64,000 nt of DNA, from contig NC_133216.1 of assembly GCF_040436345.1 (NCBI RefSeq), positions 226,001 to 290,000 of the forward strand. Direction: 5' to 3'. The notes below the pieces were generated by a model. The model was not told the origin of the DNA, searched no databases, and was given only the letters and a program-made list of their open reading frames with translations. The DNA comes from Pagrus major (Eukaryota; Chordata; Actinopteri; Spariformes; Sparidae). Shown here piece after piece: positions 1 through 64,000 of this stretch. The translations under genes were made by a program, and so were the position numbers. Position 1 is the stretch's first letter. The number at the start of each line of letters is the position of its first letter.

Positions 1-9
1 AGGAGGATC

Positions 10-939
10 ATGATAAACTCTACACAGGTTTCATATTTCATTCTTGCTGCCTACTTTGACAATGGAACTTTGAAATACTTATATTTTATGATTGTCATGT
101 GTTTATATATTTTTATTGTCAGTGCCAACCTGCTGCTCATTGTGGTTATCTGTATGAACAGGAGCTTACATGAACCTATGTACATATTCCTGTGCAGCCT
201 GTTTGTAAATGAACTGTATGGTAGTTCAGGGTTGTTTCCGTTCCTTCTGACTCAGATTCTCTCTGACATTCACACTGTTTCTGCTTCAGTTTGTTTCTTG
301 CAGATATTTTGTGCACACTCTTATGGAGGTGTAGAATATTTAAACTTAGCCGTCATGTCTTATGACAGATATCTTGCTATCTGTTGTCCTCTGCAATATA
401 ACACACGTATGACATTTAACAAGATTGCCATTCTTATTGCTTTAACATGGTTATATCCTTGTTTTGCAATGGTTGTTTTGTTGTCTTTGAGTACCCCTTT
501 ACAGTTATGTGGGAACATCATCAACAAAGTTTACTGTGCTACCCACTCTGTTGTTAAGTTGGCCTGCTCTGACACCAGTTTAATCAACATATATGGACTC
601 ATTGCCACTTTTGGCACAATCCTTGGTGCTTTGCTTTTAATTCTCTACACGTACATGAGGATCCTTAAAGTTTGTTTCTCCGGCTCTAAACAGACGAGAC
701 AGAAAGCCGTCAGTACCTGCACACCTCACCTCGCTTCTCTGCTCAACTTCTCTTTTGGGGCTTGTTTTGAAATATTACAGAGTAGGTTTAATATGAACAG
801 TGTTCCCAATATGTTGAGAATATTTTTATCTTTATACTTTCTTACATGTCCTCCACTCTTCAACCCTGTAATGTATGGGCTCAAACTGTCTAAAATCCGT
901 CTCACATGTAAACGTCTGTTATCAAAAGCAGACTATTAA
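10..939 (+). CDS. Olfactory receptor (teleost OR, subfamily A), 309 aa
   Basis: Class A seven-transmembrane odorant receptor, expected in the cilia of olfactory sensory neurons and coupled to Golf. Visible OR hallmarks are an N-terminal glycosylation site (N3-S-T), LHEPMY after TM1 (residues 53-58), Cys95 before TM3, MSYDRYLAIC at the TM3 end (116-125), a cysteine-rich second extracellular loop (C167, C176, C186), KAVSTCTPHL at TM6 (232-241) and NPVMY in TM7 (285-289). The coding region is one exon, as usual for ORs. The bases just before the ATG match those of the two downstream paralogues, where they follow a clear splice acceptor, so a non-coding leader exon probably lies left of the window. 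Nearest relative is the OR at 3982. Closest fish annotations would probably be of the 'olfactory receptor 11A1-like' kind, but the exact family is not certain. Confidence 0.95.
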   Translation: MINSTQVSYFILAAYFDNGTLKYLYFMIVMCLYIFIVSANLLLIVVICMNRSLHEPMYIFLCSLFVNELYGSSGLFPFLLTQILSDIHTVSASVCFLQIFCAHSYGGVEYLNLAVMSYDRYLAICCPLQYNTRMTFNKIAILIALTWLYPCFAMVVLLSLSTPLQLCGNIINKVYCATHSVVKLACSDTSLINIYGLIATFGTILGALLLILYTYMRILKVCFSGSKQTRQKAVSTCTPHLASLLNFSFGACFEILQSRFNMNSVPNMLRIFLSLYFLTCPPLFNPVMYGLKLSKIRLTCKRLLSKADY

Positions 940-2896
940 TATGTCATCCAAGAGGTTTTCTTGTTTGCGTTTCTTCAGTTAAACCTTTGTCTAATGTAGA
1001 TCACTGTACTGTTTTAAAATTTAACAATAACATTAGCTTTTCCAGCCATTTTTACCTCTGTGAACCGAGAACATGATGTCAACAATATTCCTGTTAAAGC
1101 TGTAAAAACAGTTTAAGAAGAAGTCGTGTGAGCTGATTGTATTTACTAGCAGACAGGAAATCAAACGTACAATGACACCTATATAAGCATATTTCTATTG
1201 AATAACATTATGTATATTACACATAACTACAGACACGTATCTCTTTGTTGGTATCTTAAACTGTTAACAAGTCAGACTACGAGGCATTCAGATTTGCACA
1301 ACTACAATTCTTCTTTTCTGCACACATTTGCATAAAAATTGCACAAATCACTATTATGCTACTATTGTGTATACATAAATCACGTATAGTGTACAAAACT
1401 TTTAAATTTCATTTAACTTTTGGCTTTTTTAACTTGTATTGAGTTCATTTTTAACACTTGCTGATATCTTTCCTACCTCTCCAGTCCATTTACTGAGCTG
1501 CTTTAAGATATCAATTTATCAAGATCTGAAATGAAGATCTTTCCTTATACGTATATAACGACCAAACAGAAAACAACTAATTTGACAAGTCAGTGCCAGT
1601 ATGACAATCTTAAAGTTAATTAGAATGACAGACTTGTTTCAATGATTTTAATCACAATAAAATAATCTCAGAGTAATGAAGTTTTGCATGTAGATTGGGG
1701 TTTAAATCCTCATCTCATCCAATTTGTTAATTAACCCCAAAACCACCCAAAGATCCAAGCTAGACTGCACTTTGTAAACTTGATTTCCATATTGATGTGA
1801 CGTATGACATAATTTGGGATCCTAATGGACAAAATGTAGTGGATGGAAATAAAGTCAGGGAGCTGAAGTGAAGGACTCTGCTTTGGAGATGTTCTTTGGC
1901 TTTAACTTTTCTCGTGGGCCAACAGGACATGGTGTTCATGCTCAATTGGCAGGATGAGGGTTTTGGCAGGTCCATCATAGTGGATGCTTCAGGGATTATC
2001 TGTCAATTTCTATATGTGGACATTTGTTTGACACCATGGACAAACCAGAGAGAACCTTCAATTCAATGTCCCTCCAAATACCACATGTCCCCCCAGCTCC
2101 CATCCATACTCTCCCAACTAGTCAAGCTCTATTGCAATTTCACATTTATAGCTTGGCATACCTGTCCTCTTCTTCCACCACTGAACCTCCATCTGCAGCC
2201 CTTGTCATTGTGTTTCTTCTGCTTTTCCTGGTGGTTAAACCCAGGCAAACTCTTTATATTCTCAACACCGATTGTATTCCTCTGTTTCTTTTTCTAAGGT
2301 TCTTCTCAGTTTTACCTTATTTTAAATCAACAGTCTAAATTGAGTATGTGCCTCATGTTCTGACACAAATCTGCGATTCTGGGCTGTAGAAATCTAAAAG
2401 ACTAATTATTTACAGCTGGATCACACCAGCAGTGGCCACAGGAATCTTGGGAGGTCTCATGTTGGTGGCTGTAAAGCTTTGAACTTACGGGGTAGGCCAT
2501 TCATTTTTGAATTTTGTGAACATCTCCTTTACAGACACTGTGATTGAATTTGGTTCTGTACCAACCTTCTTCAGGCTCTTCACAACCTTATTTCCAGACA
2601 GTGTGTATGATCTGTCCACCTATCTTAGAATAAACCAAACTATACAACACTGTTGTTCTTGGGAGCTAGACTTCTAGATTTGGATGGTTTTACATTGTGG
2701 CAGGTCTGACACATATCAGAGCTGTACAGCTGCCAAAGTATGAACTCTATTGGTACCTGTGGTGAGACCCACATTCATCCATCAGTGCTCTGATTGGAGC
2801 CTACTGGATGCTATTTGTGACTACAGCATCGCATTTTGATCGTTCCACGAACTCGATCAAGAGTTGTCAATGTTCTTGTGTGCATGGATTATAAAT
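940..2896. other. Intergenic, first copy of tandem unit
   Basis: AT-rich sequence that is almost identical to 4912-6870, so it is part of the roughly 4-kb tandem duplication carrying the ORs. It contains conserved short open frames (for example 1896-2338), but these have no recognisable domain, and their conservation is explained by recent duplication. I see no gene in it. Confidence 0.7.
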
Positions 2897-3399
2897 ATAC
2901 ACACACCGATAAGACATAACTAATATTGTGAAGGTTCCCCTTGTGCAGACATGGACTTCAGACCTCTGAGGGTGTCCTGTGGTGTCTGGCACCAGGGTGT
3001 TTTATAGTGGGTCCTCTGGGTCCTGTATGTTGGGGGGTGGGGCCTCCGTGGATCAGACCACGTCTTACAGATGCTCGATCAGATGGGATCCGGGAAATTT
3101 GGAGGCCCGGTCAACACCTCGGGCCCTTTATTGTGTTCCTCGAGCTGTTACACAGCAGTGTTTGAGGTGTGTCAGGGCACATTGTCCTGCTGGGGGGCCA
3201 CTGCCATCGGGAAGTGTTGTTGTGATGAGGGGGTGTACTTGGTCCACAACAGTGTTTGGATGGGTGGTGAGTGTCAAGTGGCATTCACATGAATGCCAGC
3301 ACCCAAGGTTTCCCAGCAGAACATCGCATTGTGATGAGATGATCAATGTTATTCACATCACCTGTCAGTGGTTTTAATGTTGTGGCTGATCGGTGTATA
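2897..3399. mobile_element. Internally deleted Tc1/mariner-like DNA transposon
   Basis: The left end reads close to CACCGATCAGGCATAAC and the right end reads GGCTGATCGGTGTATA, its inverted complement. The body resembles the antisense of a fish Tc1/mariner-like transposase (the segment around 'ACCCAAGGTTTCCCAGCAGA'), but only about 500 bp remain, so it is non-autonomous. It is duplicated with the OR unit (second copy 6871-7377), so the insertion is older than the duplication. Confidence 0.65.
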
Positions 3400-3412
3400 T
3401 ATATTTACTTAT

Positions 3413-3471
3413 TTATTGTTGTTGTTGTTGTTGTTGTTGTTATTATTATTATTATTATTATTATCATCATT
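3413..3471. repeat. (TTG)n(TTA)n microsatellite
   Basis: Trinucleotide tract directly right of the DNA transposon. The corresponding tract in the next unit (7393-7517) is about twice as long and has a different motif mix, so it has changed since the duplication. Confidence 0.9.
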
Positions 3472-3599
3472 AGACGCCGACACTTCCTTCAGGGTTAGGG
3501 TGATTTTTGACTTTCTGTTGACAATAACTAAACAGTATGAACCAGTGGGACCTTTCTCCTGTTTGGCATTACATAATGAGGTCACACTGGCGCTGTAGT

Positions 3600-3981
3600 T
3601 GTCCTCTATCTTTAACTTTTAAAGAAGTCAGAGCAGAGTATCAGCTCAGTTGTGAGGGACTCACACTATGAGTAGAGCAGGACAACAGGTGAACACTCAA
3701 ATTCACACAATGTTACAGACTCATTTTAACCCAAATATTATTGTGATTTTAAAAGGAAAATGCTCCATTTAGGGATATTTTTTACATTGTTTCTGTGATA
3801 AATCAATGTGTTTAGCATTACTACATTGACTTATGTTCATGTGTGCTTTATGTTTAAGTTCAACTTTGTGTCCAACAAATCCAAGTTGATGATTGTTAAT
3901 TTTTTTCAAATCATTAATAAAAGTTAATACAATTATTGCTTTGTATGTCCAATGTAATGTTTATGAACCTACAGGAGGATC
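3600..3981 (+). promoter_or_regulatory. Leader exon, intron and acceptor of the OR at 3982
   Basis: A TATA-like TTTTAAAG lies near 3617. A putative 5'-UTR exon ends at 3688 with donor CAACAG|GTGAAC, and an acceptor CCTACAG ends at 3974, only seven bases before the ATG. The same donor and acceptor occur before the next OR (donor 7742, acceptor 8007). This fits the fish OR pattern of a non-coding first exon spliced just before a single coding exon. The exact transcription start is inferred. Confidence 0.55.
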
Positions 3982-4911
3982 ATGATAAACTCTACACAGG
4001 TTTCATATTTCATTCTTGCTGCCTACTTTGACAATGGAACTTTGAAATACTTATATTTTATGATTGTCATGTGTTTATATATTTTTATTGTCAGTGCCAA
4101 CCTGCTGCTCATTGTGGTTATCTGTATGAACAGAAGCTTACATGAACCTATGTACATGTTCCTGTGCAGCCTGTTTGTAAATGAACTGTATGGTAGTTCA
4201 GGGTTGTTTCCGTTCCTTCTGCTTCAGATTCTCTCTGACATTCACACTGTTTCTGCTTCAGTTTGTTTCTTGCAGATATTTTGTGTACACTCTTATGGAG
4301 CTGTTGAATATTTAAACTTAGCCATCATGTCTTATGACAGATATCTTGCTATCTGTTGTCCTCTGCAATATAACACACGTATGACATTTAAGAAGATTGC
4401 CATTCTTATTGCTTTAACATGGTTATATCCTTGTTTTGCAATGGTTGTTTTGTTGTCTTTGAGTACCCCTTTACAGTTATGTGGGAACATCATCAACAAA
4501 GTGTACTGTGCTACCCACTCTGTTGTTAAGTTGGCCTGCTCTGACACCAGTTTAATCAACATATATGGACTCATTGCCACTTTTGGCACAATCCTTGGTG
4601 CTTTGCTTTTAATTCTCTACACGTACATGAGGATTCTTAAAGTTTGTTTCTCCGGCTCTAAACAGACGAGACAGAAAGCCGTCAGTACCTGCACACCTCA
4701 CCTCGCTTCTCTGCTCAACTTCTCTTTTGGGGCTAGCTTTGAAATATTACAGAGCAGGTTTGATATGAACACTCTACCCAATATGCTGCGAATTTTTTTA
4801 TCATTATATTTTCTTACATGCCAGCCACTTTTTAACCCTGTAATGTATGGCCTGAAAATGTCCAAAATCCGTCTCACATGTAAACGTCTGTTATCAAAAG
4901 CAGACTATTAA
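3982..4911 (+). CDS. Olfactory receptor (subfamily A), 309 aa, tandem copy 2
   Basis: Odorant GPCR nearly identical to the gene at 10-939, with the same hallmarks: LHEPMY, MSYDRYLAIC, KAVSTCTPHL and NPVMY, seven hydrophobic segments and no breaks. Differences from copy 1 cluster in two places. One is around the start of TM3 (residues about 101-115: V, A and I changes). The other is TM7 (residues about 252-293), where the DNA instead resembles the third, transposon-split OR. Codons before and after the TM7 patch match copy 1, which looks like a gene-conversion tract. The start is fixed by the acceptor at 3974 and by identity with the paralogues. Confidence 0.95.
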   Translation: MINSTQVSYFILAAYFDNGTLKYLYFMIVMCLYIFIVSANLLLIVVICMNRSLHEPMYMFLCSLFVNELYGSSGLFPFLLLQILSDIHTVSASVCFLQIFCVHSYGAVEYLNLAIMSYDRYLAICCPLQYNTRMTFKKIAILIALTWLYPCFAMVVLLSLSTPLQLCGNIINKVYCATHSVVKLACSDTSLINIYGLIATFGTILGALLLILYTYMRILKVCFSGSKQTRQKAVSTCTPHLASLLNFSFGASFEILQSRFDMNTLPNMLRIFLSLYFLTCQPLFNPVMYGLKMSKIRLTCKRLLSKADY

Positions 4912-6870
4912 TATGTCATCCAAGAGGTTTTCTTGTTTGCGTTACTTCAGTTAAACCTTTGTCTAATGTAGATCACTGTACTGTTTTAAAATTTAACAAT
5001 AACATTAGCTTTTCCAGCCATTTTTACCTCTGTGAACCGAGAACATGATGTCAACAATATTCCTGTTAAAGCTGTACAAACAGTTTAAGAAGAAGTCGTG
5101 TGAGCTGATTGTATTTACTAGCAGACAGGAAATCAAACGTACAATGACACCTATATAAGCATATTTCTATTGAATAACATTATGTATATTACACACAACT
5201 ACAGACACATATCTCTTTGTTGGTATCTTAAACTGTTAACAAGTCAGACTACGAGGCATTCAGATTTGCACAACTACAATTCTTCTTTTCTGCACACATT
5301 TGCATAAAAAATGCACAAATCACTATTATGCTACTATTGTGTATACATAAATCACGTATAGTGTACAAAACTTTTAAATTTCATTTAACTTTTGGCTTTT
5401 TTAACTTGTATTGAGTTCATTTTTAACACTTGCTGATATCTTTCCTACCTCTCCAGTCCATTTACTGAGCTGCTTTAAGATATCAATTTATCAAGATCTG
5501 AAATGAAGATCTTTCCTTATACGTATATAACGACCAAACAGAAAACAACTAATTTGACAAGTCAGTGCCAGTATGACAATCTTAAAGTTAATTAGAATGA
5601 CAGACTTGTTTCAATGATTTTAATCACAATAAAATAATCTCAGAGTAATGAAGTTTTGCATGTAGGCTGGGTATTAAATCCTCATCTCATCCAATTTGTT
5701 AATTAACCCCAAAACCACCCAAAGATCCAAGCTAGACTGCACTTTGTAAACTTGATTTCCATATTGATGTGACGTATGACATAATTTGGGATCCTAATGG
5801 ACAAAATGTAGTGGACGGAAATAAAGTCAGGGAGCTGAAGTGAAGGACTCTGCTTTGGAGATGTTCTTTGGCTTTAACTTTTCTCGTGGGCCAACAGGAC
5901 ATGGTGTTCATGCTCAATTGGCAGGATGAGGGTTTTGGCAGGTCCATCATAGTGGATGCTTCAGGGATTATCTGTCAATTTCTATATGTGGACATTTGTT
6001 TGACACCATGGACAAACCAGAGAGAACCTTCAATTCAATGTCCCTCCAAATACCACATGTCCCCCCAGCTCCCATCCATACTCTCCCCACTAGTCAAGCT
6101 CTATTGCAATTTCACATTTATAGCTTGGCATACCTGTCCTCTTCTTCCACCACTGAACCTCCATCTGCAGCCCTTGTCATTGTGTTTCTTCTGCTTTTCC
6201 TGGTGGTTAAACCCAGGCAAACTCTTTATATTCTCAACACCGATTGTATTCCTCTGTTTCTTTTTCTAAGGTTCTTCTCAGTTTTACCTTATTCTAAATC
6301 AACAGTCTAAATAAAGTATGTGCCTCATGTTCTGACACAAATCTGCGATTCTGGGCTGTAGAAATCTAAAAGACTAATTATTTACAGCTGGATCACACCA
6401 GCAGTGGCCACAGGAATCTTGGGAGGTCTCATGTTGGTGGCTGTAAAGCTTTGAACTTACGGGGTAGGCCATTCATTTTTGAATTTTGTGAACATCTCCT
6501 TTACAGACACTGTGATTGAATTTGGTTCTGTACCAACCTTCTTCAGGCTCTTCACAACCTTATTTCCAGACAATGTGTATGATCTGTCCACCTATCTTAG
6601 AATAAACCAAACTATACAACACTGTTGTTCTTGGGAGCTAGACTTCTAGATTTGGATGGTTTTACATTATGGCAGGTCTGACACATATCAGAGCTGTACA
6701 GCTGCCAAAGTATGAACTCTATTGGTACCTGTGGTGAGACCCACATTCATCCATCAGTGCTCTGATTGGAGCCTACTGGATGCTATTTGTGACTACAGCA
6801 TCGCATTTTGATTGTTCCACGAATTCGATCAAGAGTTGTCAATGTTCTTGTGTGAGTGGATTATAAATAT
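4912..6870. other. Intergenic, second copy of tandem unit
   Basis: Almost base-for-base repeat of 940-2896. No gene or RNA is recognised. It ends at the second copy of the internally deleted DNA transposon. Confidence 0.7.
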
Positions 6871-7377
6871 ACACACACCGATCAGGCATAACTAATATCG
6901 TGAAGGTTCCCCTTGTGCAGACATGGACTTCAGACCTCTGAGGGTGTCCTGTGGTGTCTGGCACCAGGGTGTTTTATAGTGGGTCCTCTGGGTCCTGTAT
7001 GTTGGGGGGTGGGGCCTCCGTGGATCAGACCTGCTCCAGCCCGTCTTACAGATGCTCGATCAGATGGGATCCGGGGAATTTGGAGGCCCGGTCAACACCT
7101 CGGGCCCTTTATTGTGTTCCTCGAGCTGTTCCTGAGCAGTGTTTGAGGTGTGTCAGGGCACATTGTCCTGCTGGGGGGCCACTGCCATCGGGTAGTGTTG
7201 TTGTGATGAGGGGGTGTACTTGGTCCACAACAGTGTTTGGATGGTGGTGGTGTCAAGTGGCATTCACATGAATGCCAGCACCCAAGGTTTCCCAGCAGAA
7301 CATCGCATTGTGATGAGATGATCAATGTTATTCACATCACCTGTCAGTGGTTTTAATGTTGTGGCTGATCGGTGTAT
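6871..7377. mobile_element. Internally deleted Tc1/mariner-like transposon, duplicated copy
   Basis: Second copy of the element at 2897-3399, with a better-preserved left end (CACCGATCAGGCATAAC) and the same right end (GGCTGATCGGTGTATA). It carries about 10 extra bases near 7032 relative to copy 1. It has no coding capacity. Confidence 0.65.
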
Positions 7378-7392
7378 ATTTATTTACTTATT

Positions 7393-7422
7393 TATTGTTA
7401 TTATTATTATTATTATTATTAT

Positions 7423-7463
<41 letters not shown>

Positions 7464-7466
7464 TTG

Positions 7467-7515
<49 letters not shown>

Positions 7516-7517
7516 CA
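7393..7517. repeat. (TTA)n(GTA)n(TTA)n microsatellite
   Basis: Long compound trinucleotide tract at the place of 3413-3471 in the previous unit. Open frames across it encode only homopolymers and are not genes. Confidence 0.9.
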
Positions 7518-7639
7518 TCATTGGACGCCGACACTTCCTTCAGGGTTAGGGTGAGATTTTTGACTTTCTGTTGACAATAACTAAACAGTATGAACCAGTG
7601 GGATCTTTCTCCTGTTTGGCATTACATAATGAGGTCACA

Positions 7640-8014
7640 CTGGCGCTGTAGTTGTCCTCTGTCTTTAACTTTTAAAGAAGTCAGAGCAGAGTGTCAGCTC
7701 AGTTGTGAGGGACTCACACTATGAGTAGAGCAGGACAACAGGTGAACACTCAAATTCACACAATGTTACAGACTAATTTTAACCCAAACATTATTGTGAT
7801 TTTAAAAGGAAAATGCTCCATTTAGGGATATTTTTTACATTGTTTCTGTGATAATCAATGTGTTTAGCATTACTACATTGACTTATGTTCATGTGTGCTT
7901 TATGTTTAAGTTCAACTTTGTGTCCAACAAATCAAAAATTTAAAGTTAATACAATTGCTTTGCAATTATTGCTTCGTATGTCCAATATAACGTTTATGAA
8001 CCTACAGGAGGATC
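7640..8014 (+). promoter_or_regulatory. Leader exon, intron and acceptor of the split OR
   Basis: Copy of the leader region at 3600-3981. The putative UTR exon ends at 7741 before donor GTGAAC, and the acceptor CCTACAG ends at 8007, with ATG at 8015. The promoter side of the disrupted receptor therefore looks undamaged. Confidence 0.5.
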
Positions 8015-8398
8015 ATGATAAACTCTACACAGGTTTCATATTTCATTCTTGCTGCCTACTTTGACAATGGAACTTTGAAATACTTATATTTTATGATTGT
8101 CATGTGTTTATATATTTTTATTGTCAGTGCAAATCTTCTGCTCATTGTGGTTATCTGTATGAACAGAAGCTTACATGAACCTATGTACATGTTCCTGTGC
8201 AGCCTGTTTGTAAATGAACTGTATGGTAGTTCAGGGTTGTTTCCGTTCCTTCTGACTCAGATTCTCTCTGACATTCACACTATTTCTGCTTCTCTTTGTT
8301 TGCTGCAGATTTATTGCGTGCACACTTATGGAGGTGTTGAATATTTAAACTTAGCCGTCATGTCTTATGACAGATATCTTGCTATCTGTTATCCTCTA

Positions 8399-8413
8399 CA
8401 CTGTAAAAAAAAA
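8399..8413. repeat. Left terminal inverted repeat of the CACTA element
   Basis: CACTGTAAAAAAAAA, preceded by the TA duplicate. It matches the reverse complement of the right end. Confidence 0.85.
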
Positions 8414-8567
8414 AATCCTAAAAAAACGGTAATTTTCCGGCAGCTGGGGCGCCAGAAAAATATTGTGAAATAACGGAAAATTACTTTCTCATAAAAATAC
8501 AGTTTTTTTCCATAATTAAAATACAGTTTTTAGTTGTAATTTTAACAAGATTTTGCCTCATTTTAAA

Positions 8568-9088
8568 AACATTTTCACATTTTAAAACAATTAAATTACC
8601 TAAAAATATGGTAAGTAAATGCTGGATTACGAATAATAATGCTTAAATTTACAGAAATGTGCTGTTTTTAATTGGTTTAATGACATTATTTTATGTAAAG
8701 AAGTTGTATAATAATTTGTGTTTGATGTAATAAAACAGTATATGACACAAAAATAATGTGATTCATCTTTCAAATTATATCAAAAAACTGTAGAAAAACT
8801 AGATATTGGGTTTAAAATTGCAAGAATTTACCATTTTTAGATCATATCAAATGTTATTTTACGTTGTTTTTAACGTTTAATTACAAACATTTTACGTTTT
8901 AAAACAATTAAGTTACCCATAAAGATGGTAAATTAACATTGTAATATGAATAATAATGCTTAAATTTACAGAAATGTGCTGTTATTAGTTGGTTTTAATG
9001 GCATTGTTTTATGTAAAAAAACTGTATATTACTTTATATTAGATGTAATATAACACAATAATTTGATTAATCTTTCAAAACATGCCAA
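8568..9088. repeat. Subterminal direct duplication in the CACTA element
   Basis: Two copies of a roughly 200-bp AT-rich block (8568-8790 and 8887-9088), offset by about 317 bp and sharing TTAAATTTACAGAAATGTGC. Short ACAGTTTTT-type words recur near the element end. In CACTA elements such subterminal repeats are binding sites for element-encoded protein; that role here is inference. Confidence 0.65.
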
Positions 9089-9431
9089 AAAGACTTAACT
9101 CCACGTTGGGTGTACATTTTTTTCCTTTTACATTAATTTCCTGAATATTTAAAAGGACGTTCAACTAAAAATTCCTCACCTAATAACACCAGAATTATTT
9201 TTTATTTTAAATGGTTTAAACTGTTTTTTGGCCAGTGGGAAAAGGGGCTTAAATGAATTGTTGTACTCAAATGAGAGTAAGCTGAACAAGAACAGCTACA
9301 ATTTTCCATTTTCAGTATTTTTATTGTAACAGGTAACCATTATTATAGCAATATGACTCTGAAACAACTGATTTGGAAATGAAAGAAAAGTTAAAAAAAA
9401 AAGTTGAGTTACCAATTCAGTGTTATTTCTA

Positions 9432-9718
9432 TCCAAGGTATCCATAACTTGGTCAAGTCACTGTACTGTACATCCACAACATGGATTACAAGCCTACATT
9501 AAACCTCACTGTAAATTAATCCACACTATCCAAGTCATCCATAACCTGGTCAAGTGACCATACATTCAAAACATTGATAACAAACTTAGTCAAACCTCAC
9601 TGTAAATGAATACACACTCTATCCAAGTCATCCATAACCTGGTCAAGTAACCATAAATCCACAACATTGATTACAGACTTTGTCAAACCTCATTAGAACA
9701 TTGATAACAAAGCTACAT
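9432..9718. repeat. Three-copy minisatellite, about 95-bp unit
   Basis: Three tandem units starting ATCCAAG at about 9432, 9528 and 9619, each with CCATAACCTGGTCAAG and a variant of CATTGATTACA, diverged by several changes each. The array lies just beyond the stop codon of the SAM-domain gene, in its probable 3'-UTR or the subterminal zone. Confidence 0.75.
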
Positions 9719-9805
9719 AACAAATAGCTTACATGAAACCTCACTTGACATTAATCCACAATAGTCTGTGACTTAGACAAAGTATCCATAACTTGTGAGC
9801 ACTTC

Positions 9806-12800
9806 TTATTCCCTCCACTCGTAGTCTGCAATTTTGGTGATGAGTGTGAGAACCTTTGGACTGACGGCAAGTTGTTTTTTGGTGGCGTTCCGCTCCACTT
9901 TTGATCCCTTGTCTGGATTTATCTTGAAGAGGCACCTGTCAAATGAAAAAAAAAACAACTTTAGTAAGTGTGGACTGTACTGTAATGTAATGTTGTCATA
10001 CATTTGCAAAAAAGTTACACAACAGTGTAGACAGAGCTTGCTTGTGAAAGAGTATTTGGACATACAGGAACTTTGGAACAGTGATGTAATGAAAAGATTA
10101 ACATGTGAGTACTGTGTATGTGAATTGTGTATGAATGTGTTTGAATGTTTGAAGGTGGTCAGAGGGGGTTTGGTGTGAAATGGCAGCCACGCTTCCCTCA
10201 GTCTGCCCCAGGGCAGCTGTGGCTACAAACGTAGCTTACCACCACTGGTAAGAATGTGTATGAATGAATAATGGTTTCTGTAAAGCGCTTTAGGTGATTG
10301 AAAAGCACTATATAAATCCAAGCCATTATTACTGTTATTAGTATTAGTATTAGTATTAGTACTATTTCAGGGAGAATAACGTAACTTCGGTCAGGAGGAT
10401 CTGCTACTCAAAGGTTTCTTGGGCATTTGAGTTTTGTTTTGTCATTATTTCATAAATAAGAATTAACAAGCACGTGTTTCTGTAACTTGACATGAGCATG
10501 AATCAAGGATAAATAAGAGACACAGTCAGTCTAAAAACCTGAAAAACAAAAATGAACTCTCAGGTAAAGTTTGGACCATTTTCATCCAGTAGGGGGCAGT
10601 TTTCACATCATTTTTTAGTGATAGATTAGTGATAGAAGAGGTCAATAATACATTGTCCTACTCAGTGTATGGGTCAATCTTTCATAACTCAATCAGAAAA
10701 AGAGAAAATAAGGTTGTTTTTCTCTTACAATAAAATCAGAACATTAAAATGAAGTTTTTGATTTTATTATTTTGTTATTGTGGCCTTTTGATAAATTCAG
10801 GAAATGCCTGGAGACTTGTGGAAGTACAGGTGCTTTACTTTCAGCCTACATGCACAGCAGGAAAGCCTGACCGGAGATCTATCTGCCAACTGCCTGCAGA
10901 CTGCAACTACTCATGGCAGGAGACGGGTCTCCCAGACCGGACAGGACCCAGCACCATCTTCAGTAAAGTTCCTCCAGCCTCCTGAGATTAATAACATTAT
11001 CCAACAGCTGAGCAGAACAGTAAACTAACTTCAGCCCACAGAAATATCCACAACACAGGTCCATCTCGGCAGCTCCACGCTGCTTCTCTCCGCGACCCAA
11101 CTCCACCTCCTAGTGGGGCCTCCTCAGTGGCAGTGCTGGCTCCTGTCTGGTCTGAGTGATTCCTGGCATGAGTGCTCATGCACAGTCAGGCTTTCCTGCT
11201 CTGCATGTAGGCTGAAAGTAAAGCACCTGCACCTCCACAAATCTCTAAGCATTCCCCCAAATAAATATAATATCCAAATAAAATAAATTGATGGGTGGAT
11301 CATGAACTTAAAGGTGTGAGAATGTACCACATTGTGACCAACAGGTGAGTATTTCAGCATTTCAGCACTTGAGCAGTGCTCAGTTTTACAGTATGTGCAT
11401 TATATATCTTATTTTGATGTATTGAATTGACTAGTGGTGTCTTACCTCTGTAAGAACTCCAAAGTTGATGCTTGGGCTGCTGGGTAAGATATGTTCATAC
11501 AGTAGTACGAACCAAACATCAGCAAAAGAGCATCACTGAAGATTCTGATGTGGCCATTCACAATGGTCTGGTCAACAGACAGCATGAAATTCTCTGCCGC
11601 CAAAGTCGAGTTTCCTGTTGTGTACAGGGACAAGAGAAGGACAAGAGAAAAATACAATTAAATTATCATCTTACAACTGAGTCCAGTACAACAATAACAA
11701 AGTAATAGTACTAATAGTTTTCTGTTTTTTGGTTTTAATTTATTGTGGTGGAGAAAGATAAATATTCATACCGCAAACAACAATACATGGTGTACTTGGA
11801 AGTCCAGCACAGTCCACTTCAGAGGGCAGGGTTGTTTGATCCACTTTGTAGAACATCTGTTCTTCTTCTTCATTGAAGTACTTGAGGAGTAGTGGAAGAA
11901 ACACAGCAACATTCACATCTGCAGCATTTTTGCTTGATGTTTCCATTTCCCTGAAGATGGTCTCCATCTTCCCTGGCTTGTCAGCCGATTTAAGAAATGA
12001 AATGACTCTGGCACATTTATTTGCTATGTTTTTGTCTTCCATGTCCACACCTGTAAGCTCTTTAAAATGAGTCTTCATGCCAGTTGTCTCAAACAGATAT
12101 GGCCATTCCTTTATCAAGTCAGAAGTCTCAGTCCCACTGATAATGTCCTTTCTCTGAGTGAAGAAAGTGACTCTCATCATATTCTCAATGGCTTTGCTGT
12201 CACAGCATCTTTCTCTCCACATTTTCTTTAACTCTTCTTGTGCATGTTTCTGAGATTCAGGGGTTTCATCAGGTGGCAGCTGTGTTGGTTGCCAGTTTGT
12301 ACACCCATAAGTGTCTAGTCTTTTTTTCTGAGTTGGGGTATCCTCTCCTTCACTGTTGCTAATACTTTGTCTCTTTAACGAAAGTGAAGTGTTTCCTCTC
12401 TTGAGGTTGTCCACTCTGCTGACCATCTGTTTGGTGAGTGAGTCATATCCACTGCCTACAACTTCACCTTCAATGACATCAGTAAATGCCACAGGGTAGG
12501 CCTTTGTCATCTTCCTTGCTATCTCACTGATATGTTTCTTCCCAGGTGTTGGGCACATGGTTAAGATTTCACTGACAATGAGCCGTATGATTTCAAGTCT
12601 ATCACTTTTTGTTGGCCGCTTTCCCCTTTCCAACTTTCTGATGATCTCAGATGGAATCTTCTGCCAAGGAATTTGAAATTTAAAATGCCAGCTGTTGTCA
12701 GACAGTCGACGAGGTGTGATATCTGTACTTGAACTACTTGTTGACCGTGGTGAACTTGGAGTTTCTGAGCTGTAACCACCTGGAGAGAACACAGAGAACA

Positions 12801-14563
12801 TTAGCTGTTATTAAATAATAGGTGGGTTTTCATTAAGCCTTTTTCCTCTTTCGGGATGTTGGTTCCAGGCAAAACTATATAGAAATGACTGTCATTTGTC
12901 CTCTTTTTTTTGCAGTGTTCAGACCGAGACTTAATGGTAGTGAGATGCGCTGAGTCAAGGCTTCAACACCCATGGTTCTGGTCGAATTTTATTTTTCAGA
13001 CCCATAAAGAACTTGTACTTACTTACTGATGCAACAGTTAAAGCTATCCAATTTTACACATTGTATAATGTAACATGCATAATTTTAACTCAAACATCTA
13101 TATTTCCACAAATAGTCAGTGGATATCATTTTAACCCCAGCATGTAGTTAGTAGTCCTGATACTGATTGCAGTAATGGAAATGGGAGGAAAAGAAAACAA
13201 CTAAGCACAGCAACAGTGGAAATATTACCTGCATGGTCACATGGGTGAGTTCATGAGTTTTCTTTATCAGCATTGGGCTGAAAATTTTCATTTTTTCTCT
13301 TACTGTTGTTGGCTGGGAGAACTGACTGTTTTTGTTGTGTGTTTTTATTCTTTTGTTAGGTTGGAGCTTTTATTGAGTCTGAAAACATTTACAAGTGATC
13401 CAGTTTACGAGCCAGGACCAGGATAAAGGTGCAAGAATATCCAGCCTTTTCCAACACCACAGCAGTCACACTAGAGATGACACTGTTGCTTTGGGACAGA
13501 CAAGCTTGCGAGATCTCAATATAACACACCACATAGAGTAGCAAAGAAAATACACATCAGACTGACTATACATGGGAACTAAATGAACAACACATTCTTG
13601 TTGGGGGGATTGCTACTGGTGGATACAAAAGTCATTTTTTTCTGTACATTGTAATAAAATATCCTGTGTTCATCCCTGATTAGTTGTGTGTGATTTGCTA
13701 CCGAATCAGAATCTAGAGAAGATAGACCCAACTTATGATACTGATTTATAGGCACACTGTCAATTCACTGCTGGTGATTGTACTATATTACAGTTAGTTA
13801 CTGGTAGATTATAAAATGTTTCAGCCCATCTAACCCAAAAGAATGATTCTGTGCAATAAATGCATATACTCACCAGAAAGGGCCATCTCGTCAGACTGTG
13901 CTACTGGACTTGTACTGGTGCTGGCTCTGCTGAAATGTTGGTTGCTCTGGTTGCTTGGAGGACTGTCCAAGACATCTTGCTGGCCTTAATAAAGGAGAGA
14001 TAGTAGTAATATTTAAACCATACAGACATCACATTGCTCAATCTGGGTATATTAATACCCAACATAATTATATACTCAGTAGCCAATTGATATATTTCAA
14101 AGTGTTCCTTTCTCAATATAATGCAGTACAGTACACCACCACTAACACTCACTATGAAATCAATAATGAACAACGTATAGTTTATAGTTATCACCTTTTT
14201 GAAAACATCAACAAAAATGTAGAGAAGATTCTTTGAAGTATAATTCATAGTAGAACTGCTGTATTGGACTGCATTAATTTGAACAGGTGTACCTAATAAG
14301 TATATTTTGACTTTGTACATTTTTCTAATGTGAAAGTTTATTATGTACAAATTGAAACACATACTTTTCTTTTTGAGCAGTGACAGAAGTTTCCTGGCTT
14401 CAACTGGTCTCAGGACAGAAAGGAGGTCACTCTCCTGCAGGTAGCTCAGGTCCTCCAGGTCCTCAACTCCTAAACCTTGCAGATGCTCCAGCAAAGGCTC
14501 AGGGTCTCTCAGTTTAGGAAGACTTGATTTGATGAAAGACAGGAGCGGACTTTCTGTATCCAT
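9806..14563 (-). CDS. SAM-domain protein, SAMD3-like, five exons, 538 aa, transposon-borne
   Basis: Five exons join in frame on the minus strand: 14563-14365, 13984-13874, 12779-11772, 11614-11446 and 9935-9806. All four introns are GT-AG (donors GTATGT, GTGAGT, GTATGA, GTAAGA; acceptors TTAAG, CTCCAG, ACAACAG, TTGACAG). Phases agree throughout and the exons total 1617 nt. Residues 1-66 form a SAM fold (MDTESPLLSFIKSSLPKL..., ending ARKLLSLLKK). A Ser/Thr/Pro linker follows, then a charged helical region with KKHISEIARKMTKAYP, then a hydrophobic C-terminal segment ending DYEWRE. This layout matches fish proteins annotated 'sterile alpha motif domain-containing protein 3-like'. The gene lies wholly inside the CACTA element, next to the transposase and on the same strand, so I infer it is the element's accessory protein. 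An alternative upstream ATG lies at 14605. Its biochemical role is unknown. Confidence 0.8.
10180..10362 (+). repeat. SINE/LINE-tail-like repeat in intron 4 of the SAM gene
   Basis: Contains GTAAAGCGCTTTAGGTGATT followed by a TATAAATCC-type end and an ATT/AGT-rich tail, a very common dispersed repeat end in fish. It is nested inside the CACTA element. Confidence 0.5.
10803..11255. repeat. Imperfect inverted repeat, 65-bp arms
   Basis: The arm at about 10803-10871 and the arm at about 11185-11255 are inverted copies, both containing AGGTGCTTTACTTTCAGCCT in opposite orientation. About 310 bp separate them. The structure lies within intron 4 of the SAM-domain gene. It could be a nested small MITE or an intronic hairpin. 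Confidence 0.6.
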
Positions 14564-14637
14564 GACTAGGAGGACTAGAAGGGATGAAAAATACTGCTCA
14601 AGCATTACTGTCAGATTTTAATCTCTCAAACTCCAGA

Positions 14638-17292
14638 TTACTCTGAGTCAACAATGCTATGCTTAAGTGAAATTACCCTTGTCCCACAAAGGTTGTACAC
14701 AGGCAAAGGATAATAATCTAGTTTCTGCTCAGGCTTCCAACATTTCATGCTCTGCCTTGCTTGTTTCACTTCATACAATGCAAACGCTGGCATGTAGGAC
14801 ACGTCATGAGGTGTCACGATAAAGTACACATGCTGGTCCTGCGTCACAAGCATGAGCTCAATCTGTCCGAATTCAAGTGCCTCACCTTGGTTTAAACACA
14901 GAAAGAGTCCCTTTTTGTACTGAGTGCCTTTCCACTGCACCTCTGTAGCTGACTCAACTTTGGGTTCTTTGACTAAGGTTTCTCCTACTGCAGAGCGCAC
15001 TGCTTCGCTGTACAGTTCAGCATGGAAAGGAGTGGAGTTCTTAACCACCAATGAGGGTGCAAAAAAGGAGCCGGAATGTAGGTATGCCTGCAGTAGCTGA
15101 TGGTTCTTTGCAAGTGTGTGACATACATTTTTGAAGTTTTGTGTCCTTCGCACACATCTTTTGAAATATGAATGCTTGCTCTCAAACCTCATTGTCCACA
15201 GCCGAATGAGTGGGCCAAACTTTAGTATTAATGCAGGGTAGTGGGTGAGGTAATGATGCTTTGGTTTTAGTTTTTGTGAAGGAAAACATTCTTTCCTTCC
15301 TTCCAGATAATCACCGATCAAAACACTGAGCAATGCAACCTGGGGTACTGATATAGTAGGGGCACATATCAGTTCCACTAACTCTTTCAGCTGGACAGTC
15401 AGTTGCCATACAGGATCCTCTGTGTCTGTGATCTTTTCACCAATGATAATGGGGAGAAGTCTCAGCAAAGACCAGTTTTCTGTTGCCTGGCCACCTAATT
15501 TCACACCCTTCTCTGAAACTTCAGCTGGTTTAGAGCTACCATCAGATCCCTGGTAACTAAACTGTTTGATCCTTCGATTAAGCTGTGAATATGTGAAGAA
15601 TTTCTTCACCTTGACAAAATGGTTCAGGTAAATGGCAAGGTCAAATGCCACGACACCCTCAAAGAGATCATGGCCAATACAGGGTGGGAGGCCTGGCTGG
15701 CAAACATGAAAAAATGTCAGTGAATTAAAGACAGAGTTACATTTCACACCTCTGACTACACTTGCATCACCATTTTGCAGTTCTTGAACAGTGTCATTGT
15801 ACTCTTGTACTGTACGGATTGGAGCATGGTGTTCCAAATTGTCTAGCTCACTTCTGGTTACATGACAATATCGGCAGAAATGTTGAGATGTACTGAAATT
15901 TTCTGTGAATCCACCAATGTTATGTGACCCTAAATTGTCACCGGCAATGCAAAAGACAGTTGCCTTAACAATGTTTCCAGAGATATTCAGTCCATTTGTC
16001 TCCAGTTCTCCAAGATCGGTTATCAATTGAGAGAACACTTTCTCGTGGCCAAAATATTTGAAATCAACTTCTCGGCACAAAAGCAAAAGCTGCAAGTTGT
16101 CAATAGTGGATCGATGAAAAGGTTCAAAATTTGCAAGAGTGAAGTAGACTCCAAGCATCTTATGTTTTTTCTTTGCCGAACCGAGGGGATTTACCACCTC
16201 AAAAGCATCTTGATAAAGTATCACTTTTAATGTGAGACCTGACTCAGCAAAAAGAGGATTGGACTTAAATACCGATCCATCACACACATCATTTAAAATA
16301 TGAGGTGTACTCTCATTCTCAGATGTAGAACCCTGTTCCAGCACATCAGTATTTTTTAGCAGAGTTGTCAATGTATGCTTTATGGGAACATACTGAGCAT
16401 ATTGCTCCTTTCTATTTTCATCAACCCCCCAAAAAATCGGTTGTGGATGCACGTATGGAAAATTCTCCTCAAAATACCGTTTTCTGTTGTAGTCTGTGGA
16501 AAGGGAGGAGCTGCAGGATCCATGAATATCTACATCATCTAGGGTCTTCAAAACATCTTCAATTTCAGTCTCAGATAGTTCAGTTTTTGTTTGAAGAGAT
16601 GCTTTCAGTTGACTTTTCGTGTACTGCAGGCACATTCCATTAAGACTATTCAGTTCTTCTACGATCAACTGGATTGTAGAGGAAGGGATAAGTTGTTTGG
16701 CCTGTAGTTTCATATAAAACATGCACAGATTTTTCATGTACAAACTTTTCATTTGTGCAAGGTCTGGGACATCTGCCTCAGGCTCATCATCAGCTGACCC
16801 TTCATTTGCCTGGCTTTCAGCAACAGAGGACTGAGACTCACTAGGAACTGAAGGAGGGCAGTATGCACCAGAGACATGCAGAGCTGTGGGGTTTTTGTGC
16901 TTCCTAGATAGGTGGGCTGTGAAAGATGATGTCACTGAAAAAGTTTTATCACAGTCTTTAAAGGGGCAATGCACTACCTCTCTTCTTGAAATGTGAGATT
17001 TTAGGTGACAGAGAAGGTCTTTAAGGTCGATCAACTGTTTCTGACAATGTGGAAGCTGACATAGAAAGGGTGCCTGCAAAGTTTGAGACTGTGACACGGT
17101 AGATGACCGCCGATGATGGCGGTAAACATGACATTTATAAGCATTGTAATTTCTGAACCGAAACTTACAACTTTCCATACAACATGCATACTGATAATGT
17201 GGCTCATTTTTATGAAGCCCTTGATGCATCACGTACCCTTTTAGGGTATTCACTGAAGCACCACAACTATGACAGGTGTAATGTTTTGACAT
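14638..17292 (-). CDS. CACTA/EnSpm transposase with N-terminal C2H2 zinc fingers, 884 aa
   Basis: Transposase expected to bind the element ends and cut and rejoin DNA in the nucleus. Residues about 6-135 hold roughly four C2H2-type fingers (CHSCGASVNTLKGYVMHQ..., CQLPHC..., CPFKDC...H). The catalytic core shows the Tnp2-like signatures AGDNLGSHNIGGF followed by CRYC, then GHDLFEG, then KPKHHYLTHYPALILKFGPL, with the acidic MRFESKHSYFKR further on. The nearest in-frame ATG gives MSKHYTCHSC; the frame extends eight codons upstream, but that start would be GTG. A strong acceptor (pyrimidine tract then CTGCAG) ends at 17355, so a 5' leader exon is likely. The stop is 33 bp before the nearest ATG of the SAM-domain gene. 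One uninterrupted frame with no degradation argues for recent activity. Confidence 0.85.
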   Translation of the reverse strand: MSKHYTCHSCGASVNTLKGYVMHQGLHKNEPHYQYACCMESCKFRFRNYNAYKCHVYRHHRRSSTVSQSQTLQAPFLCQLPHCQKQLIDLKDLLCHLKSHISRREVVHCPFKDCDKTFSVTSSFTAHLSRKHKNPTALHVSGAYCPPSVPSESQSSVAESQANEGSADDEPEADVPDLAQMKSLYMKNLCMFYMKLQAKQLIPSSTIQLIVEELNSLNGMCLQYTKSQLKASLQTKTELSETEIEDVLKTLDDVDIHGSCSSSLSTDYNRKRYFEENFPYVHPQPIFWGVDENRKEQYAQYVPIKHTLTTLLKNTDVLEQGSTSENESTPHILNDVCDGSVFKSNPLFAESGLTLKVILYQDAFEVVNPLGSAKKKHKMLGVYFTLANFEPFHRSTIDNLQLLLLCREVDFKYFGHEKVFSQLITDLGELETNGLNISGNIVKATVFCIAGDNLGSHNIGGFTENFSTSQHFCRYCHVTRSELDNLEHHAPIRTVQEYNDTVQELQNGDASVVRGVKCNSVFNSLTFFHVCQPGLPPCIGHDLFEGVVAFDLAIYLNHFVKVKKFFTYSQLNRRIKQFSYQGSDGSSKPAEVSEKGVKLGGQATENWSLLRLLPIIIGEKITDTEDPVWQLTVQLKELVELICAPTISVPQVALLSVLIGDYLEGRKECFPSQKLKPKHHYLTHYPALILKFGPLIRLWTMRFESKHSYFKRCVRRTQNFKNVCHTLAKNHQLLQAYLHSGSFFAPSLVVKNSTPFHAELYSEAVRSAVGETLVKEPKVESATEVQWKGTQYKKGLFLCLNQGEALEFGQIELMLVTQDQHVYFIVTPHDVSYMPAFALYEVKQARQSMKCWKPEQKLDYYPLPVYNLCGTRVISLKHSIVDSE

Positions 17293-18194
17293 CCTTAACT
17301 GCAGTGCAGTACTCACTTTTTCAGTTTACTCCATGAAATCAACTCATCATTTATCTGCAGAGAGAAAGAAAAAAATAAAAACACATTTATGAAACATGAA
17401 ATTTGCCAAAATCAAAATAAATGCTATTGACTGTGAAATAGTTAACCTAAACTGTGTTCGCCAATCTCCCCTCAATTAACTAAAAGATGACCATTAGCTT
17501 ATCCTTTACATATTTTTCAGTATTGTTTGAATTTCATGTTGACCAGTGACTAGTGTTGCACCAAAATGAAGATTTGAAAAACCTTGAAAAAGGCAAGAGG
17601 AAGATCAAAAAATTTGTTTTAAGAAAGAGTAACTGGTTGAAATAAACCATTACCAAATCTCAGTATCATTTATAAAATATCTGTTCTCTCTTCTTTGGAA
17701 GAAAGTACACTTAAAATGGCTCTGAGCACTCGTGAAAAGAAAGGAACAGGTGGGGGCTAGAAGAGTTTTTTTTTTTTTTTTTTGCAATAGTGGATTATTG
17801 ACGTTAGAAAAAAATTCAAAACCAGATATTGAAAAGTTACATAAAATTAAGCTTCCTATTCTAGCCAAAAATCATGGCATTTCAAGTCATACAGTGGAAG
17901 TTATGGACAAAAAAACTAGTGAAAATGTATCTGTTCATTGTTGCAGCTCTAAACAACTGTTCATCCTTTTCTCCGCCTGTGTCAGTTAGTTCGCAAAAGC
18001 AAACGCAATGGCAAGGTAAAGTTAGTAGCTGGTCTGGCTGAATACTACAGTAAATGCAGCTGGCAGACGCCGGCGGCCATGCTTTTGGCATCATAGTTAG
18101 CTAACATTTCAATTGACAACATGCCGGCGTATTCTGTGCCTTTTGCGGAGTGAGTAAACTCAGAGGCATGGTGGTAAATAAAACTAATGCTACT
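17293..18194 (-). other. Probable leader intron of the transposase transcript
   Basis: Non-coding sequence between the CpG-rich block and the transposase. It contains the acceptor at 17355-17356 and a poly-T run at about 17767-17783. A weak donor (GTATCA) sits at 18211. The intron assignment is inference. Confidence 0.35.
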
Positions 18195-18375
18195 CAGCTT
18201 CAGTTTGATACTTGCCGTCTACCGTCGTCCTTCCTCGAGCCTCGACGTTAGCTGCTGTCCGCACAAAGTTCTGTCGGGCGAGCAGGAAGTCTGGAACCGC
18301 AACCGCGGCGCGTTGGTTGTTGATCTTGCTCAAGTGTCACGTCGAAACAGCTGATCAACCCAAGCGGGAACCGCG
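18195..18375 (-). promoter_or_regulatory. CpG-rich promoter candidate of the CACTA element
   Basis: A short block dense in CpG (for example CCGCAACCGCGGCGCG near 18298) within otherwise very AT-rich transposon DNA, just upstream of the minus-strand genes. Its placement suits a shared promoter for transposase and SAM-domain gene. No TATA box is evident. Confidence 0.4.
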
Positions 18376-19022
18376 CTTTTTTTTTTTTTTTTTAACTTTA
18401 TTCACAGAAATGTCCAGAACAATACTGTTGTGCCAGGGAAGAAAAAAAAAATGCTTTATTGAAAGCATTTAATTGCAGCTCACTTAGTGCTGATGCTGCA
18501 TCAGTTCAAGTCCAACTCTTTATTATTCACCCTCTCAAGCTTTCCCCTTTCCCTGTGTCTCTTTAGATGTCCTTTCAAAATAAATATAATTTATTAATAT
18601 AATGTTACCATCTAGAAATGAGAGTAATTGTATTTATTTTCAATGAAAATATTAGTCAAATAACAAAGAAATTATAGTAAAATTACAAATTTTTACTATT
18701 AATTCCTCAGTAATTTTAAATTATTTTTTCCTCTTTTTTAGGGTTTTAAAGTTGAATTTTACAGTTTATTCCCTTAAATAACAGACAAATATTTGTGAAT
18801 TTACGATACATTTGTGAATGTATTTTAACAATAAATATATGTATTTCTAATGGGTTTTTTTTGTAAAAGAACAGAAATATAGTGTATTTTCACAGTTACA
18901 GTTATTTAATGTTATTTTACATTTGACATGTAAAAACACAGTCTATTTTTGTAAATTAAATGGTATTTTAAAAATACAGAAAAAATCTGTAAAATAGACA
19001 GTAAAATTCTGTTATATTACAA

Positions 19023-19037
19023 TTTTTTTTTACAGTG
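19023..19037. repeat. Right terminal inverted repeat of the CACTA element
   Basis: TTTTTTTTTACAGTG, the inverted complement of the left end, followed by the TA target duplicate and then OR coding sequence. Confidence 0.85.
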
Positions 19038-19585
19038 TACAATATACCACACGTATGACATATAACAAGATTGCCCTGCTTATTGCTTTAACATGGTTAT
19101 ATCCTTTGCTTGCATGCATTGTGATAATATATTTGAATTCCCAGTCACAGCTGTGTGGGAACATCATTCTTAAAGTTTACTGTGATAGCCACTCTGTTGT
19201 CAAGCTGGCTTGTTCAGATGCCCATGCAGTTAATATATATGGACTCCTCGTATCTTTCGGCACAATCTTTGGTACTTTAATTTTTATTATTTACACATAC
19301 ATTAAGATTTTTCTAGTGTGTTTTTCTGGCTCTAAACAAACAAGACAGAAAGCTGTCAGTACCTGCACACCTCACCTTGCTTCCCTCTTTAACTTTTCTT
19401 TTGGTTGCTACTTTGAGTCATTACAGAGCAGGTTTGATATGAAAAGTTTACCCAATATGTTGCGAATTTTTCTATCATTATATTTTCTTACATGCCAGCC
19501 ACTTTTTAACCCTGTAATGTATGGCCTGAAATTGTCCAAAATCAGTGTCATAAGTAAAAATCTCATATCAAATTTCAGCTTTTGA

Positions 19586-21235
19586 TATGTTTTTTCACAG
19601 ACGTATTTATTAGCATTGTGTAATCAGACTTTTGAAGTATTCTATTGTAGAGTTGTGCATTTTGTTCTATTTTGACAAATAAATTAAATTAATCCAAGTA
19701 TTTGACCTGTTTTGCTTGTAGAGGCACAATCAATCACAATACTATCAATAAATCTGTACAACACATTTATTAATGGGAGCATGCACCATGTTGGGTCAGA
19801 CTGAGACATAAGCTGACAGTGGAACTGAAGGGTTAGGGTTGGGATGCAATGTTCTGAAACTGCATTGCAGAACATTGCATTGTAACGAGATGAGTAATGT
19901 TGCTCACTTCACCTGTTAGTCCTGTTGTGGCTGATGGGTGTATATTATTTCTATGTGGCACCAAAATCAGATGTTACAGTAGTCGTTCCACTTTCAGCAG
20001 CAGCAGTATTAACAGCAGTCGGCTGTGTATCTGTGGCTCCAGCTGTGTGACGGGAAAATGTTCAGAAATCTCTCTCACAGAGTCCATCACCTCAAAGTTA
20101 CACTTTATTTTCAATGAATTGATGCTGGAGTTACAACAGTCAAACGCCCTCGGCCTTCATGCTCAAAATAACAAACTACATTGCATCAGAGGTCTTTTCA
20201 ATCTCTCTACACCTCCTGTTGTTGTTGAAACCCCTTTAACAGGAAAACAAGCAGAAACCTCAGAGCCATCATCACACACATGCGTAGGTTCTCAGTGGTG
20301 AGCCTGGAATTATATTCTGGTTTAATGAAGTTCATAGTGAAGAAAGCTGACTTTATTTTCTGTGCTCTTAATGTGGATTTGAGTGGGCTTGTTTGCTCAA
20401 AGTGCCGAGTATTCTGCATTTGTTGTTCACTTTTCTCTTTTTAGAGCACACCATGTGAAATATATCTGGTCTGACTCAGTTATTGTCTCTTGTCTGTGTA
20501 ACTCACTCACTGACTCGAGCAGCCACTGCTTTTCTGAATGCACAGATTTGATTGGCTGATTAGCATCACGTGATATGATGTACAACACATGCAACTGGTC
20601 TGTGAGCCGCTAAACCGGTGCTGTAAAGGCTAGAAAAGCTGCACCAATTGAAAAGAAGAACTTCGTCACAATTGAATAATTCTAAAAAAATTTATCGGTT
20701 ATAGGTCCAGATAGGACGGCGTCTGAGTCCGGACCGAGCCCGCAGTTGACCCATTAGTGACCCCTGCCTCGGCTCAGAAAACCCTCAGCTATCAGCCAAA
20801 GGCAGTGTACTTCTTGCAGCTTGTGTGTGTGTGGTGTTCAGTGGATGATGCACTGAGGGAATACACTCAGTGACGTAATTAAGATTTGTAATTTTTCATT
20901 TAATTTGCTTTAAACGTCAGCCTGTCTGCAGCCAGCTGATCCCAACGTCACTCATATTTCAGGCTAAAGCATATTAATATGGAACGGTGAACAGTTTCAC
21001 TTGAACGAACCGTTCAAAGGCACATAAGCTTTAACATTATGAAGTGAGTCACCTGTCAAGGTGCGTTTTCAGGAGCCTGATGAAGTTTGCTGTGGTCAGT
21101 CCAGCATCCTCTATTTTGATGGCAGAGACTTCGCATTTAGAGATTATTTTGTTTGTGTACAGTTATTATACAAACATATATAATATCATATTGTATATAT
21201 GATATTATATATGTATATTATATATATCAATATAT
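19586..21235. other. OR 3' flank and transposon debris, no gene seen
   Basis: At 19866-19943 there is a solo right end of the Tc1/mariner-like element seen at 2897 (CACCTGTTAGT ... GATGGGTGTATA). The rest, including a CpG-containing patch near 20700-20780 and a simple AT repeat at 21170-21232, shows no recognisable gene. Short open frames here have no domain. Confidence 0.5.
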
Positions 21236-21479
21236 TAGAGTTGTCAATCGATTAAAATATTTAATTGCGATTAATCACATGATTGTCCATAGTTAACTCG
21301 CGATTCATCGCAAATTAATCGGACGTTTTTTATCTGTTCCAAATAAACCTTAAAGGGATATTTTTCAAGTTTTTAATACTCTCATCAACATGGGAATGAA
21401 CAAATGTGCTTCATGGAAATGTATGTTTACTATTATTGCAAAATCCAAAACAGCAGATACTGTCCAGTATATTCTCCAG

Positions 21480-22340
21480 AATAACCTCAAAGGTAGAAAT
21501 CTTTTATTTTTGTTTGCAAATTAAGCACTCATAACTCGCCAAATATATTAAACTGTGGTTTGTAGATTGCTGTAGTGTAGAAGTGGTTCATTGTTGTTTT
21601 TTTTAGCCCTAAATACTTTACATGCTATTTCAATTCTCAGGTCACTAACACCATAACCTTGGCTATTACTCCCCAAGAGGTGCTGAAGCCACCTCATTAC
21701 CATCCTAACAGGATAGCTTGCATGAGAGTAATAAGCATAACACCTACTAACAGGTAGGATTGTAAGTCACAGGTATAGCCTCTCACTTGTGCATCAGCAT
21801 CAGCAACATAGCACTCCCTCACATAACTTATTGAACCAACTGGCTATCACCGCTACTTCAGTAAAATGAGTAGACAAAACCCCAGTGTGACAGGAGCCAG
21901 AGCTACTCACGAGCCAGACGACCCAGCCCTGCAGGATGCGGTCACTGGTCTTCTTTGCCTCTCCATAGAAGAGAGAGGCCACCTAAATAGCTATAACATT
22001 AGAACCTGTGATGAGAAATTACAGGAGCTAATAAGCTAGGTTAATGACCCAGCTGGAAAGCTGCAACGCACCATACCAGAGGTGCTTGGTCAAATAGCAC
22101 TACTTTACCAGTGCAAAGCCCAGCTGCAAGCCGCAGCAAACCAAGAACGACTTGTCCAGCTGCAGAACAGCTACCACACTGTGCAGGTGACAACTGCCCC
22201 ATTTTCATGATTTGATTATTAAATTTGATTAATTTAATTTTAATAATAACTATAAATAATTATTCATTTCTAATAACCACACCTGCCCTACCATTAATAC
22301 CAACAATGGTGCCCCGTGTGAGGCGTATTTAGTGTCTGGG
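21480..22340 (+). mobile_element. Broken LTR-retroelement-like fossil with gag-like leader
   Basis: A leader and coding-like stretch beginning near 21866 is homologous to a minus-strand copy at 51290-52020. It contains PALQDAVTGLLCLS. An AT-rich stretch followed by TGGTGCCCCGTGTGAGG near 22309 recurs in the other copy. The family is not identified; an LTR-type retroelement is the best guess. It is a broken, old fragment. Confidence 0.35.
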
Positions 22341-22489
22341 CAGATACTAGAAATTAGCGTGTATTTTAATGCTTGTAAGCTACATCGTTTGTCAGTTTGT
22401 GATGATTGAACTTTGTTTATGTGGAGAAAACCATCTGGCAGCTTTGAAGCTGAACTTGTTATTCAAAAGACCCTTTTCTTTCGGACTTC

Positions 22490-23458
22490 AACTACTGCAC
22501 AGAGACCTGTCATCTCCAGAAGTTCTCGGATGACTCAGAAATAGTTGGATGTATCAGTGAAGGTGCTGAGGATGAGTACAGGACTACTGTGGACAACTTT
22601 GTCACATGGTGTGAGCAGAACCATCTACAGCTCAATGTGACAAAGACCAAGGAACTGGTTGGGAACCTGAGGAGGACCAAGGTGCCGTTGACCCCTGTTT
22701 CCTTCCAGGGGATCAGTGTGGACATTGTGGAGGATTATAAGTATCTGGGAGTCCATATTGATAATAAACTGGACTGGGTTAAGAACACAGATGCCCTCTA
22801 CATGAAGGGACAGAGTCATCTCTATTTTCTGAGATGATTGAGGTCATTCAACATCTGCCGGACTATGCTCAGGATGTTTTATGAGTCTGTGGTGGTCAGT
22901 GCTATACTCCATGCCGTTGTGTGCTGGGGCAGCAGGCTGAGGGTAGCGGACGCAAAAAGGTTGAATAGACTGATCCGCAAGGCCAGTGATGTTGTGGGAG
23001 TGGAGCTGGACTCTCTGACGGTGGTGTCAGAGCGGAGGATGCTGTACAAGTCACATGTCATCTTGGACAATGGCTCTCATCCACTCCATGACGTGGTGGT
23101 CAGCCACAGGAGAACATTCAGCACTAGACTGATCCACCAAGATGCACCACAGAGCGCCACAGGAAATCATTCCTGCCTGTGGCCATCAAACTGTTTAATT
23201 CCTCACTCTGAGTGTGGCATTATTGCTATGTATGTATGTACATTTCTTGTATTTTTGTTTTGTTTTTGTTGATATTGGTATTGATATTATTATTATTAGT
23301 AGTAGGAGTAGTAGTAGTAGTAGTAGTAGTATTACTACTACTATTACTATTATTATTATTTCTGCATATTCTGAACTTTGAATGGGAGCAGCTGTAACAC
23401 AAACAATTTCCCCTTGGGATAATAAAGTATTTCTTATTCTGATTCTGATTATCCATTT
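22490..23458 (+). mobile_element. 5'-truncated Rex/CR1-type LINE, 3' end of reverse transcriptase ORF
   Basis: Encodes the end of a Jockey-superfamily ORF2: FSDDSEIVGCISEG, then NVTKTKELVGN, YKYLGVHIDNKLDW and LRMFYESVV, ending in the usual C-terminus. An in-frame stop lies at 22836. The 3' end has an (ATT)n/(AGT)n stretch and then AATAAAGTATTTCTTATTCT with TTCTGATT repeats, a typical fish LINE tail. It is dead and truncated at its 5' end. Confidence 0.75.
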
Positions 23459-23911
23459 CTGTGTAACAGAGTTAAAAATGTACCTTTATTATTTATTATA
23501 TTTAAATTGTATTTGGTTTGTGAATTTTATCTTATTTAAATAGTTTTATTTTCCTTTACCTGTGAGAGGGCATTTTTCTGCACTTTGCTTTCTTTTTGTT
23601 CCTCCTGAGCCCCCGTAGTCCTCCAGGCTTCTGTAGCCCCTCCCTTCTTCCCCTCACAGTAATGTTTACAATGGCTGAGGGTGAGTTCGTCCGGGAAATC
23701 CCGCCAACATATTTTTGTCGTTTGCCGTGTAAATGTGGGTTTAACCTATTGAATGTGTGAAGAAAAATATGCACAGAGAATGTAAAAATGTTTTTATCAG
23801 TTGTTTTCACTAGTTTTTACGTTCAGAACAAGTTTTTACAAACTATTTTATGTTACAGATATCGGCGCCACTCGGCTGCCTCGTTTAGAGCTACATACAG
23901 AGACTGTGGTT

Positions 23912-23939
23912 CTGTGTGTGTGTGTGTGTGTGTGTGTGT
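23912..23939. repeat. (GT)n microsatellite
   Basis: About 14 GT repeats. Confidence 0.9.
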
Positions 23940-24242
23940 AACGAGTGTCATTCTGTATGTTTAGGCGTGAGACAAAAAGACGGATGATGACATTTTTTAT
24001 CTGAACTGTCTCCCGCAGGTTTGGGTCAAATAAACGCTGTAAACACTGCAGAATCCTTCTCCTCCTTCTTGTGCCCACCCTCTATGGTTACATCTGCTCA
24101 AGGCGGTTTGTTTCTGCTGCCGTCCACAACGTGACTGCTGCATCGCTCTCTGATATCTCAAACTACGGGCAGGCTGAAGGTCATAACGTGTGTGTGTTAA
24201 TCATGCGTCAAAAAAATGAACACCGTTAACGCCGTTCAAAAC

Positions 24243-24757
24243 CTCAGTTCTGGCCCGATTGATCCGTTCCTTCACCTTTGATGTGTGTTTGGATCATTGT
24301 CCTGTTGGAACACCCAACCGCACCCAAGACCCAATCTGCTGCTGATGATTTCAGGTTTTCCTGAAGAATTTGGAGATGATCCTCCTTCTTCATTACTCCA
24401 TTTACTTTCTTTAGAGCAGCAGATCCACTGGCAGCAGAACCGACCCACAGCAGAACACTACCAGCACCATGCTTGGGCCATGCTACAGAACAAATCTGAT
24501 TCACACAACTTTCTACAATCAGAAAAATTATCATTCAAGTTGCTGTATGTATATTTATGATCCAGCAGATTTGGTCTCATGTTCAGAAGACCTATAATAA
24601 ATTAAATTATTGAATCAAACTTCATGAATGTTTTTGTGACAAAGTAGTTTGTGTTTCACTCATTGATCACAGAAACATAAGAGCTGTAGGAATCAACTGA
24701 AGGCTGACATGATGAATATTTTCTTTATGAGTGGACGGAAACTTTTGACCACAGCTG
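24243..24757 (-). mobile_element. Internally deleted Tc1-like transposon
   Basis: The terminal repeat at the right, read on minus, is CAGCTGTGGTCAAAAGTTTC. The remaining transposase segment on minus includes KKEDHLQILQENLKSSAADW. It is the same family as the elements at 56184 and 61924, but here the gap in the transposase seen in those copies is filled (GTTCCAACAGGACAATGATC), giving the uninterrupted reference. Only about 0.5 kb remains. Confidence 0.75.
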
Positions 24758-25065
24758 TTTATAACATATAGGTTATGACAGAAGGCACAGCAGTTGCAGG
24801 TGTGCTGACCACGGTGTTGCTGCTGCAGCGTACACTCACCTGTGGCCGTGCATACCAGATGTGTTGGCTATGATGTCATAATGTTGGAATGACATTCAGC
24901 TAGTCAGACATTTCCTTAATGTGAAAAACAATTTTAAAAAATAAAGACTTTTCACAAGTCACAAATCTCAAGTATAAATCTGTTTTTAAAATGATAACAC
25001 AATGCATGGTTAAAATAATACAAGGGGCCATTAACATTAAAGAAAATAGGCAAATCTGTACGCTA
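24758..25065. other. 3' flank of the minus-strand OR, no gene
   Basis: AT-rich non-coding sequence. It probably includes the 3'-UTR of the OR at 25066-25995. Confidence 0.5.
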
Positions 25066-25995
25066 CTAACAGCCTACATTTGTAATGAGACTTTTACATA
25101 TGACACAGATTTTAGACAGTTTGAGCCCATACATTACAGGGTTGAAGAGTGGAGGACATGTAAGAAAGTATAAAGATAAAAATATTCTCAACATATTGGG
25201 AACACTGTTCATATCAAACCTGCTCTGTAATATTTCAAAACAAGCCCCAAAACAGAAGTTGAGCAGAGAAGCGAGGTGAGGTGTGCAGGTACTGACGGCT
25301 TTCTGTCTCGTCTGTTTAGAGCCGGAGAAACAAACTTTAAGGATCCTCATGTACGTGTAAAAGATTACAGTTAGAGGACCAAAGACAACGAAGGTACTAA
25401 TAATGAGTCCATAGATGTTATTCAGTGTGGTGTCATAGCAGGCCAGTTTCACAACAGAGTGATAGTCACAGTACACTTTTTTCATAATGTTCCCACACAG
25501 TTGTGAAGGAATCATTAAAGGCATTGTAAAAAAATTCACAAGAAATATGAGTAACCACGTTGTAGCAATAAAGATTGCAACTTTGTTGTATGACATACGA
25601 GTGTTATATTGTAGAGGATAACAGATAGCAAGATATCTGTCATAAGACATGACGGCTAAGTTTAAAAGTTCTATACTTCCATAAGAATACACACAGAAAA
25701 TCTGCAGGAAACAAAGAGAAGTAGAAACAGTGTGAATGTCAGAGAGAATCTGAGTCAGAAGGAACGGAAACAACCCTGAACTACCATACAGTTCATTTAC
25801 AAACAGGCTGCACAGGAACATGTACATAGGTTCATGTAAGCTTCTGTTCATACAGATAACCACAATGAGCAGCAGGTTGGAACAAATGATTAAAATGTAT
25901 AGAGACAAAACAATCATGAAATATAAGTATTTCAACAGCCCGGTGTCAAAGTAGGCACTAAGTGTGAAAAATGAAACCTGTGTTGAGTTCATCAT
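25066..25995 (-). CDS. Olfactory receptor (subfamily A), 309 aa, minus strand
   Basis: Intact odorant GPCR starting MMNSTQVSFF, with LHEPMY, MSYDRYLAIC, KAVSTCTPHL and NPVMY in their usual places and seven hydrophobic segments. TM4, the second extracellular loop and TM5 are distinct from the 0-8 kb genes, and it ends KSLITNVGC. It is inverted relative to its subfamily neighbours. The bases before the start (GGAGGATCATG) match those of the plus-strand genes, but an extra out-of-frame ATG lies ten bases upstream. Either of two adjacent ATGs could be the start. Confidence 0.95.
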   Translation of the reverse strand: MMNSTQVSFFTLSAYFDTGLLKYLYFMIVLSLYILIICSNLLLIVVICMNRSLHEPMYMFLCSLFVNELYGSSGLFPFLLTQILSDIHTVSTSLCFLQIFCVYSYGSIELLNLAVMSYDRYLAICYPLQYNTRMSYNKVAIFIATTWLLIFLVNFFTMPLMIPSQLCGNIMKKVYCDYHSVVKLACYDTTLNNIYGLIISTFVVFGPLTVIFYTYMRILKVCFSGSKQTRQKAVSTCTPHLASLLNFCFGACFEILQSRFDMNSVPNMLRIFLSLYFLTCPPLFNPVMYGLKLSKICVICKSLITNVGC

Positions 25996-26796
25996 GATCC
26001 TCCATCTGGTTCACAATAACACAAAGTAATAATTTTGTCACATATTAAACTGGTAGTTATATTGTTTGTTTATTTGTGCTCTATGTTTTAGCTGCACTTT
26101 GTGCAAAACAAGTAGAGGTCAACACAATAGCACGAAACAGATTCATCACAATGGATATCATTTTGTTAAACAACCCCAAACAGAAAATTTACTTTGCAAA
26201 GTCTGTTCACTGCTGAGGTTCAAAAGGACAAAACTAAGTTTGAAACCTTGTGTGAATTAGAGTGTTCACCAGTTGTCCGGCTGCAGTCGTACTGTGAGTC
26301 CCTCCAAACTGAGCTGAAACTCTGCTTTAAAACTTTTGAATGCAGAGGACACCCACAGCAGCAGTGTGACCTCATCATAAAAGGTTGAGGTTATTGATAC
26401 TCATGTTTAATTTATGTTTGTAAAAATCAAACTTTGTAGAACGCCTGCTTTTATTTTTAATATAAGGAAATGGGAACGGTTTCCTCCTAAATGATAAACT
26501 ATTTTTAATCAATAATGTCCCCTTTGCACAGTTCCACACAATGTCACAAGAGAGATGAGTTTTAGAGTAACTAACAAACCATTACATTGTCTTGAAAAAG
26601 GAGATGGAGCATGTGCTACATTTGTTAGACAATTTTCATGGTAATGATTTAACACTGATTATTACTTTGTTATTACACTGACTTCTAAGTTATGTATGAT
26701 GCTTTTGCTGCATGTTGTGCAACACAAGTGCAGCTTTACACCAGTTAACTGTTTACAAATCCATAACAAAATGTAATATGAGTAACAAAGAGGCTA
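25996..26796. other. Intergenic between divergent ORs
   Basis: The leader regions of the minus OR (25995) and the plus OR fragment (26797) should lie here. A segment near 26230-26395, containing TCCAAACTGAGCTGAAACTC and a leader-like GACCTCATCATAAAAGG, may be promoter-related. No gene is seen. Confidence 0.4.
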
Positions 26797-26992
26797 ATGA
26801 TTAACTCTACACAGGTTTCATATTTGGCACTGGTTGCCTACTTCAACACTGAGCATTTTAAAAATGTATATTTCACGGTTGTCTTGTGTTTATATTGTTT
26901 AATCTTCTGTTCCAACCTTCTGCTCATTGTGGTTATCGGTATGAACAGAAGCTTACATGAACCTATGTACAGTCTGTGCAGTCTGTTTGTAA
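26797..26992 (+). pseudogene. Olfactory receptor fragment, N-terminal 65 codons
   Basis: Starts MINSTQVSYLALVAYF and covers TM1 and the LHEPMY motif with a two-codon deletion just after it (PMYSLCSLFV instead of PMYMFLCSLFV). OR homology ends abruptly at about 26992, where repeat-like DNA begins. No later OR part was found in the following sequence. Confidence 0.85.
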
Positions 26993-27106
26993 TCCTTTTT
27001 TTTGTTTATTCTCTTGACAGGCTATAAAAATACTGTTAAAAGGCATTTCTAAAGAACGTCTTTTCAGTGTCCAGAACATCAGCAATTGGTGGCATTCATT
27101 AATTCG

Positions 27107-27300
27107 TGGCAGCACGGTGCCACAGTGATTAGCACTGTTGCCTCACAGCAATAAAGTCCTGGATTCAAATTCCAATGTGGCAGGGAATTTCTGTGCAGAG
27201 TTTTGAATGTTCTCCCCATGGGTTTGCATGGGTTTCCTCCTGATACACTGGTTTCCCCCACCATCAAAACATGAATGTTAGACTGAGTCTGCAGAAAACC
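27107..27300 (+). repeat. tRNA-like SINE-type repeat
   Basis: Contains GCAGCACGGTGCCACAGTGA, TTAGCACTGTTGCCTCACAG and GTTTGCATGGGTTTCCTCCT, a very common fish dispersed repeat with tRNA-like boxes. It is a diverged copy. Confidence 0.6.
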
Positions 27301-27840
27301 AGTTTCACTGTGCTGTACATTGTGTAGATCTCTGTATTTTGAACATCACCTGGAAATCATTCCACATGCTAAGTATCAAGCAGTTGCTGGAATTGGTCCT
27401 GCCATATAACAGAAAGCGCTTGGCTACTCCCTGGCTCCCTGCACTTACAGGGATGCGGTGCTCCGGCTGCGACGCAGCAGAGGCAAGACGATCTTTGGCC
27501 ATGGCCAGAGAATTGGCCATGTTTTTCGATTGCAATCAAGTGGAAGAAGAGCATCCATGGCATCCAGGCAACAGGCTTTTCTGTCAAATCTCAGACAGAC
27601 AGCCCTTCTGTAAGCAAGTCACACACTATGGCAGGAAGCAACACGACAGCATTAACATTCACACAGTTGTTGGGGCTCATGGCAGCAGCCCACCTGTTGG
27701 TTCCAATGCCCATTAAGGAGGCTCAGAAACTCCTGAAACCTTGTGACCTGCCGGTGTCAAGCAACAAGGCCGTGGCTGCCTCATATCCGCTATGCGGGGG
27801 TGTGAGGACAAGTTCAAAGCTGTACGCAGCTTTTATTTTT
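27301..27840 (+). other. Unidentified moderately GC-rich segment, possible retroelement fossil
   Basis: Base composition differs from the surrounding AT-rich DNA. One frame reads FTQLLGLMAAAHLLVPMP (27650-27703), which recalls a stretch of DIRS-type reverse transcriptase. This is a weak, memory-based resemblance. If correct, it is a broken fragment. Confidence 0.25.
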
Positions 27841-28429
27841 TATTATTTTTATAAATTCTAAAACTACTGCTACTATTTTTGTACTTTCTATAATCATACA
27901 CGTATTATAACATATGTATTATATAATAGTATTGCATCACATTTTAGTAGTATTTATACAACTAATACTGCTATACATTATTATACTATAGCCACCTCTG
28001 CGTAGTGTATACAGTATGAGTATGCAGTGTATATGTGGTCAAGCCAGTTCTACTCCCACACTTCTGGTAAGAAAACTTTGAGTCACATCCAGCAAATTCA
28101 GTTAACAAAAATGAGAAAATGAAAAAAAAAATTGAAAATACAGGATTGATGATGACTGAAAATACATACTGCTTTCCACTATCTTCAGCCAGACAAGCAT
28201 GTACAGCATGTACAATATGTACAGTATGTATAACTTCTGGCATGTGTGTGAAATGTTGTTCCACGACATAGTTCCCACGTAAAATAAATAATATATATGA
28301 CGTCTACAGTCATCACTTTGAAATATTCCCTTTGGTGCAAATTTGTTTTTTCTGACCTCTCTTCTGAAAAAAAGTAACTGTGTTTTCGAACTCTTGTTGC
28401 TGACAGCAGCCTGACATCATGACTGCAGC
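27841..28429. other. Intergenic, no gene seen
   Basis: AT-rich sequence with short TACTATAT-like and GTACAGTATGTA repeats. No features are supported. Confidence 0.5.
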
Positions 28430-28716
28430 TATAAAAAGTTTAAAAGAAGGAGTTTCGTTTCAGTAAGGAGGAACTCACAGTGCAGATAATAAGACTCACA
28501 CAGTGTCATATGTTCTGTAAACTCTCAGCAGAGCATTACACAGAATTTATATAATTAATTTCATCAAATTGAATTTCTCTAATGTTAGACTGAATATTGT
28601 TTGTTTGCTGTCGGTTGACAATAATCATTAAAGTTGACTATTATTATTAAAACTCGTATTGTTAAAACCAACAACAAAATGTTTAACTGATGTGTTGTGA
28701 ACCAAAAAGGAGGATC
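28430..28716 (+). promoter_or_regulatory. TATA box and leader of the OR at 28717
   Basis: TATAAAAAG at 28430-28438 is followed by a putative leader (AAGGAGGAACTCACAGTGCAG). GGAGGATC precedes the coding ATG, as in the other subfamily A genes. The splice sites of the leader are less clear than in the 0-8 kb copies. Confidence 0.5.
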
Positions 28717-29643
28717 ATGTTAAACTCCACACGTGTTTCACATTTCACACTTGCTGCCTTCTTTGACACTGGGATTTTAAGATATTTATTTTTCATGATT
28801 GTTTTGTTATTATATATTTTAATTGTTGGTGCCAATATTGTTCTTATTGCTCTTATCTGTATGAACAGAAGCTTACATGAACCTATGTTCTTGTTTCTGT
28901 GCAGCCTGTTTGTAAATGAACTGTTTGGTAGTGCAGGTTTTTTTCCACCCCTTCTGCTTCAGATTCTCTCTGACAGTCACACTGTTTCTGCTTCTCTTTG
29001 TTTCCTGCAGATTTTCTGTTTGTATACTTATGCAAATGTACAATTTTGGAACTTGGCCGTCATGTCTTATGACAGATATCTTGCTATCTGTCATCCTCTA
29101 CAATATAACACACGTATGTCATATAAAAAGGTTTCCATGCTTATTTTTCTCACATGGTTGTGCCCAATAATTGAAGTTGCTGTCATGATATATTTGAGTG
29201 CCCGTTTACAGCTGTGTGGGAACGTCATTCACAAAGTATTCTGTGACAATTACTCTATCGTCAAGCTGGCCTGCTATGACACCACAATAAATAATGCTTA
29301 TGGACTTATTTACATGTTCACATTAGTCTTTGCTCTTATAATTTTAATTCTTTACACGTACATAAAGATTCTCAAAGTTTGTTTCTCCGGCTCTAAACAG
29401 ACGAGACAGAAAGCTGTCAGCACCTGCACACCTCACCTCGCTTCCCTGCTCAACTTTGCTTTTGGTTGTTTCTTTGAAACTGTGCAGGGCAGGTTTAATA
29501 TGAACAGTGTACCAAACATGTTGCAAATTTTTTTGTCAGTATACTTTCTGACTTGCCAACCGCTCTTTAACCCTGTACTTCATGGACTGAAAATGTCGAA
29601 AATACGTACATTATGCAAGCATCTTGTGGGTGGTAAAATGTAA
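28717..29643 (+). CDS. Olfactory receptor (subfamily A), 308 aa, NPxxY altered
   Basis: Odorant GPCR starting MLNSTRVSHFTLAAFF. The frame opens nine codons earlier (28690), but the ATG at 28717 is preceded by the conserved GGAGGATC and matches the paralogue starts. LHEPMF, MSYDRYLAIC, KAVSTCTPHL and seven hydrophobic segments are present. The TM7 motif reads NPVLHG instead of NPVMYG, so the near-invariant tyrosine of NPxxY is a histidine (codon CAT at about 29579). The rest of the frame is clean, so this is either a tolerated change or a very early step toward loss. Confidence 0.93.
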   Translation: MLNSTRVSHFTLAAFFDTGILRYLFFMIVLLLYILIVGANIVLIALICMNRSLHEPMFLFLCSLFVNELFGSAGFFPPLLLQILSDSHTVSASLCFLQIFCLYTYANVQFWNLAVMSYDRYLAICHPLQYNTRMSYKKVSMLIFLTWLCPIIEVAVMIYLSARLQLCGNVIHKVFCDNYSIVKLACYDTTINNAYGLIYMFTLVFALIILILYTYIKILKVCFSGSKQTRQKAVSTCTPHLASLLNFAFGCFFETVQGRFNMNSVPNMLQIFLSVYFLTCQPLFNPVLHGLKMSKIRTLCKHLVGGKM

Positions 29644-30329
29644 AGTACAGTTTAAAATCATGTAAAATATGTTTTTAGCCTTAGTACCATGAAAACTCTG
29701 AAAAGATGGATGTTTTGATGAGGTAAGTGTCAACAATAATAATTTTGTTTATTTAATGTGAATGTTTTTATCAAAGAGTAATAATAAAATTAATTTCCAC
29801 ATCAAAGTTGGTTTGAATCTTTAAGTGATGAATTGTTGCTCCAAAGAGGTTCCTTAAATTGAGGCTCTTCAGTTGGATATTGTTTAGCAGTAGCAGTAAC
29901 AGTAGTACACCCTGATGAAAGCCCTGAGCTGAATTTGTATCTATGCCTGCAGCAGTTTTGATTTGATCATGTAAGTGTTTATTAAGGGGGATCAGTTCTC
30001 CAGCAGAATCCCTGTTGCAGCTCAGTTTCTTTGAGAACTCCTCAAACAGCAAAGCCTTTCCTGCCAAATCTAACTGTAACTGTAACTCCATTTACCAAAA
30101 ATGGTTAATTCACTAACATAAGTAACTGAAATGTGAAACCATATGTGGTCTACCGTCACCACTTTTAATGATCCATCAATATTTTCATTCAGAATTGATT
30201 TGTAATGAGATTTCCTATAAAACAGTGGTTCAAAAATGAAATCAAGTATTACATTTTAACTATTATGTTTATGAATGATAACTATGAACCCTAACCCTAT
30301 AAACAAAGTGAGTTGGAAGTGTTCAACCT
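29644..30329. other. Intergenic, no gene seen
   Basis: 3' flank of the OR and AT-rich sequence. A minus frame at 29771-30091 has no recognised domain. Confidence 0.5.
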
Positions 30330-30660
30330 CAGAATCAGAATCAGAATCAGAATTCCTTTATTTGTCCCGCAAATGGGGAAATTCCTTAGTCACAGCAGCC
30401 AAAGGACAGTATCACACTTAAACAATAATAAAAAGTAAAAAATAAACAATATAATAAGAGATAAGAAATAGAGTTAACTCGTATATACATAGTATTTGCA
30501 GATCAGATCACTGATTCAACCAGTCTGATTTGTTCAGGCAGATCATTCCAGGATCTCAGGGCCCTGACTACAAATGCTCTGCCCCCTTCAGTTTTCAGCC
30601 AGGCCTATGGAACAGACAAAAGACCTTGTCCGAGGATCTTAAAGTATTACCAGCGTGTAC
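30330..30660 (-). mobile_element. LINE 3' fragment, minus strand
   Basis: On minus, 30495-30620 encodes AFVVRALRSWNDLPEQIRLV, the C-terminus typical of L2/CR1-like LINE ORF2. The 3' tail follows at lower coordinates and ends in TTCTGATT-type repeats (30330-30355). It is a short 5'-truncated copy. Confidence 0.6.
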
Positions 30661-30844
30661 TGTACTAAGAGGTGTGAATATTATCATTGTTAAATCACTT
30701 AAAAGTCACCAGAAACAAAGACATCGGTACATCATTTTCCTCGAGCTTTGAGAATTAAGATGAATCAAAATCAGTAACTACAGCATACTTTTTCCCCTCA
30801 CTAGTGAAGCTTACGAATTGTTATATTAGACACTCTACATTTCA

Positions 30845-30998
30845 ACCATACCAGACTTTTACACATGATAGAGATTTAAGATACATTAATTTTAACTTAA
30901 CACGTGTGAAAAGAGGTTGACATATAAGAAAGTATAATAATACAAATATTTGCAATATGTTGGGTACACTGTCCATATTGAACATGCTCTGTACTCTT
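30845..30998 (-). pseudogene. Olfactory receptor relic, TM7 region
   Basis: The minus strand aligns by eye with the OR stretch from QSRFDMNSVPNML to the TM7 end, including counterparts of ATGGACAGTGTACCCAACAT and ACTTTCTTATATGTCAACC. It is frameshifted and truncated, and homology stops abruptly at about 30998 against repeat DNA. Confidence 0.7.
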
Positions 30999-31010
30999 TA
31001 AAAAAAACCC

Positions 31011-31118
31011 GGTATTTACGTCCTGCTGTGAGCGACCACACGACACACAAACACAAGAGGGATCTGCTGCACTAGTGATTTGAAACTTTGACACTCACAG
31101 CAGGAAGTAAATACCGAA
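31011..31118. repeat. Short hairpin-forming inverted repeat
   Basis: GGTATTTACGTCCTGCTGTG (31013-31032) and its inverted copy ACAGCAGGAAGTAAATACC (31098-31116) are separated by about 65 bp. This is probably part of a small non-autonomous DNA transposon that may extend to about 31515. Confidence 0.6.
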
Positions 31119-31439
31119 GTGTATCTATCGTGAGTCTCGTTCATCTTGTCCGGCGCGGCTTTCGTAGTGCAAACGGCTGTGAGGGAGACTGCAACAGCAT
31201 AGTGACTGTTCAGGCTGTAAAATGTACTGAATGACGTCATTTCCTGTAAACTCTGGATGTCACCACTTCAAGGCCACTTGGACTGCAGCGGACGAGCAGT
31301 ATGGAGGAATATTACAAAGTTTTTGTGTAGTTTTATGGACCTTTTCGTCTCGGACGCCATTAACGCCCCTTATATGGATTATTGCTGCAGGAGGGAACCC
31401 CGCGGGTCTCCAGCTGCACTTTGAGGAATAAGAAACTAC

Positions 31440-31515
31440 ACCGGACTTCTCATCAGCATGAGGGTGAGTCCATAATGACTGAATTTCATTCTAGAGTGAA
31501 CTAGTCCTTTAAGTG
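31440..31515 (-). repeat. End of a fish MITE
   Basis: Read on minus, it has TTAAAGGACTAGTTCACTCT and then GACTCACCCTCATG, a widely dispersed fish repeat end. TTAA-containing words flank the 31000-31515 segment on both sides. Confidence 0.4.
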
Positions 31516-32024
31516 GCAGTAGCAAACCATCTTTTTGGACCGTCTGCTTGGCTGACCTCTTCTCCTTCCATAAAGTGGACTTTCTGCCCAGCACAACTTG
31601 CTGTCTTTTGGACAGAACCCTTGTCCTGGCTTGTTGGATGACCTTTTGTCCACTTCACTCACTTAGCTATTTTTCACCAGAAACGCAACAAAATAGGCAC
31701 AGAGGCCCCAAATTTGACACCTGTGACATGAGGTTCAAACTGGTCTTGCATTACCGACGGTCAAACAGGTGGCCTGTCCAAAGATATAGCTTCAAATTTG
31801 CGTCAGATGGCCTGGGAAACCATCCACCTGATAGGCTGGCACATACCTGGGCTTAACAGTGGACAGTATCCAATGGCAATAGCCAGTGTCAGACAGTTAT
31901 TGGGTATTCGCGTTGCACTAACAGGTAATGCCAGTGTCCAACAGTTGTCTACTTAAAATTACATCAATCTCTCAAATGTACAGGCCTGTCTATGGCTCAT
32001 GCTATCTCGCTAACATTTAAACTC

Positions 32025-32440
32025 TACCGCTCTCTCACCCATCGGATCTAACACTGTGAAAATGAAGCATATTGCAAATGCTTTGATTTTGGCGAATCCA
32101 TTCGTATATGGATTCTTGGTCCTCAGAGACTGAAAATTCACATTTCTCCATTTCACTTCAAACTTGACAAACTGTAAACTATGCCTGAGAATGAATGGCC
32201 AAAGATTTATTATTATATTATATATTATATTATTTCAATAATTTTGGAAATACAACCTCTGAAATGTCAATCTTAATATGTTAGTGGCGGAGTCACATCA
32301 AGTCAATTTTATTTATATGGCACCACTTAACAAACAAAAGTTATCTGGAGATTTCATCACTGCAGCAGGTGATCTCTGCTAGCTTCTGAAGCAAGTGGAG
32401 TTGGTTGCATGTTGCTACAGTGCCACTGACAGAAGCGGAT
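32025..32440 (+). repeat. Direct repeat of unknown family, left copy
   Basis: Shares ordered blocks with 34725-35060: TCTAACA(C/T)TGTGAAAA, a TTGATTTTGG-like word, GAGAATGAATGGCC (GGATGAATGGCC in the right copy), then GATCTCTG. Divergence is high. The pair brackets the OR at 33006-33959. Confidence 0.45.
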
Positions 32441-33005
32441 GTAAATTGCATTCATTATTTTATTCATCATTAATGAGATATGATGCTGTCAATTTTAAAT
32501 ACTTTTAATTTCACCTTCCTTTCAACCCCCATTTATTTGTAATGCCATTACAGACTCCATGTAAGAGGACCTGCTCCCTCTATAGATGCAATTCATTATC
32601 GAAAACAATCATTCATTGTTTCAGATGATTATACTCTAATAAAAACAAAATTACGAATACTTTATTTCTTCCAATAGAGCTTCCTACATCCTAATCACTG
32701 GACCTTCGGGTCTGCTGCTGTGGGCGTCCACTAGCTGATATAGTTTAAAAGGAGCAGAAGCAGAGGCAGCTCCGTCAGAAGGGAGTCTGAGCATCATTCA
32801 AACAATGTCAAAAAATGTGTTTATATTTTCGGTCCTAATCATGTCATAAATAAGAGAGTGGTGAGTTTGAGATGTTTGTCACAAATGAATTCTTAGTAAT
32901 TTCTTGACTGTAAGTCGACTGTTTGTGTTGCTGCACAAAATTTAAACTGGTTGCAACCAATTCTTCCTATGCATAGTTACTGCGTGTTGAACCGAATGCA
33001 TGATC

Positions 33006-33959
33006 ATGATAAACTCTACACAGGTTTCATATTTCACACTTGGTGCCTATGTTGATACCAAGTTGTTTAAACACTTAGCTTTCATAATCATTATGTTTTT
33101 TTATATTGTAATCATTTGTTCCAACCTGCTGCTCATTGTGGTTATCTGTATGAACAGGAGCTTACATGAACCTATGTACAAGTTCCTGTGCAGCCTGTTT
33201 GTAAATGAACTGTTTGGTAGTTCAGGGTTGTTTCCGTTCCTTCTGCTTCAGGTTCTCTCTGACATTCACACTGTTTCTGCTTCATTTTGTTACCTGCAGA
33301 TTTTCTGTGTGTATTCTTATGGAAGTGTAGAGTTTACTAACTTAGCCGTCATGTCTTATGACAGATATCTTGCTATCTGTTTTCCTCTACAATATAACAC
33401 TCATATGACATCTGGAAAAATTGCCATGCTTATTGCTGTAACATGGCTGCCTGCTGTTTTTGCTGTTTCTGTGACAACATCTTTGAGTGCCTCTTTACAG
33501 CTGTGTGGGAACATCATTAATAAAGTGTACTGTGACAACTACTCCATCATTAAACTGGCTTGCTTTGACACCAGAATAAATAATGTCTATGAACTCACTG
33601 CTGCTTCTCTCACAGTCTGTATTCCACTATCTGTGATATTTTACACCTATGTGGAGATCCTTAAAGTGTGTTTCTCCGGCTCTAAACAGACGAGACAGAA
33701 AGTTGTCAGTACCTGCACACCTCACCTCGCTTCCCTCCTCAACTATTCTTTTGGGGTTTCTTTTGAAATACTACAGAGCAGGTTTGACATGAACAGTGTG
33801 CCAAATATGTTCAGAATATTTTTATCATTGTATTTTCTTACATGCCAGCCGCTCTTCAACCCTTTAATGTATGGCCTCAACATGTCCAAAATACGCCTCA
33901 TATGTAAAAGTCTGCTTCTGAAGTCTGTTGGGAAGTGTAGATCTGTTCAGCTCCTGTAA
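33006..33959 (+). CDS. Olfactory receptor (subfamily A), 317 aa
   Basis: Intact odorant GPCR. Two in-frame ATGs exist (33000 and 33006); the second gives MINSTQVSYFTLGAY like all relatives and is preferred. LHEPMY, MSYDRYLAIC, KVVSTCTPHL and NPLMY are present, with seven hydrophobic segments. The C-terminus is longer than in the neighbours (ends GKCRSVQLL). A possible core promoter lies near 32740 (TATAGTTTAAAAGGAGC). It sits between two diverged direct repeats. Confidence 0.95.
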   Translation: MINSTQVSYFTLGAYVDTKLFKHLAFIIIMFFYIVIICSNLLLIVVICMNRSLHEPMYKFLCSLFVNELFGSSGLFPFLLLQVLSDIHTVSASFCYLQIFCVYSYGSVEFTNLAVMSYDRYLAICFPLQYNTHMTSGKIAMLIAVTWLPAVFAVSVTTSLSASLQLCGNIINKVYCDNYSIIKLACFDTRINNVYELTAASLTVCIPLSVIFYTYVEILKVCFSGSKQTRQKVVSTCTPHLASLLNYSFGVSFEILQSRFDMNSVPNMFRIFLSLYFLTCQPLFNPLMYGLNMSKIRLICKSLLLKSVGKCRSVQLL

Positions 33960-33999
33960 CAGGAGCAAACACTTGGCTCACTACTGTCAACAGTAATAA

Positions 34000-35560
34000 T
34001 TTATTTAGTTAATGTATCAAAATGTATTAAATTTATCAAGAAAGTTTTACATTTTGTCTTTTTAATGCTGGTGTGATCTTGGTCAGTTTCAAAGCAAACA
34101 ATCAATCCACAATTTCATTTGCAGTCAGTGAAAGGTGTTTATTTTCACATGATCACGTTTTAGTCTACGAAATATAGGAACATTTTATTTTAACAGTTTA
34201 TTTCCAAAAGTATTTTATTTACCACTTTTATTGTCAGTATAGCAATGATGCTGCTGAAATCAATATGAGGTTAAGAAGTCCTAAAGTTAAGTACTTAAGA
34301 AATAAAGTTTATGTACTTGTCCTGAACTTTGAGTCATTCTGTTGCTTTGTTTGGGATTTTACATCATGGCTATGTAAATGTTACTGTACTGCCTACCTTT
34401 AACAGATTACTTGTAATTTCCAGGACTTTAAGTAAGTAAGACTTTACAGCACAGACACAGTCGGGCTCAGTCAGTTTTGTTTATATGGGCCAAGAAAATT
34501 CTGAGAAACCTCTGAGAAAGGAAAGAGTAGACGGCTGGAGCAGTCGGACTAGGACAATGTAGAGAAACAGAACAACAACATTAGGTAGATAAAGTACACA
34601 AAGAATCACAGGTGTTTCAACAGTGTACTGACTAACAGGTGAAGTGAAGAACAATCATCATCTCGTAATAATGCAGTGTTCTACTGGGAAACCTTAGGTC
34701 CTGCCATTCATGAAGATGTCACTTAAGGGCCCCAAAAACCTCTCACCCAAAAAATCTAACATTGTGAAAAAGAAGAATCGATTTTGGTCATATTAGGATT
34801 TTTGTCCCTCAGAGGTTTGTGAGCTGAAAATTCAGGTTGTCCTCATCGACTCCAAACTCAGAACACAGTAAGCTCTGTCCCTGGGGATGAATGGCCCAAA
34901 GTTTCAATAGGACCTCTTAAAAATCAAGGTCAGTGGACAAATGACCATTTATCTAAGGCCACATTTACAGTTCCTCAATGAATTTCCAGAATTGCCTCTG
35001 TTGATCTCTGTGAGCTCCTGAATCTTGAGTGGTGTTGACTGTGTGTTTCTACGGTGCCCCTGAAAGAAAAAAGAAACTCAGCGGAGAGGAGATAGAAAGC
35101 GAGACACGGGATCCTGGATTATAGGTCTAAAATGACCAACTTTAATGAAAGGGTGGCAGGGCTCTATACCTTTCAGCCGCTGTGGTGATGTGAAAATGGA
35201 GCTAATTTATTGCAGAGCACCTACAAGATTTTAGACGCTTGATTTTGGCCCAAGGAGAGCATCTGCTCCAAATTTGTGGTCTTTAAGTGCTTTGGTGCCG
35301 GAACAGTTATGAGACATTTTGGGCGAATTCAGGTTGCAGTAACCTTTTTTTTTTTTTTACAAATCATCTGTTTTACACACACTCACACACTTAACATAAA
35401 ATGACATGTGTTCTTATATTTGTAGGCATATATAGTATTTCATATGTTGTGGAAACAAACTAATAATTGCTGCTCAAAGAGTCAAAACTCAAAAAATTAC
35501 AGCCACCACTCAGTCCAGATATTGCGTGCCAGGAAGGGCAGCACATATCCAGTGTATATG
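34000..35560. other. Intergenic with direct repeat copy, no gene seen
   Basis: The right copy of the unknown repeat is at 34725-35060. Elsewhere there is AT-rich DNA with a poly-T run near 35346-35358. No coding or RNA feature is supported. Confidence 0.5.
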
Positions 35561-35700
35561 TTGATGGTTTTTTTATCATTATTATTATTGTTGTTATTAT
35601 TATTTAATTTCTTTGTTTTTTTCCTTCTGCATTTTTCTGGACTTTGAATGGGAGCAGCTGTAATGGAAGCAATTAAGTATTTCTGATTCTGATTCTGATA
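35561..35700 (+). mobile_element. LINE 3' tail fragment
   Basis: A (TTA)n stretch is followed by ACTTTGAATGGGAGCAGCTG and a TTCTGATT repeat tail, the same 3' end as the LINE at 22490-23458. Confidence 0.55.
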
Positions 35701-36059
35701 TTTTATTTGTTCTCATATTACTAGCTTTTTATTTGTTCTACTGTATATTTTATTTTCCTTTTTTATAGCAGTCAAGTCCAAAGTTTTAAAAGGACAGTTT
35801 TTAAGTTCAGTTTCACATGAGAAGCTGTCACAAGCTTTTTTTTCCATATCAGCTTCTCTGGGAGATTTAAGGCCTTAAATAAACTGCATAACCAGGGGGC
35901 ACCACAGTACGTGATGATTGCGTTTCCATTCTCACCTGCCTGCTGTCTATCACGTCATGTTGGGACACACTAAAAGTTGAGACAGTGTCCAAGGATGCAA
36001 CGGACAGTCCTGAGTGGTGGCTCTGTGGGCTGCTAGAGAATAGGGTGAGTAGCAGAGCT

Positions 36060-36495
36060 ACTGGCTGCATGGACCACAGACCTCAGTATGTGAGACTCCA
36101 GGACTGTGTCTCAGACGTGGTTCTCTGCAGTACGGGGCCCCTCAGGGTACGGTGCTCTCTCCCTCCTTTTCACCCTCTACACATCGGACTTCACGCACAA
36201 CACCGTGAACTGTCACCTCCAAGCGTTCTCCGATGATACAGTCATTGTTGGATGTGTGTCTGAGGGGAACGAACAGGAATATAGGGGGGTCATCAACGAC
36301 TTTGTTAACTGGTGTGAATGCAACCACCTGCATATAAACACCAGTAAAACAAAGGAGATGGTGATCAACTTCCAGAGGAAGACACCACAGTTGACTCACT
36401 CTTTTCCTGTACTTGTTGCATCTTGAGCTGTTGTACAAGGTGAATTTCCCTGTTGCGGGATAAATAAAGTCCATCTAATCTAATCTAATCTAGAT
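36060..36495 (+). mobile_element. Rex/CR1-type LINE fragment with (ATCTA)n tail
   Basis: Encodes VRLQDCVSDVV, then (after a frameshift) FTLYTSDFTHNTVNCHLQAF, FSDDTVIVGCVSEGNEQEY and TSKTKEMVINF, the palm region of a Jockey-superfamily reverse transcriptase with an [F/Y]xDD-type motif (SDD). It then jumps to a 3' tail (GGGATAAATAAAGTCCATCT with ATCTA repeats). It is internally deleted and dead. Confidence 0.7.
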
Positions 36496-36589
36496 AATGT
36501 TGATGAAGACAGCACTGGCTCTCCGGCTACCTGACACTGATTTAGTTAGATTGATGGCCTAACATCTAACACTGCAAACCCACCCAGCA

Positions 36590-36850
36590 TTATCAAGTTA
36601 CATAAGTTTGATAAGGGGTCCAGTTCCTCCTCCGTGACCTGTTAGTCTCGGGGAGTGTGAGAATGAGTAGGCAGTTGAGAGGGCAGCTGGAGTGGCAGTG
36701 TTTTCTGGAGTGACCCAGGTCTCCATAAGGGCCAGGAAGTGGAGAGTCTGCAGGGAGGCATAGGCTGAAATGGTGTCCGCCTTCTCGACTGCAGACTGGC
36801 AGTTCCATAGCCCCCCTAGTACTTCAAGTTCAGTGCCAGTGGAGAATGTT
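36590..36850 (-). mobile_element. L2-type LINE endonuclease fragment
   Basis: A minus frame reads GLWNCQSAVEKADTISAYAS, then METWVTPENTATPAALSTAY and FSHSPRLTGHGGGTG, the start of the apurinic endonuclease domain of fish L2-like LINEs (usual form TETW). It is only a short fragment. Confidence 0.65.
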
Positions 36851-37264
36851 GGGTAACAGAGACTGGCTGAGTTACAGCCTCGAGCAATGGGTCTCCGGTG
36901 AAATCTTCTCCAGTTTGATGTCCTGACTGGGATTGGGTAGGACTCATGGCTACGATGGGTGGTGGACAGTGAGTTACTTGGACTTCCTTGATAGACTCCC
37001 GCAGAGAGACTCCCTAAGTCTTTGGTCGGCTGTCCTGACGCTGTAGTGACGAGCCCATATGTGCTAGATTTACCTCATGCAGGCTTAGCTCCACCCTGCA
37101 CTCAAGCCTATTCACCACAGCTGAGTTGGCCAAAACTGACTGATAACCATTCAGCGTCAACAGTTTCACAAGAATTTACACAAAAACTATCTAGACAAGA
37201 TTCAATATTTCAACTAACTCTCCTCACAGAATGCCGAAACACTGGATGTACAATTTTGTATTTT

Positions 37265-37380
37265 TAGTTCTCAAGAAGTGATACAATGCACATCAGCACA
37301 GACTGTCAACTTGAATAATTCTTTCATCAAGATCTGACGTGATTAAAGTGTTCCCTTCACTTTTGGCCGCATAATTTTTG
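37265..37380 (+). mobile_element. Solo right end of a Tc1-like transposon
   Basis: Matches 40443-40560 (TTCTCAAGAAGTGATACAAT, then AAAGTGTTCCCTTCACTTTT), which is the right terminal part of the Tc1-like element at 39180-40560. It marks the left border of the first OR unit of this tandem pair. Confidence 0.6.
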
Positions 37381-37645
37381 TCATCAAGAGAACATATAGG
37401 AGGTTAATGTCTGAAACAAGAAATCAGTCACTCAACATTTACCACTGACTCTGAGCACAAGTCACATTTTCATCATTTATCAAATTCATTGCTGGAACTC
37501 TATTTTAGTTCATCATATCCAACAGTAATCAGTGACAATATGATTATTGCAATTCTCCACTATATTACAATAGTTGTATTGCTATACAGCAAACATTTTA
37601 AAACAAGATGCTGTAAAATCTTAAATGAAGCTTTTGTTATTATAC

Positions 37646-38596
37646 CTATAAATTATCTCTGCAGTCAGTCAACATTTTACAACAGAACAGTTGTTTACAT
37701 GCTTTCCTTATTTGTGACATTTGCAATCCGTACATGACAGGATTCAAAAGTGGCTGTATGATGAGAAAATACAGAGACAGAATGATTCGCAGCACACTGG
37801 GAACACCACTCACATCAAATCTACTCTGCAGTATTTCAAAGCAGCAACCAAAAGAAAAGTTTATGAGGGAAGCGAGGTGAGGTGTGCAGGTACTGACAGC
37901 TTTCTGTCTGGTCTGTTTGGAACCAGAAAAACAAACATGAAAAATTTTCATGTAAGAAAACAGGACTGGAAGCAGAGGGACTAAGATGGTGAGAATAACA
38001 CCAAAAATTCCATAAATGTTATTCACTTCGATATCAGAACATGCCAACTTTACAATAAGATAGTTATGACAATACAGACTGTTTATGGTGTTTCCACAGA
38101 GAGGCAAACGGATGTTTAAGGATAAAGTAATTAAGAATTTCACAAAAGAGTACAACCATATTGCAGCAATAAATATCACCACCTTGTTTAATGTCATACG
38201 TGTGTTATACTGTAGAGGACAGCAGATAGCAAGATATCTGTCATAAGACATGACGGCTAAATTGGAAAACTCTACATTTCCATAAGAATACAAAATAAAA
38301 ATCTGCAGGAAACAAAATGAAGCAGAAACAGTGTGAATGTCAGAGAGAATCTGAAGTAGGAGGGACGGAAACAACCCTGAACTACCATACAGTTCATTTA
38401 CAAACAGACTGCACAGGAACATGTACATAGGTTCATGTAAGCTTCTGTTCATACAGATAACCACAATGAGGGAAATGTTGACAAACACAATAACAATGTA
38501 AAGCAAAGCTGTTAATGTAAAATACAAGTATCTCAAAGCTCCTACATGTATGTATGTGCTAAGAATGAAGTAAGATAAAGTTGAATTTACCGTCAT
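37646..38596 (-). CDS. Olfactory receptor (subfamily B), 316 aa
   Basis: Intact odorant GPCR, divergent from the 0-34 kb genes. The start MTVNSTLSYFILSTY is the first ATG; the frame is open ten codons further, but that would start with TTG. LHEPMY, MSYDRYLAIC, KAVSTCTPHL and NPVMYGL are present, and it ends MLTDCRDNL. It is almost identical to the gene at 40834-41784. The visible protein differences are six substitutions packed into about 22 residues at the start of TM3 (FCFLQIFILYSYGNVEFSN here) plus one V/I change near TM5. Confidence 0.95.
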   Translation of the reverse strand: MTVNSTLSYFILSTYIHVGALRYLYFTLTALLYIVIVFVNISLIVVICMNRSLHEPMYMFLCSLFVNELYGSSGLFPSLLLQILSDIHTVSASFCFLQIFILYSYGNVEFSNLAVMSYDRYLAICCPLQYNTRMTLNKVVIFIAAIWLYSFVKFLITLSLNIRLPLCGNTINSLYCHNYLIVKLACSDIEVNNIYGIFGVILTILVPLLPVLFSYMKIFHVCFSGSKQTRQKAVSTCTPHLASLINFSFGCCFEILQSRFDVSGVPSVLRIILSLYFLIIQPLLNPVMYGLQMSQIRKACKQLFCCKMLTDCRDNL

Positions 38597-38597
38597 T

Positions 38598-38985
38598 CTT
38601 GTTTTTGATAACAAAACAGTAGGCAAATTTATAAAAAGGTTTGCTTATCAATTTTTTAAATCAAAAATGAATTATTTATTTTAATTACGGACATTGTTCT
38701 GAATAACACAGCATTGTCTCCATATCTGCCGAGCTTTACACTGACAACACTGCTTCACTGGCCTTTAAACATGATCAAGCATAACAAAAAAAACACAAGC
38801 AGCATAAACTTACCATTCACTCCCCACATTCACTGATGTATGAATATAATTATTAAATATATTTAAACAGATTTCTTTAAATTAGAAACATTCACTTTAC
38901 ACACAGCTCAACATTTGTCACAGACTGTTGCAAACTGCTGCAGTAACTAATGAGAGGCTGCATCATTATCAGCTGCTTTATACCT
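38598..38985 (-). promoter_or_regulatory. TATA box, leader exon and leader intron of the OR at 37646
   Basis: On minus, GGTATAAAGCAG (TATA at 38982-38976) is followed by a leader that ends at 38814 with strong donor GAATG|GTAAGT. The likely acceptor is AACAAG, ending at 38598 just before ATG. The identical arrangement is present in the second copy (TATA 42170-42164, donor 42001). Confidence 0.6.
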
Positions 38986-39179
38986 CCGCATGACAAGAGG
39001 TTACCAACAAAGTAGTCCCACCTCACTTCTGACATGTCCAACAGCAAATACCAGAGGCAACTGTTGAGGAGAAGTGGAGATCTTTCTGAAAAATGTCATA
39101 AGTCAAGCTATGATGTCAAAATTGGGAATTACAGAGGACGTCTAAAACCATCAGTTAAACTACAGGGATATCAAACTGT

Positions 39180-40560
39180 CCATTTAGGAAACAAGTGATT
39201 GTGAATCAGTTTCAGCTGCTTTGGTGCAAATGAAAGTGACATCAGGAGCAGTGGAGAGGGAAAAGCAAGACAACCCCCAAAAAGGGAATGGTTCTTCATG
39301 TGGTGGCCACAGACAGTTGCTCTCTCCTGATCCTTCCTGACGGATTCTTCTCTAGTTTTGTGTTCTGCTAGTGTCCTTGTCACTACTGGTAGCACGAGGC
39401 GGTACCTGCAGCCAAATCAGGTTGCACAGGTGGTCCAGCTCCTCCAGGATGGCACATCCATAAGTGCAGTCACAAGAAGGTTTGCTATGTCTCCCAGCAC
39501 AGTCTCAGGTGCATGGAGGAGAAACCAGGAGACCGGCCGTTACACGAGGACAACTGGACCGGGCTGTAGAAGGGCATTAACCCAGCAGCAGGACCGGTTT
39601 CTGCTCTTTTGTATAAGGAGGAAGCTGAGAAGCACTGCCAGAGCCCTACAAAATGACCTCTGGCAGGCTACTGGTGTGCATGTTTCTGACCAAACTCAGA
39701 AACAGAACCAATGAGGGTGACATGAGGGCCCGACGTCCTCTAGTAGGACCTGTGCTCACAGCCCAGTACCGTGCAGCTTGACTGGTGTCCGTGAGAGAAC
39801 ACCAGAATTGGCAGCTCTGCCATTGGCACCACGTTCTCTTCACAGATGAGAGCATGTTCACACTGAGCACATGTGACAGGCATTAAAGAGTCTGGAGATG
39901 CTGTGGTGAACTTTATGCTGCCTGTAACATCATCCAGCATGACCGGTTTGGCGGTGGGTCAGTGATGGTCTGGGGAGGCATATCCTTGGAGGGTGGCGCA
40001 GACCTCCATGTCATAGCCAACTGTACCCTGACTGCTTAAAGGTACCGGCATGAAATCCTCATTGTCAGACCTTACGCTGGTGCAGTGGGTCCTGGGTTCC
40101 TCCTGGTGCAGGACAATGCCAGGCCTCATGTGGCCTGAGTGTGAAGGCAGTTTCCTGGATGACGAAGGCATTGATGTCATTGACTGGCCCTCTCGTTCCC
40201 CTGACCTAAATCCAATTGAGCACCATGGGACATTATGCAAGCATGCCCAGACGTTGGCGCGAGTGCATACAGGCCCACCTGGGCCATACACACTACTGAG
40301 TCACATTATGAGTTGCCGTGATAAAATTCACACAAGTTGGATCAGTCTGAGATTCAATTTTTTACTTTGATTTTTGGTGTGTTTTTGAATCCAGTCCTCA
40401 GTGGGTTGATGATTTTGGTTTCCATTGACCATTGTTGCATCATTTAGTTCTCAAGAAGTGATACAATGCACATCAGCACAGACTGTCAACTTGAATAATT
40501 CTTTCATCAAGATCTGACATGTGATTAAAGTGTTCCCTTCACTTTTGGCCGCATAATTTT
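39180..40560 (+). mobile_element. Tc1-like transposon, degraded
   Basis: Transposase remnants in order: the helix-turn-helix part ([20 protein letters not shown]), [35 protein letters not shown] with the first catalytic Asp, FGGGSVMVWGGISLEG, LLVQDNARPHVA with the second Asp, and [14 protein letters not shown], then a deletion of roughly 50 codons up to the last part. Several stops and shifts make it inactive. The right end (40443-40560) is shared with 37265-37380. Confidence 0.8.
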
Positions 40561-40833
40561 TGTTATCAAGAGAACATATAGGAGGTTAATGTCTGAAACA
40601 AATACAAGAAATCAGTCACTCAACATTTACCACTGACTCTGAGTACATGTCACATTTTCATCGTTTATCAAATTCACTGCTGGAACTCTATTTTAGTTCA
40701 TCATATCCAACAGTAATCAGTGACAATATGATTATTGCAATTCTCCACTATATTACAATAGTTGTATTGCTATACAGCAAACATTTTAAAACAAGATGCT
40801 GTAAAATCTTAAATGAAGCTTTTGTTATTATAC

Positions 40834-41784
40834 CTATAAATTATCTCTGCAGTCAGTCAACATTTTACAACAGAACAGTTGTTTACATGCTTTCCTTATT
40901 TGTGACATTTGCAGTCCGTACATGACAGGATTCAAAAGTGGCTGTATGATGAGAAAATACAGAGACAGAATGATTCGCAGCACACTGGGAACACCACTCA
41001 CATCAAATCTACTCTGCAGTATTTCAAAGCAGCAACCAAAAGAAAAGTTTATGAGGGAAGCGAGGTGAGGTGTGCAGGTACTGACAGCTTTCTGTCTGGT
41101 CTGTTTGGAACCAGAAAAACAAACATGAAAAATTTTCATGTAAGAAAACAGGATTGGAAGCAGAGGGACTAAGATGGTGAGAATAACACCAAAAATTCCA
41201 TAAATGTTATTCACTTCGATGTCAGAACATGCCAACTTTACAATAAGATAGTTATGACAATACAAACTGTTTATGGTGTTTCCACAGAGAGGCAAACGGA
41301 TGTTTAAGGATAAAGTAATTAAGAATTTCACAAAAGAGTACAACCATATTGCAGCAATAAATATCACCACCTTGTTTAATGTCATACGTGTGTTATACTG
41401 TAGAGGACAGCAGATAGCAAGATATCTGTCATAAGACATGACGGCTAAATTGCAAAACTCTACATGTGCATATGTATACAAAATAAAAATCTGTAGATAA
41501 CAAAGAGAAGCAGAAACAGTGTGAATGTCAGAGAGAATCTGAAGCAGGAGGGACGGAAACAACCCTGAACTACCATACAGTTCATTTACAAACAGACTGC
41601 ACAGGAACATGTACATAGGTTCATGTAAGCTTCTGTTCATACAGATAACCACAATGAGGGAAATGTTGACAAACACAATAACAATGTAAAGCAAAGCTGT
41701 TAATGTAAAATACAAGTATCTCAAAGCTCCTACATGTATGTATGTGCTAAGAATGAAGTAAGATAAAGTTGAATTTACCGTCAT
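40834..41784 (-). CDS. Olfactory receptor (subfamily B), 316 aa, tandem copy
   Basis: Tandem duplicate of the gene at 37646-38596, 3188 bp away. Start MTVNSTLSYF, same motifs, same C-terminus. The start of TM3 reads LCYLQIFILYTYAHVEFCN. DNA differences are concentrated at 41450-41513 while the flanks are nearly identical, which fits a short conversion tract or selection on the odorant-binding TM3 face. The promoter and leader exon (TATA 42170-42164, donor 42001) were duplicated with it. Confidence 0.95.
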   Translation of the reverse strand: MTVNSTLSYFILSTYIHVGALRYLYFTLTALLYIVIVFVNISLIVVICMNRSLHEPMYMFLCSLFVNELYGSSGLFPSLLLQILSDIHTVSASLCYLQIFILYTYAHVEFCNLAVMSYDRYLAICCPLQYNTRMTLNKVVIFIAAIWLYSFVKFLITLSLNIRLPLCGNTINSLYCHNYLIVKLACSDIEVNNIYGIFGVILTILVPLLPILFSYMKIFHVCFSGSKQTRQKAVSTCTPHLASLINFSFGCCFEILQSRFDVSGVPSVLRIILSLYFLIIQPLLNPVMYGLQMSQIRKACKQLFCCKMLTDCRDNL

Positions 41785-42314
41785 TCTTGTTTTTGATAAC
41801 AAAACAGTAGGCAAATTTATAAAAAGGTTTGCTTATCAATTTTTTAAATCAAAAATGAATAATTTATTTTAATTACGGACATTGTTCTGAATAACACAGC
41901 ATTGTCTCCATATCTGCCGAGCTTTACACTGACAACACTGCTTCACTGGCCTTTAAACATGATCAAGCATAACAAAAAAAACACAAGCAGCATAAACTTA
42001 CCATTCACTCCCCACATTCACTGATGTATGAATATAATTATTAAATATATTTAAACAGATTTCTTTAAATTAGAAACATTCACTTTACACACAGCTCAAC
42101 ATTTGTCACAGACTGTTGCAAACTGCTGCAGTAACTAATGAGAGGCTGCATCATTATCAGCTGCTTTATACCTCCGCATGACAAGAGGTTACCAACAAAG
42201 TAGTCCCACCTCACTTCTGACATGTCCAACAGCAAATACCAGAGGCAACTGTTGAGGAGAAGTGGAGATCTTTCTGAAAAATGTCATAAGTCAAGCTATG
42301 ATGTCAAAATTTTG

Positions 42315-42316
<2 letters not shown>

Positions 42317-42403
<87 letters not shown>

Positions 42404-42670
42404 AATTAAATGTTGAGGTAAGTGGAACATAAGGTGCAAGAGAAAAAGGTGCAGGTTTATGTACAGAAATAATATAAAGCACAGTAGTTATGTGTGTGTT
42501 TTGTGTTTTGTTATGTGAGCGTTGTACAGTCTGATGGCACCAGGTAGGAATGATTTCCCGTGCCGTTCCTTAAGGCAGCGGGGTTGAATTAGTCTGTTGC
42601 TGAAGCTGCTCTTTAGCTTGTCCAGAGTTTTGTGGAGGGGGTGAGAGACATTGTCCATGACTGCCAGCAG
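42317..42670 (-). mobile_element. LINE 3' fragment with expanded (GATA)n tail
   Basis: The minus strand encodes MDNVSHPLHKTLDKLKSSFS, then RHGKSFLPGAIRLYN, the Rex-type ORF2 C-terminus. It continues through a 3'-UTR into a TATC-repeat tail, seen on plus as (GATA)n at about 42315-42401. The fragment interrupts a sequence continuous at 39130 in the sister unit, so it inserted after the tandem duplication. Confidence 0.75.
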
Positions 42671-42754
42671 TTACATGAATACAGAGGACGTCCAAAACAA
42701 TCATGACATAAGTTAACAAAAAGGTTAATGAATGGATAAAATATTATATTATAT

Positions 42755-43455
42755 ATATACACTGCTCAGTCACAAGAAGGTTTGCTGTGTCTCCCAGCAC
42801 AGTCTCAAGAGCATGGAGGAGAAACCAGGAGACCGGCCGTTACACGAGGAGAGCTGGACCGGGCCGTAAAAGGGCATTAACCCAGCAGCAGGACCGGTTT
42901 CTGCTCCGTTGTATAAGGAGGAACCTGAGGAGCACTGCCAGAGCCCTACAAAATGACCTCCGGCAGGCTACTGGTGTGCATGTTTCTGACCAAACTCAGA
43001 AACAGAACCAATGAGGGTGACATGAGGGCCCGACGTCCTCTAGTAGGACCTGTGCTCACAGCCCAGTACCGTGCAGCTTGACTGGCATCCGTGAGAGAAC
43101 ACCAGAATTGGCAGCTCTGCCATTGGCACCACGTTCTCTTCACAGATGAGAGCAGGTTCACACTGAGCACATGTGACAGGCATTAAAGAGTCTGGAGATG
43201 CTGTGGTGAACTTTATGCTGCCTGTAACATCATCCAGCATGACCGGTTTGGCCAGGCCTCATGTGGCCTGAGTGTGTAGGCAGTTTCCTGGATGACGAAG
43301 TCATTGATGTCATTGACTGGCCCTCTCGTTCCCTTGACCTAAATCCAATTGAGCACCATGGGACATTATGCAAGCATGCCCAGACGTTGGCACGAGTGCA
43401 TACAGGCCCACCTGGGCCATACACACTACTGAGTCACATTAGGAGTTGCTGTGAT
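42755..43455 (+). mobile_element. Internally deleted Tc1-like transposon, sister copy
   Basis: Same family as 39180-40560, with the left end (TACACTGCTCA) and transposase pieces [33 protein letters not shown] and CDRH. A large internal deletion removes the FGGGSVMVWGG to DNARP region. It is inactive. Confidence 0.75.
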
Positions 43456-43534
43456 ACACAAGTTGGATCTGGGTTAGGGTTATTGATAGAATTGATTGGA
43501 ATTGATGGTAGGGTAGCTGTGATTATTAGAAATG

Positions 43535-46500
43535 AACAATTTCAGTTTATTTGATAGGGACAATGCAGGTTAACATAGTAACACTTCCACTTGTTACAAA
43601 CAATTCAATGTGACTGATGTTCTGCATACAGAGATTATAGCCAATGCTAGTTTCCAACTCCCGTCCCTAGTTAGGCTTTTAGTAAAAGAAAGAGGGTAAG
43701 AAAAAAGACATCAAAATTACATACCAATACAATAAAATGTACAATACATCTAAAATCATACCAAGTCATGACCCATTAAAAATGCATACAGCTCTGATTT
43801 TGTTTCAGCCAGACTTTAACATTTTTATTAAAAATCCTAATGTCTCAGGTTAGTTTTATTTCGGTTGGTAGTGAGTTCCACATCTGGGAACCCTTTATAG
43901 AGAAGGCTGATTGCCCAAAGGAGGTCTTACGGCGCAAGATTTTACAATTACCACTTGCTGTACCCCTGGTGATCCTATCACTATTTTGGCTGCTAAAAAG
44001 ACTGCACAAAACATCTGGTGCCAAGTTCTGCAAACACTTAAAAAACAGTTTAACAGAGGAAAATTTTAGGAAATTATCAAAACTAAGCAAATTATACTGC
44101 TTCAAAATGTGACAGTGATGCCACCTTATTGGTTTCTTGGCCATTATTTTTAAGGTTTGATTATACATAGATGCAATTAACTTAATTGTAGTCGGAGAGG
44201 CCTGACTCCACACTGTAACACAATACGACATATGAGAAAAAATCATGGCATGCATATAAAGCTGTGCCGCTTTGATTGGTATATGATGTCTAATTAGTTT
44301 GAAGCAATTTAAATTGTTTTTTACTGTTTTTGATATCTTTTTGACATGTTTGTCAAATTTGAGTCTGGAATCCAAAACTACACACAAATATTTAAAATCC
44401 TTTACCATCTCAATTTCCTCTCCCTGCAATGTTATGCAAAATTTTTCTGATTGTGGTATGTTTTTGATGGAGAAGCACATGGAAACTGTCTTTTTCTTAT
44501 TTAGGGTGAGCTTGTTATCATATAGCCAATGACAGACCCTGCTCAAAAATGAAGATAATATCTCAGCTGCCTCACTTGATGTCTTTGCTGACGCGTATAT
44601 GACTGTGTCGTCTGCATAAAGCTGACAACCAGCCCCCGGACAGCTTTCGGGCAGGTCGTTAATGTAAAGACTAAAGAGCAACGGCCCCAGGATTGAGCCT
44701 TGAGGAATGCCAATTTTATTTTGTTGAGGAGCAGACTTTTTTTGGTCAATTCTCACACATTGCTTTCTTGAATGTAAATAGGAAGCAAACCAACTAAGAG
44801 CTTGTTTGGAAAAATTTAATTTTGACAACTTTGATAGCAGGATGTCGTGGTTGTCAGTGTCAAACGCCTTCTTTAGGTCGAGAAACACTGCACCCACGAC
44901 ATTACCCCATCCATAAAACACTTCAGATTTTCGACAAAAGAGCAAATTGCTGTTTCTGTGGAGTGTTTATGTCTAAACCCAAACTGCTCAGGATATAAAA
45001 GTTGGTTTGACTCTAAATAATCAACTAGTTGTTCTGTCACAACTTTTTCCAAAATCTTTGACATTGCAGGGAGTATAGAGATTGGACGATAATTGCATAG
45101 CTGGTCTGTGTCCCCTGATTTAAAAATGGGAGAGACAACAGCTGTTTTCCATTGATCTAGAAACCTACCTGACATTATAGAAAGATTTATTAGATGAGTT
45201 AATGGTTTTATGATAGAGGAACTATGCTGCTTAATAAAAGCTGTGTCCAAGTTAGACACATCTTGGGATTTTGAGCTAGTTAATTTGTCTAATATTTTGC
45301 TGATTTTAGTTTCGTTGACCTCTCTGATGTAAAATGAATTGGGTAAATCTTCCCTTACAATGTTATTTAGTAATAGAGGGTCAAAACTTTGAGCAAGTTC
45401 CTCTACTGATTGAATAAAAAAACGATTAAACTCGGCTGCAATAAGCGTACTATCTGTTGTGGGTTGTCCACCGATCTTCAGCTCTCTTATCTTATTATGC
45501 TTGGGTTCTTTATTTGTTAGTTTGTTTAAATGCTTCCAAAGGGATGCAGAGTTGCCTTTGGCCTCCTCTATTAACTGAGAAAAATAGGAGGCTTTTGCCT
45601 TTCTTAAAACCATTGTCACTTTATTTCTAAGTCCTTTGTAAGTAAGAAGATCAGTGGACAATCCACTTGACAGAGCTGTTTTGAGAGCAAGATCTCTTTT
45701 TTTCATAAGTAGGAAGATCTCACTGTTTAACCAGGGTAGGCGAGTCTTCCTCTGCGAATGTTTCATTTTCACAGTGTATTTCTCCACCATCCTGGTTAAG
45801 CTATCAGTCAATGAATTGCAACATGTATCAACATCATCCATTTGCAGAGTATTGTCCCAGTTAATTTCTTTAATATCCTTCTCCATCTGTATGATTTTAG
45901 TCTTGGGGATTCCCATTTTTGTTTTTTCTGAAACTTTACAGGGATATATCTGGAGGCGTTTTTTTGATAGTGTCCTTACAGCCAAGGTCATGTTATGGTC
46001 AGATAATCCCGTTATTAAATTATATATTTTTGTTATCTGTTCCTCTCTATTAGTGAAAATGAGATCAATCAAGGTTTTACTATTTCTAGTTATTCTTGTG
46101 GGTGAGTTGACCATTTGTTGGAAGTTGTATTTGGACATGATTGTTTTCAATTTTTGTTTACTTTTCTTGTCCAGCCAATTGATGTTATAGTCCCCATATA
46201 TAATAGTCTCTGATTTGTAATCAAGCTTTTTCATAACATCTTGCAAATCTTTGTAAAAAGAAACATTGTGTGATGGGGGGTTATACAAAATCACAATACT
46301 GAAATTAGTCTGAGGTGATAAAACTACATTCAGAGCAAGACATTCAAGAGAGGTGTTTAGTTGTATTTCATTACAATTAAGGGTATCTCTGATATAAATC
46401 AAAACACCCCCCTCCCTTGCCAAAAGATCTGTCCTTCCTGTAGCAATCATAACCAGGGATATTTATCATGTTTGTAGGAATATTATTATGAAGCCAAGTT

Positions 46501-47230
46501 TCACTCCGACAGAGATAGTCCACATTTGACTCTGTGAGTAATGTATGAATCTGATCTTCTTTTGCAATGATGCTTCTTATGTTAAGATGTCCACCTAAAA
46601 TCCCCTTCGGCTTGGATTGTGAATCCCATATCACTTTAGCATGGTTGACAGTCTGGAAGAAAAGATACTGTTTTTGTTTTCGCACTGCTTGAGAGTCAGT
46701 GGGCTTGGCACCCACCTCTCCTCATCGCAGCTTGGTTGGACTTCCATCCCCCACGTGCATGTCCCTCATGCTGGGCTCAGGCAGCGCCTGCACGCCTTCT
46801 GACCCACCTACCAGCCTGTAGTCCGCGGGGAGCGTGGCGCAGTCCGTCCGGAGTCCACACCGTTCACTGCCCGCTTGCGCCATCTTCCTGTTTAGCTCCA
46901 CCTGCACTCGCAAGTGGCCCAGGCTCAAGACACCCCCATCCAAGCAGAGCGCTGCACCATCCCACCCCGCATCGCCGCTGGGAGCCAAGCCCAGGGCCGA
47001 GACACCTCCATCCAGGTCGGGCACCGCACAACCTCGCTCCGCGCCGCTGACCGGAGCCCTGGCCAACTCGGCAGCTGGTGTGTGTCTCGGCGTGGTGTAA
47101 TTGCTGGTAATTGCTGGATTACAGGTGGCCCCGGATTCGCTTGTATATCACCGGCAAGTAGTAACAGTAAAAATACTGTCTTTACCAGAACCAGACCAAA
47201 AACAGTCTCAAAAGAAGGGTTCACTTTAAA
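43535..47230 (-). mobile_element. Nearly complete L2/CR1-type LINE with 2A-like leader motif
   Basis: On minus, in order: a leader frame with LLLLLAGDIQANPGP (about 47130-47180), a GC-rich region, endonuclease motifs (HLNIRSI, SETWLHNN, IIYGDYNIN, LSDHN), and reverse transcriptase motifs YRPISILPAMSKILEK, PEQFGFRHKHSTETA, VFLDLKKAFDTDNHDIL, GIPQGSILGPLLFSLYINDL and YADDTVIYA. The stop is at 43845, followed by a 3' end with AAATAAACTGAAATTG. Frameshifts near 46410 and 44900, and frame changes in the GC-rich part, make it inactive. Length and integrity suggest a fairly young copy. Confidence 0.85.
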
Positions 47231-47438
47231 TGTATATATTTGTAAAATATTCAGAATTAAAGGAACAGTGAAGGAAATGAATCTGAGGACTGACCATCAC
47301 AACCAGCAATTACCATGAACATGCACGAAAAAAATCACAGAAAACTGCTATGTACAATTCTATAATAGAATTTGTTAATGTTAGCAAATTGATCAATAAT
47401 CAATTATACTTCAATAGTATTAGGGCATGTGTGTGTCT

Positions 47439-47512
<74 letters not shown>

Positions 47513-47945
47513 CAAAGAAAAGGAGCCAAGATAAAGGCCGTAGAGAGAGAGCAAAGATGGCTGACGCGATCTCTTGGAAGATGACGTCACAGACTGTTCA
47601 AAGCTGTGCGAGGCTTGAACAAACCTTGGCAGAACACAGTTGTTCTCACATGGTTACACACAAGATACCGTTCCAAAACGTTAGTGGTGTATCAACCGTA
47701 TCTAATGTTATGGTGGTGATACCTCGGGACACAGGTATCTAATGTTACAGCAGTCATTAACCATAAGTCTCCAACAAGTCATTCATAAGATTACATGTAT
47801 GTGTCACTCCTAACATATCTGTGTACGTGTGGATTAGTGGAGAGAGGGACAAAGAGAGCTAACGCCGGAGCATAGCAAAGCAGGAGAAACAGCTGTGGAG
47901 ACAATACTCACCCTCCTGTCACAGAAACAAACTCAGGAATTGAAT
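47231..47945. mobile_element. LTR-like fossil sequence with (GT)n
   Basis: Shares AATCTGAG(G/C)ACTGACC, ATCACA(G/T)AAAACTGCT and an internal GT tract (about 47426-47503) with 53330-53620. That suggests copies of one LTR-like repeat. No coding capacity is seen. The family is not identified. Confidence 0.3.
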
Positions 47946-48007
47946 AATTCTTTCATCGACATCTGACTTGTGATTAAAGTGTTCCCTTAATTTTTTTGAG
48001 CAGCATA
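47946..48007 (+). mobile_element. Solo right end of a Tc1-like transposon
   Basis: TGAATAATTCTTTCATCGAC then AAGTGTTCCCTTAATTTTTT and GAGCAGCATA, the same terminal sequence as at 40490-40560. Confidence 0.6.
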
Positions 48008-48180
48008 CTGCCACAACGTTTGTTTCCCAGCAATCTGCCAAACCCTTACCTGGTCTGGGTTACCTTATCCATCACTGCCATTCATGAGAGATGCTTTCTT
48101 AAATGATAACTGTCTATTTGGCATGAATGTCTGAACTTGGCTTCACTTGCTCCATGATTGTCACAGAAGACTAAAAAATG

Positions 48181-48826
48181 TAGGGATGCACAATATACAT
48201 TTTTTTCAGCATATATCGATAATTACCTGCTTCTCATGGCTGATTCAGATAAGATTACTGATATTTTCACATTTTTGTATTTTAAAAATACATTCCTAGT
48301 CATTTAAGCGTACATGAGCATAACAAAGGCTAAGATGTTGTGAGCAAAAATAGATCATTTAAAGTGACTCAAACACATCCACAAAAAAAGCCTAGGTTGC
48401 ATTTTGGCGAGAGTTTCACTTTAATATTCCATAGGTCTAATAACAATTGTTGTGTTAAAACTCAGAACTTTGACTCTGAACCACTGAGGGACGTGTTGCA
48501 AATTATAATTCTGTTGCCTTCCATTAAAACTGTCTAAAATAAATATGGCATGTTTGGCTCTCTAGTCTGCACTGCATGGCTCTACTCAGGTGCAGCAGTC
48601 TGATGTCATAAGCTAAGTGTGCTGCGCTTCTTCTTTGTCTTCTCTGTTTATTGGTGGATCAGAAACCAACTTTAAAGGGGCATGCCACCTGCATTATCTG
48701 AGTGTGTATATGCTGCACTTATTAAGTCAATGAAAGCAATTTCACTTCATATTATTGGTCTTGTTTATCGGCTAGCTGATAATATAAATTTTCCAATTTC
48801 GGGCAGATAATTGATAGGTCCAGCAC
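48181..48826. repeat. Non-autonomous hAT-like repeat
   Basis: Begins AGGGATGCACAATATACAT and ends near TATCGGCTAGCTGATAATAT and GGTCCAGCACG, a common fish repeat type with ATCGG-rich ends. Its right 265 bp recur at 54125-54376. No transposase is present. Confidence 0.5.
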
Positions 48827-49621
48827 GAACAAACTATAGCTGGCTATACCTTACCAAAATGGCAAACGTGATAAGCATAAGTGACATGATTGTTGTCAGG
48901 GACAGGGTTATAATAAAGTTATGTTCAGAAAAAAAAATCATGTGGTTATTGTTGATTAACTTTGCTGCGATGTCTATCATTAACTTAACTGAGAAGGGAA
49001 AAGTTTCATTTCAGCGAATATCAGAAAACCAGTGTGCTGTGTACTGATATATTTGTGAGAGGCTGAATATTGGCTGACAGATAAAATTGTCGGGTTGTAC
49101 TCTAGATGAGCATTAATGCACGTCACTTGGGTTTGAGAAGCACTGATGTTCAAGATTGTCTGGCAATCAATGAAGGTAACCTCCAAAACTGGGGAGTCAA
49201 ACTGCAAACACATAATATAAACCTAGGGAGTCTTATAATTAGAGCCTGTCTAAGCCACATTCATTTTAACACTATGAGCTCTGACAGCAGTAGTATTACA
49301 GGAAAAATTAAAAAAATGAATTTTGTAAACTCGTGCTGTATTATCGTTTTAGAATTGATCAAATACAACGCAGTTCTGAAAATTCAAAAATTCCTCCTGA
49401 ATCCTGGGTGAACTGTTTTTTAATTAAAATTAATTACTGAAAAAGTAATTACTTGTTTCAGAACACCACACTGCTTATAATCCAGTGACAGTTCAACATT
49501 GTAGGGAATGTTTGCATTTTGCAGTTTTTTAGAGAATAGGTAAATATTTCAATGCAAGACATAATATATGTTTTTCTGCTACCTCTTCATGTCAACATTA
49601 GATATATGACCAGTCACCCAT
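48827..49621. other. Intergenic 3' flank of OR, no gene seen
   Basis: The last roughly 90 bp (AATAGGTAAATATTTCAATG onward) are repeated before the OR at 54732, so they belong to the duplicated OR unit. Short open frames here carry no domain. Confidence 0.5.
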
Positions 49622-50551
49622 TTATAACACCAGAGACTTTAGAAACACATTTCGTATTTTGGACATTTCCATTCCATACATGATAGGATTCAAAAGTGGT
49701 TGAAGTATCATAAAATAGAGAGACAGAATGATTTGCAGCACACTGGGTACACCGGTCATATCAAATCTACTCTGAACTATTTGAAAGCAGCCACCACAAG
49801 TAAAATTCAGAAGAGACACAAGGTGAGGTGTGCAGGTACTGACAGCTTTCTGTCTGGTCTGTTTGGAACCAGAAAAACAAATTTTGAGAATTTTCATGTA
49901 AGAAAACAGGATTGGAAGCAGAGGGACTGAAATGGAGACAGTAGTGGAAAAAAGTCCATAAATGTTATTCACTTTGGTGTCAGAACAGGCCAACTTAACA
50001 ACAAGGTAATTTTGACAATACAAACTGTTCATGATGTTCCCACAAAGTGACAAACGGATGTTTAAGGATAAAGTGATTAAGAATTTCACAAATGAGTATA
50101 ACCATAATAGACAAATAAAGATAACCGCCTTGTTAAATGTCATACGTGTGTTATACTGTAGAGGACAACAGATAGCGAGATATCTGTCATAAGACATGAC
50201 GGCTAAATTGGTAAATTCTACATTTGCATAAGAATACAAACAGAAAATCTGCAGGTAACAAAATGAAGCAGAAACAGTGTGAATGTCAGAGAGAATCTGA
50301 GTCAGAAGGAATGGAAACAACCCTGAACTACCATACAGTCCATTTACAAACAGGCTGCACAGGAACATGTACATAGGTTCATGTAAGCTCCTGTTCATAC
50401 AGATAACCACAATGAGAGATGTGTTTAAAACAACCATAACAACGTAAAGGAAAGCAGTTAGCATAAAGTATAAGTATCTTAAGTTTCCAACCTGCAGATA
50501 GCCTCCAAGAATAAAATAAGATAAAGTTGATAAAGTTGAATTAAACACCAT
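49622..50551 (-). CDS. Olfactory receptor (subfamily B2), 309 aa
   Basis: Intact odorant GPCR starting MVFNSTLSTLSYFILGGY with N4-S-T glycosylation, LHEPMY, MSYDRYLAIC, KAVSTCTPHL and NPIMYGM; it ends VFLKSLVL. Seven hydrophobic segments are present. The start of TM3 reads FCYLQIFCLYSYANVEFTN. It forms a trio with the genes at 54732 and 60483, sharing promoter and start region. Confidence 0.95.
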   Translation of the reverse strand: MVFNSTLSTLSYFILGGYLQVGNLRYLYFMLTAFLYVVMVVLNTSLIVVICMNRSLHEPMYMFLCSLFVNGLYGSSGLFPFLLTQILSDIHTVSASFCYLQIFCLYSYANVEFTNLAVMSYDRYLAICCPLQYNTRMTFNKAVIFICLLWLYSFVKFLITLSLNIRLSLCGNIMNSLYCQNYLVVKLACSDTKVNNIYGLFSTTVSISVPLLPILFSYMKILKICFSGSKQTRQKAVSTCTPHLVSLLNFTCGGCFQIVQSRFDMTGVPSVLQIILSLYFMILQPLLNPIMYGMEMSKIRNVFLKSLVL

Positions 50552-50640
50552 TATGACATTTGTGAATGAAACATGTTCTCATCACCTGCTGCAGTCACTT
50601 CTGTCAGCTGCAGCTACATCTGACGCTTTATACCTTCACA
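50552..50640 (-). promoter_or_regulatory. TATA promoter of the OR at 49622
   Basis: On minus, GAAGGTATAAAGCGTCAGAT has its TATA box at 50632-50626, about 75 bp before the ATG. The same element lies before the OR at 54732 (TATA 55751-55745) and the OR at 60483 (61490-61484), and a relative precedes the 37-42 kb pair. With so short a gap the 5'-UTR may be unspliced here. Confidence 0.6.
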
Positions 50641-50704
50641 GAACAGGAAGCACAGCAGGTCAGTCCCACCTCATCAACAGAGACTATACTAGTCTATCAG
50701 CTGA

Positions 50705-50998
50705 CACATGGATTATATGAAAATAATATCGCAATATTTTTAGACCTTATCGTGATACAACATATATATTGATATTCTTGAATGGCCTCAAACTGAGCGC
50801 CAAAATCAAATATCACAATACTTTTGATCAAATACCTCATTATTGATACTATGACAATATTGTAGGTTAGATTATTGGTATTTCCACAAAATATTTTAAA
50901 AATTACATTACTTTAATATAATGCTGCCTTTAAAAGCTGACATTATACAGTCTCATATCACAATGACGACACATATTGTATATATTTCCCAGTCCTAA
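50705..50998. repeat. Fish MITE-like AT-rich repeat
   Basis: Contains AATATCGCAATATTTTTAGA and ends ATTGTATATATTTCCCAGTC, ends typical of a dispersed non-autonomous DNA repeat in fish. It is not present in the sister units, so it inserted after duplication. Confidence 0.4.
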
Positions 50999-52027
50999 TG
51001 CAGCCTGTAATCAAAAGTTGACTTTTAAACTACATTTAGTCCATTTTTACAATAAGTCCACAATCAGCTTGTTCACTCAGAAATATAAACATAATATCCA
51101 ACATGATATAATAACTACAATAGCAAAGTTCCATCAGTGTGTCCAATCACAACATGCCAGATGATTGTTCATTGATTGGTGTGCTATGCAGAGTCATTTT
51201 TTAAACAGTGATTACTACAGCATAACGTAGGCTAAATATTTCAGGGCTGGGGAACTGGTTAACAACCTTACAGCTGCTTTAATGTTCACAGTGTCATTAA
51301 GAAGGATATAAGATGTTATTCTGAGCTGAGGATTACTGCTTGACTCATGCCTCATCTGATGAATCTTTCTGCGTCACCTGTGCCGGATCATCAGACTGCT
51401 GATCAAGTGCAGCCCTTGCTTGATCCCTCACTTGGGCCTCTTCTCGCAGGCAGGAAAGATCCTGCCAAAGCTCAGAGAGCTATTCTCGGGTCTCTCTAGA
51501 CTGTAACTCAGCTTTACACTGGTAAAGTAGCATGATTTGACCCAAAACACCCGAGATAGTGCATTGTGGCTTTCAGGCAGGGTGATTTACATAGCTGACA
51601 AGCTCATTGATTTTCTCCTCGCAAGTTTTAATGCTGTAGCTATTTAAATAATTTCTCTCCTCTAAGGAGAGGTACATGAGTCCAGTGACCGCATCCTGCA
51701 GGGCTGGGTTGCCTGACTCAGCAGGAGCTTCAGCTCCTGTCTCACGGGGATTCTGGCTACTCATTTCTACTTGAGTAGGAAAGATTAACTCCTCTTGGGT
51801 TAAATTAGTCTACTGAGTGAATTAAACCTGGTTATACTGATGCTAGTGCAAAGGTGAGAGGTGTACCTGTGACTCATGACCTACAGACTGTAGGAAGTTT
51901 AAGGCCAATTGTTCTCCTTACAACCAATCCTGTAAAAGGGTTATTGAGGTGGTCTCTACACCTCAGGAGCAATAGCTATGTAAATTTTGAGTCAGCTTTG
52001 TTAAACAAACCAAATTACTAACCAACA

Positions 52028-52994
52028 ATGCACGCTACAGTGCTTCATACTCTGTTACACTGTTATGCTGACGACACCCAACTGTTCCTCTCCTTTCCCC
52101 ATCCTCCAATACTCACGTTGCCACACGCATCTTGGAATGTCTGGCAGACATCTCAGCTTGGACAACTGTGCATCATCTCAAGCTCAACCTCAGTAAAACT
52201 GAACTCCTCTTCATCCAAGGGAAAGACTGCCCTCACATGGACCTGGCAGTCACTGTCGAGAACGTCATAGTATCATGACGAATGTGAGAAACCTGGGTGT
52301 GATCCTCGACGACGGACTATCCTGCACTTCCAACATCACCGCAGTGGCCCGATCCTGCAGATTTGCCCTCTACAACATCCGCAGGATCCGGTCTTTCCTC
52401 ACAAAGGACACAACGCAACTCCTGGTCCAATCGCTGGTCATTTCCCACCTGGACTACGGCAACTCGCTCTTGGTTGGACTCCCAGCCTCTGCGACTAAAC
52501 CCTTGCAATGTATCCAGAATGCTGCAGCACGCCTTGTTTTCAATCTACCTAAATTCTCCCATGTGACCCCCCTCCTCCGTGACCTCCGCTGGCTTCCTGT
52601 TGCGGCCCGCATCAGATTCAAGACCATGGTGCTGGCCTTCAAGGCCGTCAATGGAACTGCACCCATCTACCTCCAAACACTGGTCAGACCACACGCCCCA
52701 ACGCAAGAACTTAGCTCTACTACATCAGCTGGCCGGCTGGTACCGCCATCGCTGAGAGCAAACAAAGGCCACTCAGCGAAGTCGCAACTCTTCTCTGTTC
52801 TGATGCCTGAGTGGTGGAACGAACTCCCGACCATTGTCAGTACAGCAGAATTGCTCGCCATCTTCTGCAAAAGACTCAAGACTCACTTGTTCAGACTTCA
52901 CCTCGACCCCGCATAGCATGACAGTACTTATTGTAAGTCGCTTTGGACAAAAGCGTCTGCTAAATGCCCTAAATGTAAATGTAAATGTAAATGT
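52028..52994 (+). mobile_element. 5'-truncated L2-type LINE with (AAATGT)n tail
   Basis: Encodes the end of the reverse transcriptase: CYADDTQLFLSF, a broken stretch, then VRNLGVILDDGLSCTSNITA, SLVISHLDYGNSLLVGLP, LRDLRWLPVAARIRFKTMVL and WWNELPTIV. The 3' end is TGTAAGTCGCTTTGGACAAA with AAATGT repeats, the well-known tail of fish L2 LINEs. Frame breaks near 52150 and 52274 and the missing 5' half make it inactive. Confidence 0.85.
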
Positions 52995-53577
52995 CATACA
53001 CACCACACCCGGCTATATCTGGCTGCTATCAAATTTAAAATTGAAACTTAAAAAAATAATATACTTTTTTATAACTCTGGATTATTGCACGAATATTACA
53101 ATAAAGCTGGTGTAAAGAGGCCTCACACGGAGCACCATAGTTGAAATCATGAGGGAATATTAATTGATTATTGACTATTGATTAAGTTATTAATGAAATG
53201 TTAATCAATGAAATGGATGTTATTACTATTTATTAATAATCACCGGAGCACCACCCTGGAATCAAGGATCAATCATCAAATGATATGCCTTTTGTCTCAA
53301 GGCCTGTAGTTTATCAAAAAAATTTAATATTAAAGAAATATCAATAATTAGAGAAATAGAAGGTGTAAATCTGAGCACTGACCGTCTCAACCAGCTGTTA
53401 TTATAACATTAGATTGTGCAAAATAATCACATAAAACTGCTCAGTTATAATCAGCAGTGTTTATTAAAGCTTGTCCTCAATCCATAAACCACTTCCTTTA
53501 ACAAACACTTGCTTACTACAACTAGCAATTCTACAAAACAACATAAGCCAGCACAGATATTTATATGGGTGGAGATC

Positions 53578-53581
<4 letters not shown>

Positions 53582-53620
<39 letters not shown>
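53582..53620. repeat. (GT)n microsatellite
   Basis: About 19 GT repeats within the LTR-like sequence. Confidence 0.9.
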
Positions 53621-53622
<2 letters not shown>

Positions 53623-53861
53623 GCTGATCAGACAGAAACACGACATACTGTGGTCACACAGGGCGGCAAGACTACACAGGCTATCCACCGAGTGGATCAG
53701 CACAAATTGGCTCCTAGAGAGCATAAAAACACTTACAATCAGCGTACAGTGCATTATACCATAGGTAGGACTCTGTGGTCCTTTCACAACAATCATTAAC
53801 AACCTGATCACGGGGACTGTGAAAGATGGTATTATGTACAAAAAGTGAGGAGCCGACGTGG

Positions 53862-54124
53862 CTTTCGCCGGGAGAAAAAGCAGTTGTTTTACGTCACTGT
53901 TCACGCCCAACTTCGTGCTTCACGTCACGTCACATGTTTACGCCTAACCCAGTGGCAGCTTTTTTGCAAAGGAGGACTATTACACCTCCGTTTCACATAG
54001 ACGAGGCGGCAGATTGCAGCCTTTACCTGGCTGCACATGTGGCGCATTTTCTATCTAAAAGGGGCTACTGTAAGTCGCTTTGGACAAAAGCATCTGCTAT
54101 ATGCCCTAAATGTAATGTAATGTA
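53862..54124 (+). mobile_element. L2 3' tail or partner SINE
   Basis: Ends TGTAAGTCGCTTTGGACAAA, then ATGCCCTAAATGTAATGTAA, the same 3' end as the L2 at 52994. The upstream part has no reverse transcriptase, so it is either a very short LINE copy or a SINE that uses the L2 tail. Confidence 0.5.
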
Positions 54125-54376
54125 GTCTGAACTGCATGGTTCTACTCAGGTGCAGCAGTCTGATGTCATAAGCTCAGTGTGCTGCACTTCTTCTTTGTCT
54201 TCTCTGTTTATTGGTGGATAAGAAACCAAACTTTAAAAGGGGCATGCCACCTGCATTATCTGAGTGTGTATATGCTGCACTTATTAAGTAAATTAAAGCA
54301 ATTTCGAATTTCTTGTTTATCGGCTAGCTGATAATATAAATTTTCCAATATCGGGCAGATAATTTATCAGTCCAAT
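54125..54376. repeat. Partial hAT-like repeat
   Basis: Homologous to 48561-48826, with the shared end TATCGGCTAGCTGATAATAT and GGGCAGATAATT. Only the right part is present. Confidence 0.5.
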
Positions 54377-54731
54377 AGTTATTAAGTATCCCTAAAAGAA
54401 TTTCAACACTCTTTATTTACTTCCAGCATTGCATCTCACCTACAACATAACAACATAGCCTGAAGTCAACCATCAACAGAGTTAAACCCCCATCACATTA
54501 TCATCTGCTGAGCTGCTTACCTTTAAATCTACTACATTACTGACGGCACAGACAAACTATCGCTGGCTACACCTTACTAACATAGCAACCATGTGATGTC
54601 TAAGCCACATTCATTTTAACACTATGAGCTCTGTTTTTTCTCTTTGAGAATAGGTAAATATTTCAATGCAAGACATAATATATGTTTTTCTGCTACTTTT
54701 TTCTTCATGTCAACATTAGATATATGACCAG

Positions 54732-55670
54732 TCACCCATTTCTAACACCAGAGAACTTTAGAAACACATTTCGTATTTTGGACATTTCCATTCCATACAT
54801 GATTGGATTCAAAAGTGGTTGAAGTATCATAAAATAGAGAGACAGAATGATTTGCAGCACACTGGGTACACCGGTCATATCAAATCTACTCTGAACTATT
54901 TGAAAGCAGCCACCACAAGTAAAATTCAGAAGAGACACAAGGTGAGGTGTGCAGGTACTGACAGCTTTCTGTCTGGTCTGTTTGGAACCAGAAAAACAAA
55001 TTTTGAGAATTTTCATGTAAGAAAACAGGATTGGAAACAGAGTAACTAAGAAGAAGAGAGCAGTCACAAAAAGTCCATAAATGTTATTCACTTTGGTGTC
55101 AGAACAGGCCAACTTAACAACAAGGTAATTTTGACAATACAAACTGTTTATGATGTTCCCACAAAGTGACAAACGGATGTTTAAGGATAAAGTAATTAAG
55201 AATATCACAAAAGAGAACAACCATAATGCAACAATAAAGATAACTGCCTTGTCAAATGTCATACGTGTGTTATACTGTAGAGGACAACAGATAGCGAGAT
55301 ATCTGTCATAAGACATGACGGCTAAATTGGTAAATTCTACATTGCCATATGTATGCAAACAGAAAATCTGCAGGAAACAAAATGAAGCAGAAACAGTGTG
55401 AATGTCAGAGAGAATCTGAGTCAGAAGGAACGGAAACAACCCTGAACTACCATACAGTCCATTTACAAACAGGCTGCACAGGAACATGTACATAGGTTCA
55501 TGTAAGCTTCTGTTCATACAGATAACCACAATGAGAGATGTGTTTAAAACAACCATAACAACGTAAAGGAAAGCAGTTAGCATAAAGTATAAGTATCTTA
55601 AGTTTCCAACCTGCAGATAGCCTCCAAGAATAAAATAAGATGAAGTTGATAAAGTTGAATTAAACACCAT
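54732..55670 (-). CDS. Olfactory receptor (subfamily B2), 312 aa
   Basis: Intact odorant GPCR starting MVFNSTLSTSSYFILGGY with LHEPMY, MSYDRYLAIC, KAVSTCTPHL and NPIMYGM; it ends FLKFSGVRNG, slightly longer than the copy at 49622. The start of TM3 reads FCFLQIFCLHTYGNVEFTN, and TM5 differs from the 49622 copy (VTALFFLVTLFPILF against STTVSISVPLLPILF). The duplicated TATA promoter lies at 55751-55745. Downstream sequence matches that of 49622; upstream sequence matches that of 60483. Confidence 0.95.
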   Translation of the reverse strand: MVFNSTLSTSSYFILGGYLQVGNLRYLYFMLTAFLYVVMVVLNTSLIVVICMNRSLHEPMYMFLCSLFVNGLYGSSGLFPFLLTQILSDIHTVSASFCFLQIFCLHTYGNVEFTNLAVMSYDRYLAICCPLQYNTRMTFDKAVIFIVALWLFSFVIFLITLSLNIRLSLCGNIINSLYCQNYLVVKLACSDTKVNNIYGLFVTALFFLVTLFPILFSYMKILKICFSGSKQTRQKAVSTCTPHLVSLLNFTCGGCFQIVQSRFDMTGVPSVLQIILSLYFMILQPLLNPIMYGMEMSKIRNVFLKFSGVRNG

Positions 55671-55872
55671 TATGACATTTGTGAATGAAACATGTTCTCA
55701 TCACCTGCTGCAGTCACTTCTGTCAGCTGCAGCTACATCTGACGCTTTATACCTTCACAGAACAGGAAACACAGCAGGTCAGTCCAACCTCATCAACAGA
55801 GACTATACTAGTCTCAGCTAACTAATCAGCTGACACATGCTGGGTTGAATTTTCAACCAAAGCATAAGCATA

Positions 55873-55986
55873 AGTGTACCACTGGGTACACTGGCCATAT
55901 CAAATCTACTATGAAGTAACTGAAAGCAGCAACTGAAAGTAAGATTGGTTGAGGTGTGCAGGTATTTACAGCTTTTTGTCTGGTCA
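55873..55986 (-). pseudogene. Olfactory receptor relic, TM6 region
   Basis: The minus strand encodes DQTKSCKYLHTSTNLTFSCC, then LLHSRFDMASVPSG, a degraded form of the KQTRQKAVSTCTPH to SRFDM stretch. Only about 110 bp remain. It is duplicated with the segment (61612-61725). Confidence 0.75.
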
Positions 55987-57271
55987 ATTATTGTCTCCAT
56001 TACCTCTGAGAAAGTGGACTTGGAAAGGAAAAGTAACATTAAAATGGGCTTTGCTTGATCAAATATCAGATTGTACAATGACGTTCACAGGAAATTAGCA
56101 CAATCAAATTAGCCAAATGATAGAAGAAATAAAGCATAAAGAAACATTTTTTCTAAGTGAAAAGGTCAATGGCATACTTCACTACAGTGGTGGTCAAAAG
56201 TTTCCATCCACTCATAAAGAACATGTTCATCATGTCAGTCTTCAGTTCCAGTGATTCCTACAGCTCTCATGTTTCTGTGATGAATGAGTGGACCACAAAC
56301 TACTTTGTCACAAAAACATTCATGAAGTTTGGTTCAGTAATTAATTTATTATAGGTCTGCTAGATCAAAAATATACATACAGTAACTTGAACGATCAATT
56401 CTTGTGATCATAGAAAGTTGTGTGAATCAAATGTTCTTTGTAGCATCTTAACTGATTCTGATTGACAACAGCTGGTGACTTTTCTGGGCCCATTTTAATA
56501 GGGCTTGTTTGATACAGTCACTAGACTCAACCACAAACACTACAATGTGAAAGTCTAAAGGGCTCAGCATTGATCTGAAAGAGCACATTATTGATTTGAA
56601 CAAGTCACGGCAGTCACTTGGAACCATTTCAAAGCAGTTACAGGTCCCAACATCAACTGTACAAACAACTGTTTGTACGTATAAAGTTCACAGCACAGTT
56701 GTGCCACTGCCACAATCAAACTATCACCTGCTGCTGAGAGAAAACTGGTCAGGATGGTCATGAGTCAACCAGAAACCATCAAAAAGCAAGTCTGCAATGA
56801 ATCAGAAGCTGCTGGAAGAGTCACAGGTGTCACAGTCCACAGTCAAGTGTTGTTTTACATCAGCATGAGCTGAGAGGCTGCTGTGTCGAGAGAAGCTCTT
56901 GATCCAGACGCAGAACCTTAAAGCTGGACTGAAGTCTGCTGCTGATCACATGGACGAAGAAAAAACCTTCTGGATGAAAACTCTGTGGTCACATGAAACT
57001 AAAACTGAGCTGTTTGACCACAATGAGCAGCAATATGTTTGAAAAGAGAAGGTGAGGCCTTTAACCCCAAGAACACCAGACCTACTGTCCAGCATGGTGC
57101 TGGTAGTATTGTGCTGAGGGGCGGTTCTGCTGCCAGTGGACCTGCTGCTCTAAAGAAAGAAAATGGAATAATGAAGAAGGAGGATCATCTCCAAATTCTT
57201 CAGGAAAACCTAAAATCATCAGAAGAAGATTGGGTCTTGGGTGCAGTTGGGTGTTCCAACAGGATAATGAT

Positions 57272-57686
57272 GCCTGTGGTGCTTCATGCAACATTAATAG
57301 GGAATTTTGGGTTAAATTTGGCTATCAATTATAATTAATGATTGTCAGGGATAATTATTAATTATGATAAATAATAAGATCAAATTTACATTAGATCACC
57401 TCAGGGCACCACCCTTGAAGGAGGGAAAAGATAGCCAATTCACCAAATCAGTCTCATAAAAAGATACTAAACTGTCAATTGGTGACTCTGATTAATAATT
57501 AACTTAATAAGTACAGCCAAAATGACCATAACAGCTGTAATGGTCGAAGGATTTTGGAGTCCTTGACAGAGTCGAGGTTGGCAACATTCACTCTTGTACA
57601 ATATTCAATAGACAGCATGAAGGTTCAAAAGTCTTTTATTTAACACAAAATGAAAACACACAATCTAACTAACATGTACTATATAC

Positions 57687-57759
<73 letters not shown>

Positions 57760-58792
57760 TGGAAGAACAAAAGCAAAATGGTGGCTAGGGTTCAAAGTGC
57801 CACTCTGCATGGCATGGGCTAAGGAAGACTACAAACAAAATGGCTGATCAAAAGGGACTACAAAATGGCTCATCAGTAGGTTGGACTCAGGTCCAAGATC
57901 GTGGATCACCAGTTGTTTCTTTGATAGGAGAGAACAAAGAGACAATGGTGGTGCTCAGACCATTAGCTCACTGATATCACATGTAGTTGTGATATGGTCC
58001 AGGCTGAAGGAGTGTGTGTGTGTGTGTGTGATGCCAGGTTAGAGTAGATGGTTAGTTACATGCAAAGACCCTGAGTCTGTGTGAAGCATAATTCAACTAA
58101 CGTGTTAAAAACAAGTTTAAAAAGTCCTATACTTAGCCGTGCTATGCTATGCTGTGTGCTATCTAGGCCCAGTTCAACGTTACCTTGTTTTGAAGAAAAG
58201 GTTCTGGTGGTTTCTTGGCTGATGAGCCAAGCAGGAGAAGGTTGTAATCCCAGTGCTAAACAGTGCAGTTCTTGCTGTGCAAGGTCTGATGAAAGACAGC
58301 AGGTGGAGGAAACTGGTCGCTCCTGTCCTTTGCAGGGATAGCAGCTCAGTGCTAACTTGCTTCGTGCTCCTTGGATTTTGGAGTTAGCAGGTAAGCTTTG
58401 CGGCGCAGCTGCTGGCGCTAACTAAGATGGAATACTAGCAGGACCTTGCGTCACTGCTGTGAGATGAAGTTCTTTGGGCCTGCTGGAAATGCAGCTGGCA
58501 ACTGTCAGCAGCTTTTAGGCCCAGAAGAATCCAGGAGAAGGTAACTTGGGGGCATGCAGCCCTGTGGAGAAAGAGATGGAGAAGAGCAAGAACAAAGGAA
58601 GGAGTTGGAGTTTTGACTATCTGGTCAGTGGTCTGGTCTGGTCTGTCACCCTGACCAATAGTAGCTCAAAGCTGGGTCTCTTGGCAGTCCTTGTACCTAG
58701 GTGTGAAGACTGGGGAATTCAGGGGAACTAAGTTCAGTTCAGAGTCCATTTTGAAATCCACAGTGAACAACTTCATCTGTGGGGTCCAACAT
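57272..58792. mobile_element. 1.5-kb insert in the Tc1 element, possibly LTR-like
   Basis: Begins right after GGATAATGAT of the transposase and ends before CCAAACACACATC, a junction that is continuous in the related Tc1 at 24243-24757. It contains an AT-rich start, CACCACCCTTGAAGG, a long GT tract (about 57690-57756) and no coding frame. Its composition recalls the LTR-like fossils at 47.2 and 53.3 kb. A clean target duplication was not resolved. Confidence 0.4.
57690..57756. repeat. (GT)n microsatellite
   Basis: More than 30 GT repeats inside the Tc1 insert; the sister tract is at 63426-63488. Confidence 0.9.
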
Positions 58793-59173
58793 CCCAAACA
58801 CACATCAGAAGTGGTAAAGGAATGGATAAATCAGGCTAGATTTGAGGTTTTGGAATGGCCTTCCAAAAGTCCTGACTTGAACCCCATCGAGAACATGTGG
58901 ACTGTGCTAAACAAAACAAGTCTGTGCCATGAAGACAACAAATTTAGTTAAACTTCACCGATTCTATCGCGAGGAGTGGTTAAAAATTCAGCCAGAGGAC
59001 GACCAGAAGCTTGTGGATGGAGATCAAAAGCACCTGAGGTGAAAATGGCCGAGAGACAAAGTAGTTACCCTCATTCCATCACGGAAACATGAGAGCTGTA
59101 GAAATCATTGGAACTGAAGACTGACATGACGAAGACGTTCTTTATGAGTGGATGAGAACTTTCACCATGACAG

Positions 59174-60482
59174 TAGCTAGCACTGGCAGAATGCTAGCTG
59201 TGAAATATATAGAATGCATGCGTAACATTAGTGGTTCACGCAACGTTTAACAAAATATTTCACAAAACTGGCTGCACACCCGGCAAGCCAACTGCCTCAG
59301 TTATTGGTTGTTATACATTAGTGGTACTGTTTTTGTCTAGATAATGCTCCATGTGCAACCAGACAAAAGCAACTATTCTTTAAAATGAACGGTGTCAACA
59401 CTATTCATCCGAGAAGAAAACAACTTTCTTGCGTTGAACAGTTGGGGCGTACGTCCAAAATTTAGTGGACAGAAAGAAACTGTATGGAAATGAGGCATTC
59501 ATTTTCCTCAACCGCATGAAAAACCTGAAGTGGTATCTGTTCTGGTGAAGACCAACATTTACTCGCCTATGTTTTCAAACTGTGGAAGAGTAACAGCAAG
59601 TTGTCGTTGGTCTTTCTTCTTTTGCCGAGTCAGTTAGTTGAGATGGCAAAAGCATTACACACCTGGGGGAGTATGTGACTCTGCTCACATGTCTAAACAT
59701 TTTGGAGAAAAGATACACACTGAGAGAAGTTATAACCTCTGGTGTATTTACTTTATATTAAGATATTAAATATAGCATTAACTTACCATTAACATTTAAA
59801 TTCATAAAAAGGCAATGAAAATTATTATACAAATTTGAAACATTTCATAATCCCACAATTTTAAAAAGGGAAAACAAGCTAGATATGACGTTGACTCGAA
59901 GGTTTCTGCTTCAATGCTGTGGTTGTGTTGTTGTGGAGGGGTCATTTTGACACTTACACTCAAAAAAGTAAAGTTTTAATTCTGCTTTTAAACAATTTAG
60001 ATTCATGGTGTCCAAAACATTTTTTTTTTAATGTTTTCGTCATTTCTATTATTCAAATAAGTGTATGCACCTCTGTGTGAACATTAGTTCATCAAGGTCT
60101 GTGGCTGCAGCCTCAAACACATGCTAACCAGTTCAGTCAGGAGAAAAACACCTCAGTGAAAAACATTTAGGTGACACAACCTTTGTGTCTGCGTTCATGA
60201 CTATTAGGAATGGAGTGGATTTGATTTTGGAGTGGATTTCTAATACATTATTTTCACCAATATAAATATAAGATGTAAACTTTTCAACATTTTTCAAATT
60301 CTGTTGTTTTAAATGTTATACTGGAACATTGTCTCAATTCACCACTCTCAACATTAACAGTGAGAAAAGACTGTCAGTTTCTTTCATTCAGTTTAGAATC
60401 AGCACATTTCATCTATTATGAAGAATGTACTGACACTTTTATACTGCACTTACAAATAATCATTCTTACCAGGCAACATTTT
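59174..60482. other. Intergenic, no gene seen
   Basis: AT-rich sequence between the Tc1 element and the 3' end of the next OR. No recognisable coding, RNA or repeat family. Confidence 0.5.
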
Positions 60483-61409
60483 TTAACAGAACAGATGTTT
60501 ACATATTTTTCGTATTTTGGACATTTGTAGTCCATACATGACAGGATTCAAAAGTGGCTGTATGATGAGAAAATACAGAGCAAGAATGATTTGCAGCACA
60601 CTGGGTACACTGGTCATATCAAATCTACTCTGAACTATTTGAAAGCAGCAACCACAAGTAAAATTCAGAAGAGACACAAGGTGAGGTGTGCAGGTACTGA
60701 CAGCTTTCTGTCTGGTCTGTTTGGAACCAGAAAAACAAATTTTGAGAATTTTCATGTAAGAAAACAGGATTGGAAACAGAGAAACTAAGAAGAAGAGAGC
60801 AGTTGCAAAAAGTCCATAAATGTTACTCACTTTGGTGTCAGAACAGGCCAACTTAACAACAAGGTAATTTTGACAGTACAAACTGTTTATGATGTTCCCA
60901 CAAAGTGACAAACGGATGTTTAAGGATAAAGTGATTAAGAATATCACAAAAGAGAACAACCATAATGCAACAATGAAGATAACTGCCTTGTTAAATGTCA
61001 TACGTGTGTTATACTGTAGAGGAAAACAGATAGCGAGATATCTGTCATAAGACATGACGGCTAAATTGGTAAATTCTACATTGCCATAAGAATACAAACA
61101 GAAAATCTGCAGGTAACAAAATGAAGCAGAAACAGTGTGAATGTCAGAGAGAATCTGAGTCAGAAGGGACGGAAACAACCCTGAACTACCATACAGTTCA
61201 TTTACAAACAGGCTGCACAGGAACATGTACATAGGTTCATGTAAGCTTCTGTTCATACAGATAACCACAATGAGAGATGTGTTTAAAACAACCATAACAA
61301 CGTAAAGGAAAGCAGTTAGCATAAAGTATAAGTATCTTGTGTTTCCAACCTGCAGATAGCCTCCAAGAATAAAATAAGATGAAGTTGATAAAGTTGAATT
61401 AAACACCAT
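60483..61409 (-). CDS. Olfactory receptor (subfamily B/B2 chimera), 308 aa
   Basis: Intact odorant GPCR starting MVFNSTLSTSSYFILGGY with LHEPMY, MSYDRYLAIC, KAVSTCTPHL and NPVMYGL. Residues 1 to about 268 match the genes at 49622 and 54732. From about 60600 down to the stop, the DNA and protein (LNPVMYGLQMSKIRKICKHL) instead match the subfamily B pair at 37646/40834. The gene is therefore a mosaic with its switch point in TM7. The TATA promoter lies at 61490-61484. Confidence 0.95.
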   Translation of the reverse strand: MVFNSTLSTSSYFILGGYLQVGNTRYLYFMLTAFLYVVMVVLNTSLIVVICMNRSLHEPMYMFLCSLFVNELYGSSGLFPSLLTQILSDIHTVSASFCYLQIFCLYSYGNVEFTNLAVMSYDRYLAICFPLQYNTRMTFNKAVIFIVALWLFSFVIFLITLSLNIRLSLCGNIINSLYCQNYLVVKLACSDTKVSNIYGLFATALFFLVSLFPILFSYMKILKICFSGSKQTRQKAVSTCTPHLVSLLNFTCGCCFQIVQSRFDMTSVPSVLQIILALYFLIIQPLLNPVMYGLQMSKIRKICKHLFC

Positions 61410-61611
61410 TATGACATTTGTGAATGAAACATGTTCTCATCACCTGCTGCAGTCACTTCTGTCAGCTGCAGCTACATCTGGCGCTTTATACCTTCACAGA
61501 ACAGGAAGCACAGCAGGTCAGTCCAACCTCATCAACAGAGACTATACTACTCTCAGCTAACTAATCAGCTGACACATGCTGGGTTGAATTTTCAACCAAA
61601 GCATAAGCATA

Positions 61612-61725
61612 AGTGTACCACTGGGTACACTGGCCATATCAAATCTACTATGAAGTAACTGGAAGCAGCAACTGAAAGTAAGATTGGTTGAGGTGTGCAG
61701 GTATTTACAGCTTTTTGTCTGGTCA
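61612..61725 (-). pseudogene. Olfactory receptor relic, TM6 region, duplicated copy
   Basis: Near-identical copy of the relic at 55873-55986, at the same distance from its OR neighbour. It shows the relic is older than the segmental duplication. Confidence 0.75.
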
Positions 61726-61923
61726 ATTATTGTCTCCATTACCTCTGAGAAAGTGGACTTGGAAAGGAAAAGTAACATTACAATGGGCTTTGCTTGATCA
61801 AATATCAGATTGTACAATGACGTTCACAGTAAATAAGCACAATCAAATTAGCCAAATGATAGAAGAAATAAAGCATAAAGAAACATTTTTTCTAAGTGAA
61901 AAGGTCAATGGCATACTTCCCTA

Positions 61924-63423
61924 CAGTGGTGGTCAAAAGTTTCCATCCACTCATAAAGAACATGTTCATCATGTCAGTCTTCAGTTCCAGTGATTCCTAC
62001 AGCTCTCATGTTTCTGTGATGAATGAGTGGACCACAAACTACTTTGTCACAAAAACATTCATGAAGTTTGGTTCAGTAATTAATTTATTATAGGTCTGCT
62101 AGATCAAAAATATACATACAGTAACTTGAACGATCAATTCTTGTGATCATAGAAAGTTGTGTGAATCAAATGTTCTTTGTAGCATCTTAACTGATTCTGA
62201 TTGACAACAGCTGGTGACTTTTCTGGGCCCATTTTAATAGGGCTTGTTTGATACAGTCACTAGACTCAGCCACAAACACTACAATGTGAAAGTCTAAAGG
62301 GCTCAGCATTGATCTGAAAGAGCACATTATTGATTTGAACAAGTCACGGCAGTCACTTGGAACCATTTCAAAGCAGTTACAGGTCCCAACATCAACTGTA
62401 CAAACAACTGTTTGTACGTATAAAGTTCACAGCACAGTTGTGCCACTGCCACAATCAAACTATCACCTGCTGCTGAGAGAAAACTGGTCAGGATGGTCAA
62501 GAGTCAACCAGAAACCATCAAAAAGCAAGTCTGCAATGAATCAGAAGCTGCTGGAAGAGTCACAGGTGTCACAGTCCACAGTCAAGTGTTGTAATACATC
62601 AGCATGAGCTGAGAGGCTGCTGTGTCGAGAGAAGCTCTTGATCCAGACGCAGAACCTTAAAGCTGGACTGAAGTCTGCTGCTGATCACATGGACGAAGAA
62701 AAAACCTTCTGGATGAAAACTCTGTGGTCACATGAAACTAAAACTGAGCTGTTTGACCACAATGAGCAGCAATATGTTTGAAAAGAGAAGGTGAGGCCTT
62801 TAACCCCAAGAACACCAGACCTACTGTCCAGCATGGTGCTGGTAGTATTGTGCTGAGGGGCGGTTCTGCTGCCAGTGGATCTGCTGCTCTAAAGAAAGAA
62901 AATGGAATAATGAAGAAGGAGGATCATCTCCAAATTCTTCAGGAAAACCTAAAATCATCAGAAGAAGATTGGGTCTTGGGTGCAGTTGGGTGTTCCAACA
63001 GGATAATGATGCCTGTGGTGCTTCATGCAACATTAATAGGGAATTTTGGGTTAAATTTGGCTATCAATTATAATTAATGATTGTCAGGGATAATTATTAA
63101 TTATGATAAATAATAAGATCAAATTTACATTAGATCACCTCAGGGCACCACCCTTGAAGGAGGGAAAAGATAGCCAATTCACCAAATCAGTCTCATACAA
63201 AGGTACTAAACTGTCAGTTGGTGACTCTGATTAATAATTAACTTAATAAGTACAGCCAAAATGACCATAACAGCTGTAATGGTCGAAGGATTTTGGAGTC
63301 CTTGACAGAGTCGAGGTTGGCAAGATTCACTCTTGTACAATATTCAATAGACAACATGAAGGTTCAAAAGTCTTTTATTTAACACAAAATGAAAACACAA
63401 TCTAACTAATATGTACTATATAC

Positions 63424-63492
<69 letters not shown>

Positions 63493-64000
63493 TGGAAAAA
63501 AAAAAAGCAAAATGGTGGCTAGGGTTCAAACTCTGCATGGCATGGGCTAAGGAAGACTACAAACAAAATGGCTGATCAGTAGGTTGGACTCAGGTCCAAG
63601 ATCGTGGATCACCAGTTGTTTCTTTGATAGGAGAGAACAAGGAGACAATGGTGGTGCTCAGACCATTAGCTCACTGATATCACATGTAGTTGTGATATGG
63701 TCCAGGCTGAAGGAGTGTGTGTGTGTGTGAAGTGATGCCAGGTTAGAGTAGATGGTTAGTTACATGCAAAGACCCTGAGTCTGTGTGAAGCATAATTCAA
63801 CTAACGTGTTAAAAAGAAGTTAAAAAAGTCCTATACTTAGCCGTGCTATGCTATGCTGTGTGCTATCTAGGTGCAGTTCAACGTTGCCTTGTTTTGAAGA
63901 AAAGGTTCAGGTGGTTCCTTGGCTGATGAGCCAAGCAGGAGAAGGTTGTAATCCCAGTGCTGAACAGTGCTGTTCTTGCTGTGCAAGGTCTGATGAAAGA
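61924..64000 (+). mobile_element. Tc1-like transposon with insert, duplicated copy, cut by window end
   Basis: Same left TIR (CAGTGGTGGTCAAAAGTTTC after TA at 61922-61923), the same transposase pieces, and the same insert starting at 63011 after GGATAATGAT. The window ends inside the insert. A GT tract lies at 63426-63488. The near-identical insert in both copies dates it before the duplication. Confidence 0.8.

Follow-up and report, generated by a model that had tools for sequence, protein, structure and literature searches.

A complete CACTG-ended, CACTA-like transposon was found inside an olfactory-receptor gene of Pagrus major, and between its ends a five-exon companion gene follows the transposase. 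By comparison of copies and relatives, the companion is a near-constant component throughout a wider family of transposases, lying downstream of them in the same orientation. In this family a common core is joined to either a SAM-like or a PB1 N-terminal domain, an arrangement that appears to be new here. Pairing, constraint and domain exchange are read from the data; all that goes beyond these three we infer. The window is the whole stretch of 64,000 nucleotides analysed (C2:226001-290000), and the genome searched comprised 785,883,843 bases.

Element, termini and insertion site

The following features were placed in the window.

8399..19037, minus strand (as read from both genes): complete CACTA-like transposon with CACTG ends, 10,639 bp, exact ends common to the C1 and C9 copies
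8397..8398, no strand: target-site duplication TA, left, from the sequence
19038..19039, no strand: target-site duplication TA, right, from the sequence
19023..19037, no strand: 15-bp terminal inverted repeat, element 5' end (gene orientation), same in 4/4 copies
8399..8413, no strand: 15-bp terminal inverted repeat, element 3' end, same in 4/4 copies
8535..9060, no strand: subterminal direct repeat in two units, spaced by about 317 bp (repeat units D1 and D5)
9429..9692, no strand: subterminal direct repeats, three units with a period of about 93-97 bp (repeat units D2, D3 and D8)
14638..17292, minus strand: transposase, single exon, 884 aa from the first ATG (17292) with the stop at 14638; the open frame starts upstream of the ATG
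14365..14563, minus strand: companion gene exon 1 (SAM-like domain), from the gene model and predicted fold
13874..13984, minus strand: companion gene exon 2, from the gene model, other copies and fish models
11772..12779, minus strand: companion gene exon 3 (core), from the gene model, genome matches and core profile
11446..11614, minus strand: companion gene exon 4 (core), from the gene model and fish models
9806..9935, minus strand: companion gene exon 5 (core) with the stop, from the gene model and fish models
8015..8398, plus strand: interrupted olfactory-receptor gene, first part, frame restored on element removal
19040..19585, plus strand: interrupted olfactory-receptor gene, second part, frame restored on element removal

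The first letters of the element at 8399 are CACTGTAAAAAAAAA and its last letters up to 19037 are TTTTTTTTTACAGTG, with TA on both sides. The terminal inverted repeats read CACTGT(A)9 in all four copies and begin with CACT(A/G), as do the short inverted repeats of CACTA/EnSpm elements. With up to three mismatches allowed, the 39-mer at the element 5' end occurred four times in the genome (C1, C2, C7 and C9; reversed control, 0). Two of the other copies were full length (C1:14114230-14124904 and C9:22888634-22899323). These were 99.1-100% identical to the window copy in blocks, terminated at the same bases and were flanked by TA/TA; the bounds given to the element in an earlier note on this DNA thus proved exact. 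The terminal regions of the fourth copy (C7) were examined, and its ends were flanked by CA/CA. Because the flanks are TA/TA in three copies and CA/CA in one, the target duplication is 2 bp (4/4 copies) and not the 3 bp of plant CACTA elements in the narrow sense.

Each of the four sites carried a transposase match and companion exon 3 at 100%. The companion was present in 4/4 copies of the window family, so the refuting condition of the earlier note, that it is missing from other copies, fails in this genome. The transposase of the C7 copy was broken (split over two frames, with one TGA). Since near-identical copies with both genes open lie at three sites of one genome, the window element is probably a recently active vertebrate transposon.

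When the flanks were joined minus one TA, a single open olfactory-receptor frame of 309 codons was obtained; with both TA kept, the frame was broken. The restored receptor was 80.6-80.9% identical to its neighbours at 10-936 and 3982-4908. The receptor frame has no other interruption, and the element copies match closely in blocks (99.1-100%); the insertion would accordingly be recent. The window (1-64000) holds an olfactory-receptor cluster, with eleven more matches beyond the halves of the interrupted receptor (ten near full length and one a 66-aa piece), the neighbours at 10-936 and 3982-4908 being among them. At 43848-46462, the minus strand bears a pair of long open frames that overlap, of 529 and 373 codons, with the look, by eye, of a LINE-type retrotransposon. 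An inverted repeat of 102 nt (79% complementary, 313 nt between arms) lies at 10770-11286 in the last companion intron and may represent a nested insertion. Length differences involving the C1 and C9 copies are located not far from it.

In family B, the copies on C6 and C19 were 99.8% alike, with the 3' end TTACAGTG. Their common 5' break showed no inverted repeat, and the two copies had no matching flanks. A GC-rich CTGGC...CAGCTGCC block is situated near the 3' terminus both in the window family (8399-8470) and in family B (L066), the transposases of which are 46-47% identical. For the PB1-type families, inspection of 1.5 kb of flank revealed no ends.

Along the transposase, C2H2-like fingers are followed by D, D, C-x2-C, H-x3-H and E. 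The latter residues were invariant in 68/68 aligned rows, and also in a 36-row alignment with seven rows from the PB1-type side. The same order is the CMCT transposase signature in excerpts of PMC12730594, where target duplications of the CMCT clade are 2-5 bp. Pfam tnp2 (PF02992) gave no match in the window transposase. Among its relatives, weak matches were obtained in 12/36 at E up to 0.1 (best 0.003), and two genome sites of the transposase group matched at E 9e-4, under the cut-off. By its sequence, the element would be classed as CACTA-like in the CMC/CMCT (EnSpm) sense, its 2-bp duplication being an exception to the rule in plants. A separate transposase set in the same genome comprised nine loci over the PF02992 cut-off (C21:6277753, C24:4748305 and seven others). 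A protein of the sea cucumber Holothuria leucospilota (P0202) was 42% identical to the window transposase over 99% of the length, so the transposase family extends beyond vertebrates.

The companion gene and its pairing with the transposase

The companion gene starts 74 bp downstream of the transposase on the same strand. It comprises five exons and four GT-AG introns at phases 1, 1, 1 and 2, and its product is 538 aa plus stop. In the C1 and C9 copies, four companion exons were identical to those of the window and exon 2 differed by one base. Other fish gene models spanned 100% of the companion protein at up to 90% identity. The four junctions were gap-free in 5/5 aligned fish models; in one of these a single residue was missing or added at a distance of 7 residues from a junction. 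Companion residues 100-538 are identical to an annotated protein of Pagrus major. The earlier note had described a complete spliced second gene with consistent phases and four GT-AG introns, inside the transposon and collinear with the transposase; this description was borne out at the level of sequence. Chance open frames are an unlikely source of the gene, given the agreement at the junctions in 5/5 fish models, and a host gene beside the insertion was ruled out because the companion sits between exact ends in three full copies. The companions P0001 (Gadus) and P0002 (Limanda), from distantly related fish, were 90% identical to the window companion over full length, which may reflect horizontal transfer or recent spread.

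In the transposase genome search, 51 matches were scored out of 625 candidates and were merged to 50 sites; companion matches numbered 45 with the SAM-type query and 126 with the PB1-type query. At 48/50 scored transposase sites, a companion was located 0.04-3.6 kb downstream on the same strand, and at 0 on the opposite strand. At 2 of the 50, a companion match on the same strand was situated up to 6 kb upstream. The pairing covers transposases with identities down to 31%, and the carriage of a second gene by other copies extends in this way to the wider group. The two unpaired sites were L013, with a SAM-like stretch in the transposase open frame, and L014, which is decayed.

From the companion side, 35 sites were located by exon 3 of the SAM gene. 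A scored transposase was nearby at 18 of these, always upstream and on the same strand (chance approximately 0.0016 per site); 5 had transposase remnants in the flank, 8 had none within 1.5 kb, and the flanks of 4 were outside the sample. Whether SAMD3-like genes mostly stand alone, as the earlier note had asked, is answered only in part by these counts. With both queries, there were 133 merged companion sites, 48 with a scored transposase; the remainder are not callable as solitary because most transposase candidates are unscored (51/625 scored). Two companion sites at which the core exon is open but the 1.5-kb flanks contain no transposase (L039, C17:2076472-2077437; L041, C21:31723643-31724572) may be solitary, tamed or truncated. 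In the first two protein searches, 12 among 240 listed proteins, from 11 fish genera, were fused gene models in which transposase sequence precedes companion sequence. One among the 120 PB1-type proteins listed (P0350, without a SAMD3 name) was fused to transposase sequence.

For the companion core, dN/dS by simple counting was well under 1, at 0.12, 0.12, 0.13, 0.19, 0.29, 0.31 and 0.47 in 7/10 pairs, three pairs being saturated; these are plain values without a significance test, from a set with several decayed copies, in which dS reached 2.3, a value close to saturation. Between transposase and companion, pairwise identities were correlated in the PB1 type (r 0.62; 28 pairs, 8 loci; 8/5000 permutations as high) and in the SAM type (r 0.85; 15 pairs, 6 loci; 71/5000 permutations as high), in agreement with co-divergence of the two genes, for which the earlier note had proposed a test.

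Companion domains and the SAMD3 name

The companions have a common core of approximately 400 aa (E 2e-22), preceded at the N terminus by either a SAM-like or a PB1 domain, which are unrelated to each other. The companion type changes once on the transposase tree. In the window companion, Pfam SAM_TNK matched below the cut-off (E 0.015; 15.8 bits against a cut-off of 25), and of 72 relatives, 6 gave a SAM Pfam match with E no higher than 0.01, the best being 0.0014. The N-terminal domain is probably SAM-like, a call that is weak by sequence and draws on the sub-cut-off Pfam match and the predicted fold. The earlier description of the gene was inexact in its SAMD3-like label, a name absent among relatives (0/120 listed), and its SAM-domain label is as tentative as this call.

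A PB1 fold with an acidic cluster and a basic lysine was seen in cousin companions. In the PB1-type proteins the basic lysine was kept in 57/58, Asp55 in 58/58 and Glu70 in 55/58. Kept basic lysine and acidic residues are expected of a two-faced PB1 domain able to self-assemble, and the SAM and PB1 domain classes both include members that form head-to-tail polymers. The middle region of the companion is basic (pI 9.4). Structure predictions were those of the fish homologues P0001 (Gadus) and P0241 (Acanthopagrus) and not of the window protein. Neither the SAM-type nor the PB1-type model had a Foldseek match with an E-value of 0.001 or lower. Structural second looks concentrated, in the PB1 model, on its N-terminal domain and, in the SAM model, on residues 267-345. 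Sequence-profile searches of solved structures yielded no convincing match, whether for the SAM-like part, the PB1-like part or the companion as a whole.

In the PB1-type protein search, 15 of the best 120 of 588 matches were named SAMD3 or SAMD3-like and 17 were named 'PB1 domain-containing', counted by eye from partly cut names. In the SAM-type protein search (best 120 of 137), 0 were named SAMD3, three were 'SAM domain-containing' and most were 'uncharacterized' or unnamed. The proposal that many fish 'SAMD3-like' annotations are transposon genes is probably right in substance, with the name borne by the PB1-type cousins (15/120 listed) and not by the SAM type (0/120 listed). Fish genes named SAMD3-like are likely often to be transposon genes. 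Since PB1-type cousins bear the SAMD3 name, database names hint that vertebrate SAMD3 perhaps has the companion core. A wider proposal, possible rather than probable, is that an animal CACTA-like clade depends on a second protein made of the core and an interchangeable, head-to-tail polymerising SAM or PB1 domain, that many fish 'SAMD3-like' genes are genes of this kind, and that vertebrate SAMD3 arose from a tamed SAM-type companion.

Function of the companion and known systems

The role towards which we lean, with modest confidence, is that of an oligomerising accessory transposition protein, favoured because the SAM and PB1 classes both include head-to-tail polymers. The N-terminal domain, SAM-like or PB1, would polymerise the companion head to tail, and the basic middle region would touch the subterminal DNA of the element or the transposase. 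The assembly would help to join the two element ends or to load the transposase, whose DDE site would do the cutting. The requirement would be for polymerisation and not for a particular domain, so that SAM and PB1 could stand in for each other. The suggestion in the earlier note of a fish counterpart to plant TnpA, oligomerising on subterminal repeats, is likewise a hypothesis. In a repeat scan of the window, direct repeats were found near the element 3' end. TACAG/CTGTA was denser at the element ends than inside, yet exceeded shuffles in both regions; the enrichment is not end-specific, so the motif is weak support for an end-binding companion.

The companion could instead be an anti-silencing or expression-control factor at the element's own promoter or chromatin, countering host repression outside the cutting machinery, which we consider unlikely. 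A paired and constrained companion would suit this role too. Maize TNPA reactivates a methylated promoter and represses an unmethylated one (excerpts of PMC1636069), and the TET/JBP genes present in CACTA-like elements of fungi have a presumed role against methylation (excerpts of PMC12730594). However, no family of chromatin readers or demethylases was matched in Pfam scans of 72 + 58 companions at an E limit of 0.01, and by sequence alone this role is not separable from the accessory one. More doubtful still is a companion that handles the transposase and not DNA, through nuclear import, stability or dosage limiting via co-polymers, a role compared in part to the Myb-like partner of Harbinger elements. 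The tandem same-strand order would permit joint expression and the 12/240 fused proteins show that annotation pipelines join both genes, but these fusions may be annotation artefacts and contact between the two proteins is hypothetical. A captured host passenger without function for the element, as in host genes captured by Pack-type CACTA elements (excerpts of PMC8616336) and in line with the 8/35 companion sites that have no transposase within 1.5 kb, is very improbable given the 48/50 pairing, which holds for transposases down to 31% identity, the single type change on the transposase tree, dN/dS of 0.12-0.47 in 7/10 pairs and the co-divergence of the two genes.

If the accessory reading is true, animal CACTA-like elements would be two-protein machines like plant ones, with a different helper, and one polymerising domain class would have been swapped for another on the same core in evolution. 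The unclear role of the second CACTA protein would become testable by domain swaps. Many 'SAMD3-like' and 'uncharacterized' fish gene models would need masking as transposon genes, and a possible origin for vertebrate SAMD3 would be provided. No report of a SAM/PB1 companion was found in the CACTA/EnSpm and SAMD3 literature searched, mostly by title and outside Repbase, a possible place for one; nor is such a companion described in excerpts of PMC1636069, PMC9587614, PMC12730594 and PMC8616336.

The element has in common with plant CACTA/En-Spm elements (TnpA and TnpD) short inverted ends that start with CACT, a transposase of the DDE type in which the motifs C(2)C and H(3-4)H occur, a second protein and direct repeats near the ends. 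The target duplication is 3 bp in plant CACTA elements and 2 bp here, the companion here consists of a SAM-like or PB1 domain and its own core, and Pfam tnp2 matches are weak. Plant Spm makes two products by alternative splicing (excerpts of PMC1636069), whereas a separate downstream gene is present here. SmTRC1 of Schistosoma and other animal TRC/CACTA elements are also animal CACTA-like, with relatives reported in zebrafish among others, and spliced second products are reported for SmTRC1; its second proteins are without similarity to other animal elements, and SAM or PB1 is not mentioned in the excerpts of PMC1636069. The ESTA elements, which are EnSpm-like and have TA duplications, and the CMCT clade differ in being fungal and in that their extra gene is a TET/JBP dioxygenase (excerpts of PMC12730594). 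Plant MUSTANG-B also joins a PB1 domain to a transposon protein, but its proteins are tamed Mutator-like transposases of another superfamily, now host genes, with PB1 on the transposase itself (excerpts of PMC8616336). Fish models named 'sterile alpha motif domain-containing protein 3-like', which were found by the PB1-type profile (15/120 listed), share the companion core but have an N-terminal PB1 and not a SAM domain. The helper of Harbinger elements is a Myb/SANT-like second protein, and both it and the Harbinger transposase are unrelated to the proteins here. Harbinger nonetheless resembles the present element in moving by cut and paste and in encoding its helper apart from the transposase (excerpts of PMC12730594).
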